Positions 1 to 64,000 of a stretch of DNA of 64,000 nt are shown here, one piece after another; position 1 is the stretch's first letter; the number at the start of each line of letters is the position of its first letter. The notes under the pieces are model-generated. The model ran no database searches, was not told the origin of the DNA, and was given only the letters and a program-made list of their open reading frames with translations. The DNA comes from Owenia fusiformis (taxonomy: Eukaryota; Annelida; Polychaeta; Sabellida; Oweniidae), in assembly GCA_903813345.2 (NCBI GenBank), contig CAIIXF020000009.1, positions 21,417,759-21,481,758 on the forward strand, given 5' to 3'. Both the position numbers and the translations under genes were made by a program.

Positions 1-491
1 TCTGTTCTTGTAATCATATTTGGATTATCATTATGAGACATAAACACCAGTCAAATTTACATGTACTTTTAAATTCAATTGATAAAGTAACTAGATCAGG
101 ATAGGTTATGTTGAAATCACTAAGTACATCTCTACAGATTGCTCTTTTATTGAATCAACAATTCATATAATTTATAGGGATGGCTTATCTAATGTATTTT
201 GCGATACTGTAGAACTAGAGATTTTTGTAGATTTTTTTAAATTTTCAAACTTAGCAGTTTTTTTCTAATACATGTATGTCAAAAGCATCATTAATTTAAA
301 AGCTTAATTTGTCATTAAATCCTGTGACATATTTTCTTGGAATCAATCATAATTAAAGTTCACTGATGTAAAAGTACACACAATTTTCATATAAACCTTA
401 CGAATTTCAATTTCATAAAATTACAAATTGTATTATACATCCATTAACATCAATGTATAAGATTATGTGAACAGGCCAAGAGGAGGTCAAC
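1..491. other. AT-rich flank, no gene seen
   Basis: No coding sequence, RNA gene or delimited repeat was found here. It lies just downstream of the stop codon of the minus-strand membrane-protein gene, so part of it is probably that gene's 3' UTR, but no clear AATAAA on the minus strand was identified. Confidence 0.4.
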
Positions 492-3400
492 CTACTTCAG
501 GTACTTGATCATGACAATGAAACCAACGATAACAATCACTGTGTTTATCATGAAGTTGCCTGTACATGTAGCTGAAGATACATTCGCAAGATATGTTTTT
601 TATCGACAAATAGCAATGATATCTGAATGAGCGCGAGTAGCAACAGAGTGCAATATCCATGATGAGAGTGCAATATTCATGATTGAATGAGAATCGTATC
701 ATGAGTAAATCATAAGGTGTTCTGTAGTTTAATGAAACTTTCCAAATGACTGATCGCCCATTCTTACTGTCAGCCTCATTTTATGACAAGTATCAGCTAC
801 GGTGCCATATCTCAAGGTTTAAAAGTCATATTTGATGGTTTAATGAAAATTTGCAAAATATGTCTGTCAAAATGTTAATCAACTGTAGAACTTGGTACAT
901 CCTTTTCACAGGGTTGCCAAAAAACAAGATGGCCTCCAAAATCTTTTAATCAGCCATGATGGGATGGGATCCTTTAACATATGAAGGAATTTGAAAGAAA
1001 GTCAAACTATTTTCGAGTAATCCAAATGACAAAAAGTGGGACTCTAATAACGATCATGATAATGATCCAGAGCATGCCATCATCATGACGACTTTATCCC
1101 GCCATTGTGTGATAAAAAAATGAAGGAAATGGTGTAAATAGTAACAACTTAGTAAGATAGGTGTAAACAAGGATTAAATCTCAAGTAGTAAACAGATTTG
1201 AATTATGAGTTGTTTATCAAAATAATCCTACTTAACTGAAACTTCAAACATATCAAGGCTTTGTGACTTCTATAAAATAGACTAGTCCAACTATATGTCA
1301 TACTGTTAAACCAATTGTATTCCTTCGGTTAAGAAATACCTTCGATGGATCAAGATGGTATATGTTACAACCAATTGTTATGTTTATTCTGTTTATTCTT
1401 CATTGTGAGAAATGTGCCATAATCATTACCCTGCGTGCAGAGTCTAGTTAAACTACACTCTGCCTAGTAGAGACCATATTACAGTTTAGTAGCCCCGCCT
1501 CCACCACGGGTACCGGTGACAGTTTGGGTAAATCACTTTTGACCTACGCGCTGACCTTCCACCAATCAGCGATCTTGAAGAAACATACGCCAAATGCGTT
1601 CTAATTAAATATGCGCATGTCATTGGTCAATTCCGGGCTCAACGATTACGTCAGAAGGAATGACCATATAAAGAACGTCGGTCAAATTTGGCCGATGAAC
1701 ACCGATTGGCGCGGTGAGTTCACAGGTTTATTTTAGTTTGAAAGAGTGAAGACGAAGCTCTCTTTTAAGAAGTGAAGTCAAACGAATGCAAAGGGTACAT
1801 AATCATCACCTGAGTTTATGCCCTTGTTAAGGTTAAAATTGAGTATTGTTCATATTTTAGATGCCTGCTTGAGACAAAAACATCTAATTTCTTGGGTGAA
1901 AGTAGATTTGCCAAAAATACTTTATGCGTTATGTGTTTACAATAAAAAAAAGTCAAAATCAAAAAAAAGTTAATTAGAGTGAAAACGAAATTCAAGGTTA
2001 TATCATTTAAATTATTTTGACGTACTTTAATGTAGATCATTTATATAACATATTATTGTGTCTGTTAAAACAAGATTCTAAAATAACATAACATGATATG
2101 ACACCGGAGCATAGTGAGTTCAAAGGTTTATGCTCATAAAACAATCTAAAATAGTAGCAATGTTTGTTTCTAGTATGAAATCTGTCTTGGAGTAGAGGCA
2201 GACCATTAAATCTTTGGAGAGAAGATACCCTGCGTGCAGAGTCTAGTTAAACTACACTCTGCCTAGTAGAGACCATATTACAGTCTAGTAGCCCCCCCCC
2301 ACGACGGGTACTAGTGACAGTTTGGGTAGTAAATCACTTCTGACCTACGCGCTGACCTTTCTTCAACCAATCAGCGAGTTTGAAGAAACATACGCCAAAT
2401 GCGTTCTAATTAAATGTGAGCATGTCATTGGTCAATTCCGGGCTCAACGATTACGTCAGAAGGAATAACCATATATAGAACGTCGGTCAAATTTGGCCGA
2501 CGAACACTGATTGGCGTGGTGAGTTCACAGTTTTATTTTAGTTTGAAAGAGTGAAGACGAAGCTCTCTTTTAAGAAGTGAAGTCAAATGAATGCAAAGGG
2601 TAGAGAGAAAACTATGTTCTCTAGCATTAAACCATGCTTTCTTTCAACCCATGATTAGACTTATTTCAAATTTTTGTATGTCTTGGAGGTCTTCTATAAT
2701 CTGTCATAGTAGTGACTTTGAGATTTGAATACAAAAACAGTCTAGCCAGATGTAAAATATTTTCCCTATAGCCAAGTCTAATTTTCTGCCTTTAATTACG
2801 ATACGTTTAAGGGCAATCTACTGACTATATGCAACATCTCTTACGTAGATGAACATTTTTACAAATCATTATATAATTCTTGACTAGTCGACGGATCATT
2901 GCCTTATTGAGTGAACTGACCAAAAGTCATCCAGTATATACAGTGTTTGTATCAATAAAAAAAGGTCATAACTGTTATATATTTTGGCACTGAAGATATG
3001 ATGACATGGATTCCTTGTTAGTCTTGCTTCAAGCTTTTGTGACCCCCCCCCCCCTTTCTTATATAACCCCCTTTCACAAGTATAATACCAGTAATTCTCA
3101 TACTGAATATGCGGCCAGCTAATCCCTGTTAGGCTAAAAGACCAGAAATAAACAAGGCATTAAAGGCATACTGTAACACACAGTTGACAAAATGGTTAAA
3201 AAAACATTTTCTCAGGCTTTAGAGTCGATTTTATGGTTTAAAACCTTTTCTGGTGATTCTATTTTCGAACTATGCATAAAAGTCCATTCAAAGTCGCCTT
3301 TTGAACCTTGAAAAGCGATATTTAGACTGACAAGGCATTAACATGCAGAATGTCACTACCAACCACCAAATACCATCCACAAAAAGTTGGACATTATAAC

Positions 3401-6295
3401 AATACACTTGTGGTGGTGACATAAAATCAAGTTGATATGAAATATGTTTGTTCCTATTTAAAACTTTTAACATATACATGTTCTTGACTGATACTAACCT
3501 GTTAAAGTAAAATTGAGAGAATTCCCTGCAATCATATCTCCCGATGATGTATATTTGATACGTACTTCCATCGGATAAACTCCCACAGAGACATCCTTAC
3601 TGCTATACACTCTCGTCAATTTACTTGTTCTCTTAGCTTTCATGGGTATAACTTCATGCGTTGCATTGTCATACCACTCGTATACGTAGGAGTCGAGGAT
3701 AGGAAAAATTTTCAAGGTGGCGTGGAATGTGAGGGTTGAATCTAGGGACCCGGGGGAGGAGCAGCTCATATGAACTGATGGATTTCTGTCATTGAACATC
3801 CCTTCCACTGAAAGAAATATACGAAAATATTGAGAACATAGAAGCATGTAACATTAGCATTTTTGCTGTTTTCACACTATGGGATATTTTATGTGGACAG
3901 TATATAGTTAGAATTAGAAAGTGTCAAAACCACCTGGTTTATAAAATGCTAATTTGCCCACATTCTTTGAAACACTCTGTATTCCAGTCCCATGATTTTT
4001 CTTTTCTGCAAGTTCTGCATTTTTTTTGCTATAACCCATCCATAATTAGATTACACGTGCAGTATGACTTTTATATAATAACTATAGTTATAAATACAAG
4101 GTAGAGGATGGCCTGGAGGGTGATGGCATAAAACCAATAGCATTTATAACATAATCTATACCAATTATCATTAGTAGTTGTCCTTTAATTTATGTTATGC
4201 ACACAAACATATTTTCAGGGTTAGATGTAGTAATTAGGAAGGCCCAAAAAAAAATTTCTGAAAATTTTTTCTTTCAATTGCATCACAGTAAAATGAGTCC
4301 CCAGCATTTGAAATTTCACCCCATTTTAAAAATTTTCTATATCCCCTGAACAAAGGCGCATAATCAAAAAAGTTAGCCTGAAAAAATATTGGCATATTCT
4401 TCTAGTGAACCTCTATTATCAGGGTCTGACCTTAACTTTTTTTACCAGTAGCAAGGATTTGCTACCTTCTACCAAAACAAGGAGCAAATTCTCATATTCA
4501 GGTAGCAACAAAAATGCTCCAAGAAAACATTATCAGGTAGCAAATTGCTCCTCAAATTCTATTCATGTCTTATAACGAATCCCCGGTTATTTCTCGCATT
4601 TTTGCACTGAACGAAATGAGAATTTTTACGTTCAAGAGTCGTCTGAGAACAATTGTGGTTTTTCAGACCAAAATCCGTATGTTTTCATTGAAAATAGGAG
4701 AATGAATCATCTAATCCTAATAAAGGTAGTATAATCAATTGGGGGGAAACAAATTATAGTGTATTCGTAGATGAAACATGTTATCATGCGGGCGACATTT
4801 TTTTCAGCAAGAAATTCTGTTTTTCGCTAAAGCGAGTAAAGTCCAATCAGTGATGTTATCTTATTTTGTTTCATTTTGGGATCCGTATCAACCAATCAGC
4901 GTTGAGGTTGTATATTGCTATCGGAAATGCGATGAAAAAATATCGGGAGTGGTTAGTTCCATTGATTCTATGCGATAGAAGGGTTGAAATGCATGAGATC
5001 CATTGCGTAAATTTGAGGTAGCAAGCATTTGCTCCCGGCCACGAAGTTTTTGGAGCAAAACGTGAAATCAGGTAGCAAATTTGCTCCTTGCTACCACTAA
5101 GATCGAACCCTGATTATAGTCAGATTGTCAGTCCAGGGGCGACTATGTGAAATACTGTTCTCTGTCATTCTAAGAAATTCCAACCTCGAGTGAGTAAGAC
5201 TCGTGTAATAACTAGAGGTGTAACTCGCAAGAAAAATCCAACTCGAGTTCAACTTGCCAAATATTTCCAAAACTCGAGTTCATTCATTTCGTCCAGTACA
5301 TGTTGTAAACCCGGGTATACAAAATTACTGTAGCTTCTAGCGGCAAGTTTCTCTGGTTTAGTCACATCTAAAAGCTGTTTAACACGTTGGGGCCATATGA
5401 AAGTGTGGTATTCATTGCAATTATCTCATATTTCAATCAAAAACGATCTAGTATAGACGTCGCCGCATACGGTAAGGACGAGAGATCGCTAGAATCTAAC
5501 CAAGCAATATTTTAGAAAACCTAGAAGGGCCCCTCAAATTAATGAATGGTTTTCCCGGATTATCTTCATTATTTATACTAAAGACTGCTGGTTATCGATC
5601 TAAAGTTAAGACTTATGATCTTAATTTAATGATAGATCATCTTTATGTTAAAGTCGTGTAAACGACGTGAGAATAAGGGGACCATTTTTTATTCGTAACT
5701 CGTCATTCCACGATATTTGTCGAACTTTGTGAAGCTTTGAGAGTGTTTTTAGGTGACGGGTGCTAAATATATATATATTTATTCCACTAATGAAGTAATG
5801 TTGCACGATCTCTGGGACCCAAATTCATTTTACATGCTTACAAGATAGGCAAAACTCGCAAGTTGACTCGAGTTATAGCTAGCTCGCGAGTTGAAATAGA
5901 TTGCGAGTTTCTAGAGGACAACTCGAGGCAATGTATAGGCAGCTCTGACGAGCTGTACTCGAGTTACTGACTCGGGAGTTACACCTCTAGTAATACATGT
6001 AACTGTAGGCCAGTAAAGTTTCCATGCTTACAATCGGATTATCACGCCCCATAAAGTACAAAGACAGGTAAGTGGCAACAGACTTACCTGATTCTACCGC
6101 ATCCTCAAATATCTCTTCAATCTCTTGGACGAAATGAGATTTGGGTTCCACCTGTGATTTGATACCTTGTTGTCCAGTATCATGAATTTTGGAGTTTTTG
6201 ATTTCTTCAATGCCGTTGCAAAATGCCACAAAAAGAAAGTGGTGTAGAACCACAATCTGGACAAATCGAATCGACAAAGTTTTTATAACAAGCAT
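492..6295 (-). CDS. Type I single-pass membrane protein with PKD/Ig-like ectodomain (3 exons)
   Basis: Exons are 6295-6088, 3807-3499 and 571-492, joined by two phase-1 introns; all junctions are GT..AG and give exactly 199 codons including the stop. The start is the first ATG after an in-frame TGA four codons upstream. Residues 1-28 form a hydrophobic signal peptide (core VQIVVLHHFLFVAF). Residues 29-69 are an acidic linker. Residues 70-172 look like a beta-sandwich: the pattern YVYEW then GVYPMEV is typical of PKD/Ig-like folds, with sequons at N117 (NAT) and N168 (NFT). Residues 183-194 begin a short hydrophobic membrane segment (TVIVIVGFIVMI) ending in the tail KYLK. C85 and C175 could be disulfide bonded. 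The family was not recognised; a TMEM130/PMEL-like PKD protein is one possibility. The joined reading frame is strong, the function is unknown. Intron 1 carries a Harbinger-like MITE; intron 2 holds two copies of a 9-bp-TSD element. Confidence 0.75.
1427..1797. mobile_element. 371-bp nonautonomous element, copy 1, 9-bp TSD
   Basis: The element begins TACCCT and ends AGGGTA, and is flanked on both sides by the 9-bp duplication CATAATCAT (1418-1426 and 1798-1806). It has no ORF. A second, closely similar copy lies about 430 bp further on. A 9-bp TSD fits Mutator-like elements, but only the outer 6 bp are inverted repeats, so the superfamily is uncertain. It lies in intron 2 of the minus-strand membrane-protein gene. 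Confidence 0.75.
2226..2602. mobile_element. 377-bp nonautonomous element, copy 2, 9-bp TSD
   Basis: Same family and orientation as the element at 1427-1797, with the same TACCCT and AGGGTA ends. The flanking duplication is GAGAGAAGA (2217-2225) against GAGAGAAAA (2603-2611), one mismatch. Different TSDs show that the two copies are independent insertions and not a tandem duplication. Confidence 0.75.
3331..3422 (-). repeat. Dispersed GGTGGTGACAT..TAATGCCTTG repeat, copy
   Basis: One of at least five scattered copies of a 90-130 bp noncoding repeat with GTCACCA at one end and GTTAATGCCTTG at the other. Other copies are near 13431, 22153, 44941 and 56768, and its TAATGCCTTG end also borders the two AAGGTCA satellites at 40.8 and 63.4 kb. 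Confidence 0.6.
4429..5113. mobile_element. 685-bp foldback MITE, TTA target duplication (Harbinger-like)
   Basis: The ends are inverted (TCAGGGTCTGACCTTA against, on the other strand, TCAGGGTTCGATCTTA) and flanked by TTA on both sides (4426-4428, 5114-5116), the target duplication typical of PIF/Harbinger elements. Both subterminal regions contain many short inverted and direct copies of GTAGCAAATTTGCTCC-type motifs. A 66-codon ORF inside shows no recognisable domain. Nonautonomous; lies in intron 1 of the minus-strand gene. Confidence 0.7.
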
Positions 6296-6590
6296 GTCTT
6301 GTTGTCACATCTACATGTCTTTAACTATTCTTGTAGTATTATAAAACACCGAAAATAGCAGCAGCATAATTTTTTTCATTTCCATTTGGTCATGAGTTCT
6401 GAGGAGTAAATATTATGGAATTTTTACAATAATATACAATTTAATTTTGATTTTGATTTCTCTGTATTTCACTCATCAAATAATCACATTTACTTTAAAT
6501 TGATAGAAATCTAGGTACTGAATGAGTTTAAACGACAAAAATGCTATATATGTGATTTATGAAACGCAAAACATATATGCTCCTCAACTT

Positions 6591-6602
6591 TGCGCATGCG
6601 CA
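6591..6602. promoter_or_regulatory. Perfect NRF-1-type palindrome upstream of the membrane-protein gene
   Basis: TGCGCATGCGCA matches the NRF-1 consensus exactly and sits in an 18-bp perfect palindrome, CTTTGCGCATGCGCAAAG (6588-6605). It lies 296 bp upstream of the start codon at 6295. An RFX X-box-like site with two mismatches (ATTTCC-ATT-AGCAAC, 6610-6624) is next to it. Position and match quality suggest the core promoter of that gene; binding is inferred. Confidence 0.5.
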
Positions 6603-6991
6603 AAGCTATATTTCCATTAGCAACGGTGAAGCCTCAAAAAAAGTTATCAATATTCACAAATTTGCATGCATAATAGTAAGTAATTAACTTTAATTATAAA
6701 TGTTGCATACTGTTTTATGAAATACTATTATCTGTCTACGTTATATTCAAAAATGACAGATTTTCATCGTTCTAAAGGTCAGAAATATCAAATTTGATTT
6801 GAATATATTTTCTTTCCAATTCTGGAATGCTGAGGTGAATTCATATTCATTCTCTTTTGATGATTTTCTCATGATTTCCGCTCTGGGTGAGAGTAAAATA
6901 ATTTTCAAATTTTTCAGGAAAGCATCGGCCTAGCCCTGATTGTATCGCTGTTTTTTTAAACTTAGAACAGAATGTGATCAACTATCAATAT

Positions 6992-8405
6992 AACCAAACC
7001 CGTCTGGCCCAGTTATCTACTCTCATTATCGTAGATCTGGGCCAGACTCGATCCAATGCAAAAAATGGGGTATTTACTCCGGAAAAAACACACTGGTTTT
7101 TCAATGTATAATACGTGCTGATAAATGAATAAACATCATAAAAATCACTTACGTGTTTGTTCCTTGTATCAAACCATGGGCTTTCAACTAGAAGGGTATG
7201 CAACTCTATGTAATAACATGAGACCTTCAAAATGAGCAATGACATGCTTCCCTTTTATGACAATATTTCAAAAAGTATTAGATAAATGTATAATGTTTAA
7301 GTATTATTTTGAATAAAAATCAATTTTTAATATGATTTAAGCATAAAATATATTCAATATCATATAAAAGTAAACAAAAGAGACCAATAAGAATAAGAGT
7401 TATCAAGATGTTCTCTTTGAGTATTGCATTGTGGGTAATTATTCAAGAACACATTCCAATAAAAACATAATTTGTGGGAGAATGTTCACTTTCTGTATTG
7501 TCATAATTATGATGAATTCCAATTTTTATTAAATTATCAAGATGTATGTAGAAGATCATGTTTTTATTTTTGAGTTATTTCTTTTAATCATCAATAAAAA
7601 GTACAAAATAAGATTTTCTTGGAATGTGTACATTCTCCAATTTTGAAAACCCATGGCAATGTTTATGTATGAAATATGGGAAGTTGCCTACCCTTCTAGT
7701 TGAAAGCCCATGATCAAACTTTGTATTTATATTAGGTTTCCATCGCTGGATGACGGCTAATAAATAAGAACGAAACGTCTAAACGCAGCAAAAAGAAAAA
7801 TTCTTCTGCAATCTGTTCGTGATCTCGTAGAATATCGAGAAGTCTCGGCTGCTTATTTCGTTCAGTACTACATTCCGTCAGTTCAACAAATTGAAAAATC
7901 GTATTTAATGTCCACCATATTTCTTTCCAGTTTAAATACAACACAGACACGTCTGTTTTATAAAGTTATCTACGTTTTGATAACAAATCTGCTGAACAAA
8001 TCGTAATATTTGGAATGTATCGATTCCCGGGAAATGTATTTTCGTTCCATGAAAGTTTAAAAATTATCGCGTCACACTCGTGTTACGTCACATCACGTGA
8101 CTTTATTCGGTGCGGAGAACTGACGAAATATTGACGAAATGTTGTGCCCATTTCAACATCAATATAACAAACAAAACACCACATTTACGCGTAAGTTATG
8201 TTCTCTTTATTTCAAATAAATACTTGGGTTTACATGGTACCCGATGTTTTGGTTGGATGGCTAATAGGGAATGAATAATAAGTGATGATTCAGCAGTGTG
8301 TTTTTTCCGGAGTAAATACCCCTTTTTTGCATTGGACCTTGTCTGGTCCTAGATCTACGACAATTCAGAATCGGGAGTAGATTACTGGGCCAGACGGGTT
8401 TGGTT
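6992..8405. mobile_element. 1.4-kb Mutator-like nonautonomous element, 11-bp TSD
   Basis: Inverted termini AACCAAACCCGTCTGGCCCA at the left match the right end, and subterminal inversion continues to the GGAGTAAATACCCC motif. The flanks carry an 11-bp duplication, ACTATCAATAT (6981-6991 and 8406-8416). Long TSDs of 9-11 bp are the hallmark of Mutator-like elements. No transposase is visible. A second element (7175-7712) is nested inside. Confidence 0.75.
7175..7712. mobile_element. 538-bp MITE nested in the 7.0-8.4 kb element
   Basis: The ends are inverted copies of CATGGGCTTTCAACTAGAAG and are flanked by ATCAAAC on both sides (7168-7174, 7713-7719). The insert is very AT-rich with no ORF. 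The terminal motif GGGCTTTC..GAAAGCCC recurs at 62638-62735, so related copies exist elsewhere in the window. Confidence 0.7.
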
Positions 8406-8450
8406 ACTATCAATATAGTGTAAACTGTTTACCTAAATACGGTAGACTCT

Positions 8451-8615
8451 AGGGCAAAGGGGTGTAACGTCGATGTGTGGGGTAATGTCGACATAAGGGA
8501 CGAGATAACTTCGCCACTTACTTAGAAATTAGAGCAAATAAACAACGAGGTGTCAAAGTTACCCCACATGTCGAAGTTACCCTAAAATGGTGTCGACGTT
8601 ACACCCTTTCGCCCT
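8451..8615. mobile_element. 165-bp MITE with GTAACGTCGA inverted ends
   Basis: The left end AGGGCAAAGGGGTGTAACGT is mirrored by ACGTTACACCCTTTCGCCCT at the right. The unit contains repeated GTCGACGTTAC-like motifs and no ORF. It begins 34 bp after the TSD of the Mutator-like element and lies upstream of DNAI2. Confidence 0.6.
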
Positions 8616-8795
8616 ATAGATCCTATCTGAACTCTGGAAAAAGTACATTCCCAAGTTTCAGCAATAATGCTGCCACTTTGCACAATTTTTTTTACTTTTT
8701 CAAGATATACCCACATAAATCAATTCACTTATGTATTGGTTTTTATGCAATGGTTTATTATTTCCATGCTGTCATACTCGTTCTCTCATTGGTCA

Positions 8796-8808
8796 GGTAC
8801 CATGTAAC
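8796..8808. promoter_or_regulatory. Possible degenerate RFX X-box upstream of DNAI2
   Basis: GGTACC-A-TGTAAC matches the X-box form GTNRCC-N(0-3)-RGYAAC at 10 of 12 informative positions. RFX factors control many ciliary genes, and the site is about 640 bp upstream of the DNAI2 start. A CRE-like TGACGTCA follows at about 8887. The match is imperfect, so this is only a candidate. Confidence 0.25.
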
Positions 8809-9451
8809 TAAAAATGAGTAGCGGTATTCCACATGCTAAAAAGACATATTCATCCGTATAGAATACCAGGCTGTATTCAACGATCGTGACGTCACAATTC
8901 AAAACCTGGGAAAATGATAATGTTTCCATCAATTTATTTTCGTTTAGTACCAATCTTGGACTTCACATCGAACAGAAATAAAGTAAGATTACCAAAAAAC
9001 TGAAGATTTTAACGTATGGAAGGTTAGGAAAGACTGCTATGATCTTTGTACTAGTTTGCACAAACATCAAGAAGTCAATTCGAAACATGAAGACATTTAA
9101 AGAATTTTATATGAAATATTCGAATCTAATTATTATCCACTGGCTCTGACGTAGATTTCAACAGCATAATGACAAATCTGATTTGAAGTTCATGGTTGAA
9201 ACTAAACGAGCGTCTTACATTCTTATCAATATTCCTGTGAATAATGGGAAAATAATAAGACAAATATTGAATGATGTGATCGTTGTATATCTGTATATAT
9301 TTTTGAGGGATCGGATTTATTCAACTCACCTTCCAGGCATCGTTTTACTTTGATGTTGTAAAGTAGTTTATGTATGGCTTACTTATCACTTTTTGTTGTT
9401 TTTTAGTGTACTCAATTTATATTTGTATCATTTTTAGGTTAATAATACAAA

Positions 9452-12400
9452 ATGGAGATTGTGTATGTGTACACAAAGAAACGGGCCGAGTTTGGCCGTC
9501 AGTGCAATTTCTCCGACAGGCCTGCAGAACTTCATGTTGATATCACTCCTGATCCATCCCTGCTTGAGAATTTCATTGAGAGGAATCCGGTAGATTCTAA
9601 AATACAATGTGCTCAAGAAATGTCAGAACATGAGGTATGTTGATTTATATGACATTGTACACCTGGATAGGCTACACAATTGAAATCACATGGATTTTAT
9701 AGGATTAGTTTTTGCTAATATAAACAATGCATATAAAGAGGACACATGTGTTAGCTAAATCACAATATGAAATAAAGAAAAATATGCTCCCTGAAAAGTG
9801 CATGTATTAATTTAATCATAAAATTGGCTGTACTTTTAAGGTGAACACAGAACGATTTGAAACTGAAAACAGAGGCATCAACCACACAGAAGGAGGATGG
9901 CCAAAAGATGTAAATGCTCAAGAAATAGAACAAGTCATGAGGTTTAGGAAAAAAGTAGAAAAAGATGAAATGTACATCAATACAATACAACAGTTAGGGG
10001 GCGTAAGTATGAGAATATATGATAAATTAGTACCAAGTGAAGGCTTCTGAGGCTTGCTTAAGTGTTCACACTTTAATATGTGAACATTAGTGAAGTATTA
10101 ACTTAAACAATTTTACCATTGTCAATTTGATGTAAAGGCAGTTTCATTAAAAGTTTTTAATGTCATCCTTGAAAGTTTGTGGGGAAGACATTATATTAAT
10201 AATGATAAGTGCTGATATTGTGTTGAAGGTGATGGAGCACTGTATCCGCCAAAACAATGCCATAGATATTTATGAGGAATACTTTGATGATGTAGAAGTA
10301 GACAGCACTGATGAACCACCATCTGCTAAGACTATAAATGTATTCAGGTAAGTGATGCAATGTTGCATTTTAAGCAATATGAAGTATAGAGCTTGCTTTT
10401 ATGATGAACTCGAATTGGTGTACTTAAAGTGTGTTAGCCTTATCATTAATTTAAATGTACTAGAGGGAAGACATATCAATGGTATAAGGAGAAAATAAAT
10501 TTTGGATGATTATGACAATTTTTCATTTTTTTATTCTTATCATTCCATGTTAGACCTCCTTTTTAAAAAGTCCAATAGTTCTGACTTTATTTTGATCGAC
10601 ACTTCAATTTTAAGGCAACAGTATATCTGGCAATAGTTTTGGCATGTTCAGCACACTCTATTCCTTCAACATCCTTTAAATTAAATTGCCACAAAAATCA
10701 ATTACTAAGACAAATCATATCTTTGGGAGAAGTAAGATACCAGAGCTTGTTATTTATTATTTACAGCATGCATCAGTTTCTTGTATTTTGCAATAAATAT
10801 TTGCCATGTTATCTTTCAGAGATCCCAATGAAATCAAGAGAACAGCAACACATATCTCATGGTTCCCAGATGGCCCCAGGAAGTTAGCAATAGCTTACTG
10901 TAACCTAGAGTTCCAAGGGTCCTCCGCTGACACAAGCATGGACTCTTATATATGGGATGTTGGTAAGTGTATGAACATTTTAATGCAATTTGTTTTTCAA
11001 TATATCAAAAATGTTATAGCATATGTGTAACTTGCAAAAAGCTTTTTATTCTATTATTTGGAATTAGAATTGTTTCTTTCATAAAATCAAAAATGTGACA
11101 TATAATTAATGTTAGAAATATTACAACATTAATGCATTATTGAAATCCATTTTGAAAAATAAAATTGAATCATTGAACAAAAATGGCTGTGGATTTGTAT
11201 ACATTTATGTATATTCAGTACAATATGTAATTTGATTAAAAAAGTCATGTCAGGTTTTGGTTGATTTGTCATCACTAAGAAGGTTATCAGCATTTGTAAT
11301 ATACAGTACTGTTACACTTTTGTAAACATTTGGGATAACTTGCTAGGTGTTGACATCTAATCAACAATCTTGAATTGAATTGAATTTGGTATGAGCAGAT
11401 TGCTTGTAAAAATAGCAAATATTTGAAAGAATCTTTTATGTTTTATTGCAGAGAATCCTAACAAACCAGAGATGGTACTGAAGCCAGTGTCTCCTCTTGT
11501 CTGTCTGGAGTACAATCCAAAAGATGCACACGTTCTCCTAGGAGGCTGTTACAATGGACAGATAGGTATGTCCATCATGCACAATCATGAGCCTCTTAGA
11601 CTGAGGCAAAGGACCTTATTCTGATTCGCTCTCAAAAATTTTGCCTTAATCTAGCTAAAATGAATGAATAAATAAATCTTGAATTAATAAAAAGCTATAA
11701 ATTACACGTACATGTAGTTATTGCAATACATGTAGTTATTGCAATACATGTACTTGAAAATGGGTCTTACATTACTGTACATACATACTGTACCATGCAA
11801 TAGTTAAGTCTAACTTCAAACTTTTTTGACCCTACCAATGTATCTTACATCAGGGGACAGAGATATGAGTCATGACTGTAATGCCAGGACTCAATGAGAA
11901 AATCTGGGATTGTTAAATTAAAAGCAGTTTTTCACATGATAAAGACACCCCTCACTTATTCTGTATTTATCTATATTCTTAAGATTACCATGTTTATTCC
12001 CTTCAGCATTTTGGGATACAAGAAAGGGAAGCCAGCCTGTAGAGATGTCCCCTATAGAACATAGTCACAGAGACCCTGCTTATAAAGCAATATGGCTGCA
12101 ATCAAAATCTGGCACAGACTGTTTCTCAGCGTCAACAGATGGCCAGGTTTTATGGTGGGACATTAGAAAAATGGGCGAGCCTAATGAAATTCTCGTGCTT
12201 GACCCAACCAAGAAACAAGATCTTACTAAAGCATGTGGTGCTATGTCATTAGAATATGAGCCTACAATTGTAAGTTCTTTCCCTATATCACTTGATTTAC
12301 CCTCAAGTATATTTGATGCACTGCACTGGAATTTATCATAAAGCAAAACCTCAAGGCTTGAAATAATGAGTTGTGGAAACAAATCTTTATTAAGAAGGTT

Positions 12401-15400
12401 AAGCTTCACATTTTTAAGAGAACTTGTATGTAAATGTTATTATTGAGATTGAACTAGTTAGCCTCATCAAAGTACTTATTAAGTTCCTGGAAAAACCAAT
12501 AAAGGGCTTATATATTTTTACTTTACTTTGGTAATTCTCACTCTAACTGGTCTTTACATTAAAAAAACAAACAATTCATACAAATGTTTTTATTAACATT
12601 TTAGCCAACAAAATTCATGGTGGGTTGTGAGCAAGGGAGCATTATGTCTTGCAACAGAAAAGCAAAAACTCCCGCAGAAAAAATTGTCGCACTTTATCCT
12701 GGACATCACGGGCCTGTTTACGCACTTCAAAGAAACCCCTTCTTCCCCAAAAATTTCCTTAGTGTTGGTGATTGGACTGCTAGAATCTGGTCAGAAGATA
12801 TCAGGGAATCTTCGATAATGTGGACTAAGTATGTTGAACATATTATATAGTTGATGTACAGTTCAGTTCCCATTGTCCAATTATCAAAACACAAAGAAAT
12901 CTTGCTTGCCATTTACACTAGTATATTGAGTGAGCCTTTTGTTATATAAACAATGCAGTCTATTAGTCTGTTAGTTGTCATCATCCAAAATGATCACTTT
13001 AAAAGTTGTTGTTTTTTTTTTAATTGAGTATGTGTATTAAATAAACATTATTTTGAGTGAATCAATTGCTATATTACAGTGATGTATTAAAAAAACATTA
13101 TTTTGAATAAATCAATTACTATATAACAGTGGTATATAAATAAACAATATTTTGAATGAATCATTGACTATTTTGTTTTATTCTAGATACCACATGGCCT
13201 ACTTAACAGATGGGTGTTGGAGTCCAGTCAGACCAGCAGTATTTTACACAACCAAGATGGATGGAACATTAGATATTTGGGACTTTATCTTCAAACAAAA
13301 TGATCCAACCCTCAGCTTACAGGTGTGCCTTTTCAAAAAGTTCAGAACTTGGGATCATTATGCTAATTCATGAGTGTTTGTTTCCAATTTATTAACATAA
13401 CTTTTTACAGATGATATATAAGTTTTATTATGTCACCACCAGAATTGGTGACATGTTGTTATAGTCTCCGACTTATTTGTGGACAGTGGTTGGCATTCAG
13501 CGGTTGGTGTGGCTGACACATGGCAGGTGGTGACATTTGCAATTTAATGCTTGGTTTCATATGTAGTAACAGTAATGAGACAAGTAAAAATATTATATAT
13601 TGTCTCCCTGTATATAGGTGTGTGATGAGGCACTGCATAGTATTAGAGTACAGGACCAGGGTAGATTAATAGCAACAGGATCACAAAGTGGAACCACAAC
13701 TCTATTGGAACTCTCAGATGGTCTATGTACGCTACAGAGGAATGAGAAGGCACTCGTCACAGCAGTAAGTTGAGATTTGTTGTCATTCTATGTTGTTGGA
13801 ATAAAATAAAAAAGATAAAAAATAAAAATGAAAAGTGAGAAAGTTGTCTAATGAGTGGGATTCATCAGTTTTATACTGATGAAACACATGAGCTTATTAT
13901 TAAACAATCTCAATTTTAGATTAAATTATTGCAATTCAACTAGTCGACTCTCATTACAAAACATAAAAAGGGAAAGCTGACCTTAGACGAGCCGAGCCTG
14001 ACTTGTCAAAATATATGTATTGATCCCTGAACCATTCTGATTTTTGTTCTGTGACACCTCTAGTAAATATGCAATTTGATTGGTTGAGAGAATTAGGCCA
14101 TGGTTGAATTTAGGAATAATTAATATGAAATAAGATGGTTGTTATATTAATTGTAAAGATTCCTTAAAACTGAATTCTATAATTTTTGTAATTTACAGAT
14201 GTTTGAGCGTGAGACTCGGCGAGAAAAGATTCTGGAATCTCGACACAGGGAAATGAAACTAAAAGAGAGGAATAAAAGTTCCCAGGGAGATAAGGTGAGA
14301 GAAACTTTCTTGTTTTTGATAACAATTAATTTCACACAAATACATTGACATCATTCCATATTTTTGGCATTGAGTCATGAAGTGATCTGAAGACATTTTC
14401 AATCATAGAATACAGTGCTATATAATGCTCATTATTGGTATTTATTCACATGTATTTGGTATTATCAGTGTATGTTAACAAACATAATAGTGACCTTCCT
14501 AGTATTAAAGCTGAAGTGCTGAACCCTTTTGAGAATTCAAAAGTATGTGTTACCCTGAATGAACAAATGCACCCTGTCAAATTGATGAAGTATCAAAATA
14601 TCTTTAACCGAAAAGAGGTAGAATTTGGACTTAAGAGCTGCTTTGGGTTAAAACCTGGTATGCATTTGCATAACAGATTAGTGTTGTCCCAAACACATTT
14701 TCATTACTTACAGTATATTCCAGATTGAGTCTTTCCATCTGCCCACTTATGCATTTGGACATGATCTTACAAATTGATTTTGTTCCTTCAAAAAACAAAA
14801 TCGAAGTGGCTGGAGAACCTGAAATTTTAAGCTCTTTAGCCAAAACAATTATGTTTGTTAGCATACACATGTCTGATATGTTCTTCTTGTTTCTAATAAT
14901 GATATGTATTTATAATTTACTATTTCATATTTTTCCTCTAGACTGGGATGAATACGCCTATGACCCGATATTCAACCCCTTATTGCCCAAGAAAACTTTA
15001 TTCACCAATCAAAAATCCCCACCCCCATGCCCTTTATGAACCACAGGGTTTTAGATTACAATCAGATGCATTTCCTTCTGGGTCTCATAATAAATCCCGA
15101 CCAGGGTCTCAAGTCAAGTCACGGCCAGGATCCCATGTTAAATCCAGGCCTGAGTCCCATGTTCAATCCAGGCCAGAGTCCCATGTTAAATCAAGACCTG
15201 GTTCTAATGTTAAATCACGACGAGGGTCCCAGGCATTGTCCCGTCCAGAATCTAGAGTATCTCTAACATCTAACTATGGTGACATCATGGATGAGGTAAT
15301 ACGCTAAACAACCCAGGAATTGTCACTGCCAGCGCTACCTTAACATCACCCTTCACCCAATGTTAATTTATACCATGTAAATTAAATGTAGACCCTTGTT

Positions 15401-18400
15401 GTTTTAATAGATGTCACTGTGCACATTTTAGTTTGATTGGAAATGCTTTGCAAACTATTATGTTCTCAACATACATAAAGGACTGTATTATCCCTTGGTC
15501 ACATTTGCTCCGATCCATCGGACGGCGCCCACCAGATTGAGTGTTCTGTTCAATATTGTATACAATTTTGAACAAAATACTCAATCGGCCGTGCGATGTA
15601 GTGAAAATCGGAGCAAATGTGACCAAGGCATTAATCTAGGATAGTAGGAAAGGAAATTGAAACTTTCAAAATGTGCACAATGTCATTTTACATTAGAGGG
15701 CCCATTGCCTTATCACTGCTGGTCTCTGGTGTTGCCCAAATTATTGAAATTGAAAATCCAATATTATTGCAATTACATATTTTTAGTATATGCACAGCTT
15801 TTATATAAAACCATTGTTAAAAGTGAATAAAATATTGGATTTTGAAGTAGAGGTAGGAGTACTGGAGTTTCATGCATGCGCTTTTACCTTGTCAAGATTC
15901 TGCTGTAATGTACCAGAGAACTTTCACCAAGCCCCTTTACACACAAATAACCAAAATAAATTGTATTGTGTAGTATTATTTGAAACCCAGTTTTTAAAAT
16001 GTTTAGTATTATATGACACATGGTTATATTGTATGACACATGGTTATAGTATATGACACATGGTTATAGTATATGACACATGTATATTACATTATGACAC
16101 ATGGTTAGATTATATGACACGTGGTTGTTCATGGTTGTATAATGAGAAAACACAAAGGCAACATAGAAATCCAACAATCAACTTTAGATAAGAAATAGAT
16201 TATATATATTGTACTTTCCCTGTACAGATTATATGTACTAGTTTTCCTGTGCAGATTATATGTACTGTTTTCCCTGTACAAATTTTATGTACCATACTTC
16301 ACTCTACAGTTTACATGTACTGTATTTTCCCTTTATTATGTTTATAGCTCACGATGTCCCATGGAAAATTGAACATATTCTCGATGGGGCAAGATGGGAC
16401 TCTGGGATTTTGCCCCATCGAATCCCACCGAGTCCAAATTTGGACCTCATGGGACTCGACGGGGCACAATCTGACGGAGTCCCATGGAGTTCTACGGACT
16501 CCATGGGGCAAGTTCCCATGAAGTCCCACAACTTCCCACGCAATGTTATGTGTATTAAGGTCCCAACTTGCCCCATTGGTGTATGTTGGGCTTAGGAAAC
16601 CAATTAATTGTGACATATATGTAATATGACATACAGTACATGATTATCCCATAGTTGCAAGGACATAGATCAAACATCACAATGGAGATATATTTAATAT
16701 GTGGATTAAGATATCAATATCCACTCATGGATATAGATAATATTTTTTTCAAAACAATAGGATCTTCCTATAATATATGTTTTCTGATATACAATACATT
16801 TGAGGGTAACAGGACAACTCATCCCTAAGATAATTCATCCCAAGACAACTCATCCCCAAGACATCTCATCCCAAGACAACTCATCCCAAGACATCTCATC
16901 CCAAGACATCTCATCCCAAGACAACTCATCCCAAGACATCTTATCCCAAGACAACTCATCCCCTAGACAACTCATCCCCTAGACAACTCTACCCAACTTG
17001 AAATATAACATAATTTATACAATTAATTTTCACTTTTGAAAGAATGAAAAATATTTAGAGATTTTAGCAGTTAGCACACTACTCATGGAATATCTTTGTT
17101 TTTTTTATAATATACATTTTTCATGCTGTATTTTAAACTGACACATTCCATATTTTGTCATGCTGTATTTACTTAATATTTTTGTATTTTGTATTTGGTT
17201 TTGCCTAGTTTTAGTTAATTTTTGTCGACTGATTGGGATAAAGTTTAACATGTTCAAATTAATATATACTTTGATAATTAAATCAAAGATCATCAAAGGT
17301 GTAGGATTAACTCAGTTAGAATGTATTATACAAGGCGCTATCAGAATATTTCTCTCAGATTAATTCAGTCTTTGTTTAAAAATATTTTGGCGTAATCCTA
17401 AATAAGATTGCCAATTTCAAACTTTCAGATTTATGATGATTAAATTTGGAAATAATGTCTATGACTTTTATGTTCAATTCTATATTCTCAAATATATTTA
17501 GAATAACCCAGAATTAATCAAAATAGCGGCAGCAAAAAAATGTGTTTTCATCTCCTCAGAACTGTCTCGTCAGGAACAGACAGCCTTGAATTTAGAACCA
17601 TTTTTTCAGGCTCATCACAATAATATTATTTGATATTATAAAGTGTTTTTTTCAGAATGTTATTATTTTGATTAATAACTCAAAGTAAATTCATATTCAA
17701 ACAATAAATCAAGATAAATATATTGTTATTTGTCTTTTATTACAGTAATTTTAACACACTATAGACATTAATATGATATTATTTAACACAATAATGAACA
17801 TATTAAATATGTAATCTTGTTATAGGACTATGACCACTTATTTCGGGTGTCCCAAAAAAACGTCCCGCTTTTTGAGCTCTTATAACTCTGCAAGATGTAA
17901 ACCAATTCATTTGAAATTTATCAGGGAGTAAGATAAGGATATTATCTATAAGCTATTAATATATTGAATTAATCAGATGTACATTATGTGAGTATCGCCA
18001 AATACAAGATAGCATAGCAAGAAATGTAATATCGGAGGACAACTCACTTATTTCACCTTATAATGTAGATTGATGAGCATCGCCAAATACAAAAGTTCAA
18101 CAGCATAAGATAAAAAGTTGGTACAGCAAAAGATCAACAACTCACTTATATGTTAAAGGAAAAAGAAAAACAAGATGTCGCAATTTATATGATCGTTATT
18201 CAGCCGCAGATGTCAAGAAGATCATTTTCACTGATGAGAAGGACTTTTCTCTTGAAGTGCCCAAAAATCGTCAAAATGATCGGGTGATTGGAAAGTGTAA
18301 ATGTCAAATTCAAATTCAACTCTGGTTCATATCTTGCAGAGTTATAAGAGCTCAAAAAGCGGGACGTTTTTTTGGGACACCCGATATATTAAACTTATAT

Positions 18401-20123
18401 AACTATAGTACAGGAATTGGCACTTTGACAAATAATTCTTTTAATATATTTTTTTACTTTAGGGTACGTAGGTTCAGGTACTGTTGAGTCATGCAGGAGT
18501 GTTTTTTCATCTCTATCCCTTAATTTTTTCAGAAGCAAAAAGTGCAAAAGACGCCTACATACAACTAGTTTTGTAACCATTTACATTGAACAGCATTTCC
18601 CTTTTAGGCAATTTTTTCTATTCCTAGAATATATAATGTATAATTAAGGCCATTACCATGCAGATAGACTGGTGAAGATAATTATAAAGAAACTATATTG
18701 CAAAAACATCTTTATGTTGATCCTGAATGGTCATTTTCATTGTACACTCGTATAGTGTAATCTTAATGATGAGAAGATCAAGGTCATGTGCGGTGTTGGT
18801 GGAGGTTTGCAAAGGGGGGGGGGTAATGAATTGATTTTAAACTAAGAAAATCTTCTGTAATTTCACTGCACTTGGGGGATCTTTTTTCCTTTATACAATT
18901 ATTAAAAACCCCTTGAAGCTCTTAATAAATCAGTCTAATTTCAGTCCCATTGAAATGATCATTGTTTTTGTACAATTGTGAAAAACCTCTCAAAGCTCTT
19001 AACACTTAATGAAACACTCTAATTTCAGTCCCATTGAAATGATCATTGTTTTTATACAATTGTGAAAACCCTTTGATTTTCCCTTGATGGTTCATTCGTT
19101 AATTTGATCTTAAACCTTGTACAATTGAATGTTTCCAAAACAAACCATCTTTAGTGCTCTACCTGATATAATAACAACAACATACAGTATTTTACCAACT
19201 AGTTCAAATATTTTGAACATTTCATGATAGAAATAACCAGGCATAAGTAGTGTCTCCATTTGGCGAAAACTACATGTATGTGCCTGTGCCATATACAGTA
19301 CCATCAATATTGGGCATGAACTATTCAAGTTAAAGCCTAAAATGACACTACTACAATTGTAGAATTAGAAGATGTAGAAATTATCATGACATTGAATCAT
19401 TGATATTACAATGCAGGATGATGATGAGGGTGAGGATAACTTTGAAGAGGATGAAAACTTGGTTGATAAGGCGGAGAAAGACTTCTGGCATGTCATTGAG
19501 ACAGAGAAGAAAGCGCGAGAGAGGAAGGAGGCCAGTAGGCAAGATACAGAGGCTGACAAGGGAGATACTGGAAAGGTATGCATAATATAATTGAGCTAAT
19601 AAGCTCGACCTTATTTCGTATAATGGGAGTCAACCACTGAGGTACAGTTTTTGAAACTAAAAATGAAATGATGTGATCAGACTCTCTTTCTTCAGCTTTC
19701 AAGATCGGTCATTCACTGCTTTCATAGCAGATCATGATAATGTAATGCAATGAATTACTCTTGGGCCAAGGATGGCTTTCTTGTTCATTTTACAAGTCTG
19801 GTGAAATATTTAAAAGTGTAGCTGTAGTGATTAACATGTATGAACAATTTCAAATTGTAGCTGGAATAATTAACATGTATGAAATATTTCAAATTGTAGC
19901 TGAAATGATTAACTTGTATGAACAATTTCAAATAGTAGCTGAAATGATTAACATGTATGAAATATTTCAAATTGTAGCTTGAATAATTAACATGTATGAA
20001 CTATTTCAGCAATCTCCCATACAAGAAGATGAAGAAGAGGAGGAAGAGGAAAAGGAACCTGAAAAGAAAGAGGAAGAAGAGGAGATAGCACAAGAGGAAG
20101 AAATTAAAGAGGATGACAACTGA
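9452..20123 (+). CDS. DNAI2: Axonemal dynein intermediate chain 2 (13 exons, 737 aa)
   Basis: Exons: 9452-9634, 9841-10002, 10229-10347, 10820-10962, 11452-11565, 12007-12269, 12605-12828, 13187-13322, 13618-13764, 14199-14294, 14942-15295, 19417-19575, 20010-20123. All introns are GT..AG and phases agree (2214 nt). The protein starts [20 protein letters not shown], a signature of this intermediate chain of outer-arm dynein, which links heavy chains to the ciliary doublet. An in-frame TAA lies three codons upstream, and an acceptor-like AG just before it suggests a 5' UTR intron. WD-repeat landmarks: YIWDV (~200), FWDTRKG (~242), VLWWDIRKM (~285), ARIWSEDIR (~388), LDIWDF (~430). Residues 498-529 are a charged helix; 530-647 (exon 11) are a repeat insertion not in the vertebrate protein as I recall it; 648-737 are acidic, ending in a Glu-rich tract. 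Without exon 11 the length is 619 aa, close to human (605). Confidence 0.95.
13431..13556 (+). repeat. Dispersed GGTGGTGACAT..TAATGCTTGG repeat, copy in DNAI2 intron 8
   Basis: Nearly full-length copy of the dispersed repeat also seen near 3331, 22153, 44941 and 56768. It starts TGTCACCACC, has GTTGTTATAGTCTCC near the middle, and ends GGTGGTGACATTTGC..TTAATGCTTGG. Confidence 0.6.
14942..15295 (+). other. DNAI2: DNAI2 exon 11: symmetric exon coding an SRPGS octapeptide array
   Basis: A 354-nt exon with phase 0 on both sides, so it can be included or skipped without a frameshift. From 15092 to 15259 it consists of seven 24-bp units coding KSRPGSHV-type octapeptides (residues 580-635; G/E and H/Q/N variants). 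It begins [15 protein letters not shown] and ends GDIMDE, just before the acidic exon 12. The acceptor is TTTTCCTCTAG and the donor GTAATA, the latter weaker than its neighbours. Open frame, splice sites and phase support it as coding; inclusion in mRNA is inferred. Confidence 0.7.
15491..15630. mobile_element. 140-bp MITE, TTA target duplication
   Basis: The left end CCTTGGTCACATTTGCTCCG is repeated inverted at the right end, and the interior is largely palindromic. TTA flanks it on both sides (15488-15490, 15631-15633), as for Harbinger-type elements. It lies in the 4.1-kb DNAI2 intron 11. Confidence 0.65.
16010..16126. repeat. 18-bp minisatellite (TATGACACATGGTTATAG)
   Basis: About six imperfect units in DNAI2 intron 11, the last ones diverged (GACACATGTATATTAC, GACACGTGGTTG). 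Confidence 0.75.
16352..16575. repeat. GC-rich segment with repeated CCCATGG/GGGACTC motifs
   Basis: A compositional island in an AT-rich intron, with many direct and inverted copies of short motifs such as TGGGACTC, CCCATGG and GGGGCAA. Long overlapping ORFs occur on both strands because stop codons are rare in this composition; none looks like a protein family. Probably the body of a small repeat element, but no termini were delimited. Confidence 0.4.
16830..16988. repeat. 15-bp minisatellite (CAAGACAACTCATCC)
   Basis: About ten units alternating CAAGACAACTCATCC and CAAGACATCTCATCC in DNAI2 intron 11. As the unit is a multiple of three, the + strand shows an artefactual open frame (SSQDN repeats); no splice sites support coding. 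Confidence 0.8.
17841..18386. mobile_element. Nonautonomous mariner/Tc1-type element with transposase remnant
   Basis: Perfect inverted repeats of at least 53 bp start CGGGTGTCCCAAAAAAACGT and the element is flanked by TA. Inside, on the + strand at about 18228-18287, the reading [19 protein letters not shown] resembles the central catalytic region of mariner transposases (the FTDEK..F motif), but the frame is broken and most of the gene is missing. Lies in DNAI2 intron 11. Confidence 0.75.
19812..20009. repeat. 39-bp tandem repeat running into the acceptor of DNAI2 exon 13
   Basis: About 4.8 units of a 39-bp repeat (GATTAACATGTATGAACAAT core, then TTCAAATTGTAGCTG). The last, partial unit ends CTATTTCAG, the acceptor used at 20008-20009. 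Each unit has an ATTAAC branch-point-like motif and an AG at its end. Confidence 0.8.
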
Positions 20124-20453
20124 AATCAAATCACACAACTTGCCAGTCTTTCAAAGAATACCAGATGAATACACAATTATTTCAGATTGTTTGTAATATT
20201 TAGTGAATTGAATCAGAAAAGATACCTACCTAGGATGATCAACTTATTGTTCATTCCAAGGTATTGGACAAAAATACAATGTATGTTATGGATACCGTAT
20301 CAACGATAAAATAGATAATGACTGAATGGTGATAATGAGTGTTTTTCATTATTTAACAATACTCCTACAGTAATTTAATTATTGTTACTCCTACAATAAT
20401 TTAATAATGCTCCTACAGAGAACCTATTAAACTAATTGCTTAAGAAAGACAAG

Positions 20454-20688
20454 CCCGGTGTAAAAGGGTAGGTGGTCCTATCAAATTTTGGTCCTACTCT
20501 CTATTGATTTACATGGTGACCTAATTACAAATATTTTCCTTATAATAAGGAAAATATTTGTAATTAGGTCTGGGGATTATGGTCCCCTTTTCTTACTGGC
20601 CCTGACTGATTATTATTTATACACAGTCAGGGCCAGTAAGGAAAGGGGACCATAATCCCCAGGGGACCATAATTTCTTTTACACCGGG
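20454..20688. mobile_element. 235-bp hAT-type MITE built of nested palindromes
   Basis: Termini CCCGGTGTAAAAG and CTTTTACACCGGG; the 8-bp duplication AAGACAAG flanks it (20446-20453, 20689-20696), the hAT TSD length. Inside are a near-perfect 46-nt hairpin (20522-20568, TTACAAATATTTTCC arm) and a second hairpin with GGGGATTATGGTCCCC arms. It lies about 330 bp after the DNAI2 stop, so in the likely 3' UTR. Confidence 0.75.
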
Positions 20689-21024
20689 AAGACAAGCATA
20701 TATTTTTTCAAATGAAAAATCACAATTATTCTTATAGATAAATCTCAATCCGTCCAGTGTTGTCATAGAGTTTTTGAATTGCATTGCACTTTGTTTTATT
20801 GGCTGCATTTATGACTACAGTATGTGTAACATGTAAATAGAATGTAAATATATATAGAATTGTAGCCATAAAGGAATATGTGAGGCAGTTCAACATTTTC
20901 ATGACAATATCCGATTTCCATTATTTCTGGAATTCTGATTTCCAGTATTTCCGGAATTCTGTTGTATGTTTACATATGTATATAATATTGTAGATATACA
21001 AACAATGCTATATTGGAAAAGATA

Positions 21025-21030
21025 AATAAA
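21025..21030 (+). terminator. Candidate poly(A) signal for DNAI2
   Basis: AATAAA about 900 bp after the DNAI2 stop codon. Other A-rich variants are closer, so the true site is uncertain. Confidence 0.3.
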
Positions 21031-24000
21031 TGAATGTTCATATTATAATCTTCGTTACGTCCCAGCATTTTGCTTCATCAAGCTTCGGACCTATCCTCTA
21101 GAACGTAGAGATTGAGCGTGGGAACCGACGATGACGTCCTAGTCACGTCAATTTATACCCCGTCATCAACGTCATAAGTGATCCGTATTCATATTATTTA
21201 GTACACGTCCCGGGTACACGTGAGGAAGTTCAACGTGCCTTCAACATAAATTAGTAATTTAGAGTTTATTTTCATTCATCAACCGAGTATAAAGGAGAAT
21301 GTTATCTAAGCACACAAAACCATTCACACAGATAACTGGTATGTCCAAGACCCGGTTTAGTCTACGAGCCCCTGTGACCCCCCCCCCCCGCTCTACTACT
21401 ACTCCCGGACTTGACTAAACTCTTCTCACACAGAGTAGTAGTGAGTAGTATCAATGAACATTTTTTTCAGTTTTATGGAGTTTAAGCTTGTGATGTTTTT
21501 CACAACCTAAACGTGAACGGAAAGTATTTAAGTCATACGTGTAGGTTGGCGTTTCAATTTTATGCAAGCTTTATAACGATCCCTGTTGTTAGGTCTGTAA
21601 AGTGAATGAAAACACTTTTTGCTGTTCTCAACCAGAATTTTTTGCAAAATGGTATTTGTGAGTCAAATTAACTCTATAAATAGGAGTTTATTTAAGAGGT
21701 GGACACGTCAGGCAAAAATCTGTTCCTCCCAACATGAAGTGGACAATTTAGATAACAAATTATTTTTTAACCTTGGACCTAATATTTAAGAAATTGGGTT
21801 CAAAATTTTACTCCGCAAAATTTTCATAAATGACATAATTTGTGAATCAATGATATTGCTGAAGACCTGTTCAAGTAAAATTGACATTTTAGATATAAAT
21901 TGATACTAGTATTAAGTAATTTTTACAATTTTAAATGGCCTGACCCTGCAGCAACCATGTCGACGATTTATTATGATATGATGTCTTTGGCGAGGTAGTG
22001 CCACTCCAAAATTAAGTTCAGCTCAAATGTAGTAATACATCTTATTTGATTTAGACCTCCTACCCTTTTACACCTGACTCAAAGTACCAGGTTTTTCGTT
22101 CATACAAAGGCATCGCAGACTTAGGTTTTTAGAACTAGGCTATCATGCCAAGAAATGGTGGCATAATGTAATAGTCTCCAACTTTTTTGTGACTGCGGTT
22201 GGTGATTGGCTTTCGGTGTTTTCAGAGATATGGCAATGGCAGGTGGTGAAATTTTACTTGGTAAAGCCCTGTTTATTTTTTGAACTTATTGGAAATGAAC
22301 AAAGGCTGACTATTTGTGCAATTAGGTCGCGTTAGGTCTGTCTGCGAATTGAATTAACGAATATCTTATCCTTCTTCTGAGAGTACAAAAATATCAATTT
22401 GTATCACAATTAATGAAGAATAGTGGCATCAAAGAGAATGTATATCACCTATGCCACAATTGAAAGAGCAAATACTAAATGGATAATTTTTACAAAAAGT
22501 CGAAATGACTTCCAAAGTTTGTAGTGTTTCTATTACGAGTGTAAACTTTCCAAGATATATCGATTTCTTTCGTTTGCATTTTTGAACACCCTGTATTTCA
22601 TCTTGCTTGATGAAGCTTCATTCACTGTCCTGACAGGACGAAGCGATTGGGCGTGGGAACCGACAATAGTATTAATTAGCAAAGCACGCGTTTTTGCTTA
22701 ATTGTATTAAAGCTAGATCAAGCTGATAACTAAAATTTTATCAAAAAAGACCAACAAGATGATTTTTTTACCATCGGTATGTGTAGTCATGGTAGTAGGC
22801 AGTGACAACAACACCTACATCCCCAGTTACCAGGTTACACCAAACTAGTTCTGATCACATTCTTGAAATGACGTGTGTTGCCAAATGACTTTAGAACTTT
22901 TGATATTTTTAGGAACTTCAGGGACATACTCTGATGGGAAGGTGCTTCATATATATTTAGAGCCATATACCTTCCTAACATCGAGATTGCTCACATTTTC
23001 TGCATATGTCCGCAATCTGACCCCCATTTGAATTCTTAGTGAATGCAAAACTAGATATTAACCCTTTCATTCCCAAGGGATCATTTATTATATTTTCTGA
23101 AAATCAATTTCAAAATGACAAGTTCCTCTATGACCAGAATGGATTATCGTTAGGTTTAACTATTTCAATGCTAAATTATGCAGTGGCCCCATTATGCTAC
23201 AGAGTGCTTCAGAATTTTTGTTTTTGGTCGGAATGAGATTTGATATTTGAAAATAATGTGCAATTCTAATACACCGTCGGAAAGCGAAAAGGGTCAGCTT
23301 TAAGGATCTTACCTCCATTCAATTCTTAGTGAATGCAAAATTAGATATCACCCCTTTCATTACCACAGTACCAAGGGGTCATTTATTAATTTTATGAAAA
23401 TCAATTTAAAAATGACAAGTACCTCTATGGCCAGAATGGATTATTTTTAGATTTCCAATAACTAATTCAGTGGCAGATTATACTTTGGAGAATATTAAGG
23501 TAAAGATTAAAAGGTGGATTGGATCGAGTGAATTGGATTCATGTAAAATGTGGATTGGATCGAGAAGCTTCAAAATATGGATTTTCCGTAAAAATGCTAT
23601 TGATCGCTCTCTAAGAAGATTGGTGCTCTCCTCGCTTCCACAATGTCCAATAGTATATGTTATATTATTTTGCTTGGGTGGGCGAGAAGGGCGACTTGAT
23701 ACCACCTTTCTTATACATCTCAGTGTAATTTGAGACATTTCATAAATCATAGGGCAGACTGGTTTGACGATCCATATCATGTTTTCAGTCAAAACAGAAC
23801 ATAGCAGAAATGTCTTGGACTGTCCACACATCAATTTGAATGACAGGTTTTGTCTACAGATCTATGTTTATTATGTCTTACAAAAGTTGATTTACAAGGG
23901 AAAGCAGTTAAATACTTAGTATCTATAAACTAATTGGAGTATTTTACTTTAGGAGATCAACAGAAATTCCATATTTTGAAGATTCTGGATCGAATCCACA

Positions 24001-24959
24001 TTTTACATGAATCCAATCCACAGTATTGCTAGAATCCATTTTCAATAGTAAGAATAGGGGTTCTTAAGCAATACAATGTACTTGCTTTTTAGAACTTTTG
24101 CAGACCTATGTTAGTGTAAGTAAGCTTTTTGCCAAACCTTTTTTTCATAAGAGAGTTATACAGCCCCCAGTCCAGTTCATTATGAAAGTCCTGTCCTCTA
24201 ACATAAGGCAATTACACATCGATTGGCACACAGCAAGATAACTTGGCACAGCGCTTATTTTACCACCTATCAGAATGGTCATGAATGATTTCTCAGTCAT
24301 CCATGACAGTTACATGATCTAGGTATCTTTTGATGGAGGACAAATACGGCTTTTTGCTGTTACCTTTGTATTTCAAAAAAAAAAATGCTCAGGATTCTAG
24401 TAATTTGGTCTTGAAGTTGGCTATACTTTTTTTGTGGACGCCCTGTTGTACTGGAACTTTTCCCGGACTGCCATATGAAGGACTTGCTTATAATCTCTAA
24501 CAAAACACCATTCTTCGGGACAATTGTTTACTTCAAATTGGGACAACTATAATTTAGTCTAAACTATAGACATAATAGACAAAACTTAATTCAGAATCAG
24601 ATGGTGATTCACGATCAGATTATTGCAAATTCAATAACAACTTCTTAAGTTAAATATAATGATTGATGTGGGCATCAGGAACGTGTCTCATCTTATTGAG
24701 TTTAAATAAATCAGACAGTGATAATTCATTACTAGAAAATGGCGACTCCATGGGGTAGCATATCCAAACGAACACTTTAACATTTATGTTTCTGTATTGG
24801 TCACAATGTAATATTTACCATCTACTCTTCAATTGAAATATAAATGGTAGATATTAAATAAATCAATAGAGATATACCAGAATTTCCACCGATTTAAGCA
24901 TTTTGGTGACCATTTAAGTTTCAAAGGCAAAAATAATAAAGATAATATACGATTTTATA
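21031..24959. other. Intergenic region between DNAI2 and RPL34
   Basis: No gene is supported. It holds GAAGCG/GAGCGTGGGAACCGAC motifs at both 21.1 and 22.66 kb that may be the edges of a larger element, a copy of the dispersed GTGACAT repeat (22153-22268), two diverged copies of a GAATTCTTAGTGAATGCAAA segment near 23.04 and 23.32 kb, and an inverted pair of GGATTGGATCGAG-like sequences at 23.52 and 23.99 kb. Confidence 0.4.
22153..22268 (+). repeat. Dispersed GGTGGTGACAT-type repeat, copy
   Basis: Diverged copy of the repeat near 13431: ATGGTGGCATAATGTAATAG, then TCTCCAACTTTTTTGTG, ending GCAGGTGGTGAAATTTTAC. Confidence 0.5.
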
Positions 24960-25800
24960 TTTCGTATTTTAGATCTAATAAAGTATCATGTCACCATACT
25001 TTAAAAAATCTCTAAGTAACAGCGAATTCCTGTTAGGCAGCCATTTTGAATTTTCTGAGGCACAAATCAGAAGAACAATACAATAATTATGATGTACCCC
25101 ATATTTCCTTCAATTTGAGTACAATATAGCCATACTTTGAAGAGATCAGAAAAATTATGGTGAAATCCCACATAGGTTTGCTATTTTGAATTTTACGAGG
25201 CAAAAAACAGAAAAATGATACTATATTTGCATTCAACTCTAAATTACCTTTCATTTGAGTATTTTAAAGCTATACTTCAGAAAGATCTCAATATTGACAC
25301 AAATTCCTGTTGGCAGCCATTTTGGATTTTCTGGGGCACAAATCAGGAAAACAATACCATATCTGTGATCTACCCTAAATTTCCTTCAATTTGAGTATAA
25401 TTCCAACATGAGGCAGCCATTTCGAAATAGGAGTCCCAAATTAGAAAAACGATACAATATTTGCAATCTTCTCTAAATTGGCTTTCATTTGAGTATAATA
25501 AAACTATATTTTAGAAAGATATCAAAATTAACGCAAATTCCTGTTTTCTGACAGCCCCTGGGGGTCAGGCTGAAAAATTCGGAATATATGTTACATAGAT
25601 AGATGTTGTGAATATACAATCACAATTTCAAACAATAATATTATTTCATTGGTTTAAAATGAAAAACTAAAGATTTTTTTTGCATAAAACTATTCACCAA
25701 TATACATCTTTCCACCAATTTTGAAACAAATCCATCCACTAGTATTTGAGCCATCTTCCAGATGGACGGATGAAGGGCTTAACTATATCCCTATCGAACT
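24960..25800. repeat. Satellite of ~145-bp units with GGACGGATGAAGG terminal module
   Basis: Four diverged units share GCAAATTCCTGTTGGCAGCC, ATTTTGAATTTTCTGAGGCA and CTTCAATTTGAGTATAAT. After the last unit comes TTTGAGCCATCTTCCAGATG, a GGACGGATGAAGG stretch and TCGAACTTCGTTGGGATAA, a terminal module that recurs at 61.7 and 63.2 kb. So the satellite appears to be the body of a dispersed repeat. Confidence 0.6.
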
Positions 25801-26177
25801 TCGTTGGGATAACATTTTACAATTGATATGGATAGAGGTCTGGAGGTTGTCTCATCTTATTGAGATGACAAACAGAATCAAATAAGTTGATAAATGACTA
25901 GTTTCCAATTTCTCGTGTTATCTTTGATTAGACCAACTGAGTCACCAAGCTTTCATTCAGGTATTACATCCATTTTCTTCCAGAAATGATTTCTATGGCC
26001 CTTGATTACATCAGCTGATGCTTTGGTAATCTACAACTTCTAAGGTGGTTTTAACAAACCTTGGTTAAGTTATAGCAAATGAAACCTTGTGAATCATGTT
26101 GTTTTGATCTCATCTATAACATGTTCCCAGCCAGTGTTTTAAATGTCATAGATTCAAACATGAAACATCACATTGGC

Positions 26178-26183
26178 TTTTAT
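26178..26183 (-). terminator. Candidate poly(A) signal for RPL34
   Basis: AATAAA on the minus strand, 40 bp downstream of the RPL34 stop codon, a spacing normal for ribosomal protein genes with short 3' UTRs. Confidence 0.55.
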
Positions 26184-26222
26184 TTTTTTATTTTTAATAA
26201 TAGTCCCCTTTTTACAGATAAA

Positions 26223-29200
26223 TTATTTCTTGGTAGCTTCTTTCTGTGCCTTGAGTACCCGGGCAACAATCTTCTGTTCTTCAATTAGGAAAGCACGCAC
26301 GATCCTGCAATTGAAGAAATAATTTATCAGTACATTAAGTTAAGTTGAAAAAAATAGAGCAAAACCTCACATACATTAATTTATGCAATGTTGACAGAAT
26401 TAGGTGATTAAACTGGCTAATAACAATGCAAAAATACATATCTTAATCTCGTGACCCAACATACTCGTTTACATTTTAATCATCACTACTGACCTCAGAC
26501 TACAAAATTGCATTCATAAACTGTACATGACTGTTTCAGATCGGCAAATTGTATTCATCATTGGTTGCATTCAATACTTTGATATTGCAGGGGTTTCATT
26601 AGGAGCAGACAACATGTGATTTTCACCCGCTGTTTTCACAAAATCGCCTGTTGTTTTAAAGGACTTTTCAACTTTTCCATGTTTAATTTATGATTTCCAT
26701 TAATTTTGCTATCAATTGTTGTTCTCATTTATTTAGCCTTTTGTGAAAAGTTCTAGTGAAACTCCTGTATAGTATTTTTTATGCATTTACATTAACAAAT
26801 ATGTCTTGATTGTTAGGAGTATATATGACACTTTATATTTTGTCTGGAAAAATCAGCTCAGATAATTTTTCGATCAAATTAAATATAAAGTCACATTTTC
26901 AGATTAATTAAATGGCAATGTTTACAAACTACGCATTTTTCAAAGAAATGCTCAAGAGATATGCAGGGCAGTTGATTCTTTCCTACCAGTTCAGTTAAGT
27001 GTGAACACAAAAAATCGAACACTTGAGTGTTGTTGTAGGAGTCTTTCACAAGTGTTCAATCAAACACTATTTTGTCAACTATAAAAATCAAAACAGTGAA
27101 TTCTGACATAAAAAAATAGTCAGATTATTCCTCTTGACATTGCATACCTGCCAACCTACCGTATTTTTACGGGAATCTACCGTAAATTTTTCGTTTTTCC
27201 GTAAAAAAATGACAAACTACCGTAAAAAAATACCATCTTTTTCCCGTAAAAAAATCTACCGTATTTTTTTCGAAATCTACCGTAAATTTTTTTTTTTAAA
27301 CTCGTTTATTCCATGAGAACAGCCGTAAAATCTACCGTAAACTTTTGAAAATCTACCGTAAATTTTCGAAAATCTACCGTATTTCTGCTAAAATCAACAG
27401 TATTTTTGTTCAAACTACCGTAAAATTTCCCGTTATTGTTGGGAAATGCTGAAAAATGGAAGTCTTCCTGTACTGTCCCTGTAATATTTCTTCACCAACC
27501 CGAATATAAATAGGTATCGGCAGGTCTGTGGTTATCAGGTTATTGAGCATTTATCAAAGTAAGCTTGCGTGTAAGCTTGCGTCCAAACACCAACTACCAC
27601 TAGCTAGAAAGAATTCGTTCTGCCATGATTTTTGTAGTTAACCAAACCCTTTTGTACACAGATATGAGCGTAGCGCCTATTACGCAAAATACGCACAGGC
27701 GTACCAAATGAATTTGAAAAAAATAAAAATTTGTTAAAATGCATTAATTTATTTGCGAATTTATTGATGCTTCCTACCGTGTCTGTATTTTTACGATTGT
27801 CAACATTTAAAGTTGATAAAAACGCTTAGATTCCATCAAATAACGTACTTGAAAAAATATTTCCCGGGGAAGCAAATCGGCCACGCAATCAGGCATCCCC
27901 GTGTGTGCATACCGACTCAAAATATTGTTTTAGCGTATGAAATATGCGTAGTTTGATTTGTTAAATCAATTTGTTTACAGTACGATAAAATGTTGTATTT
28001 TTCATCAGAACACATTATATCAGTAACAAATACAATTAAAAAATAAAGCATTGAGTTTGGGTTTATTATAAAAGTATTGTGATATCCGAATCTGAACGAT
28101 GTCTCAGGGGAAAGGTTTCAGCAAATGCTCATAACATATTATTTTTGAAAGACAATTGATCTGTACTTATTTTCTATTTGTGCCAGACAAACACATTGAT
28201 ATCATTAGAGACTTGCGAGTGAACAAATCAATATTTAATACCATATGATTCCAATGTTATATGAACATTATGTCTGTCATTTCAATTCGTTAAAGTGATA
28301 GATCATCTAAGATGATGAGTAAAAACGTGTAAAATCCATATTTTGTATTTCAGTAAATGTTTCATTGGTATTTCCAAACTTACATCCTGATATCTAAAAA
28401 AACTGGTTAGAAGGTGAATAAAAGTGGAGATATGAATATTGTGTTCGTATTTTGAATCAATCTAGATTTATTGTAAAAGAGTTGTAAAATAGTTGTATTC
28501 ATATACATGTACATTTTGCTGAAACATTAAAATCCAAAGTTGCTGTCAGTCCATTGTAGGCATGGTAAATGAAGAATAAAAAGTGTTTAGTCTCTATTTA
28601 TTCTTGAAAATAGTTTTATGACGTGCACGGACCTGGGGACAATTCGGGAAATACGGACTAATCTCAGCTTTGAGCGTTAATCTCTGCCTTATTTAAAAAG
28701 CTAACTATGTGTTTTACATATCATTTTGAAGTATTTTTTATTCGCATTTCAGTGAAATTATTTTTCCTTCAAAATTTTGATGGGATCCAACATTTTTTTA
28801 AAGTTAAAAATATCCCGACATCGTCAAATACGCTGTAAGACGTAACACTTTACGCTTATAGGGCTCCTTGAAATTGGGATAACTTTTGAAATAATGATCA
28901 AAATCCCACTAAAATTTCACAATTTATTCAATGGAACATGTTCATTTATGACGTCACAATTGCTTAACGGCTCCCGCTCAAATCATCGTATATGAACGCT
29001 TTTAAAATTTTCAAAATTGTGTAAGGTTTTGAAGGCGAATGGGACGAGCAATAAGTTTACCTTTATTTAACCTTCTAATCTAAGTCTGATTTGAAAGAAA
29101 AATTAACAGCACAATATTGTAATGGCGAAATTTACAAAACAACAATCAGTTTGTTTATTTTGCAAATAATATTAAAATAAGAGCTGGTTTTCGAGACTTG

Positions 29201-32200
29201 AAAAAATGTGACGCATCGATTTTTTACCACAAATTCCATACATATCAATTTTTACCAACGCCCCAAGTGGATTTCTTGACCGTTTTTCAAAATTCAAAAA
29301 CATTTTTGAAATATTGTCCTCGAGATCTTGCTACCCTGTGAATTTTGTGATGATTAGATAAGGATAAAGTATTTTATTTTTAGGTTGACTAAACTTGACA
29401 AAAATGTGACGCGTCGTTTTTGACGTTGTAAGGCTGTTTGCGCCCTATGCAGCTCACTGTTTTGTCTTGGTTTTTGACGCCATAATGTTACGCTAATTGT
29501 CCCCAGTTTCGTGCGACTATATCTATTTTTTCTTGAAAATAATAGTTTCGTATAATTCTCAGGTGGTAGTTCTGCTTTACAAACTGTAATTATCAAAAGC
29601 ACTCTTGCAGTAAAATATGTATTCACAATAACAAAAACAATATGACCACGTAAACATTGTATTAATATAGAAAACCGCATTGTATAAAGGTTTAACTACC
29701 GCATTTTTCAAAATCTACCGAAAAATACCGCATTTTGGCAAATCTTTGGCAAGAGTACCAGTTTTTCAAAAAATTACCGTAAAAACTACTGCAAGTTTCA
29801 AAATCTACCGTAAAACTACCGCATTTTTTCAAAATCTTCCGCAAAAGTACAGTTTTTTCCTAAAATTACCGTAAAAACTACCGCAATTTTCGAAATCTAC
29901 CGTAAAACTACCGCATTTTTTCAAAATCTTCCGCAAAACTACCGGTTTTTTAAAAAAACTACCGCATTTTTTCAAAATTTACCGTAAAACTACCCCATTT
30001 TTCAGAATCTTCCGCAAAACTACCGCTTTTTCAAATTCCTACCGCAAACCTCTGAAACTACAGTATTTTTTAAAAATCTACCGCAAAAACTACCGTATTT
30101 TTTTAAATCTACCGCAAAAACTACCGTTTTTTTAAAAATCTACGGCAAAAACTACCGTTTTTTCTAAAATCTACCGCAAAAACTACAGCAATTTTGTTGA
30201 AAAATACCGCAAAAACTACCGTATTTTGAAAAAATCTACCGCAAAAATACAGCAATTTTAAAGAAATCTACCGCAAAATTTTGGTCTTAGGTTGGCAGGT
30301 ATGCATTGTGTATGTTCCAGTAATGACTGTTTTAAAATCATGCCTCTCGAGAAATTTTTGATATTCCTCAAAATGCTCCATTGTAAATTCAAGCTGACAA
30401 TAAAAACATCCTTTAAAGGTTGACTTGACATGTAGGCCTAGTAGGCAAAAAAATAGAATAAATGAAACAAAAACTGTCAATTATGTTATGTACTTCACAG
30501 TACTATGGATTGAAAAAGATAAATAATCACAGACATTGTTAAGAATAATCTCAGACATTGTTAAATCATTCTCTTTTATCATTATCATAAGTACACACTA
30601 CACAGTGGAGAATCAGAGTTGATGAAAGTAATAGTATGTAGATTCATGTACGAGGGGTGATCAGGAATTTCTGGACCGTTGACTCTATTTTTGCCATTTT
30701 TTATCCTTTCTTACTGATTTTTTCACATAATATAACCCAAATAAATAGCATCACATCATGAAGATTTCATTGTTCTATGACATCATTATCCCATTATTTT
30801 TGTCACCTTGGTAATCGGTGACGCGACAAGGTGGAGCTCAGAAAAATACCAAATTTGAAAATCAACAGTAGTTTTATATTACATTTTTTGACACTGTATT
30901 CATTGCTGAATATGTTACAAACATCCTCAAATAGGTTGTACTATATCATTAAGTATATTCATTAATGTTCATAATAACTGGCATTATTCTTCTATCAATT
31001 CTAATCCTCCAAAGTAGTTACCAGCATTTTGTAAGCATTTGTTATGCCTTTTCACCTATTCCTGAAAGATGTGATACAGGCCGTCTTTGCCTACAAAATG
31101 TGATTGTTTCCATCGGCTGTGGCTGTGTACCACACGCACCGTATTCCCAATGCCGTGTACCACACGCACCGTATTCCCCAGACTTAGCTGACTGTGATTT
31201 CTATCTTTTCCCAACAGTGAAGACAAAATTATGAGGTATCCACTTTGAGGCCAGTAATGAGATCATTTAGGAATTCACACACCACGTCTTTCAGGACTGG
31301 GTGAAAAGACATAACAAATGCTTACAAAGTACTGGTAACTACTTTGAAGTATTATAAATGATGGAAGAATAATGACAGATGCACATTAATGAATATACTT
31401 AATGAAATAATACAACCTAGACAGTATGTCACATATTCAGCAATGAATACAGTGTCCAAACATCATATAAAATTACTGTTGTTTTTCAAATTTGGTATTT
31501 TTTCATATTACTGTTGTTTTTCAAATTTGGTATTTTTTCTGAGCTCCACCTTGTCGCGTCACCGGTTACCATGGTAACAAAAATAATAAGATAATGATGG
31601 CATAGAATAATGAAATCTTCGTGAGGTGATCCTATATATTTGGGTTATATTATGTAAAGAAATCAGTAAGAAAGGATAAAAAATGGCAAAAATAGAGCCA
31701 ACGGTCCAGAAATTCCTGATCACCCCTCGTAGAAACATAAGGCAGCACTTATGTTGAGCTTAATGGAACATCTTCCCATTCCCAGTGGTTAGAAAAGATT
31801 TCTCTGAATTACTTAGAATAACTTACCTGCTTCGTACACATCTGTGACACCTGGATCCTCCATATGTGCGGCTTACTGACTTGTGGCGTTTTGACATGGC
31901 CATCAGTTCCTTAGGTCTGGCAGGGGTAATCTACAAAGTAACATGACAGTGGTATCAGTCATATGGTTGCAACTTTAAGTACATTGTACAAAGAATAAAT
32001 CAATAAAGTACATTGTATGTAAAGAACACACTTGTTCAAAAGTAACATTACAGAGTATTGTTGTTGTTACTGTACAAAAATGATGAATTTGAACAAATTT
32101 TGAAAGAAAATATTCAACCAAAAGAAAAATGTGATAAATTTTGTGCAGTGCGAATACCCGGCCCCAGGAATTTAGAAATTTGGCAGACTAACAATTTGGC

Positions 32201-35200
32201 AGATCTACCATATTAAGTAGAAGTACTGTAAATTGCTTTATTTGACGGCTGTTTTTTAAAAAACTCCCCAGGACCTAAAGTGTCATTGAAAATACTTTCG
32301 ATACTTTGATTGTAACCACATTTTATTAAATTTTAGCTCATACCTGAAGGTAAAATCCCTCGTCTCACCTAAAACTAACCTAGCTAAGTGACTTCCTAGC
32401 TTGCCCTCCAATATTCATAATTAACTGATCGGTAAATCCGCCGAATTAAATAGCAGCCAAAATTTCAAAATTTGCCCTATCCGCCAAATTAAATAGTGCC
32501 AAATTAAATCAATTTATAGTACATAGCCTACATTGTATGTGTGTAACAAATATTTCCAACTTAACATCTTAAGATTTATAGTTTTTATGTTCTTTGTCAG
32601 GATTCATTTAGATGAAAATAATTAGTGCTAATGTCGTTGTGTACTTCAGAGCGCTGTGGAAAAGATAATAATCATGGTACATCATTGAACCAATCTTTTC
32701 TATCATCATAGGTACACATTCACTTATCAAAACTGTTAATAGAGTATGTAGAAGATAGTTTACTCACTCCATGGAGCTTTACTTTGCAGTCTCCACATTT
32801 AGGGATGCTTCCAAGCTTCTTCTTGTAAAGGTACACAAGTTTTCCACCTGAGTTAAAAATAAAAATAGTTAAAGCATTAAATAATATCTTATTTTACTGC
32901 CATCATTTCACAATGGTTGATCAAATTTATGTGTACTTCAGAGCGCTGTGGAAAAGATAATAATCACAGTTATCATTGAACCAATCTTTTCTATCATCAT
33001 ATGTACACAAACAGTGGAGACGATTAGGCCGTTTAACGTTTATTCCGACAATTGACGTCATTGTGCGTTAATTGCCAGGTATCGAGTTAATTGACGTACT
33101 TCAAATTCATATTGATTAGCCCTTATTTTCATTGCATTTCATTTCAGAAAAATACTTTTTTTGTGATATTTACATACAGGTAAGCTTAAATTTTGAATTA
33201 TTTAGCATATGGAAGAACATGACTTTACTTCTTTCTGTTTCAACCAAGTTTTTAGATGCAGAAACACAATAGTATAATCACTTGAACAACTGACTACCAA
33301 ATATCAGGATGGCTTATTTTGCAGTTAACACCAACGAGAGAGGCATCTGGGACATGTTTATTACAATTTGGGCAACATATTTTAATATAACTACACTCCT
33401 CAAAAAAAGTTAAGGACCAGTGGTTTTCCTCATAGGTTTACATGTTAACCCCCATATTTGTTTGAACGACTATTTTCTAAGCGTGGAACAAGAGAAATCC
33501 CAATAAAGTAAATAAATCTGTATCTTGATTCTATTCCTATAAAGTCTGCAGCGTTTCAATGTTATATCTCCATTATATTGGGTCAAAATTTGATGTCAAA
33601 ATTGATGAATTTCATGAAATGTAACAAAAATGGGGAATGGTTTGGTTGCCATAAGTCATATGAGGAACGATCCATCCATCCGATTGCTCTCAAAATTGAA
33701 ATTGTAAGAGACTACGGATTATTTAACGCCGTCCTTACATTAGATGGACCCCAAAAAATAATGTTGGACGGAAAAATAAAAAACTCCAGAGTCCCTTGGA
33801 CGCACTTTATTTTTACAGCAATTTCCAAAAACCTTACCTCTTAGAACACTCAAACAGTAGTACAAATGAAAGAATATAAATTGGCCTACCTTGTGAAGAC
33901 AAAATCTAAGTATAATAGGCAGATAATCAGCAGTGTTTCAGAGAAACACGGAGATAATTATCTTACTGTAATTCGGCCACCATTTTGATTGACCTCTAAA
34001 ACCAAAACATCATTGCTTTGAGATTAATGGGTCAGTAGCAAAAAACCTTTATCACTGTCCTGCCATCTTTCAATGGATACTATTATTAACAATTAGCCTA
34101 CGCATAAACTTGACAACAAACTGTTTAATTAATACAATTGATCTTTTTGGCATTATCTTACATCATAGTGAGAAAGCACAAAGGGCAACATTTGAAAACA
34201 AATAAAATATTACAAGTCAAAAATACATATCAAACTATTGAATGTTGATCTTTATATTTCATTGAGATTGATAATGTGTCAGAAAGGAATATTGAGTTTA
34301 TTAATTTACATCAGAGTGAGGAGGAACAAGGGGCAACATTGAAAAACAAAGTAATTAAGAAAAAAATTAATTACAATCAATTATGTATTATAAATATTAT
34401 TATTGGAAATTTTTTGCCGAGATATGCCAGAATGCACCAGAGAGGGTCTAAATTACAAAATTGTCTGAGCTAGTATGTACCTACAGTACATGTATGTGTA
34501 TTATTTGAACAGATTTAGATAAAAAGAGGAAAAATTGAATTATCATTACATCCTTCATGTATTGACAATGATGATAATGAGCATTATGAAATGTTACAAT
34601 AAATATGTTTATGTAGTTGTAAGTTTAGTTAATATAAAATCACTCCATAAGACTACATGGTAAAAAAGACAAAAATGCCTTACATTTGTGTTACTTTAGA
34701 AAAAAACGAGTACTTGAATTTGCTTTATCCAATTTTTTCATTTTTAATTAGTTTCAGGCCTTTAATTTTTTGGACCCACTTTTTTTGGTTTGGACTCCAT
34801 TTTTTTTTACCGTGGGGTCCATTGGACCCACTTTTTGGTAACACTAAATAAAACGCTGAAGAGATAATTAAATTTGCTAAATTGTCCATTCATCAAAAAT
34901 ATGATTTAATTGTCCAGGCTTTACAAAAGATAATGGTTTCAAATTCAATAATTTTTTAATGATCCTCTTATTGAAATAACACAGGTGGTTCAGTGAGGTG
35001 GTCAAAATTACTTTAACGCTCCGTATCGCTAATTTTAACAACATATGCGAGACATTTAGCAAGTAAAATCATTCAATTTTCTACAAAGAAAATATTTTTA
35101 ATAAATGTTTTACTGAATAGATATTTCAAAATCTGAGTTGCCCCTAAGCCACCATTCCCCATTTTAAGTAATGGTCATGTGACTAGCACGATACAGGAAA

Positions 35201-38200
35201 AATGGGGAATTTCGAAACAACAATTTTTGGGCACTTTTATTGCAAATTTCAGGTATTTATTGTGTTTGTGGTATAAAATATAATCCCCAGACATAAATGA
35301 ACATCCATACTACATACCGGTATTTGATTAAGTTTGGAGCCTTTTTTGCTCTTAAATTAACATCTTTAAATGACCTAATCGTCTCCACTGCCAAATAGAA
35401 CAACATTGTTCTGTAGTCTATTGATTGTTTATTTAGGCAAAAACAAATGCACTTTGAAAATGTGATTTAAAACAAAAAAGATTTAAGCTACTTTGGAGAA
35501 AGAGTTGTCATCTCAAGAGTTATGATTCAAAGACGATATAAACAAAATTAGATTACCTGGAGTTTTGGTTCTGTTTCATATAACAGCAGCATCCAGCACA
35601 ATATATGAAAATAGAGGTAAGAAAATATGTTAGATTTGGTTAGTTGAGCATGCTTTAAAACAGAGGGTTGAGATTCTTATTAAATTCCTACAGATACTAG
35701 ATTCGGAATCTTATTTTAACAGATCAATAACAATGCAATTTGTAAAGAACATCATGAAAGAGGAAATACTCCAAGATGGAATATAAAAAATATAATATAA
35801 ATATAAAAATATGATATAAAAAATAGTATTAGAATGTGTACTTCAGAGCGCTGTGGAAAAGATAATAAATCATAAACATCATTGAACCAATCTTTTCTAT
35901 CATCATAGGTACACACTCGACTCATCGATTCAATTTCTCTTCCTGACCATACTGTCTTCACGTGTCATGATTTCACTAGGTAACCTAGGTTACCAGAGGT
36001 CGTGGTATTAGCAGTTAATACGTGGTAATAGCATATCATTCTCTTATTTTAGGAAGTCAAACTTATAAATGGAATATTGACTCAAAGTTTAGCAAAGTTG
36101 TTCAATCTAAATCATTACCAGAATAGATGCCGCAGCAATTTTAGTAGGATACTCATAGATTCTGACAAGATTCATGTGTAGATAAAGTAGGATCAGTAGC
36201 TCAATAAATATTGCTCAAGATGAGACACCAAAGAAAATTTCAAATTTTAAAATAATGATTGTGCATATGTTTCTGATATATATATATGAGACAATTCATA
36301 CCTCATTCGTTAGAATATTGTTATTTACCTTTCATCATAATGAATGGTATACAAGCAATACTGCGTTCATAAGAGGCCAAAAATAGTAGTGGTATAACGA
36401 GTGACTCGGGTAATCAACTAGAACTTGAATAAGCCTAGCAAAATGATCAATCAATTGAAAATTCGTGATCCTGAAAATTTCTGAGAAAATTGCGATTTAC
36501 CCCCAATAGGGGGTAAGTCCCATCACTTATCGGTGGGCTCTTGACTGTCCAAATCTGAATGATACCCTCGTGATTTAAGATATGTGACGTCAGCATTTTA
36601 CAATGATATTTGGACAGACAGGAGCCCGGAAAAAGATTTGGTGTCTCAAGGAATATTTACTACTTTTTTCAAGGCCCGACTTCGTCGCTAACATGCTAAA
36701 TATAAGAGTTAGCTGACGTTTGGGAGTCTGACTTACCTTCTAAAGGTTAGAACCAGAATCTTAATGAAACCATATCACCTTTGTTGCGTCGATGATGATG
36801 CATAAACTAGGGCCGGAACGATTAGTCTAACTAGTTGGATACGACGAAAGTTGGGCTGATAGTCGACTTTGATTTTGAAAAATCGATCGTCGAAGACATA
36901 TCCCCGGGAAAAATTGTGAAGAAAAGTTCATAAATAAACGTTCACTCACCTCATTTTTGTGATGTTGTTATGTATTTTCCTTACTTATCCAGCCCAAAAT
37001 GCATGTTTCTACTCTTCAAAACACTTCAAACATATGCTATAAACAGATTCACTTCTTTATTCGATACTAATTGAAGTTATTTAACTTTTAAAAAGTTTAC
37101 TTTTAGCGATCAATTAAAGGCCGCCGAAGCACTTCATTTTTAATTGGCAAGAATATAGTCCCACACATTTATCATTTTTATAATGTGCTATCATGCAATA
37201 TGGGTATATGTGCCATCGCAAATCGCAATGATCACCCGTGACCGTTAGGGTAAAGTATTCCCATATGGGAGACTTCCCTTTTGAGTTTGACATTTTATTT
37301 AAATATTGCGCGAATTCAAACTAAGTAGTTCCGGTAACGGTCAAGGTCAGCGGAAGTAAATAGAAGAAGACGTTTATTTACAACAATGATAAATTCTAGT
37401 TGAATTATTGCATAAAACAACACAAATACACAATATAAACTTTAAAAACGATCGATTTATTATATTTGATACATTGTTTATACAAGAAACAGAGTACTAG
37501 GAGAAACAAATCTGTAAATGCGGCAAAAACTGATGACAGATAAAGGTAATATTTTATTTTTATTTTTTCCGAAGCCAGGGGGCAACTAATCGATGACGAC
37601 TCAACTAAGACACCTCAACTAGTCGACTCCGAAATTCATAGTTGGTTCTGGCCCTAGCATAAACATAGCATTTGATAGAAATTAGTGTAAATGCTTTTCC
37701 GACTTTTTCATTTTTCATCAATGTTGACTTCCGGGAAGGCGTTGTAGTTATCACGAAATAACGTATTGACCCTTGAACTTTACTTTGTTGACGTGTCAAC
37801 CAAGCATGTCTGGTGTGAAAATTAAAAGAATATTAAGCAATGTTCTACATCCGCCAAGCTAAGTGAAGTAGCCAATATTTAAAATTACCAATTTCAAGTG
37901 AAGTACGCAACGAATGAAACTGCGTGATCTACAGTCCCACTATTTGTCTGAACGAAATGCTACGTAGAAATATGAGCTGTCTGCTGTATTAGTCGATTAA
38001 TAGAGTAAGACCTGTTGGTGATGCTTTATAATTTAGACCAAAACATTGAAGAACATACGAACCTGTAAATCGTGAAAACAACGCCAGGTCAGGCCTTGAA
38101 AAAAGTAGTAATGAGCTACTGATCCTACTCCAAAAGAATCTGTGAGGACACTCACAGAAAAGGTCATTTTAAAAGTGTACTTACATCTTTCTTCTGTTGG

Positions 38201-38249
38201 ACTGGGTGTTGTAGGTCAACCTACGACGGAAAGTAAGTCGCTGTACCAT
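26223..38249 (-). CDS. RPL34: 60S ribosomal protein L34 (eL34), 5 coding exons, 114 aa
   Basis: Coding exons: 38249-38185, 35570-35557 (14 nt), 32847-32768, 31930-31827, 26304-26223, all GT..AG, 345 nt in phase. The protein begins MVQRLTFRRRLTYNTQSNRR and has KITKTPGGKLVYLYKKK, SKRHKSVSRTYGGSRC and a C-terminus RAFLIEEQKIVARVLKAQKE, matching eL34 throughout; human RPL34 is 117 aa. The paired cysteines C44/C47 and C81/C84 fit the family's zinc-binding CxxC motifs. It is a cytosolic large-subunit protein. The coding start lies 5 nt after an acceptor (GATTTTCAG), so a noncoding first exon must exist upstream; a donor-like GTAAGC at 38604 follows TTCCGGTTCCT and could end it. All four introns carry copies of a C/D-box snoRNA-like sequence, and the introns are enlarged by transposons. 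Divergent from VTI1A. Confidence 0.95.
27141..30305. mobile_element. 3.2-kb element with inverted ends and arrays of CTACCGTAAAA
   Basis: The left end TGCATACCTGCCAACCTA is repeated inverted at the right end (30288-30305). Inside each end is an array of 9-15 bp motifs: CTACCGTAAA/CCGTATTTTT on the left (27158-27440) and CTACCGCAAAA/TACCGTAAAA on the right (29690-30285), dozens of copies in all. The centre (27.45-29.68 kb) is AT-rich with no convincing ORF. No target duplication could be assigned. It fills over half of the last RPL34 intron. Confidence 0.65.
30487..30597 (-). ncRNA. Degenerate fourth copy of the RPL34 intronic snoRNA
   Basis: Aligns along its length with the three intact copies (GTACTTCA end, AAAAGATAAATAATCA, ATCATTATCATAAGTACACA end on the + strand), but the C box is disrupted by an insertion (ATGATAATGATA), the D box reads GTGA instead of CTGA, and an AGACATTGTTAA segment is duplicated inside. 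Probably a pseudogene. It sits in the last RPL34 intron between two transposons. Confidence 0.55.
30651..31729 (+). mobile_element. Mariner-type foldback element with transposase C-terminal remnant
   Basis: Ends CGAGGGGTGATCAGGAATTT and its inverse, flanked by TA (30649-30650, 31730-31731). The inverted arms run about 400 bp each, far longer than usual mariner TIRs, and include transposase coding sequence: on the + strand APYSPDLADCDFYLFPTVKT (the PDL..CD catalytic end of mariner transposases) at about 31164-31223, then in the right arm FQDWVKRHNKCLQSTGNYFE (31288-31347), also present antisense in the left arm. A 24-bp direct duplication (TGTACCACACGCACCGTATT) precedes it. Stops interrupt the frame; nonautonomous. 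Confidence 0.85.
32638..32718 (-). ncRNA. C/D-box snoRNA-like gene in RPL34 intron 3 (copy C)
   Basis: On the minus strand: terminal stem TGTGTAC (32718-32712) pairing with GTACACA (32644-32638), C box ATGATGA (32709-32703) and D box CTGA (32649-32646), 81 nt in all. A C'-like AATGATG follows TTGGTTC, and the D-box-proximal segment is TATCTTTTCCACAGCGCT. It is in the sense orientation of its host, as expected for intronic snoRNAs. Target not identified. Confidence 0.75.
32930..33009 (-). ncRNA. C/D-box snoRNA-like gene in RPL34 intron 2 (copy B)
   Basis: Same family as copies at 32638 and 35835: stem TGTGTAC/GTACACA, C box ATGATGA (33000-32994), D box CTGA (32941-32938), 80 nt. Its 3' end is 82 nt upstream of the acceptor at 32848, the spacing usual for intron-processed C/D snoRNAs. 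The internal variable segment is AACTGTGA. A transposon end (33012) abuts its 5' side. Confidence 0.75.
33012..35390. mobile_element. 2.4-kb element with CAGTGGAGACGATTAGG inverted ends
   Basis: The left end CAGTGGAGACGATTAGGCCG is inverted at the right end (35368-35390, one or two mismatches). No matching target duplication was found and the interior holds no recognisable transposase, only AT-rich DNA and an unrelated CACTCCTCAAAAAAAGTTAA motif at 33396 that looks like one end of a Tc1-like element. Lies in RPL34 intron 2, directly next to the snoRNA copy. Confidence 0.6.
35557..35570 (-). other. RPL34: 14-nt microexon of RPL34
   Basis: The exon AACCAAAACTCCAG is bounded by AAACAG and GTAATC. 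It completes the codon ATA and adds T-K-T-P and the first base of G, giving RKITKTPGGKLVYLY, which matches the conserved R-I/V-x-K/R-T-P-G-G-K segment of eL34. Skipping it would shift the frame, so it should be constitutive. The polypyrimidine tract is weak. Confidence 0.85.
35835..35915 (-). ncRNA. C/D-box snoRNA-like gene in RPL34 intron 1 (copy A)
   Basis: Same family as 32638 and 32930: stem TGTGTAC/GTACACA, C box ATGATGA (35906-35900), D box CTGA (35846-35843), 81 nt, sense to RPL34. Conserved internal pairing GAAAAGAT/ATCTTTTC is present. It lies about 260 nt upstream of the microexon acceptor. Confidence 0.75.
36808..37656. mobile_element. 849-bp nonautonomous hAT element
   Basis: Ends TAGGGCCGGAACGATTAGTC and, inverted, TAGGGCCAGAACCAACTATG, of the form common in hAT elements. 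A perfect 8-bp duplication, GCATAAAC, flanks it (36800-36807, 37657-37664). Subterminal CTAGTTG/GTCGACT motifs recur at both ends. No transposase. Lies in RPL34 intron 1. Confidence 0.8.
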
Positions 38250-38254
38250 GTTGA

Positions 38255-38834
38255 CTGAAAATCAAGATTGTTTTCTTTGAAACCAAAACACAATTGATAT
38301 GAAAAACATACAATAGCATTATATAGGTAATAAAATGAGCTATACTCTGGAATGTTATCTTTACAAGCCAAGCAAGAATTGAAATAAAAATTATCAGAAT
38401 TAGAATATTTAGATACGAAGAAAACCATGTCAAATTAATCAAACGAGTGAAATAACAACACCAGCGGATTAGAAATGGTTTCAGTAAATTTATTTAATGT
38501 CATGCTTCAAGATCTATCGTTATATCTAAGAGGATTTGTTCGATTTTGATGGAAATTTCACGGGAAAGTTCACCTTTTTTAACCAAATTGAAAAGGAGGC
38601 TTACAGGAACCGGAACTTAGATCCAAACAATTTGGCCTTTCTAGCAGGGTTTGAAATTATCCTGTTGCATAATATCTGATTTATAAGTGTTTCATCCCGT
38701 TTTCAGTATTCCAAATACAAGGATACGTATTATACTAAGTTTATTCTAACATATCATAGATAAATTTGACATTAAATATCCACCAATAAATTGGACACAA
38801 CGTTTTGTAACCCAAGTAGGAGAGCAAAGCCAAA
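38255..38834. promoter_or_regulatory. Divergent promoter region between RPL34 and VTI1A
   Basis: About 0.6 kb separate the RPL34 first coding exon from the VTI1A start. An ETS-like CCGGAA is at 38610-38615, and the VTI1A ATG sits in a YY1-type CCAAAATGGC. On the minus strand TTCCGGTTCCT followed by GTAAGC (donor at 38604) could be a short pyrimidine-rich first exon of RPL34. No TATA box was seen. Promoter position is inferred from the gene arrangement. Confidence 0.4.
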
Positions 38835-41800
38835 ATGGCAAATTTGATGGATTCGTATGAACAACAATATTCCACTTTATCTGCAGAAATCACATCTAAG
38901 ATAGGACGTATCCCAAATTTAACCGGCGGTTAGTATACAATATTATCCAAACAATAATTACCCAATGTATGCGAGCTAAATTCACATTAATCAAAAGGCT
39001 AACAGTAGATCTCTTCTCAAAATATTTTTCTGTGATGTGAAAAAAAGAAAAATCATCATAATCATTAGAATAGATCTAGATTCCGGCAAGATTCTTTCGT
39101 AGAAGGATCAGTAGCTCAATAGATATTTCTCAAGAAGATCCTGAGACAACAAATCTTTTTCCAGGCTCCTGCACTAAATGCAATCTACAACTGATTCGGT
39201 TCTTTGATTCAGTTCTCTGCGCATATTTTCTGCGCGTCTCAAATGTGATTGGTCGATTTAATATGATACTTGTGCAATGGTCATCGAAAAAAACACAATA
39301 GAAATTACCAAGGGGACATTAGGTTCCAAGTTAAGGCCCTTATGCCCCTCTATGTCATAGGAGACGGGTTACCTGGAAAGGAAGATAGATATCATTATCT
39401 CTTATCTTAACAAGTTTAGATAAGAGATATTATCCTACACTTAGTGTACTAAATGTATAATAACATGAAAAAATAAATTTGATATTTATTGGTAAAATGA
39501 ATATCCGGAGGATATCGTTACAATATACTCCAGGAGGAGGATATCGTGACGATATACTCCGGAAAACCCAATATGCGGAGGATATTGTGACGATATACTC
39601 CGCTTGTTGATTTCCCACCAAATTGACTCTATTAGGCATGAAATTCATTTTACAATGATATTATAAATTCAGTACACTCCTTGTAAGTGTAGGATAATAA
39701 GAACATCCTATGATTTTTTCAGGATATCATTTTAATCTACTCGGTGATATTGATATATGCACTCATTCGCTTCACTCTCTTGTGCAGATATCAATATCAC
39801 CTCGTAGATAAAAATGATATTCCTCAAAATCAAATGACTTTAGATTTGACATTTGACCTTCAAATTTGACTTTAGATTTGACATTTGACCTTCAATGACC
39901 TTCTCAAGGTCAAAAAAGGTCAAAAAGGTCTGTTTTCAACTTGCTTCAAATTGACTAAATTTTTTTTTCAAAATCATCTACGTGTTCTCAGAAATTCAAA
40001 TCTGACTTAAGATTTGACTTAAGATTTGACATTTGACCTTCAATGACCTTCTCAAGGTCAAAAAAAGGTCTGTTTTCAACTTGCTTCAAATTGACTAAAT
40101 TTTTTTTTCAAAATCATCTACGTGTTCTCAGAAATTCAAATCTGACTTAAGATTTGACTTAAGATTTGACATTTGACCTTCAATGACCTTCTCAAGGTCA
40201 AAAAAGGTCAAAAAGGTCTTTTTTCAACTTGCTTCAAATTGACTAAATTTTTTTTTCAAAATCATCTACATGTTCCCAGAAATTCAAATCTGACTTTAGA
40301 TTTGACTTTAGATTTGACATTTGACCTTCAATGACCTTCTCAAGGTCAAAAAAGGTCAAAAAGGTCTTTTTTCAACTTGCTTCAAATTGACTAATTTTTA
40401 TTTTCAAAATCATCTACATGTTCTCAGAAATTCAAATCTGACTTTAGATTTGACATTTGACCTTTAATGACCTTCTCAAGGTCAAAAAAGGTCAAAAAGG
40501 TTTGTTTTCAACTTGCTTCAAATTGACCAAATTTTTTTTTCAAAATAATCTACATCTTTTCAGAAGTTCAAATTTGACTTTACAAGTTCTCAGAAGTTCA
40601 AATCTGACTTTAGATTTGACATTTGACCTTCAATGACCTTCTCAAGGTCAAAAAGGTCTTTTTTCAACTTGCTTCAAATTGACTAAAAACTTTTTCCAAA
40701 ATCATCTACGTGTTCTCAGAAGTTCAAATCTGACTTTAGATTTGACTTAAGATTTGACATTTGACCTTCAATGACCTAACTAGGTGGTGACATTTTGTCA
40801 TGTTAATGCCTTGTCTATATCTGCCTTTGTCTTGACTGTGGTAGATTTTAAGCAACTACCTTGGATCATGGGTGTACATGTAAGGATTATATGTCTGGTT
40901 TACAGCATTGATGTTAATGACTGAACTCATGGAATGATGTTCTAATAGAAAGGTATCATGGAAAACACCTTTTAATTTTGCGCATGCATGGAAATGAACC
41001 GAATCAGTTACAGAACCAAACTGAATTAGTTGCATGTAGATTGCCCTTACTCGCTCATGTTTGTCCAAATATCATTGAAATCTGACGTCACATTTCTTAA
41101 ATCACTGAGGCATCATTTAGAGATAGACAAGAGCCCGCCCTTAAAGTATCACTATTTTGGCCTTTTGTAAATTTTTGGACCCGCCACTTAGTTATACAAA
41201 TTAAAGTATGTTCAGTAAAAGATTATCTGTCCAATATAAGAAAAGAGATATCACTTTTTGTGATTTTATAACATGGGGTCTATGGGGAATCTCCCCGATC
41301 TAGTAGTCACATTTTCAAAAAAAATTAATTTATCAAAGTTAATAAACACTTTTTAAAACCACATTTCTAGATGTAATTTTATTTGGAAGAATTTAAACAT
41401 TTCCCCCTCCATTTATGTACTTTGAGTCTTAAAGCCAATAAAGGGTTACGATAAGCTTCCCATATAAAACCAATATGGCAGCTCAAGGCTTGTGTACTGG
41501 ATCAGTCTATTTTTAAGAAATGAAGGGAGTTTTGTGAATTCCAGTTTATTGAAATCGTCTTGAAGATTGTCCACTCCATAGATCTGATTCTTTCTTTATT
41601 TTAACCCAAATCATACTTTGCATGAAGGGGCATGGCTTCAGCAAAATGTGAGACAATTTTTAACATGTCTGCAATAGAATTTGTTTTGTCATGGTAAATA
41701 CAATAATGTTTTCACTGCTTCACTTCACCATCATCACTAACTTTATTATTGTTTCCAGCTGACAAACAAGCATCAATCAGAAATGTCGATCGTCTCATGG

Positions 41801-44800
41801 ATGAAACAAAGGAACTGGTAAGTTTTAACAATTTTGTAATATTAATAAGATTATTGTATAACAGAGTTACTTGCCATTACCTTTTTATTGTAAACCAAAA
41901 TAATAATGTGGGATAGTAATTTAAAAACCTCTCGATTTTGCTTAAAGTTGAAAAATTAGCAGAACACAAAGTCACTTTCAAGCACTTTAGAGGTTGAAAT
42001 TAGAGATTACAAGATATAGGTCCATATCCCGAGAAAATATTTTCATCTTTCTTAGGATGGATTCTGGTGCCAAAAACAGCCGATTCATACATACTACTAT
42101 ATATCAGGTGTCCCAAAAAATGAGCCACTTTTTGACAAGTATTAATTGGCAACTGGTGAACTTGTTACAAAGTAGCCCAAGAGGATTGTTAGAAAGGTAC
42201 AAACATGAATATGTAAGAGATTGGTCTCATAATATGCGACATGCGTGTCTTTTTGAATTGAAGACAGTGTATCAAAATAACCAATATCAATGTAAAAGTC
42301 ACTTATTAATCCATTTCCAAGCAAAAATACTTTTCCGTATTTATTCTAACAATATCACCTCCAATGAATTTTGAGAATGAATTGGATTTTGGACATTTGG
42401 GACGAATGAAAAGAATTAATCAGACATCACATGTCTCCCATTGAACGCAGTGAAGACTGATTGTGCGGAGACGATAGCTGGTACAAACACTATAGAGATC
42501 TCATATCAGAGCTCCGGTATGGGAGTTTTTGACATGCTATTTTGAATTTCTTAGTACTCACAGAATACTCACTTGATCTTGTTTATATTTCTACAACTTG
42601 CTAATGATACTCTTAGTCTACTTTGTACAAATATTCATCAGTTGTTGAGCTAATACTTTTCAAAAAGTGGCTCATTTTTTGGGACACCTAATATTACTAT
42701 ACTATATACTACTATATATACTCAGAATAGAAAAGCAAAAATTTCACCACCATTTTCGCAAAATGAAAACTGAATAAAACATCATTTATTCTAAAGGCTT
42801 AGAATACTTACTCAGACATGCATTCTCAGATTATTGGAAATATTATTGACCATTTTCTAATTATAGAAGGGTAGTGATGTGACTTTTTTCAAAAATAATC
42901 TTTAAATTTTAAAAATTTACTCAAAGATTATCAGCTACTCTAAGTAGCTAAGGAGTCTACAAGACCAGGTTTAGATCTTGGCAATGTCATTTACCTTTTC
43001 TTCATTTTTGAACCACAATACATTTTCTTGATCTCTTATGATACATAGTCATATTTATTACTTTCAAGAGTTTTGAAATATAGATAAAATTACTGTATAT
43101 CCTGTTAACTATAAATTTGCATCTTGAAACACAAGTAAGAGGTAGTGATGACATATCATTGGTGATTGGATGAAAACAAATTTCAGTCATTTACGAAATT
43201 CATAGAACTGCCCAGAGATTTATCTAAAATCTATCTGTACTATCATTATTAACACCTGTCATTTAACACATCCGTTAATATTATTTCCGCTACTTGTTTT
43301 TTACCATATGTATTGCAAGACCCCCAGAGGGTTGAAATAGTGTCAGTGCATGTTTCAAAGGTTTGCATGAGACTCCCATGTGGGGAGGGTAAGGACTATG
43401 ACATGCAGTATTGCCCCAGGGGGTAAGCATTATCTAAGCACAAATGCCAAAGGGAAGGGACCAAAAACTGTTGGTAACAACTTAAGTTCATTTACTTCAG
43501 AGTAAAATGTTTTATTTTCGATGTTTCGCTAATCATCCAACTAGCTTTATCAAGATTCAAATTGGAAGTATACAGACAGCCAGAGTGATGAATTTACGCA
43601 GAAATGTTAAGAAACTGTTTGGCGAAGAGCCTTTAGTTAAAATGTTTTAGGACCCTAGTCATGACATCTTAGCATTACAATATTTTACAAGCTAGTTTAA
43701 ATCCATCCTTGTTGTTTAGCACAAAGTATAGATTAAGAAGCTGGAACAGAATAGTTATGTTGACTCAACCATGCTTCAATCAGTATTGTACCACTTTTTT
43801 CATCATCACACCATCGGTGGGATATAGTCGTCCTGATCGTGGTCGTGGTCGTTATCGTTTCTGGAAAACTGCTCATCAGATTTTCTCCAAATTCGCATTC
43901 ATGATAGGGGATATCAAGTTCTAGAGCTGATTGACTTTTGGATGGCCATCTTGTTTTCTGGTGGCCATCTTGAATATTTGTTTAGGAAAATTTTGTCATC
44001 GCCATTTAAGGAAAAACGCTCATGAGATTTTCTTCAAATTCGCAAACATGATAGGGGATATCATGCTGATTAACTTTTGGGTGACCATCTTGTTTTCTGG
44101 TGGCCATTTTGAAGGTTTTTCGATAAATCTTATCACCATTTTAGGAAAACCACTCGTCAAGTTTTGTCCAAATTCTCACAAATGATAGAGGGTTGTCTCC
44201 ATATTTTCACACATGATAGGGGATATCAAGTTCTAGAGCTGATTAACTTTTGGCCAGCCATCTTTTTTCTGGTGGCCATTTTGAAGATTTTTTGATGGTG
44301 TGATCTCGTTCACGTCATGTGCCTTGTTTACATGTATACCTACATATCTCTAAGACATTTTTGAAAAACAGGTGTCAACTAAATCATATTTCGTAAGACA
44401 TCATGAAAATGGTTAATTGTTATCTCAAGATCATTTTTCTAAAATGTTTAAGCCAAGACGTCTTTGAATATTGCATGTCGTGAGTTCATTGCCAATCTAC
44501 CTTTAAGCTTTTTACATGTATAACCTTGACCTAACAGTTTAATCACTGAAATATGGTGTCTTGATTTAAAATATATTTATTTTGTACACCCCTGCCATAT
44601 CTAATAAGCTGGGATACATAAACTCCCAGGAATTATGTCCAAGGAGTGAGGAATTGGATTTGCATGTGGCTAAGAGTGGGATAGTTGACTTGATTTTTTT
44701 TGTCCCAGAACACCAAAGGTGTAGAGGTACCAAAAGTTCCACTTCGACAATGTATTATACATGTGTACATTTTTACCATTATATGATTCTAGTTGGAGCA

Positions 44801-47800
44801 GATGGATCTGGAAGTCAGGGAACTGCCATCAAGAGATAGACAAAAATACAGCACTCGATTGAAAAGCTATAAAACAGAACTTATCAAACTAGAAAAAGAT
44901 TTTGTAAGTACACAGTTTGTTGGCAAATCTTGAGTTTCTTGTCACCATCACATATTGCTATTGTCTCCAACTTTTTTTGGTGGCTGTCGGTGGTTGGTGT
45001 TCGACGCTTGGCATTTGTAACAAATGGCAGGTTCTGACACTTTGCATATTAATGCCTTATTTTTGTTTTTTCCTCTGAGTAATTTGTAATTCTGTAATCT
45101 GCAATCTTAAACTTTGTTAAAAGTATTTCAATCATATACCACTCTAGACATGTACATGTATGTATTCCAGAAAAAAGCTAGGATTGCATTTAGTGATGAA
45201 GTTCATATGCGGGATGAACTTCTTGGAGGAGATGACACTAACAATTCTGAGGACCAGGTTTGTTGTTTTGACTTATTCTTAACTATCCTTATGAACAAAA
45301 TTCATGATGATATATGGTCAGGAATGAAACTACCTTAATTGACCTCATTTATTTAATTTTTGCCTCACCTGGTTATGATCAAAATTAATTAATAAAATTA
45401 ATCGATTGATTAAATGTTCTGAGAACGTTATATATTATATAATTCATGTGCATAACTTAATATACTTTAATCAATTTGTTTGGATTCACAAAAGCTCAAA
45501 AATTTTGTGTTGAAGATATCAGATATCACTTCAGTGCCAATATCTGAAAAGGTTGCTGGCATCCTTGGTAAATTACAAGGTCAGCAATTTTGTATTGATC
45601 TATAAATCTTTTCATCAAAATTAAAGGAAAAGCCCCTTTGTTCAGCTTGGAATTGTTAAACACGCAAGAGCAGACTAGTGCCAACAACTGATAAGGTTTT
45701 GAGGCTGATGTGTAAATTACATGGTGACCATTTTGCTCATCAAAGTGTAATAAATTTATGACTGTGTGTCTTGTAGAAATTCTTATATCACGTTATCTGT
45801 GAGTGGTTATATTGATGACCTTGTGGTTTCAGAGGCAAAGGTTGCTAGACAACACTGAGCGACTGGAAAGATCTGGAAAGCGATTAGAGCAGGGATATAG
45901 AACAGCAATTGAGACAGGTTTGTTTGATTATAACTAGTTTCTCAGCCACTAACTCTATGTAGTACCTTGCATTCAATATACTGTACAGGACATGAACTTC
46001 TATTTCTACTAACTATGTAGTACATTGCATTCAATATAAAGGATATGAACTTTTATTTCCACTAACTCTATGTAGTACATTGCATTCAATATACAGGATA
46101 TGTACTTTTATTTCCACTAACTCAGTGTAGTACATTGCATTCAATTTTCAAGATTTGTGCCTATTTTCACTAACTCTACGTAGTACATTGTATTCAATAT
46201 ACAAGATATGTACTTTTATTTCCACTAACTCAGTGTAGTACATTGCATTCAATTTTCAAGATTTGTGCCTATTTTCACTAACTCTATGTAGTACATTGTA
46301 TTCAACATACAGGATATGTACCTATTTCCACTAACTCTATGTGGTACATTGTATTCAATATACAAGATATGTACTTTTATTTCCACTAACTCAGTGTAGT
46401 ACATTGCATTCAATTTTCAAAATTTGTGCCTATTTTCACTAACTCTATGCAGTACATTGTATTCAACATACAGGATATGTACCTATTTCCACTAACTCTA
46501 TGTAGTAAATTGTATTCAATATACAGGATATGAACTTTTATTTCCACTAACTCTATGTAGTACATTGTATTCAATATACAAGATATGTACTTTTATTTCC
46601 ACTAACTCAGTGTAGTACATTGCATTCAATTTTCAAGATTTGTGCCTATTTTCACTAACTCTATGTAGTAAATTGTATTCAATATACAGGATATGTACTT
46701 TTATTTCCACTAATTCTATGTAGTACATTGCATTCAATATACAGGATATGTGCCTATTTCCACTAACTCTATGTAGTAAATTGTATTCAATATACAGGAT
46801 ATGAACTTTTATTTCCACTTACTCTATGTAGTACATTGTATTCAATATACAAGATATGTACTTTTATTTCCACTAACTCAGTGTAGTACATTGCATTCAA
46901 TTTTCAAGATTTGTGCCTATTTTCACTAACTCTATGTAGTACATTGTATTCAACATACAGGATATGTGCCTATTTTCACTAACTCTATGTAGTAAATTGT
47001 ATTCAATATACAGGATATGTACTTTTATTTCCACTAATTCTATGTAGTACATTGCATTCAATATACAGGATATGTACTTTTATTTCCACTAACTCTATGT
47101 AGTACATTGCATTCAATATACAGGATATGTACTTTTATTTCCACTAACTCTATGTGATACATATACTTTCAGAACAAATAGGTAATCAGATCCTAGAAGA
47201 TCTTAGTTCACAACGTGAAACCATACAACGATCAAGAGAAAGGGTAAGACATTGAAACAGACTCACATAGCAATGCAATTCTGCAATCAAATCAGTATCA
47301 ATTATACTTGTATTACTTTCATGGTGTTATTGTTCTAACCATAAAACATATGTAGTTTGTACTCCATACCCTGTACTTAAAATTTTTCATCTATATTTTT
47401 TAATCATGCCTTGATCCAGCTTGAGGTGTTAATTAATTAGAGCTGATTTTGTTGTAGTACATGTACTTCTTAAAAAAATTCTGATATCACTTTCTCACAA
47501 AGAATTGCAGTTGTTGTAATCATTACCACAAAGAATTACAGATGCAGATGCGAGAAGGAATAATCTTGATTTACGTCATTACAAATTCAAAATTCAATGT
47601 GATATCATATTTGAAATCTAAATGTAAATTTACATCAAATGTCAGATTTGTTAAATTTATTCCGATCAAAATTCAATTTTATTTGTAATTTTTTTTATAT
47701 AAAAGTGCATATTACAATTTTTGATATAACATACTCCAGAGCATGTATATTTTGACAATATGCCCAATTTGGGGGACCATCTTTTCATATATTTGTCTGT

Positions 47801-50800
47801 CATGTTTCTTTTTCTGCTGGAACTCCAAAAGTATGAAAGCAATTATATGTTGATATTTCAAAAACCAGTAATTTGAAGCTATTTATACAAGGAGCGATCC
47901 ATATATTCTGATAAAAATGCTCTCATTTTGTGACTTTTTCACATATCCCTTCATTTTTTCAGAACATTTAGATTATGTTATTACATGTACAATGCTGCAC
48001 TATTATAGCTATTTCTTAAATTAATTTTGAGATAAGGTTGCCATGGTAACTTGTAGGCAGGTTTTTGTCTCTTGAAACTCCCAGAAGGTCATTTGTGCTT
48101 TCCAGTTTCTTGGGAATCTCATCGAAGAAAAATATTATTGGCTGTTTCAAAGGGGGTCACCCAATTTACCCCCCCTGGTGAAGCCCAAGCATATGTTAAT
48201 TGTAGATTACTCATACTGATGATATTACTAATTTCATTTTTCATGTCTATGCTGTCTGTTTTGTAATTGTGCTCGCCTGATTCTTGTTATTGGTTTTGTG
48301 ATTATAATGAGATTAAATTTTGTACTTTCAGTTACGTGAGACGGATGCAAATCTCGGTAAAAGTTCCCGTGTGCTCTCAGGCATGATGCGCAGGTTTGTT
48401 GAATACTGCTTTAATATCCATTAATTCAAACTCAAAAAGTCTTGTCAGTACTTATACAATTAGAATTCCTATAACATCTGAACATTGCATATAATGACAA
48501 ATGCAATAAACACTGTTCCACAACTAGTTACTTTGATGGAACGTCAATGTAACAATATGGATGAACTTCCTGGATACGAGTTTTTTGTTTTCTTGATTTA
48601 AACTCACGTTTAAATTGATTCACAAATGACAATTATAAAAGTTCGGTATTTACATAACAAGTTAACTAACCCCTCTGCAACTAATATAGAATAAAGTACA
48701 AAACCAATCTTCTGTTTGGATCAAGTAGAACTTTATTAAGATTACGTAACATTACGTACACTAATAGTTGTTTACAAATTTTAGTTTCTACCCCTACACT
48801 AACAAACTACTTACTAATCTTCTACTTAGATAAGCAAAGCTATTTCCAGAGTTGAATGCGATGTTGAACTTTTAATCTCACTATTTACAGATTGTGCTAT
48901 AGCTAGTGATAATTGAGTGTCATAAACAATAATGATCATTGCTGTGAAGGGTGGGTGGGTGGAAATTCAAGATTCAATTATCATGCTAAGTCTTGACAGC
49001 TAGAACAAGAAGCAACTAACTAAACTGGTCTCCTGGCCATATGGCTAGGAAGACTGAAACAAGATATCCGCCCTTACAGTAAATTGCAGGGAACATATTT
49101 AATCCAATGAATAGGACAATAATAAATGCTAAGACACTGATCAGCAGGTCAGTATTACCTTACATAATTTGCTCATACTTTAAATTAAGTTTAATTACTT
49201 AAACTTTTAAATTACTCATTTTGCAGATTATCATTTGGCACAAAGTTAGACAATATAGTCTAGCTTTTTTTCTCGCTCATTTGGAATTTGATTTTTAAAT
49301 TAAGCTGTAATTCATGCATTTAGACCATCGCTTTTGTTAAATTGAGGTAAGTCGTCAAAGTAACATACATTGGTAATATAATGGAGCTTCGTCATTGTAA
49401 CAAAAGTGAGGGGTATATTTATCCCTTTACGTTTATTGCTATTTTTTATTTTGACGTTTGCTTTGCACGTGTTGAGATTCACTCAAAATATTATAAGTTA
49501 TTATGTGTGTCATTAATTTTCTATGAATAAACTCCATTGGTGCAGTTATAGAGTCATAGAGTCGCAATATTGATGTGTTCGTAACTTTATTGATGCAAGT
49601 AGGGCCTTCGATGACGCCAATGTCAATAATTGTGACTAAAAGTACTTTAGATGTTTGTAGAGAAAATTCAATATTTTTCACAGTAAGATCAAATACAAGA
49701 CAATTTTGTAAAATATATATTGTCATTTGTAAATGTTTTTTTATCACACCATCGGTGGGATATATTCGTCATGATGACGTGATCGTGCTTGTGATCGTCC
49801 CCCTTTTTTGTCATTGCGATTTCAGGAAAACCTCTCTTCAGATTTTCTCCAAATTTGCACACACATGATAGAGGATATCAAGTTCTAGACCTGCTTAACT
49901 TTTGGGCGGCCATCTTTTTTTCTGGCGGCCATTTTGAAGGTTTTTCTATAAATTTTGTCATCGCCATTTCAGCAAAACCGCTTATCCCATTTTCTCCTAA
50001 TTCACACATGATAGAAGATATCAAGTTCTAGACCTGATTAACTTTTGGGCGGCTATCTTGTTTTCTGGCGTCCATTTTGAAGGTTTTCTATAAATCTTGA
50101 CATCGCAATTTCAGGAACACCACTCATCAGATTTTCTCTAAATTCACACACATATGATAGAGGATATCGAGTTCTAGAGCTGATTAACTTTTGGGTGGCC
50201 ATTTTGTTTTCTGGTGGCCATTTTGAAGGTTTTTCTATAAATCTTGTCATCGCCATTTCAGAAAACTCTGCTCATCAGATTTTCTCCAAATTCGCACACA
50301 TGATACAGGATATCAAGTTCTAGAGCTGATTAACTTTTGGGCGGCCATCCTGTTTTCTTGTGGCCATTTTGAAGGGTTTTAGATAAATCTTGTCATTGTC
50401 GGATTTTCTCCAAATTTGTACACATGATAGAGGATATCAAGTTCTAAAGCTGATTAACATTTGAGTGGCCATCTTGTTTTCTGGTGGCATTTTAAAGTTT
50501 TTTTGATGCTGTGATCTAGTTCATGTCATGTGCCATTTTAGTATTTCCTCAACTTCCAATACGCTCATACTGTTCCCAGTACTACATTGGGAAAATATTC
50601 AATAGTATTTCTATAATGTGGGGTTAACCATTATTTCTTTGATTAATCCCAAATTCTAGAAAAAAACAGATGAATGCAGCCCAAGTGAAAAAACAGCTTG
50701 CCATACCACTCTAGTAAACCACTTATAGACTACTAAATACTCTTATTAGTCTCAAATTAGTCGACCTGTTTTCGAACAAAAATACTCCACATGTTTGAAC

Positions 50801-51471
50801 ACCTGACAGTGCTTTTTGTGATACATTTTTCTTTTCTGCCAAAAAATAAACTGATCACTCACGTTGCAGTATGTGTTTTGCAAGGTCTGGCAAATGAGTC
50901 ACATTGCTTTAAAGACTATTGAGAGACTATTTAAAGATAATTAATGACAGTTTATTAGATATTAGCAAGAACTGAAAGTAAAGCCTTGCAATAGTTTGCT
51001 TCACAGTCATTAGCATTTAAACAAAAATGCCATGGTCATGGTAATTGGAATAATAGATGAATTAAAGATGACCATTAAAGATTCAATTGATCTTTTTAGA
51101 AAGCCCCACCTATTATAGTTAAAGAGCACTCTACTAATATTAAAAAGCAGATACCTACATGGTTAAGCTGCTCATCAAAATATGTTAACGGTGTCATCAT
51201 ATTTTGAACACACTCGTTTTAGGCGATATTGCATGCAAATCACAAGGAAAAAACTATTAAGCTCCTGAAAACCTGTGTTGGCCAAAGGGATTCCACATTG
51301 GTGCCATTTGGGGGTGTCAAATTTTGGCCACTACCTGTTATATACATGTCATTCACACATATTCTTTTCTCTTTCAGAATAATACAAAACCGATTGATTC
51401 TGGTTGTAATAGGACTCATAATATTGGTGATAATTGGACTTGGAATATATTTTGCCACAAAACGGACATAG
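38835..51471 (+). CDS. VTI1A: Vesicle SNARE Vti1a (8 exons, 220 aa)
   Basis: Exons: 38835-38928, 41759-41817, 44793-44903, 45171-45257, 45833-45917, 47173-47243, 48332-48393, 51378-51471; all GT..AG, 663 nt in phase. An in-frame TAG at 38817 precedes the ATG. Residues 1-95 are the N-terminal Habc region (YEQQYSTLSAEITSKIGRIP; EQMDLEVRELPSRDRQKYST), 118-185 the SNARE helix (LLDNTERLERSGKRLEQGYR), and 195-216 a C-terminal membrane anchor (LILVVIGLIILVIIG) with lumenal tail TKRT. It is a Qb-SNARE acting in fusion among trans-Golgi and endosomes. The likely ionic-layer residue is Q159 (DLSSQRETI); as I recall, mammalian Vti1a has Asp there. Length matches human (217 aa). Vti1a rather than Vti1b is chosen from LRETDANLGKSSR. 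Introns hold satellites, a minisatellite and mobile elements. Confidence 0.95.
39429..39698. mobile_element. 270-bp MITE with ATTATCCTACACTTA ends
   Basis: ATTATCCTACACTTAGTGTA at the left is mirrored at the right (TGTAAGTGTAGGATAAT). The interior has three direct copies of GGAGGATATCGTGACGATAT-like sequence, each ending ATACTCC. A GATAAGAGATA hairpin lies just outside on the left. In VTI1A intron 1. Confidence 0.6.
39836..40815 (+). repeat. ~140-bp satellite rich in AAGGTCA/TGACCTT, with dispersed-repeat tail
   Basis: About seven units in VTI1A intron 1. Each holds GATTTGACATTTGACCTTCA, ATGACCTTCTCAAGGTCAAA, and TTCAACTTGCTTCAAATTGA, followed by a T-run and CTCAGAAATTCAAATCTGAC. The array ends in GGTGGTGACATTTTGTCATG then TTAATGCCTTGT, the end module of the dispersed repeat. 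The same satellite, inverted, occupies the window end (63.44-64.0 kb). Confidence 0.85.
42106..42689. mobile_element. 584-bp nonautonomous mariner/Tc1-type MITE
   Basis: Inverted ends AGGTGTCCCAAAAAATGAGC with subterminal CACTTTTTGA..AGTATTA also inverted, in a TA-rich target. The ends resemble those of the 17841 element (GGTGTCCCAAAAAA), so both belong to related families. No transposase motif recognised. In VTI1A intron 2. Confidence 0.7.
43795..44323 (+). mobile_element. Satellite-bearing Helentron/HINE-like element, copy 1
   Basis: Starts with TTTTTTCATCACACCATCGG and ends with GATGGTGTGATCTCGTTCAC then GTCATGTGCC. The subterminal repeats ATCACACCATC (43805-43815) and GATGGTGTGAT (44294-44304) are perfect inverses. 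Between them are about three units of a ~160-bp repeat (TTTTGGCCAGCCATC, TGGTGGCCATTTTGAAG, TTCTCCAAATTCGCAC, GATATCAAGTTCTAGAGCTG). Subterminal inverted repeats around internal tandem repeats are typical of nonautonomous Helentrons; assignment is inference. In VTI1A intron 2. Confidence 0.6.
44941..45060 (+). repeat. Dispersed GGTGGTGACAT-type repeat, copy in VTI1A intron 3
   Basis: GTCACCATCACATATTGCTA, TTGTCTCCAACTTTTTTTGG, and a TCTGACACTTTGCATATTAA then TGCCTTAT end, as in the copy near 13431. Confidence 0.6.
45942..47160 (+). repeat. ~55-bp minisatellite filling VTI1A intron 5
   Basis: Roughly 22 units of the form TTCCACTAACTCTATGTAGT then ACATTGCATTCAATATACAG and GATATGTACTTTTAT. Two unit types alternate: one with AATATACAGGATATG and one with ATTTTCAAGATTTGTGCC, giving a loose higher-order pattern. 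The array ends 12 bp before the acceptor of exon 6, and the last unit's CACTAAC is placed like a branch point. Confidence 0.9.
49735..50534 (+). mobile_element. Satellite-bearing Helentron/HINE-like element, copy 2
   Basis: Same family and orientation as 43795: starts TTATCACACCATCGGTGGGA, ends GATGCTGTGATCTAGTTCAT then GTCATGTGCC. The inner repeats are about five ~160-bp units (GCGGCCATCTTGTTTTC, TTTTTCTATAAATCTTGTCA, GATATCAAGTTCTAGAGC). Unit number differs between the two copies. In VTI1A intron 7. Confidence 0.6.
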
Positions 51472-51569
51472 CATCTGCTTAGATTTGTACACAAATCAAA
51501 CAGACATCGACATGATATAAATTATATTGCAAGTCGGCAGTGACAGACAACTAGCATGAATCTGGGCCA

Positions 51570-51575
51570 AATAAA
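51570..51575 (+). terminator. Candidate poly(A) signal for VTI1A
   Basis: AATAAA 99 bp after the VTI1A stop codon. Confidence 0.45.
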
Positions 51576-52745
51576 AGCAAGACTTTCTGCACGCCAAGTC
51601 ATTTCCTATTCATCCTTGATGTCTGGTTAGCGTAATTCTATGTAAACATTGGGCTCTAACATCATTCGTGAGTTATCACTGCACTTCTCAGTTGTGAGTC
51701 TCAGCTATTCATTGTGCATTTGTGACATTCCAGGATTTGAGAGAATTCCATTAAAGAGGCTGTTGGATTTGCTGTACCCTGGCGATGCTTTATCTGATTT
51801 GTGATGATGCATCAACATATATTTAATCAAATGGAATTGAAGATATATAGATAAGATAATACAAACATCTGAGAACCATTAAGCAATGTCAGCTATTTAG
51901 TTCTGCAGACTAGCCAACGTCTGATGAGGTTTTGGGTCTGCTGTGTAAATAACATGATGGGCATTTAAATTTTTGACAAATTGTGTCATCAAAATTACAA
52001 TGGTCTTACAAGACCTAGACCTGTAATAAATACTTTGACATTTTTATCACCAAATTAATGTCATCTGTTTTTTAGAATACTAGTAAGTTTCCATACATTA
52101 AGTAAAAAATAAAAGTTGCACGAATTTGTGTATTTGAAAAATGAAGTAACTCAGTAACAACTGGATGATACAACTCTGAAGAAAAATAGGGACATTTATG
52201 GAGTTATTGGAAATAAAGTCAAGGTACATCTCTTATCATGTCTTTAAGACACATTACTCCCCAACCCCGCCATAAATTAATTTCAAAATAATGATAAATA
52301 ATAAATAAATTTCATCTGAAATATGTTTTCTTTCCTGATATTAACCAGGTTTAAACATTTAAAGCAACACATAAATTTGAGAAATCCTAAACCCAGCAAT
52401 GTGCTCAAGAAGGGGATCTTCTAAGACATGAAGTTAAATTGTTAGCTACATTTAGAGGATTACTCCATTTTAAAAAGTATTCAATTTAATAAAACTTTGT
52501 GAAAAATATCAGTTATACATGTATAATGAAAGTCCGATTAATTACAACCATTTTGTGATAACATCCTTCAGATTCAGAGGTCTCTTCTCAGTTCAAAATT
52601 AGGGGTAGGGGTAACATATATTACAATAAACTGGAAATTGTAAGATAATTTTAACCCTTTATCTTTCTCAATGACCCATACCTATAAATATGTTATACAC
52701 TGATACACCAGTGTGATACATCCTATACGTAGCGTATGCATTTCA

Positions 52746-53462
52746 AAAGGAGGAGGGAAGTTAGCGCAACAAATTTTGGACAGTCATATGTTGGATTTTG
52801 GCCATTTTCTGAGGATTTAAACAAGTGCATATGTTAGGCCAATGCATTACCTCCAGGAAAATCACTTCTAGAGATGAAAAATAATTTTGACTTTGAGACA
52901 TTGGGTAGATGCAAACAACCCAGCCACATGTTTTTTCTGAAATGTTTTCCTAATTTTTGACCCCTTCCATCCCTGCTTTTTAATTTTTCTTGCATCAATA
53001 TGTTGCATTTTGACACATAATTAACCACTGTAAAGGAATAAGTGATTCCTTCTGGGGTTTTAAAGATACCCATTATGGGTGACCAAACTTAGCTGAAAGC
53101 AATGATTTTTCCTATGGGAAAATAACATGGGAAATATTGTTTTCCACTTTATCTAAAAGGAATCATTTATTCCTTTTAAGGGATTAACTGTGTGTCAAAA
53201 TGCAACATATTGATGCAAGAAAAATTAAAAAAACAAGGATGGAAGGGGTTGAAAATCAGAAAAACATTTCAGAAAAAACATGTGGCTGGGTTGTTTGCAT
53301 CTACCCTGTCTCAAAGTCAAAATTATTTTATCATCTCTAGAAATGATTTTCCTGGAGGTAATGCATTCGCCTAACATATGCACCTGTTTAAATCCCCAGG
53401 AAATGGCCAAAATCAAACATATGACTGCCCAAAATCTGTTGCGCTAACTTCCCTCCTCCTTT
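52746..53462. mobile_element. 717-bp foldback element with ~290-bp arms
   Basis: The arms begin AAAGGAGGAGGGAAGTTAGC and its inverse and remain alignable for nearly 300 bp (TTTTGGCCATTT, ATGCATTACCTCCAGGAAAA, GATGAAAAATAATTTTGAC, TTGCATCAATATGTTGCATT). Both arms keep similar ORFs because they are copies of one sequence; lengths and frames differ, so coding is not supported. The loop is at about 53060-53150. Confidence 0.75.
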
Positions 53463-53814
53463 AAGTCAGGTGTGATGTATAAATGTGTTTATTGAGCAAA
53501 ATGGTTACATCCTATCCCTCATTTTGCTGCTATTTGAAGCATGAAATTGTCTAAAAATCATGTTTTAGGCAGGTTTTGGCACTTCCATAATTTTCTGTCA
53601 GTGTGTCAATGTTTATTTCAAACCTGTCAGTTTGGGATGGGCTTTACAATGGTATGAAGAATATAACATATAGAAAATGATATCCTAGCCTTAGAGGAAG
53701 TTGTGTGTAATTTATGACGTAATTCAAAGGAAAAATTCACATTAGTGAGTTTGTGAGACAATGTATTTAACCAATACTAACTTTTTTAAATTTTCATCTA
53801 TTTTTTAAGATTTC

Positions 53815-56085
53815 CGTTACACGGTATATGGCATACATTCATGGTTGCGCGGTATTTGTGATACGGGTGAATATTCCATACTCTCCTGCGGTATATGGCA
53901 TATTCCGCAAGTGAGTATGCGATATTCCGCAGTGAATATGCGATACATTGATTTCAGTGAATACCGATACTCACTTGCGGAATATGCCATACACTGCAGG
54001 TGAATATGGCATATACCGCAGGTGAAAACGTGATACAAAAAGCTTTGATTTGATTGGTTGCGAGAGTCGACTCTAAATGTAAAACTACGCTGGATTACCA
54101 ATAAAGTTAGTGCGTCGAGTACTAATATATGAATCCTGGATTGATTGAGTAAGTTTATTACGTGAGATTGGTGACTGATACTTCTGCTAAGTTAATATAT
54201 TCGATACACAGTACTGTTGATTCAGTAATCATTATCATAATTAATAAAATTTACTTGTTCGTTCAATCGATGCAATTGACAATTGCGTACTTCCGTATCA
54301 CGTTTCATTGGTTAGTATGTATGCCATATACCGCAGGTGAATCTGGCATACACCGCAAGTGAATATGCCATATTCGTTGCGGAATATGACATATTTTTGT
54401 ATCGTGTTTACCGCGTAATAATTTCCACGAGTTATTCACAATATTTATACCATGTGCCTCCAAGAGTTTAGTAATATCATACAAAATTTTGAAAATGTTA
54501 TAATTGATAAAGGACTATGCATCTTTTTTCTTTACAGAGGGTACTAGTTTCTTAAATCTGCATTGTCGAGATTTAAAATATTGGTTTCCATGGTGATTGT
54601 ATACGATGCGAAACATTCGAACATTTTAAGCACATAGAAACGTATTACCATAGAAATGACGTTTTACGAGCATGAAAAATGCGTTTTGATACAAAAGATT
54701 AGACATAATTTTTGGGATAGTGTCATATTTACACCTTCCTACGCCCCTGAGTGAAAGTCTTGTAAAGACGATTGTAAATGATATAGATTCATACGTCAAC
54801 GATCTTACGTTCATTTGAAGGTATAAACACCATGACTCAGTGTTAAGGATGACGGTGGAAATCAAATAACAAATAATTTAATAGACGTCTGTGTGAACTC
54901 AGTCAATGTTCGGACCATCTACTGCTCTAAACGTAGGATAAATCATTCAGATACTGTAGTTGCTTTATACATGGAACTTATCCTTTCGGCAAAGGAATAT
55001 ACAGGGTGACACAACTTTCAACCTCTAATTTTAAAGCCAGTTTATCGTCATGCTTGTTGAATATTGAAGTTATATATAAAGGCAATCTAGAAAAAGGAAG
55101 TAAATGAAATTTTTAACGTTTTTGACAATTTGCTCGAAGGAAATGCCATACAGGTGTATCTTTAAATCAGAAAGTTGTTTATGCTGTATATGTATTGTTT
55201 ATACCGCCGTTTTACCCACTGAACACTTTCCACACACGAAGTAAGAACTTCCCATCACAATTGAGTTATTCTTCTAAATGGTTCAATTTTTGTGATGTAT
55301 ACGGAGCATCAGTTCTTTAGCTGTTTATATGCAGGATAAACACACGAAATCCGAACTTCACACTGCACAACCCTTAGCATTTTTAAATGCAAATAGTTGT
55401 AACAGTCTTATCTAGACTTATTCAGTTTTGCTATTCATTTTTAAAGTCACATTAGATTGGATATATTCATATGCGATTCCTAATATGTGCACCCGTGTAC
55501 AATAATGTGGCTATATCCATTTTGTTGTTATTGTAGCAAGGTACCTGTTAATGACTCTTGTTAAGACAATTAAAGAGACGCTCATGTTAGGGCACTGTTG
55601 CTCCTACCAATAATAACAGTTAACTACACACATTAATAAAATCAAATACTTAGCACTATGTGTACTTCCATACAATATTTAGTACCAATTTTGACAATGT
55701 AATGCCTGATCAAGGCCAGGCAAATAATATGTATGTCATATTCCGCAACGAATATGGTATATTCACTTGCAGTGTATGACTGGTTCACCTGCGGTAAATG
55801 GCAGATTGGACAGGAGTTTATAAATTATTAGACTCCAGATTGATAATTCGTTCCAACCAAACCTTTATCGCGTTTTTACCTGCGGTATATGACATATCCG
55901 CAGTTATGGTGAGTATGACATATCATGTTCCGCAAGTTAGTATCGGGTATTCACTGAAATCAATGTATGGTATATTCACTGCGGAATATGCCATACTCAC
56001 CTGCGGAATACGCAATATATCGCAGGTGAGTATGACATATTCGCCCGTATCACAAATACCGCACAGTAATGAATACAGAACTATG
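53815..56085. mobile_element. 2.3-kb element with inverted arrays of GCGGAATATGGCATA motifs
   Basis: The left block (53815-54030 and 54315-54420) and the right block (55735-56070) are mirror images: GCGGTATTTGTGATACGGGT near the left edge pairs with ACCCGTATCACAAATACCGC-like sequence at the right edge. Both blocks are arrays of short motifs (CCGCAGGTGAATATG, GGCATATTCCGCAAGTGAG). The core (54.42-55.73 kb) is unique AT-rich DNA without a gene. Exact ends and TSD were not resolved. Confidence 0.55.
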
Positions 56086-56127
56086 CACACAGTTTGAAAC
56101 CCTGACAAACTGCGCGCATATTTAAAA

Positions 56128-56173
56128 ATGGCAGACGGGGAGGACACGACTCCCATAAGGATGAAAAGTATTG
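56128..56173 (+). other. Possible isolated first coding exon
   Basis: AAAAATGG context, then an open frame MADGEDTTPIRMKSI followed by a good donor, G|GTTAGT. Composition (acidic, then basic) is protein-like, and the GC content is above its surroundings. No following exon was recognised downstream to the window end, so this may be a chance ORF or the start of a gene whose other exons are unfamiliar. Confidence 0.25.
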
Positions 56174-58537
56174 GTTAGTTTTCAGACATTACCATTATGT
56201 TGAGTCTAGCTTACTTTACAAATAGCACACGATTTTTTTCCTGGTGTAAACCTAGTTATCTCAATATAAGGTTCCTAAGGAGCATTCGTGTTCAAAATAT
56301 AGTGTTGTGTCATATAATGTCTGTTTGTCGTAGTTTGAAGTTTCAGCCCTTGTGTTTCCATATACTGAAAGATACAGGATTGCTGCATATAGTTTAAGTA
56401 ATATAATTACTTTCTATTTCTGTGAAAAGCGCGACATCATAACTTATGTGTCGGTAATCGAAAAACCGATGACAAATTTTTATTAATCTGCTTATATTTT
56501 AAAACCTTAAAACGTTCATCTAGACATAACTTTCGCTATCACATGGTAGAATCACATAATCGCCACCGAATGGACTTTTGAAACTATAAATCAATGGAGA
56601 ATAAATGTCTTAAAATGACGTTTGAAATCACTTGTATGATGCATGCAATGTCGATATGCGCGCAGTTTGTTAGTGTTACAAACTGCGTGCATAAACTATG
56701 CACGCAGTTTGGATACGGCGGCGTGTCATCGTATACTCTATATACCCGATAAAGGGTGATATGAGAAGGTGATGACATATTTATATCGTCGTTATGGTCT
56801 CCAGCTTTTTGTTGACGGTGGTATGTGTTCAGTGATCTGCCTGTAACAAATGGCAAGTCGTGACATTTTGCATGTTAATGCCTTGTTTCTTTTGACATTA
56901 TCATGTTCAAGTTTTTGCCACGTTTTCAAGATATTTCAATGTAAATTTGGAATTTTTAAACTGACATTTCTTAATTCTAAAATGGTAAAAGTTGCACATT
57001 AGGATGTAGGTTTGTGGGTCAACATTGTTATGTTTATACTACGATCTCATAACAGCATCATCTCTTGTAAACGTGTTCAAAATATATATCAATGAAACTG
57101 GAAATCAAGATTTCACGTCAGACATTGAAGTACTGAAATAAGAAAGTAGTGTGAATATCTACACTGATTAACAGAGTTAATGAAATACGAAAATCTGAAT
57201 TTATGGATAATAATGCATTTGCGGCGCTTAAGAACTTTATACTGATGGGATGGGCCTAATATACATGTAAAAACAACTTAAATCACAGGAGAATTTGTTG
57301 TTGTTTGATCAAAGTTACTTGATTAAACCTTGGAATAAAGTCACCCAGATTAAACCAACCTTTTTGTATCCAGAAGATATACATATACGTAGGTCCCTGA
57401 AATTATCAACAATTTTCGCATCGTCCCCCAGATTGTGCGTCCTCATTTGAATTTTTGCCAAAAAACTTCAAAGTCTACTTGTACAGATGAAGGCAGTTGA
57501 ATACAGCTTACTCTCAAGAGAAATTTAGTTAAGATAGACCGAAGAGCAGGGGCAATATTGTCCAAATTCATTAGTCCGATTTTTAAATTTTTAGGCTGAG
57601 AAAATTGGACTGGTATTTAATTCACATTATATCTTTTTTCAAAAATAGAATCAGGCGTTGTAAGAAGAATAGTGGCACTAGTCTTAAAAAGATTGCTTTC
57701 AGTAGTGCAGTATTTTCTCTATTCGATCTATAAGATCATACTCTCCAGAATACAACTATATACCAATTGAATCCAATTCAGTTTGTCTCAGTAGTATACT
57801 TGTTAATGGATTGCATATGTTCCATGATTCCATATGATGTTAGTGCATTGTCAAATTAATTATGAAAAAGTCGTAAGATGAAAAAGGAAAACAACTACTT
57901 CACGAAATAAAAAATGTTGACGTTTCTTTCGCAAATTTTTTTTATGCAAAGTTACCCTTTGGGAAAAGTGAAGCATTTTTATCATGACATGTCCGTTAGC
58001 TGGAATGTAGGTACAGTTGTCGTCATCTTTTTGCAATGATAACCTACCATTTCTTCTACAAAATTATTTATTTGGTTTATCTGAAGGAAAATTTCGTCAA
58101 ATGACTTACTCAGATAAGGCGTTTACCACCCCAGCCATTGTCTCATAAGGTACAATAATTAGAGATGTTTTGCCAGAATTGATATTAGTTCTTTGTCCTC
58201 TCACTCTGTCGTCATCTGTTTATGGTTAAACAACAGTTGATATAGAACAACGTTTCTGTTAATGATCCCCTACTTGTTATTGTTAAACGCATCACTCATG
58301 TGGTACACAAAATATTATATTATAACATAAAAATTATTTTGATCAAAATATATAATTTTATTGGAAATTAAAGTTTTCCATGCTATTAAATAGCACTGAC
58401 TTGTAATACATTATCATTTGAAATCACTTAAAAGTGAAATTGATAAACATACACTATCGCTTTTTTACGTGAAGCTTTCACGACAGCATACAAGTATATA
58501 CAGCTGTACATGTAAAAAAACATAGCGCTTGTTGTTG
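56174..58537. other. Intergenic, mostly unassigned
   Basis: Contains a cluster of inverted AAACTGCGTGCAT motifs (56090-56120, 56660-56712), a copy of the dispersed GTGACAT repeat (56768-56886), and about 1.6 kb of AT-rich DNA in which nothing could be assigned. An AATAAA on the minus strand (58357-58362) lies 176 bp downstream of the MGC ORF. Confidence 0.4.
56768..56886 (+). repeat. Dispersed GGTGGTGACAT-type repeat, copy
   Basis: AGGTGATGACATATTTATAT, TATGGTCTCCAGCTTTTTGT, ending GTCGTGACATTTTGCATGTT then AATGCCTTGTTT; same family as 13431. Confidence 0.6.
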
Positions 58538-58840
58538 TTACGACGTTCTTAGATCAAATGTTTTTGTATTGAAACTTGTCATATTATTGTTTATGAATTG
58601 TTGTTTTGGTTTTCCAAGTCTTTCGTAAAGGTGGCATTCGTTGTCCCATGCTGGTTCATGGGCATATCGCGGATCATTAAAGAGCGATGGAAAATCTATG
58701 ATCTCCGTCAGTACATCCGCTACAGCTAATCTTGTTTTTGGCAAGACGACAGGTGAATCATAAATATGCGAATCATCTATATCGTCACGTTGAGTCTTTT
58801 CTAAAGTAACGACCTTCTCTTTGGTAGGAATACAGCCCAT
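58538..58840 (-). CDS. Putative 100-aa protein with N-myristoylation-type MGC start
   Basis: An uninterrupted ORF starts MGCIPTKEKVVTLEKTQRDD and ends TFDLRTS. Glycine at position 2 with Cys3 and Thr6 fits an N-myristoylation/palmitoylation signal, suggesting a membrane-tethered cytosolic protein. IYDSP (27-31) could be a phosphotyrosine motif. Residues 45-78 contain a compact, complex-composition stretch (IIDFPSLFNDPRYAHEPAW). Composition is far from that of the surrounding AT-rich chance ORFs. ATG context is GACATGG; an in-frame TGA lies 24 codons upstream. No signal peptide or membrane segment. It may be a complete single-exon gene or a first exon; a donor-like CCAGAG|GTAAGC on the same strand at about 59196 could belong to an upstream noncoding exon. 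Family not recognised. Confidence 0.45.
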   Translation of the reverse strand: MGCIPTKEKVVTLEKTQRDDIDDSHIYDSPVVLPKTRLAVADVLTEIIDFPSLFNDPRYAHEPAWDNECHLYERLGKPKQQFINNNMTSFNTKTFDLRTS

Positions 58841-59414
58841 GTCTCTGGTGTGTTTTATTTTCTGGTGTGAATTATGTCGACCTCTCCGATATGTCGAGAA
58901 TTCCTGCAGTCACTCCACCTTTGCTCAATGTTTTAATTTTTGAAGTTCTGAAAAACAATACAGAATACCATTTAATTTCATTTATTTTATTTTTATCTGT
59001 TTTAAGATACCATTATAGATACAGTTTAATATGCTATTCTTATTTTAACATGTTTGTGTGTCAACCAAAATTTGTATTTATATATTTTTTAGTCTTTTAA
59101 TGCATCATCTAAATTCAAATGTGTTCATTTAAAATAAGTATCAGTGCCTTAAAATCTTTCAATTTTTCTTGCACAAAACATTTATAAAATGCTTACCTCT
59201 GGTGAATAAGTGATCACAGTATTTTTTTTCAGAATTGAATTTTTATGGCTTCTAGTTCTTCTCTCCTTGCTACAAGTGGAATGTTTTCATTCTCTGGATG
59301 ATCTGTGTTTATATAGCATCGCTACCAGATCCATTGACATCATCAACCATTTTTACAAATTATCACCTTCTTACTCTTCTGACGTAGGTTATTATGATAG
59401 TTCAGTACGTGTAC

Positions 59415-59830
59415 TTAGAGGCAGATGAGCAAAATAAAACAATATACCGAACACATGCAAAGGAGGGCTTTTATTTGAGTTATTTAGAGGCAAATGAGAT
59501 ATATAAAATAATATACCGAAAACATGCAAAGGAGGGCTTTTATTTGAGTTATTTAGAGGCAAATGAGAAATATAAAATAATATACCGAACACATGCAAAG
59601 GAGGGCCTTTATTTGAGTTAGTAGAGGCAACTGAGAAATATAAAATAATATACCGAACGCATGCAAAGGAGGGCTTTTATTTGAGTTATTTAGAGGCAAA
59701 TGAGAAATATAAAATAATATACCGAACACATGCAAAGGAGGGCTTTTATTTGAGTTATTTAGAGGCAGCTGAGAAATATAAAATAATATACCGAACACAT
59801 GCAAAGGAGGGCTTTTATTTAAGTTATTTA
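59415..59830. repeat. 69-bp tandem repeat, about six units
   Basis: Units of AGAGGCAAATGAGAAATATA, AAATAATATACCGAACACAT, GCAAAGGAGGGCTTTTATTT and GAGTTATTT. The length is a multiple of three and stop-poor, so both strands look open (for example YKIIYRTHAKEGFYLS). The fourth unit has a small deletion that shifts the frame, which argues against coding. Confidence 0.9.
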
Positions 59831-60456
59831 TGTTTCCATTAGTCCATTTCGCATTTCATGAATTATTTGGAAATCCATATTCCTGGGTAAACCATTGTGA
59901 AATGGTAGGTTTTCCGCAATTCAGAGTTACACCCTTGGTATACGCAGCTAACGAAAATTGACCGGTACGGGTCAAAAGCTGGACCGGTACCTGCGGTACG
60001 GGTTAACGGTTTTATTTGAATTTAAAACAGCCATAACTTGCTCAATATTGACTTCCTCGTGTCCAATTTGAAATATATGATGCCTCCCGATGCTTTTAAG
60101 TACCCCAATATTTTACAGATTTTTAAACGGACCAAAACTCTCTAAATGCGCATTTATGCTCTTTTCTCTCGAGAACGACTGTCTCATTTTCACGATAACT
60201 TTTATTTAGTACTTCTAACATATAAGATCTATTTTACCCCTTCAAGGTATGATGTAAATGACATGCTATTTACATCTTGTGAGTTTGAATGACGCGCGTT
60301 TGATTTTATAAAAAATGCCAAACTTTGTGACAAAGAATTTCATCCTGCTTGCAGCGAGAAGACGGACCGGTTAGGGGCAATCTGCTTGCAGCAAGAAGAC
60401 GGATCGGTTCGGGTAAATTAACCTCACGAAGAGATTGGGTGTGTAATGCTACCCTT

Positions 60457-60640
60457 AGCTTGTTTTCGCAAATGCAACTTTCGGCTGTCGGCAACCGGAT
60501 TAACCTACTATTTTATGACCAACTCTTTTAAATATAAATGAAATAGTGGCAGGTATTATTCATATTTAAATGAGTTACTCATAAAATAGTAGGTTAATCC
60601 GATAGCCGACGGCCGAAAGTGGCATTCGCGAAAACAAGCT
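60457..60640. mobile_element. 184-bp foldback MITE
   Basis: Arms AGCTTGTTTTCGCAAATGCA and its inverse pair for about 85 bp each (TTTCGGCTGTCGGCAACCGG; ATTAACCTACTATTTTATGA) around a short TTTAAATATAAATG loop. No ORF survives comparison; TSD not resolved. Confidence 0.7.
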
Positions 60641-61309
60641 TAGCTAATATCCCTGTATGTTTGTTTCTGATTTTATTACAAACATTAAGTGCATGATACT
60701 TACTTTGCAGGATAATCAAGCAAGATTAAGAACGTCGATGTTAATTACTCTTTGAAGTAACAAATTAAAATTTCATATGGATGAAATTGGTCGTCAGCGG
60801 TAGCATAGATAACACGAGAGGTGTATTGCAGCGTGGTCAGGATTTAGTAAGTGGGTTCTATTGTTTTTAAGAAATGAGTTTCATCGAACTAAACAAATAA
60901 CAGTATAGTACGCACGTCATCAATGAGCTAGTACCCCACCAAGAGTGGGAATAGCCTACCCCAGGGTTCAGGAGAGAGTCGACGGCATACGAGGCAAATC
61001 CAATTAAACCCTGCTTCAGGTTTTTAGGAGCGTCTGGAGATTTCTAAAACTAAGACTTCTAAATATGGTATTATATCGCAGTAAACAATCCTTCATATTA
61101 TTCAAATCAGCTGTTTTCACCACATACGTTTAGAGTTAGAAAGCGAAAGGATTTTATGACATTCCGAAATACGAGCAACGATGTTGAATACTTTACACAC
61201 GAAACTGTTAGGTATTGAAGCATTCCATTCCAAAAAAACATACATGGGCTTCTGTTGCATCTAGAAAACAGCAACTCCACCGAGTAGCAAATTCCACCGA
61301 ACGAAACAT

Positions 61310-61775
61310 GTTTTGACTAATGGCCATCTTGAAATTTTTTTCTTGAACAGAGTTCCTTGTACGTTTCAGCGTATATTAAATTTTCACCAAATCCCCAAAA
61401 TGGTATTTGAGTTATCAAAAGATTATATTTTTACGAAAATGGCGGCTATTTTGAAATTCAGTGGGCATCTTGAAAGCCTCTTCTTGAACTAAGTTCCCTT
61501 GTCCCTGGGTATCAGCATATACAATTTGAACCGAATCCGTATTTGAGTTATCAAAAGATTACATTTTTTACGAAAAATGACGGCCATTGTGGATTGAGTG
61601 ACTATATTAAAAATTCCTTCTCGAGCAGAGGTCATTCATTAAGCCTATAAAATTTGAATCAAATCCATCAACAGGTATTTGAGTTATTGACACACGAATG
61701 GACGGACAAATAAACGAACGAACGGAGGCTTCTCTTTCTCCACCTCGAACTTCGTTTGGTGGGATAATCAATACT
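61310..61775. repeat. ~130-bp repeat units ending in the GAACTTCGTTTGG module
   Basis: Three diverged units share GGCCATCTTGAAATTT, CTTGAACAGAGTTCC, TATTTGAGTTATCAAAAGAT and ATGGCGGCTATTTTG. They are followed by ACGGACAAATAAACGAACGA and CACCTCGAACTTCGTTTGGT, the same terminal module found after the satellite at 25.8 kb and again near 63.23 kb. Confidence 0.6.
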
Positions 61776-62814
61776 GATTGATGTCTAACTAGTCAAGCCA
61801 CAGTTAAATCAAACCCATACACTATACAAATACATTTTTACGTCACCATGGTGACATGTTGTGTAACATTCCCTCAAAATACTTCGGTAGCGTGTTTAAA
61901 AGAGGGAGATGTTATTGTTAAATTATGAATTTTATATTCTATGTTAACTATGGGGGGGGGGGGGGGTGTAGAGAACTAGGACAAATCTTGTCAAAAATGA
62001 ACTTAGAACGGAATAATTTATAATATATCAGAATAAGTTACATAACGGGTCACTAAGGGGCATTATCATAGCTCACTTCACCTTTCCGTTTACATCATTG
62101 AACAAAACAGAATAATTAAGTTTGGTTGTATAATAAAAAAAGAGTATATGTTTTGATATGTAAGTAGAAGAGTACAAAGTTGTTTTGATTCATAACACTA
62201 TTCATTATACTAGGGAACAAAAAAGCAATTCCAGATAGATAAGAACTTCAACATTACAATAATACAATACATTGAACATCACAATAATACAATATATGTA
62301 ATATTGCGATACGTACCATTGCCAACTAAACAATATACGGATTAGTTACTGAAATGGATAAATCTCATATGATCATAGTTTGAAATAAGTTTTATACTAA
62401 AAGAAAGATGGCAGTGTAGTATGTCTGCATTTCTCAATCAATATAACTGGAATATATACCCCCTCCCTCAGAAGCTATGGGTTATAAACACCTAATTCGT
62501 GACTTGGAATTGCACTGGTTTGAAGGCTCATCTCAAATAAATCAGAGAATCATCTATTTCAGGATGCGTCAGGAATGTGCTATATTATGACGGAAGGGGG
62601 AGGGGGGGGGGGTTAATGGCATACATTACACGGGCTAATTGAAAGCCCATGATGCTACATATATCTATACAGGAATGATGAAAACAGTGTTCTGCTGGTT
62701 TAATTGTATATGGGCTTTCTAGTTGAAAGCCCATGATTGTATCAAAACCATCAAATATATCAAACATCTCCCAAAATAGATATGAATAACACTAGAACAA
62801 TAAGCGAGAACTGA

Positions 62815-62895
62815 CTAAACTTTCTGGAATTGTCTATAAATTATCTAGAATTGTCTTAAATTATCTGGAATTGTCTTAAATTGTCTGGAAATTCT
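62815..62895. repeat. 19-bp minisatellite (AATTGTCTTAAATTATCTGG)
   Basis: About four imperfect units of TCTGGAATTGTCTTAAATTA. Just upstream (62638-62735) are two pairs of GGGCTTTC/GAAAGCCC motifs related to the ends of the 7175 element. Confidence 0.65.
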
Positions 62896-63412
62896 CTCTG
62901 AAATTTGTCTGGATTTGGGCCAAGGATCAGGGTTTCCACCAAAACTGGGCTATTTTGAGGTTTAAAGGGGACTCTTTGGGTCTGAACTGGTGTAATTGTC
63001 TCATCTGAGACAAAATAAGGGTAAAAGGGATCATAAATGACTTAACTGGATGCAAATTCATAATGCCATGTGCATTATATAGGCCTATAAACTTTCAATG
63101 TCCACAAAACTCCCAACGGAATCTCATAAAACATATCTCCAATTGAAGATAATTTTTTGCCCAATACAAAGACATAGTTACCTAAAGCCAATAGAGCTGG
63201 AATATGGAAGGATGGAGGCGTGCCCTTTATCCCTCCACACTTCGTTCGATGGTATAATAATGACTAATAACAGACATCTTTTGAAGTAGGGGTATACAGG
63301 GACATAGGGGAATTCCAGAAATTTAGACCATATCTTCAAGATTGCTTCACCATTATGTAACAGAACCATCAAAATTATCATTTACACTTTTGCTGATAGT
63401 GATATTGGAACA

Positions 63413-64000
63413 AGGCATTAACATGACAAAATGTCACCACCACCTCGAAAATTTAATCAATTTGAAGCAAGTTGAAAAATACCTTTTTGACCTTTTTAAC
63501 CTAAAGATCTTTTAGAGCTTTTTTACCAGGGGTCACCAGGTCAAATATCAAATCTAAAGTCAGATTTGAATATCTGAGAACTTGTAGATGATTTTGAAAA
63601 AAATCAAGCCAATTCCAAGCAAGTTGAAAAAATACCTTTTTGACCTTGAGAAGGTCAAATCTCAAATCTATTTTTTGTCAGATTTGAACTTCTGAGAACT
63701 CGAAGATGATTTTGAAGAAAAAAATTAATCAATTTGAAGCAAGTTGAAAAAAGACCTTTTTGACCTTTTTTAATCTAAAGACCTTTTTTAACTTGAGAAA
63801 GTCATTGAAGGTCAAATCTCAAAGGTAAAGTCGGATTTGAATTTCTGAGAAGTTGTTTTATGATGATTTATAAAAAATTTGGTCAATTTGAAGCAAGTTG
63901 GAAAAAAACCTTTTTTGACCTTGAGAAGGTCATTGAAGGTAAAATCTCAAATCAAATCTATAGTCAGATTTGAACTTCTAAGAACTCGTAGATGATTTAA
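63413..64000 (-). repeat. AAGGTCA satellite, inverted copy, running off the window
   Basis: Same satellite as 39836-40815, opposite orientation: it begins with AAGGCATTAACATGACAAAA and TGTCACCACC, then units with TTTGAAGCAAGTTGAAAAA, CTTTTTGACCTTGAGAAGGT, and GATTTGAACTTCTGAGAACT. At least four units, incomplete at the right edge. Confidence 0.8.

Follow-up and report, generated by a model that had tools for sequence, protein, structure and literature searches.

The gene for ribosomal protein RPL34 of the annelid Owenia fusiformis carries, in its introns, repeated copies of a sequence of about 80 nt that resembles a box C/D snoRNA. This locus raises the question of what the copies are, which RNA they would guide, and whether their multiplication within a single host gene is out of the ordinary. 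The window, that is, the whole stretch of DNA that was analysed, is 64,000 nt long, and coordinates refer to it.

RPL34 and its intronic copies

Joining the minus-strand exons yields a 114-aa protein that matches Pfam Ribosomal_L34e (E 4e-42), which confirms the host as RPL34. Exon joining on this strand places the first coding exon, from the ATG, at 38185-38249, the third at 32768-32847, the fourth at 31827-31930 and the last, including the stop, at 26223-26304; between the first and the third lies a 14-nt micro-exon (35557-35570) that is flanked by AG and GT and restores the reading frame. An acceptor-like AG directly adjoins the ATG upstream and points to an additional, putative 5'-UTR intron, in which neither blastn nor a covariance model detected a snoRNA copy in the window. 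The exon coordinates thus give four introns that separate coding exons, with one copy apiece, so that the earlier note's heading of a copy in every RPL34 intron is confirmed for these four; the putative 5'-UTR intron would be an intron in which none was seen.

Copy 1 (35835..35915) lies in intron 1, between the first coding exon and the micro-exon, copy 2 (32930..33009) in intron 2, copy 3 (32638..32718) in intron 3 and copy 4 (30487..30597) in intron 4; all are on the minus strand, in the sense orientation that had been reported. Copies 1 to 3 are intact, 80-81 nt long and 92-94% identical to each other (blastn in the window, E about 1e-29 to 1e-32). Copy 4 is a weak but real relative, with a best blastn E of 3e-5 in the window and 25.9 bits (E 0.0027) under a covariance model of the intact copies, for which the next match in the window (42194-42279) scores 14.8 bits (E 0.93). 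Because its C box is altered, the CTGA D box is missing and an internal 22-nt segment is tandemly duplicated (copy positions 33-54 and 55-76, 2 mismatches), this copy is decayed, as had been proposed. Short, weak blastn matches also occur in the window, for example, at 31191-31211 (E 0.004) and 21002-21029 (E 0.006). The distances from the 3' splice site to intact copies 1, 2 and 3 are 264, 82 and 707 nt, respectively; counting against the reading as intron-encoded snoRNAs, just one of the three is near 80 nt, namely the 82 nt between the 3' end of copy 2 and exon 32768-32847.

Occurrence in the genome

The search of the 498-Mb assembly returned four sequence matches, three of them within RPL34; the decayed copy is not among the four. 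The match outside RPL34 (hereafter, the C7 copy), on another chromosome, is 84 nt long and 80% identical; its host is a TARBP2/Loquacious-like gene, where it is intronic and has the orientation of the coding strand. The four copies that had been described in RPL34 are thus joined by a further one elsewhere. The combination of CCACAGCGC with CTGA within the next 4 nt occurs at eight places in the genome, four of which are the intact copies; at the other four, neither RTGATGN nor TGATGA is present within 120 nt upstream. Two additional matches to AGCGCTGTGGAA were rejected as copies, being otherwise unlike them by eye.

Boxes, stem and pattern of change

A C box ATGATGA and a D box CTGA are present near the ends of all four intact copies (those of RPL34 and C7), along with degenerate internal boxes (D' ATGA, C' RTGATTW), and the C, D' and D boxes are without variation. 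The terminal stem UGUGUAC/GUACACA is retained as well, with one G-U pair in the C7 copy. Counted on the minus-strand sequence of copy 1, the C box is at 35900-35906, D' at 35879-35882, C' at 35867-35873, D at 35843-35846 and the stem at 35909-35915 / 35835-35841; the D boxes of copies 2 and 3 are at 32938-32941 and 32646-32649. With these boxes, the stem and a guide of at least about 10 nt, the intact copies have the makeup of box C/D snoRNAs, the class to which they had been assigned and to which they apparently belong. On the opposing side, their predicted folding is not unusually stable (z of -0.98, -1.37 and -1.84 for the RPL34 copies and +0.39 for the C7 copy), and in the predicted fold the guide parts base-pair with one another.

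Nearly all sequence change among the RPL34 copies falls around the D'-C' spacer. The earlier description of change concentrated in the middle is accordingly right as to the concentration, the middle being more precisely the D'-C' spacer plus the adjoining C' columns; the segments next to the boxes are indeed unchanged, the D guide and the D' guide being the same in copies 1 to 3.

Two alternative readings of the copies were weighed. Mobile or repeat-derived elements without guide function (snoRNA retrocopies or a SINE-like repeat) could account for copies in several introns and on a second chromosome, with flanks that lack clear similarity. Such an origin is very improbable, given that there are just four matches in the genome, that the spacer has changed but the boxes and the D guide have been kept, that all copies are on the host coding strand, and that, on inspection by eye, the RPL34 copies are not followed by a poly-A tail; the many copies outside the gene expected of a dispersed transposon or SINE, a result that the earlier note had named as fatal to its proposal, were looked for in the 498 Mb and are absent. 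We give almost no credence to the idea that the copies are intronic elements regulating the splicing or expression of RPL34, C/D-like by descent from a snoRNA: each coding intron does hold one, and the 14-nt micro-exon might require help for inclusion, but a copy whose boxes and D guide are the same is found in an unrelated gene, and other C/D families of this genome have a similar layout in other hosts.

The D guide and its predicted 28S rRNA target

The 12 nt upstream of box D (TTCCACAGCGCT; minus strand, 35847..35858 in copy 1, 32942-32953 in copy 2 and 32650-32661 in copy 3) form an unbroken 12-bp duplex with 28S GGCGCUGUGGGA, consisting of 10 Watson-Crick and 2 G-U pairs; the guide duplex of the C7 copy with 28S is 13 bp long, and both duplexes start from position -1 of box D. 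The D-anchored 12-bp duplex has the top score in the rRNA set tested, a score reached by 35 of 5000 shuffled 14-nt guides for RPL34, the count being 8 of 5000 when the C7 copy is shuffled; with longer guide strings, the respective shuffles reaching the score number 8/400 and 0/400. In the fetched rDNA unit, the half that should hold 28S consists of N, which precluded a full scan of this species' own 28S, so the target letters were taken from dispersed 28S fragments of the same genome. AACTGGCGCTGTGGGATGAACC is found exactly at two places (L016 and L015), of which L016 is recognized by Rfam LSU_rRNA_eukarya with 149.9 bits and L015 receives no score. In the readable half of the unit (18S, ITS, 5.8S), the D guide pairs less well, with a top score of 9.5 vs 13.9. 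Counting against the placement, five foreign 28S pieces read GGCGA rather than GGCGC at the site, which was never the top match of the RPL34 guide against them; of two scans of viral contigs for 28S, one yielded a single, unhelpful contig (L010) and the other yielded nothing.

The earlier note could not place the guide, whereas searching the D segment against rRNA gives GGCGCUGUGGGA, so that the guide appears to fit the 28S site of SNORD48. Human SNORD48 reads CCGCAGCGCTCTGA across guide and box (PMC7657557); all four intact copies read CCACAGCGCTCTGA, with 13 of 14 letters identical, and the decayed copy 4 shares 9 of 14. A human 28S primer reads GCGCTGCGGG (PMC3025933), where the 28S fragments of this genome read GCGCTGTGGG; given this C-to-U difference, the sole guide difference from SNORD48 is compensatory. 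SNORD48 is the listed guide of Cm1881 (1868) in PMC5597630 and PMC9941101, and this site is incompletely methylated in people according to PMC8522698. The D guide of the copies faces the same site in the same register, and the predicted methylated C of GGCGCUGUGGGA most likely corresponds to human 28S Cm1868/Cm1881. Cm2409/SNORD5 was rejected as the target: lying 71 nt from the SNORD24 site, it belongs to a different 28S stretch, and the SNORD48 register fits instead.

We conclude that the three intact RPL34 copies are very probably intron-encoded box C/D snoRNAs that guide methylation at the 28S SNORD48 site. A candidate guide missed at the Rfam cut-offs can thereby be named for its 28S site, and its difference from the human guide offsets a difference between the rRNAs. 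By analogy with known biology, 15.5K/SNU13, NOP56, NOP58 and fibrillarin would assemble on the C/D core and its terminal stem once the RPL34 pre-mRNA has been spliced, and the snoRNA would be trimmed from the debranched intron; pairing of the D guide with 28S GGCGCUGUGGGA would then position fibrillarin at the C that lies five nucleotides away from box D. Copy number might raise the dose: a single RPL34 transcript could supply as many as three guides, and the TARBP2-like gene one more.

The D' element

The putative D' guide is TAGAAAAGATTGGTTCA (35883..35899 of copy 1, minus strand; same in copies 2 and 3). Its last 8 nt may pair with 28S UGAACCAA, which adjoins the D target. As a proven second guide it was rejected: a D'-anchored 18S match slightly outscores the 28S one (9.9 vs 9.5), the best score is reached by 56 of 400 shuffles, and the element is not retained in the C7 copy, whose own D' guide has no target (best score reached by 277 of 400 shuffles). 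It is possible, albeit unlikely, that D and D' of the RPL34 copies together grip an unbroken 20-nt stretch of 28S, GGCGCUGUGGGA then UGAACCAA, either as a holding contact or with a second C methylated 12 nt downstream of the first; this second C is not in the human site list of PMC5597630, as far as its accessible part extends.

A holding contact would also suit a C/D family that touches 28S as a chaperone, or serves another target, rather than (only) methylating the SNORD48 site; likeness to SNORD48 would then be convergent, since both RNAs must pair with the same rRNA. That the D' element can also pair with the adjoining 8 nt of 28S, and that beyond guide and D box the copies have no SNORD48 score, is compatible with this possibility, which we regard as improbable because register, box and site agree with the mapped human Cm site.

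Comparison with known snoRNAs

SNORD48 (U48, RF00282) and the copies have in common the D box, the adjoining D guide, the 28S register and the predicted methylated C, and it is in guide and box that the apparent likeness resides. The human RNA is 63 nt long, compared to 80-81 nt here (84 nt in the C7 match); the copies have a different D' half, give no match to its Rfam model, and are multiple and located in RPL34, the human host gene being SNHG32/C6orf48. Identification as SNORD48 by covariance model was rejected: the best RF00282 match in the genome, among 66 scored of 31199 candidates, is elsewhere and reaches 22.2 bits vs the cut-off of 36. In the window, all Rfam families stay below their gathering scores. 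When E values up to 10 were allowed, the three loci containing the four intact copies gave 24 matches; all 12 that fall on the copies are box C/D families, compared to 2 of the 12 elsewhere, and RF00282 is not among the 24. The best match, snoZ169 (RF00331; 36.1 bits, E 0.0021), aligns in the C, D', C' and D regions but is below its gathering score of 55 and shares the boxes, not the D guide. Among the titles and opening lines of abstracts on snoRNAs in RPL34 and on U48 in invertebrates (a coverage outside which most subscription journals fall), this RNA is not described.

The earlier note considered a full set of paralogues, one per intron, unusual. This does not hold up, several paralogues per host gene being usual for box C/D RNAs (PMC8178906); human RPL17 contains several paralogues of SNORD58, which resembles the present case in its ribosomal-protein host and differs in guide and in the host itself. 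Two other C/D families of this very genome are also multicopy in one gene: a SNORD24 family whose three copies, about 97% identical, are on the host strand of an importin-5 gene (C4), which differs from the RPL34 set in guide, in host and in reaching the Rfam cut-off, and a family with four copies in a casein kinase II alpha gene. Multiplication of a C/D RNA across several introns of a single host thus recurs in this genome, and the RPL34 set, real as it is, belongs to an ordinary type of gene.

Box C/D snoRNA copies in the introns of RPL34

The RPL34 gene is located on the minus strand of the window, and its five joined coding exons (38185-38249, a 14-nt micro-exon with AG/GT borders at 35557-35570, 32768-32847, 31827-31930 and 26223-26304) yield, in a single frame, a 114-residue protein that matches Pfam family Ribosomal_L34e (E-value 4e-42). 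The micro-exon lies between introns of ~2.6 and ~2.7 kb, each with a snoRNA copy. The earlier proposal of one copy per intron holds for all four introns between coding exons, each of which contains a single element on the minus strand: intact copies in introns 1 (copy 1, 35835-35915), 2 (copy 2, 32930-33009) and 3 (copy 3, 32638-32718), which are mutually 92-94% identical (blastn, within the window), and a decayed relative in intron 4 (copy 4, 30487-30597). The decayed copy scores 25.9 bits (E-value 0.0027) with a covariance model trained on the intact copies; the runner-up match in the window scores 14.8 bits (E-value 0.93). An acceptor-like AG ahead of the ATG suggests an additional intron in the 5'-UTR; blastn and covariance-model searches within the window detected no snoRNA copy in this putative intron. 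Vertebrate intronic C/D snoRNAs favour a distance of 70-80 nt to the next exon; the distances for copies 1, 2 and 3 are 264, 82 and 707 nt, such that only copy 2 is near the vertebrate-favoured spacing.

Intron 4 also contains a palindromic element (30649-31731; arms 30649-30861 and 31519-31731, 90% complementary) that lies close to the decayed copy, and a degenerate array at 29690-30290 (minus strand) in which short units with GCGGTAGTTTT and GCGGTAGATTTT are discernible by eye.

The family is scarce in the genome: when one copy was used to query the entire assembly (498 Mb in 525 contigs; E-value up to 10), four matches emerged, namely, the three intact RPL34 copies and a fourth one at C7:12999975-13000058 (hereafter, the C7 copy), 80% identical to the query. 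This search missed the decayed copy and is therefore non-exhaustive for weak relatives. The C7 copy lies in sense orientation and is flanked by exons of a gene for a double-stranded-RNA-binding protein, the best solved relatives of which are TARBP2 and Loquacious.

Anatomy and family assignment

As the earlier note had it, the boxes, the terminal stem and the intronic place on the host strand identify these elements as a predicted box C/D snoRNA family. Alignment of the four intact copies shows a common C box (ATGATGA), D' box (ATGA) and D box (CTGA), together with a C' box of degenerate form (RTGATTW) and a terminal stem of 7 bp, one pair of which is G-U in the C7 copy. The three intact RPL34 copies differ from one another at 10 alignment positions within the element: one is next to the stem, and the other nine are in the D'-C' spacer and the C' columns bordering it; the C, D' and D boxes are unchanged, as are the guides directly upstream of boxes D and D'. 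The flanks of the five copies (400 nt per side) show no match below an E-value of 0.05 except for the overlap between those of copies 2 and 3, which are separated by 211 nt; thus, the snoRNA itself is the conserved unit. The decayed copy lacks CTGA and contains a 22-nt internal duplication. Single-strand folding of the intact copies is not unusually stable (z-scores of -0.98, -1.37, -1.84 and, for the C7 copy, +0.39); the decayed copy has a z-score of -2.19.

No Rfam family reaches the gathering score in the window. In a permissive scan (E-value up to 10) of three loci containing the four intact copies, 24 matches are listed, 12 of them on the copies, all to box C/D families; the 12 matches off the copies include seven to microRNA families and two to box C/D families. 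The top match on the copies is snoZ169, at 36.1 bits compared to the 55 needed. The SNORD24 model, run as a positive control, yielded 11 matches in this genome at E-values up to 10, four of them over the cut-off.

Other multicopy families

The one-paralogue-per-intron layout, previously considered unusual, does not stand out in this way, with two more multicopy C/D families present in this genome; both were encountered through the SNORD24 control rather than in a random sample. The importin-5 locus (G000:C4:21775500-21784500) carries three SNORD24-type snoRNAs, ~97% identical, on the gene strand, and a fourth SNORD24 match is found at C6:20016426-20016501. The casein kinase II alpha locus (G000:C3:29880500-29886500) carries, on the gene strand, four copies of a second C/D-like family (85-95% identical; element TATTTGCTACT) with exon-like stretches between them; three of the four are among the SNORD24-model matches below the cut-off.

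Predicted 28S target

In the rDNA unit of this genome that was analysed, the 28S portion consists of N; AACTGGCGCTGTGGGATGAACC is present without mismatch at two dispersed places elsewhere in the assembly. One of these (L016) scores 149.9 bits as LSU rRNA, and its sequence goes on AAACG; the other (L015) has no LSU rRNA score and diverges directly after the target. The search of the segment upstream of box D against rRNA, suggested in the earlier note, which had left the guide unmatched, produced a 28S match at the SNORD48 site: the 12 nt upstream of box D pair gap-free with GGCGCUGUGGGA from position -1 (10 Watson-Crick and two G-U pairs), and in the C7 copy, the pairing extends over 13. The fifth nucleotide from box D is opposite the C of GGCGC.

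The guides were compared with shuffled versions in an rRNA set of ~4.3 kb (the species' own 5.8S, partial 18S and 28S fragment, together with a single 28S piece of foreign origin). With guides of 14 nt, 35 of 5000 shuffles reach the score of the RPL34 copies, and 8 of 5000 reach that of the C7 copy; for longer guide strings, the counts are 8/400 and 0/400, respectively. Taken alone, these statistics lend the predicted target moderate support. Five foreign 28S pieces all have GGCGA at this position, and in none of them is it where the RPL34 guide matches best. The eukaryotic rRNA genes at four loci (L011, L012, L013 and L014) lie within contigs deposited as bacterial assemblies, probably representing contamination; all four have GGCGA at the homologous site, compared to GGCGC in this genome. 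We accept the D target because the pairing register falls on the known SNORD48 site.

The final 8 nt of the D' guide pair with UGAACCAA, immediately after the D target, a suggestive but weak indication of a second contact. The pairing is considered weak because a D'-anchored 18S match scores slightly higher than the 28S one, because 56 of 400 shuffles reach that score in the same set, because the D' element of the C7 copy differs from those of the RPL34 copies, and because the human 28S methylation table includes no site between 1881 and 2351 (PMC5597630).

Most likely, the intact copies are expressed, processed out of the spliced RPL34 introns and assembled into C/D RNPs that would guide fibrillarin to methylate the C of the 28S site; several copies per RPL34 transcript would provide a higher guide dose.

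Comparison with SNORD48

The SNORD48 model finds no match over the cut-off in the genome, the best being 22.2 bits compared to 36 (66 of 31199 candidates scored). The copies share the guide and register of SNORD48 but do not reach the score of the family model; they may be members of SNORD48 by descent. SNORD48 is given as the guide for 28S Cm1881 (1868) (PMC9941101, PMC5597630), and the A ten nucleotides upstream of the target C fits the neighbouring Am1871 (1858) (PMC5597630, table). Human SNORD48 ends with CCGCAGCGCTCTGACC in DNA letters (PMC7657557), and human 28S at the site reads GCGCTGCGGG, the reverse complement of a primer (PMC3025933); as in the copies described here, the fifth nucleotide from box D falls on the same C. 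Guide and box together read CCACAGCGCTCTGA in all four intact copies and agree with human SNORD48 in 13 of 14 letters. The single guide difference, A for G, is opposite U for C in the rRNA, and an invertebrate 28S primer that occurs in nine papers, CCACAGCGCCAGTTCTGCTTAC, carries the same U as this genome (PMC11724654). The predicted guide of the RPL34-intron snoRNA family would work like that of SNORD48.
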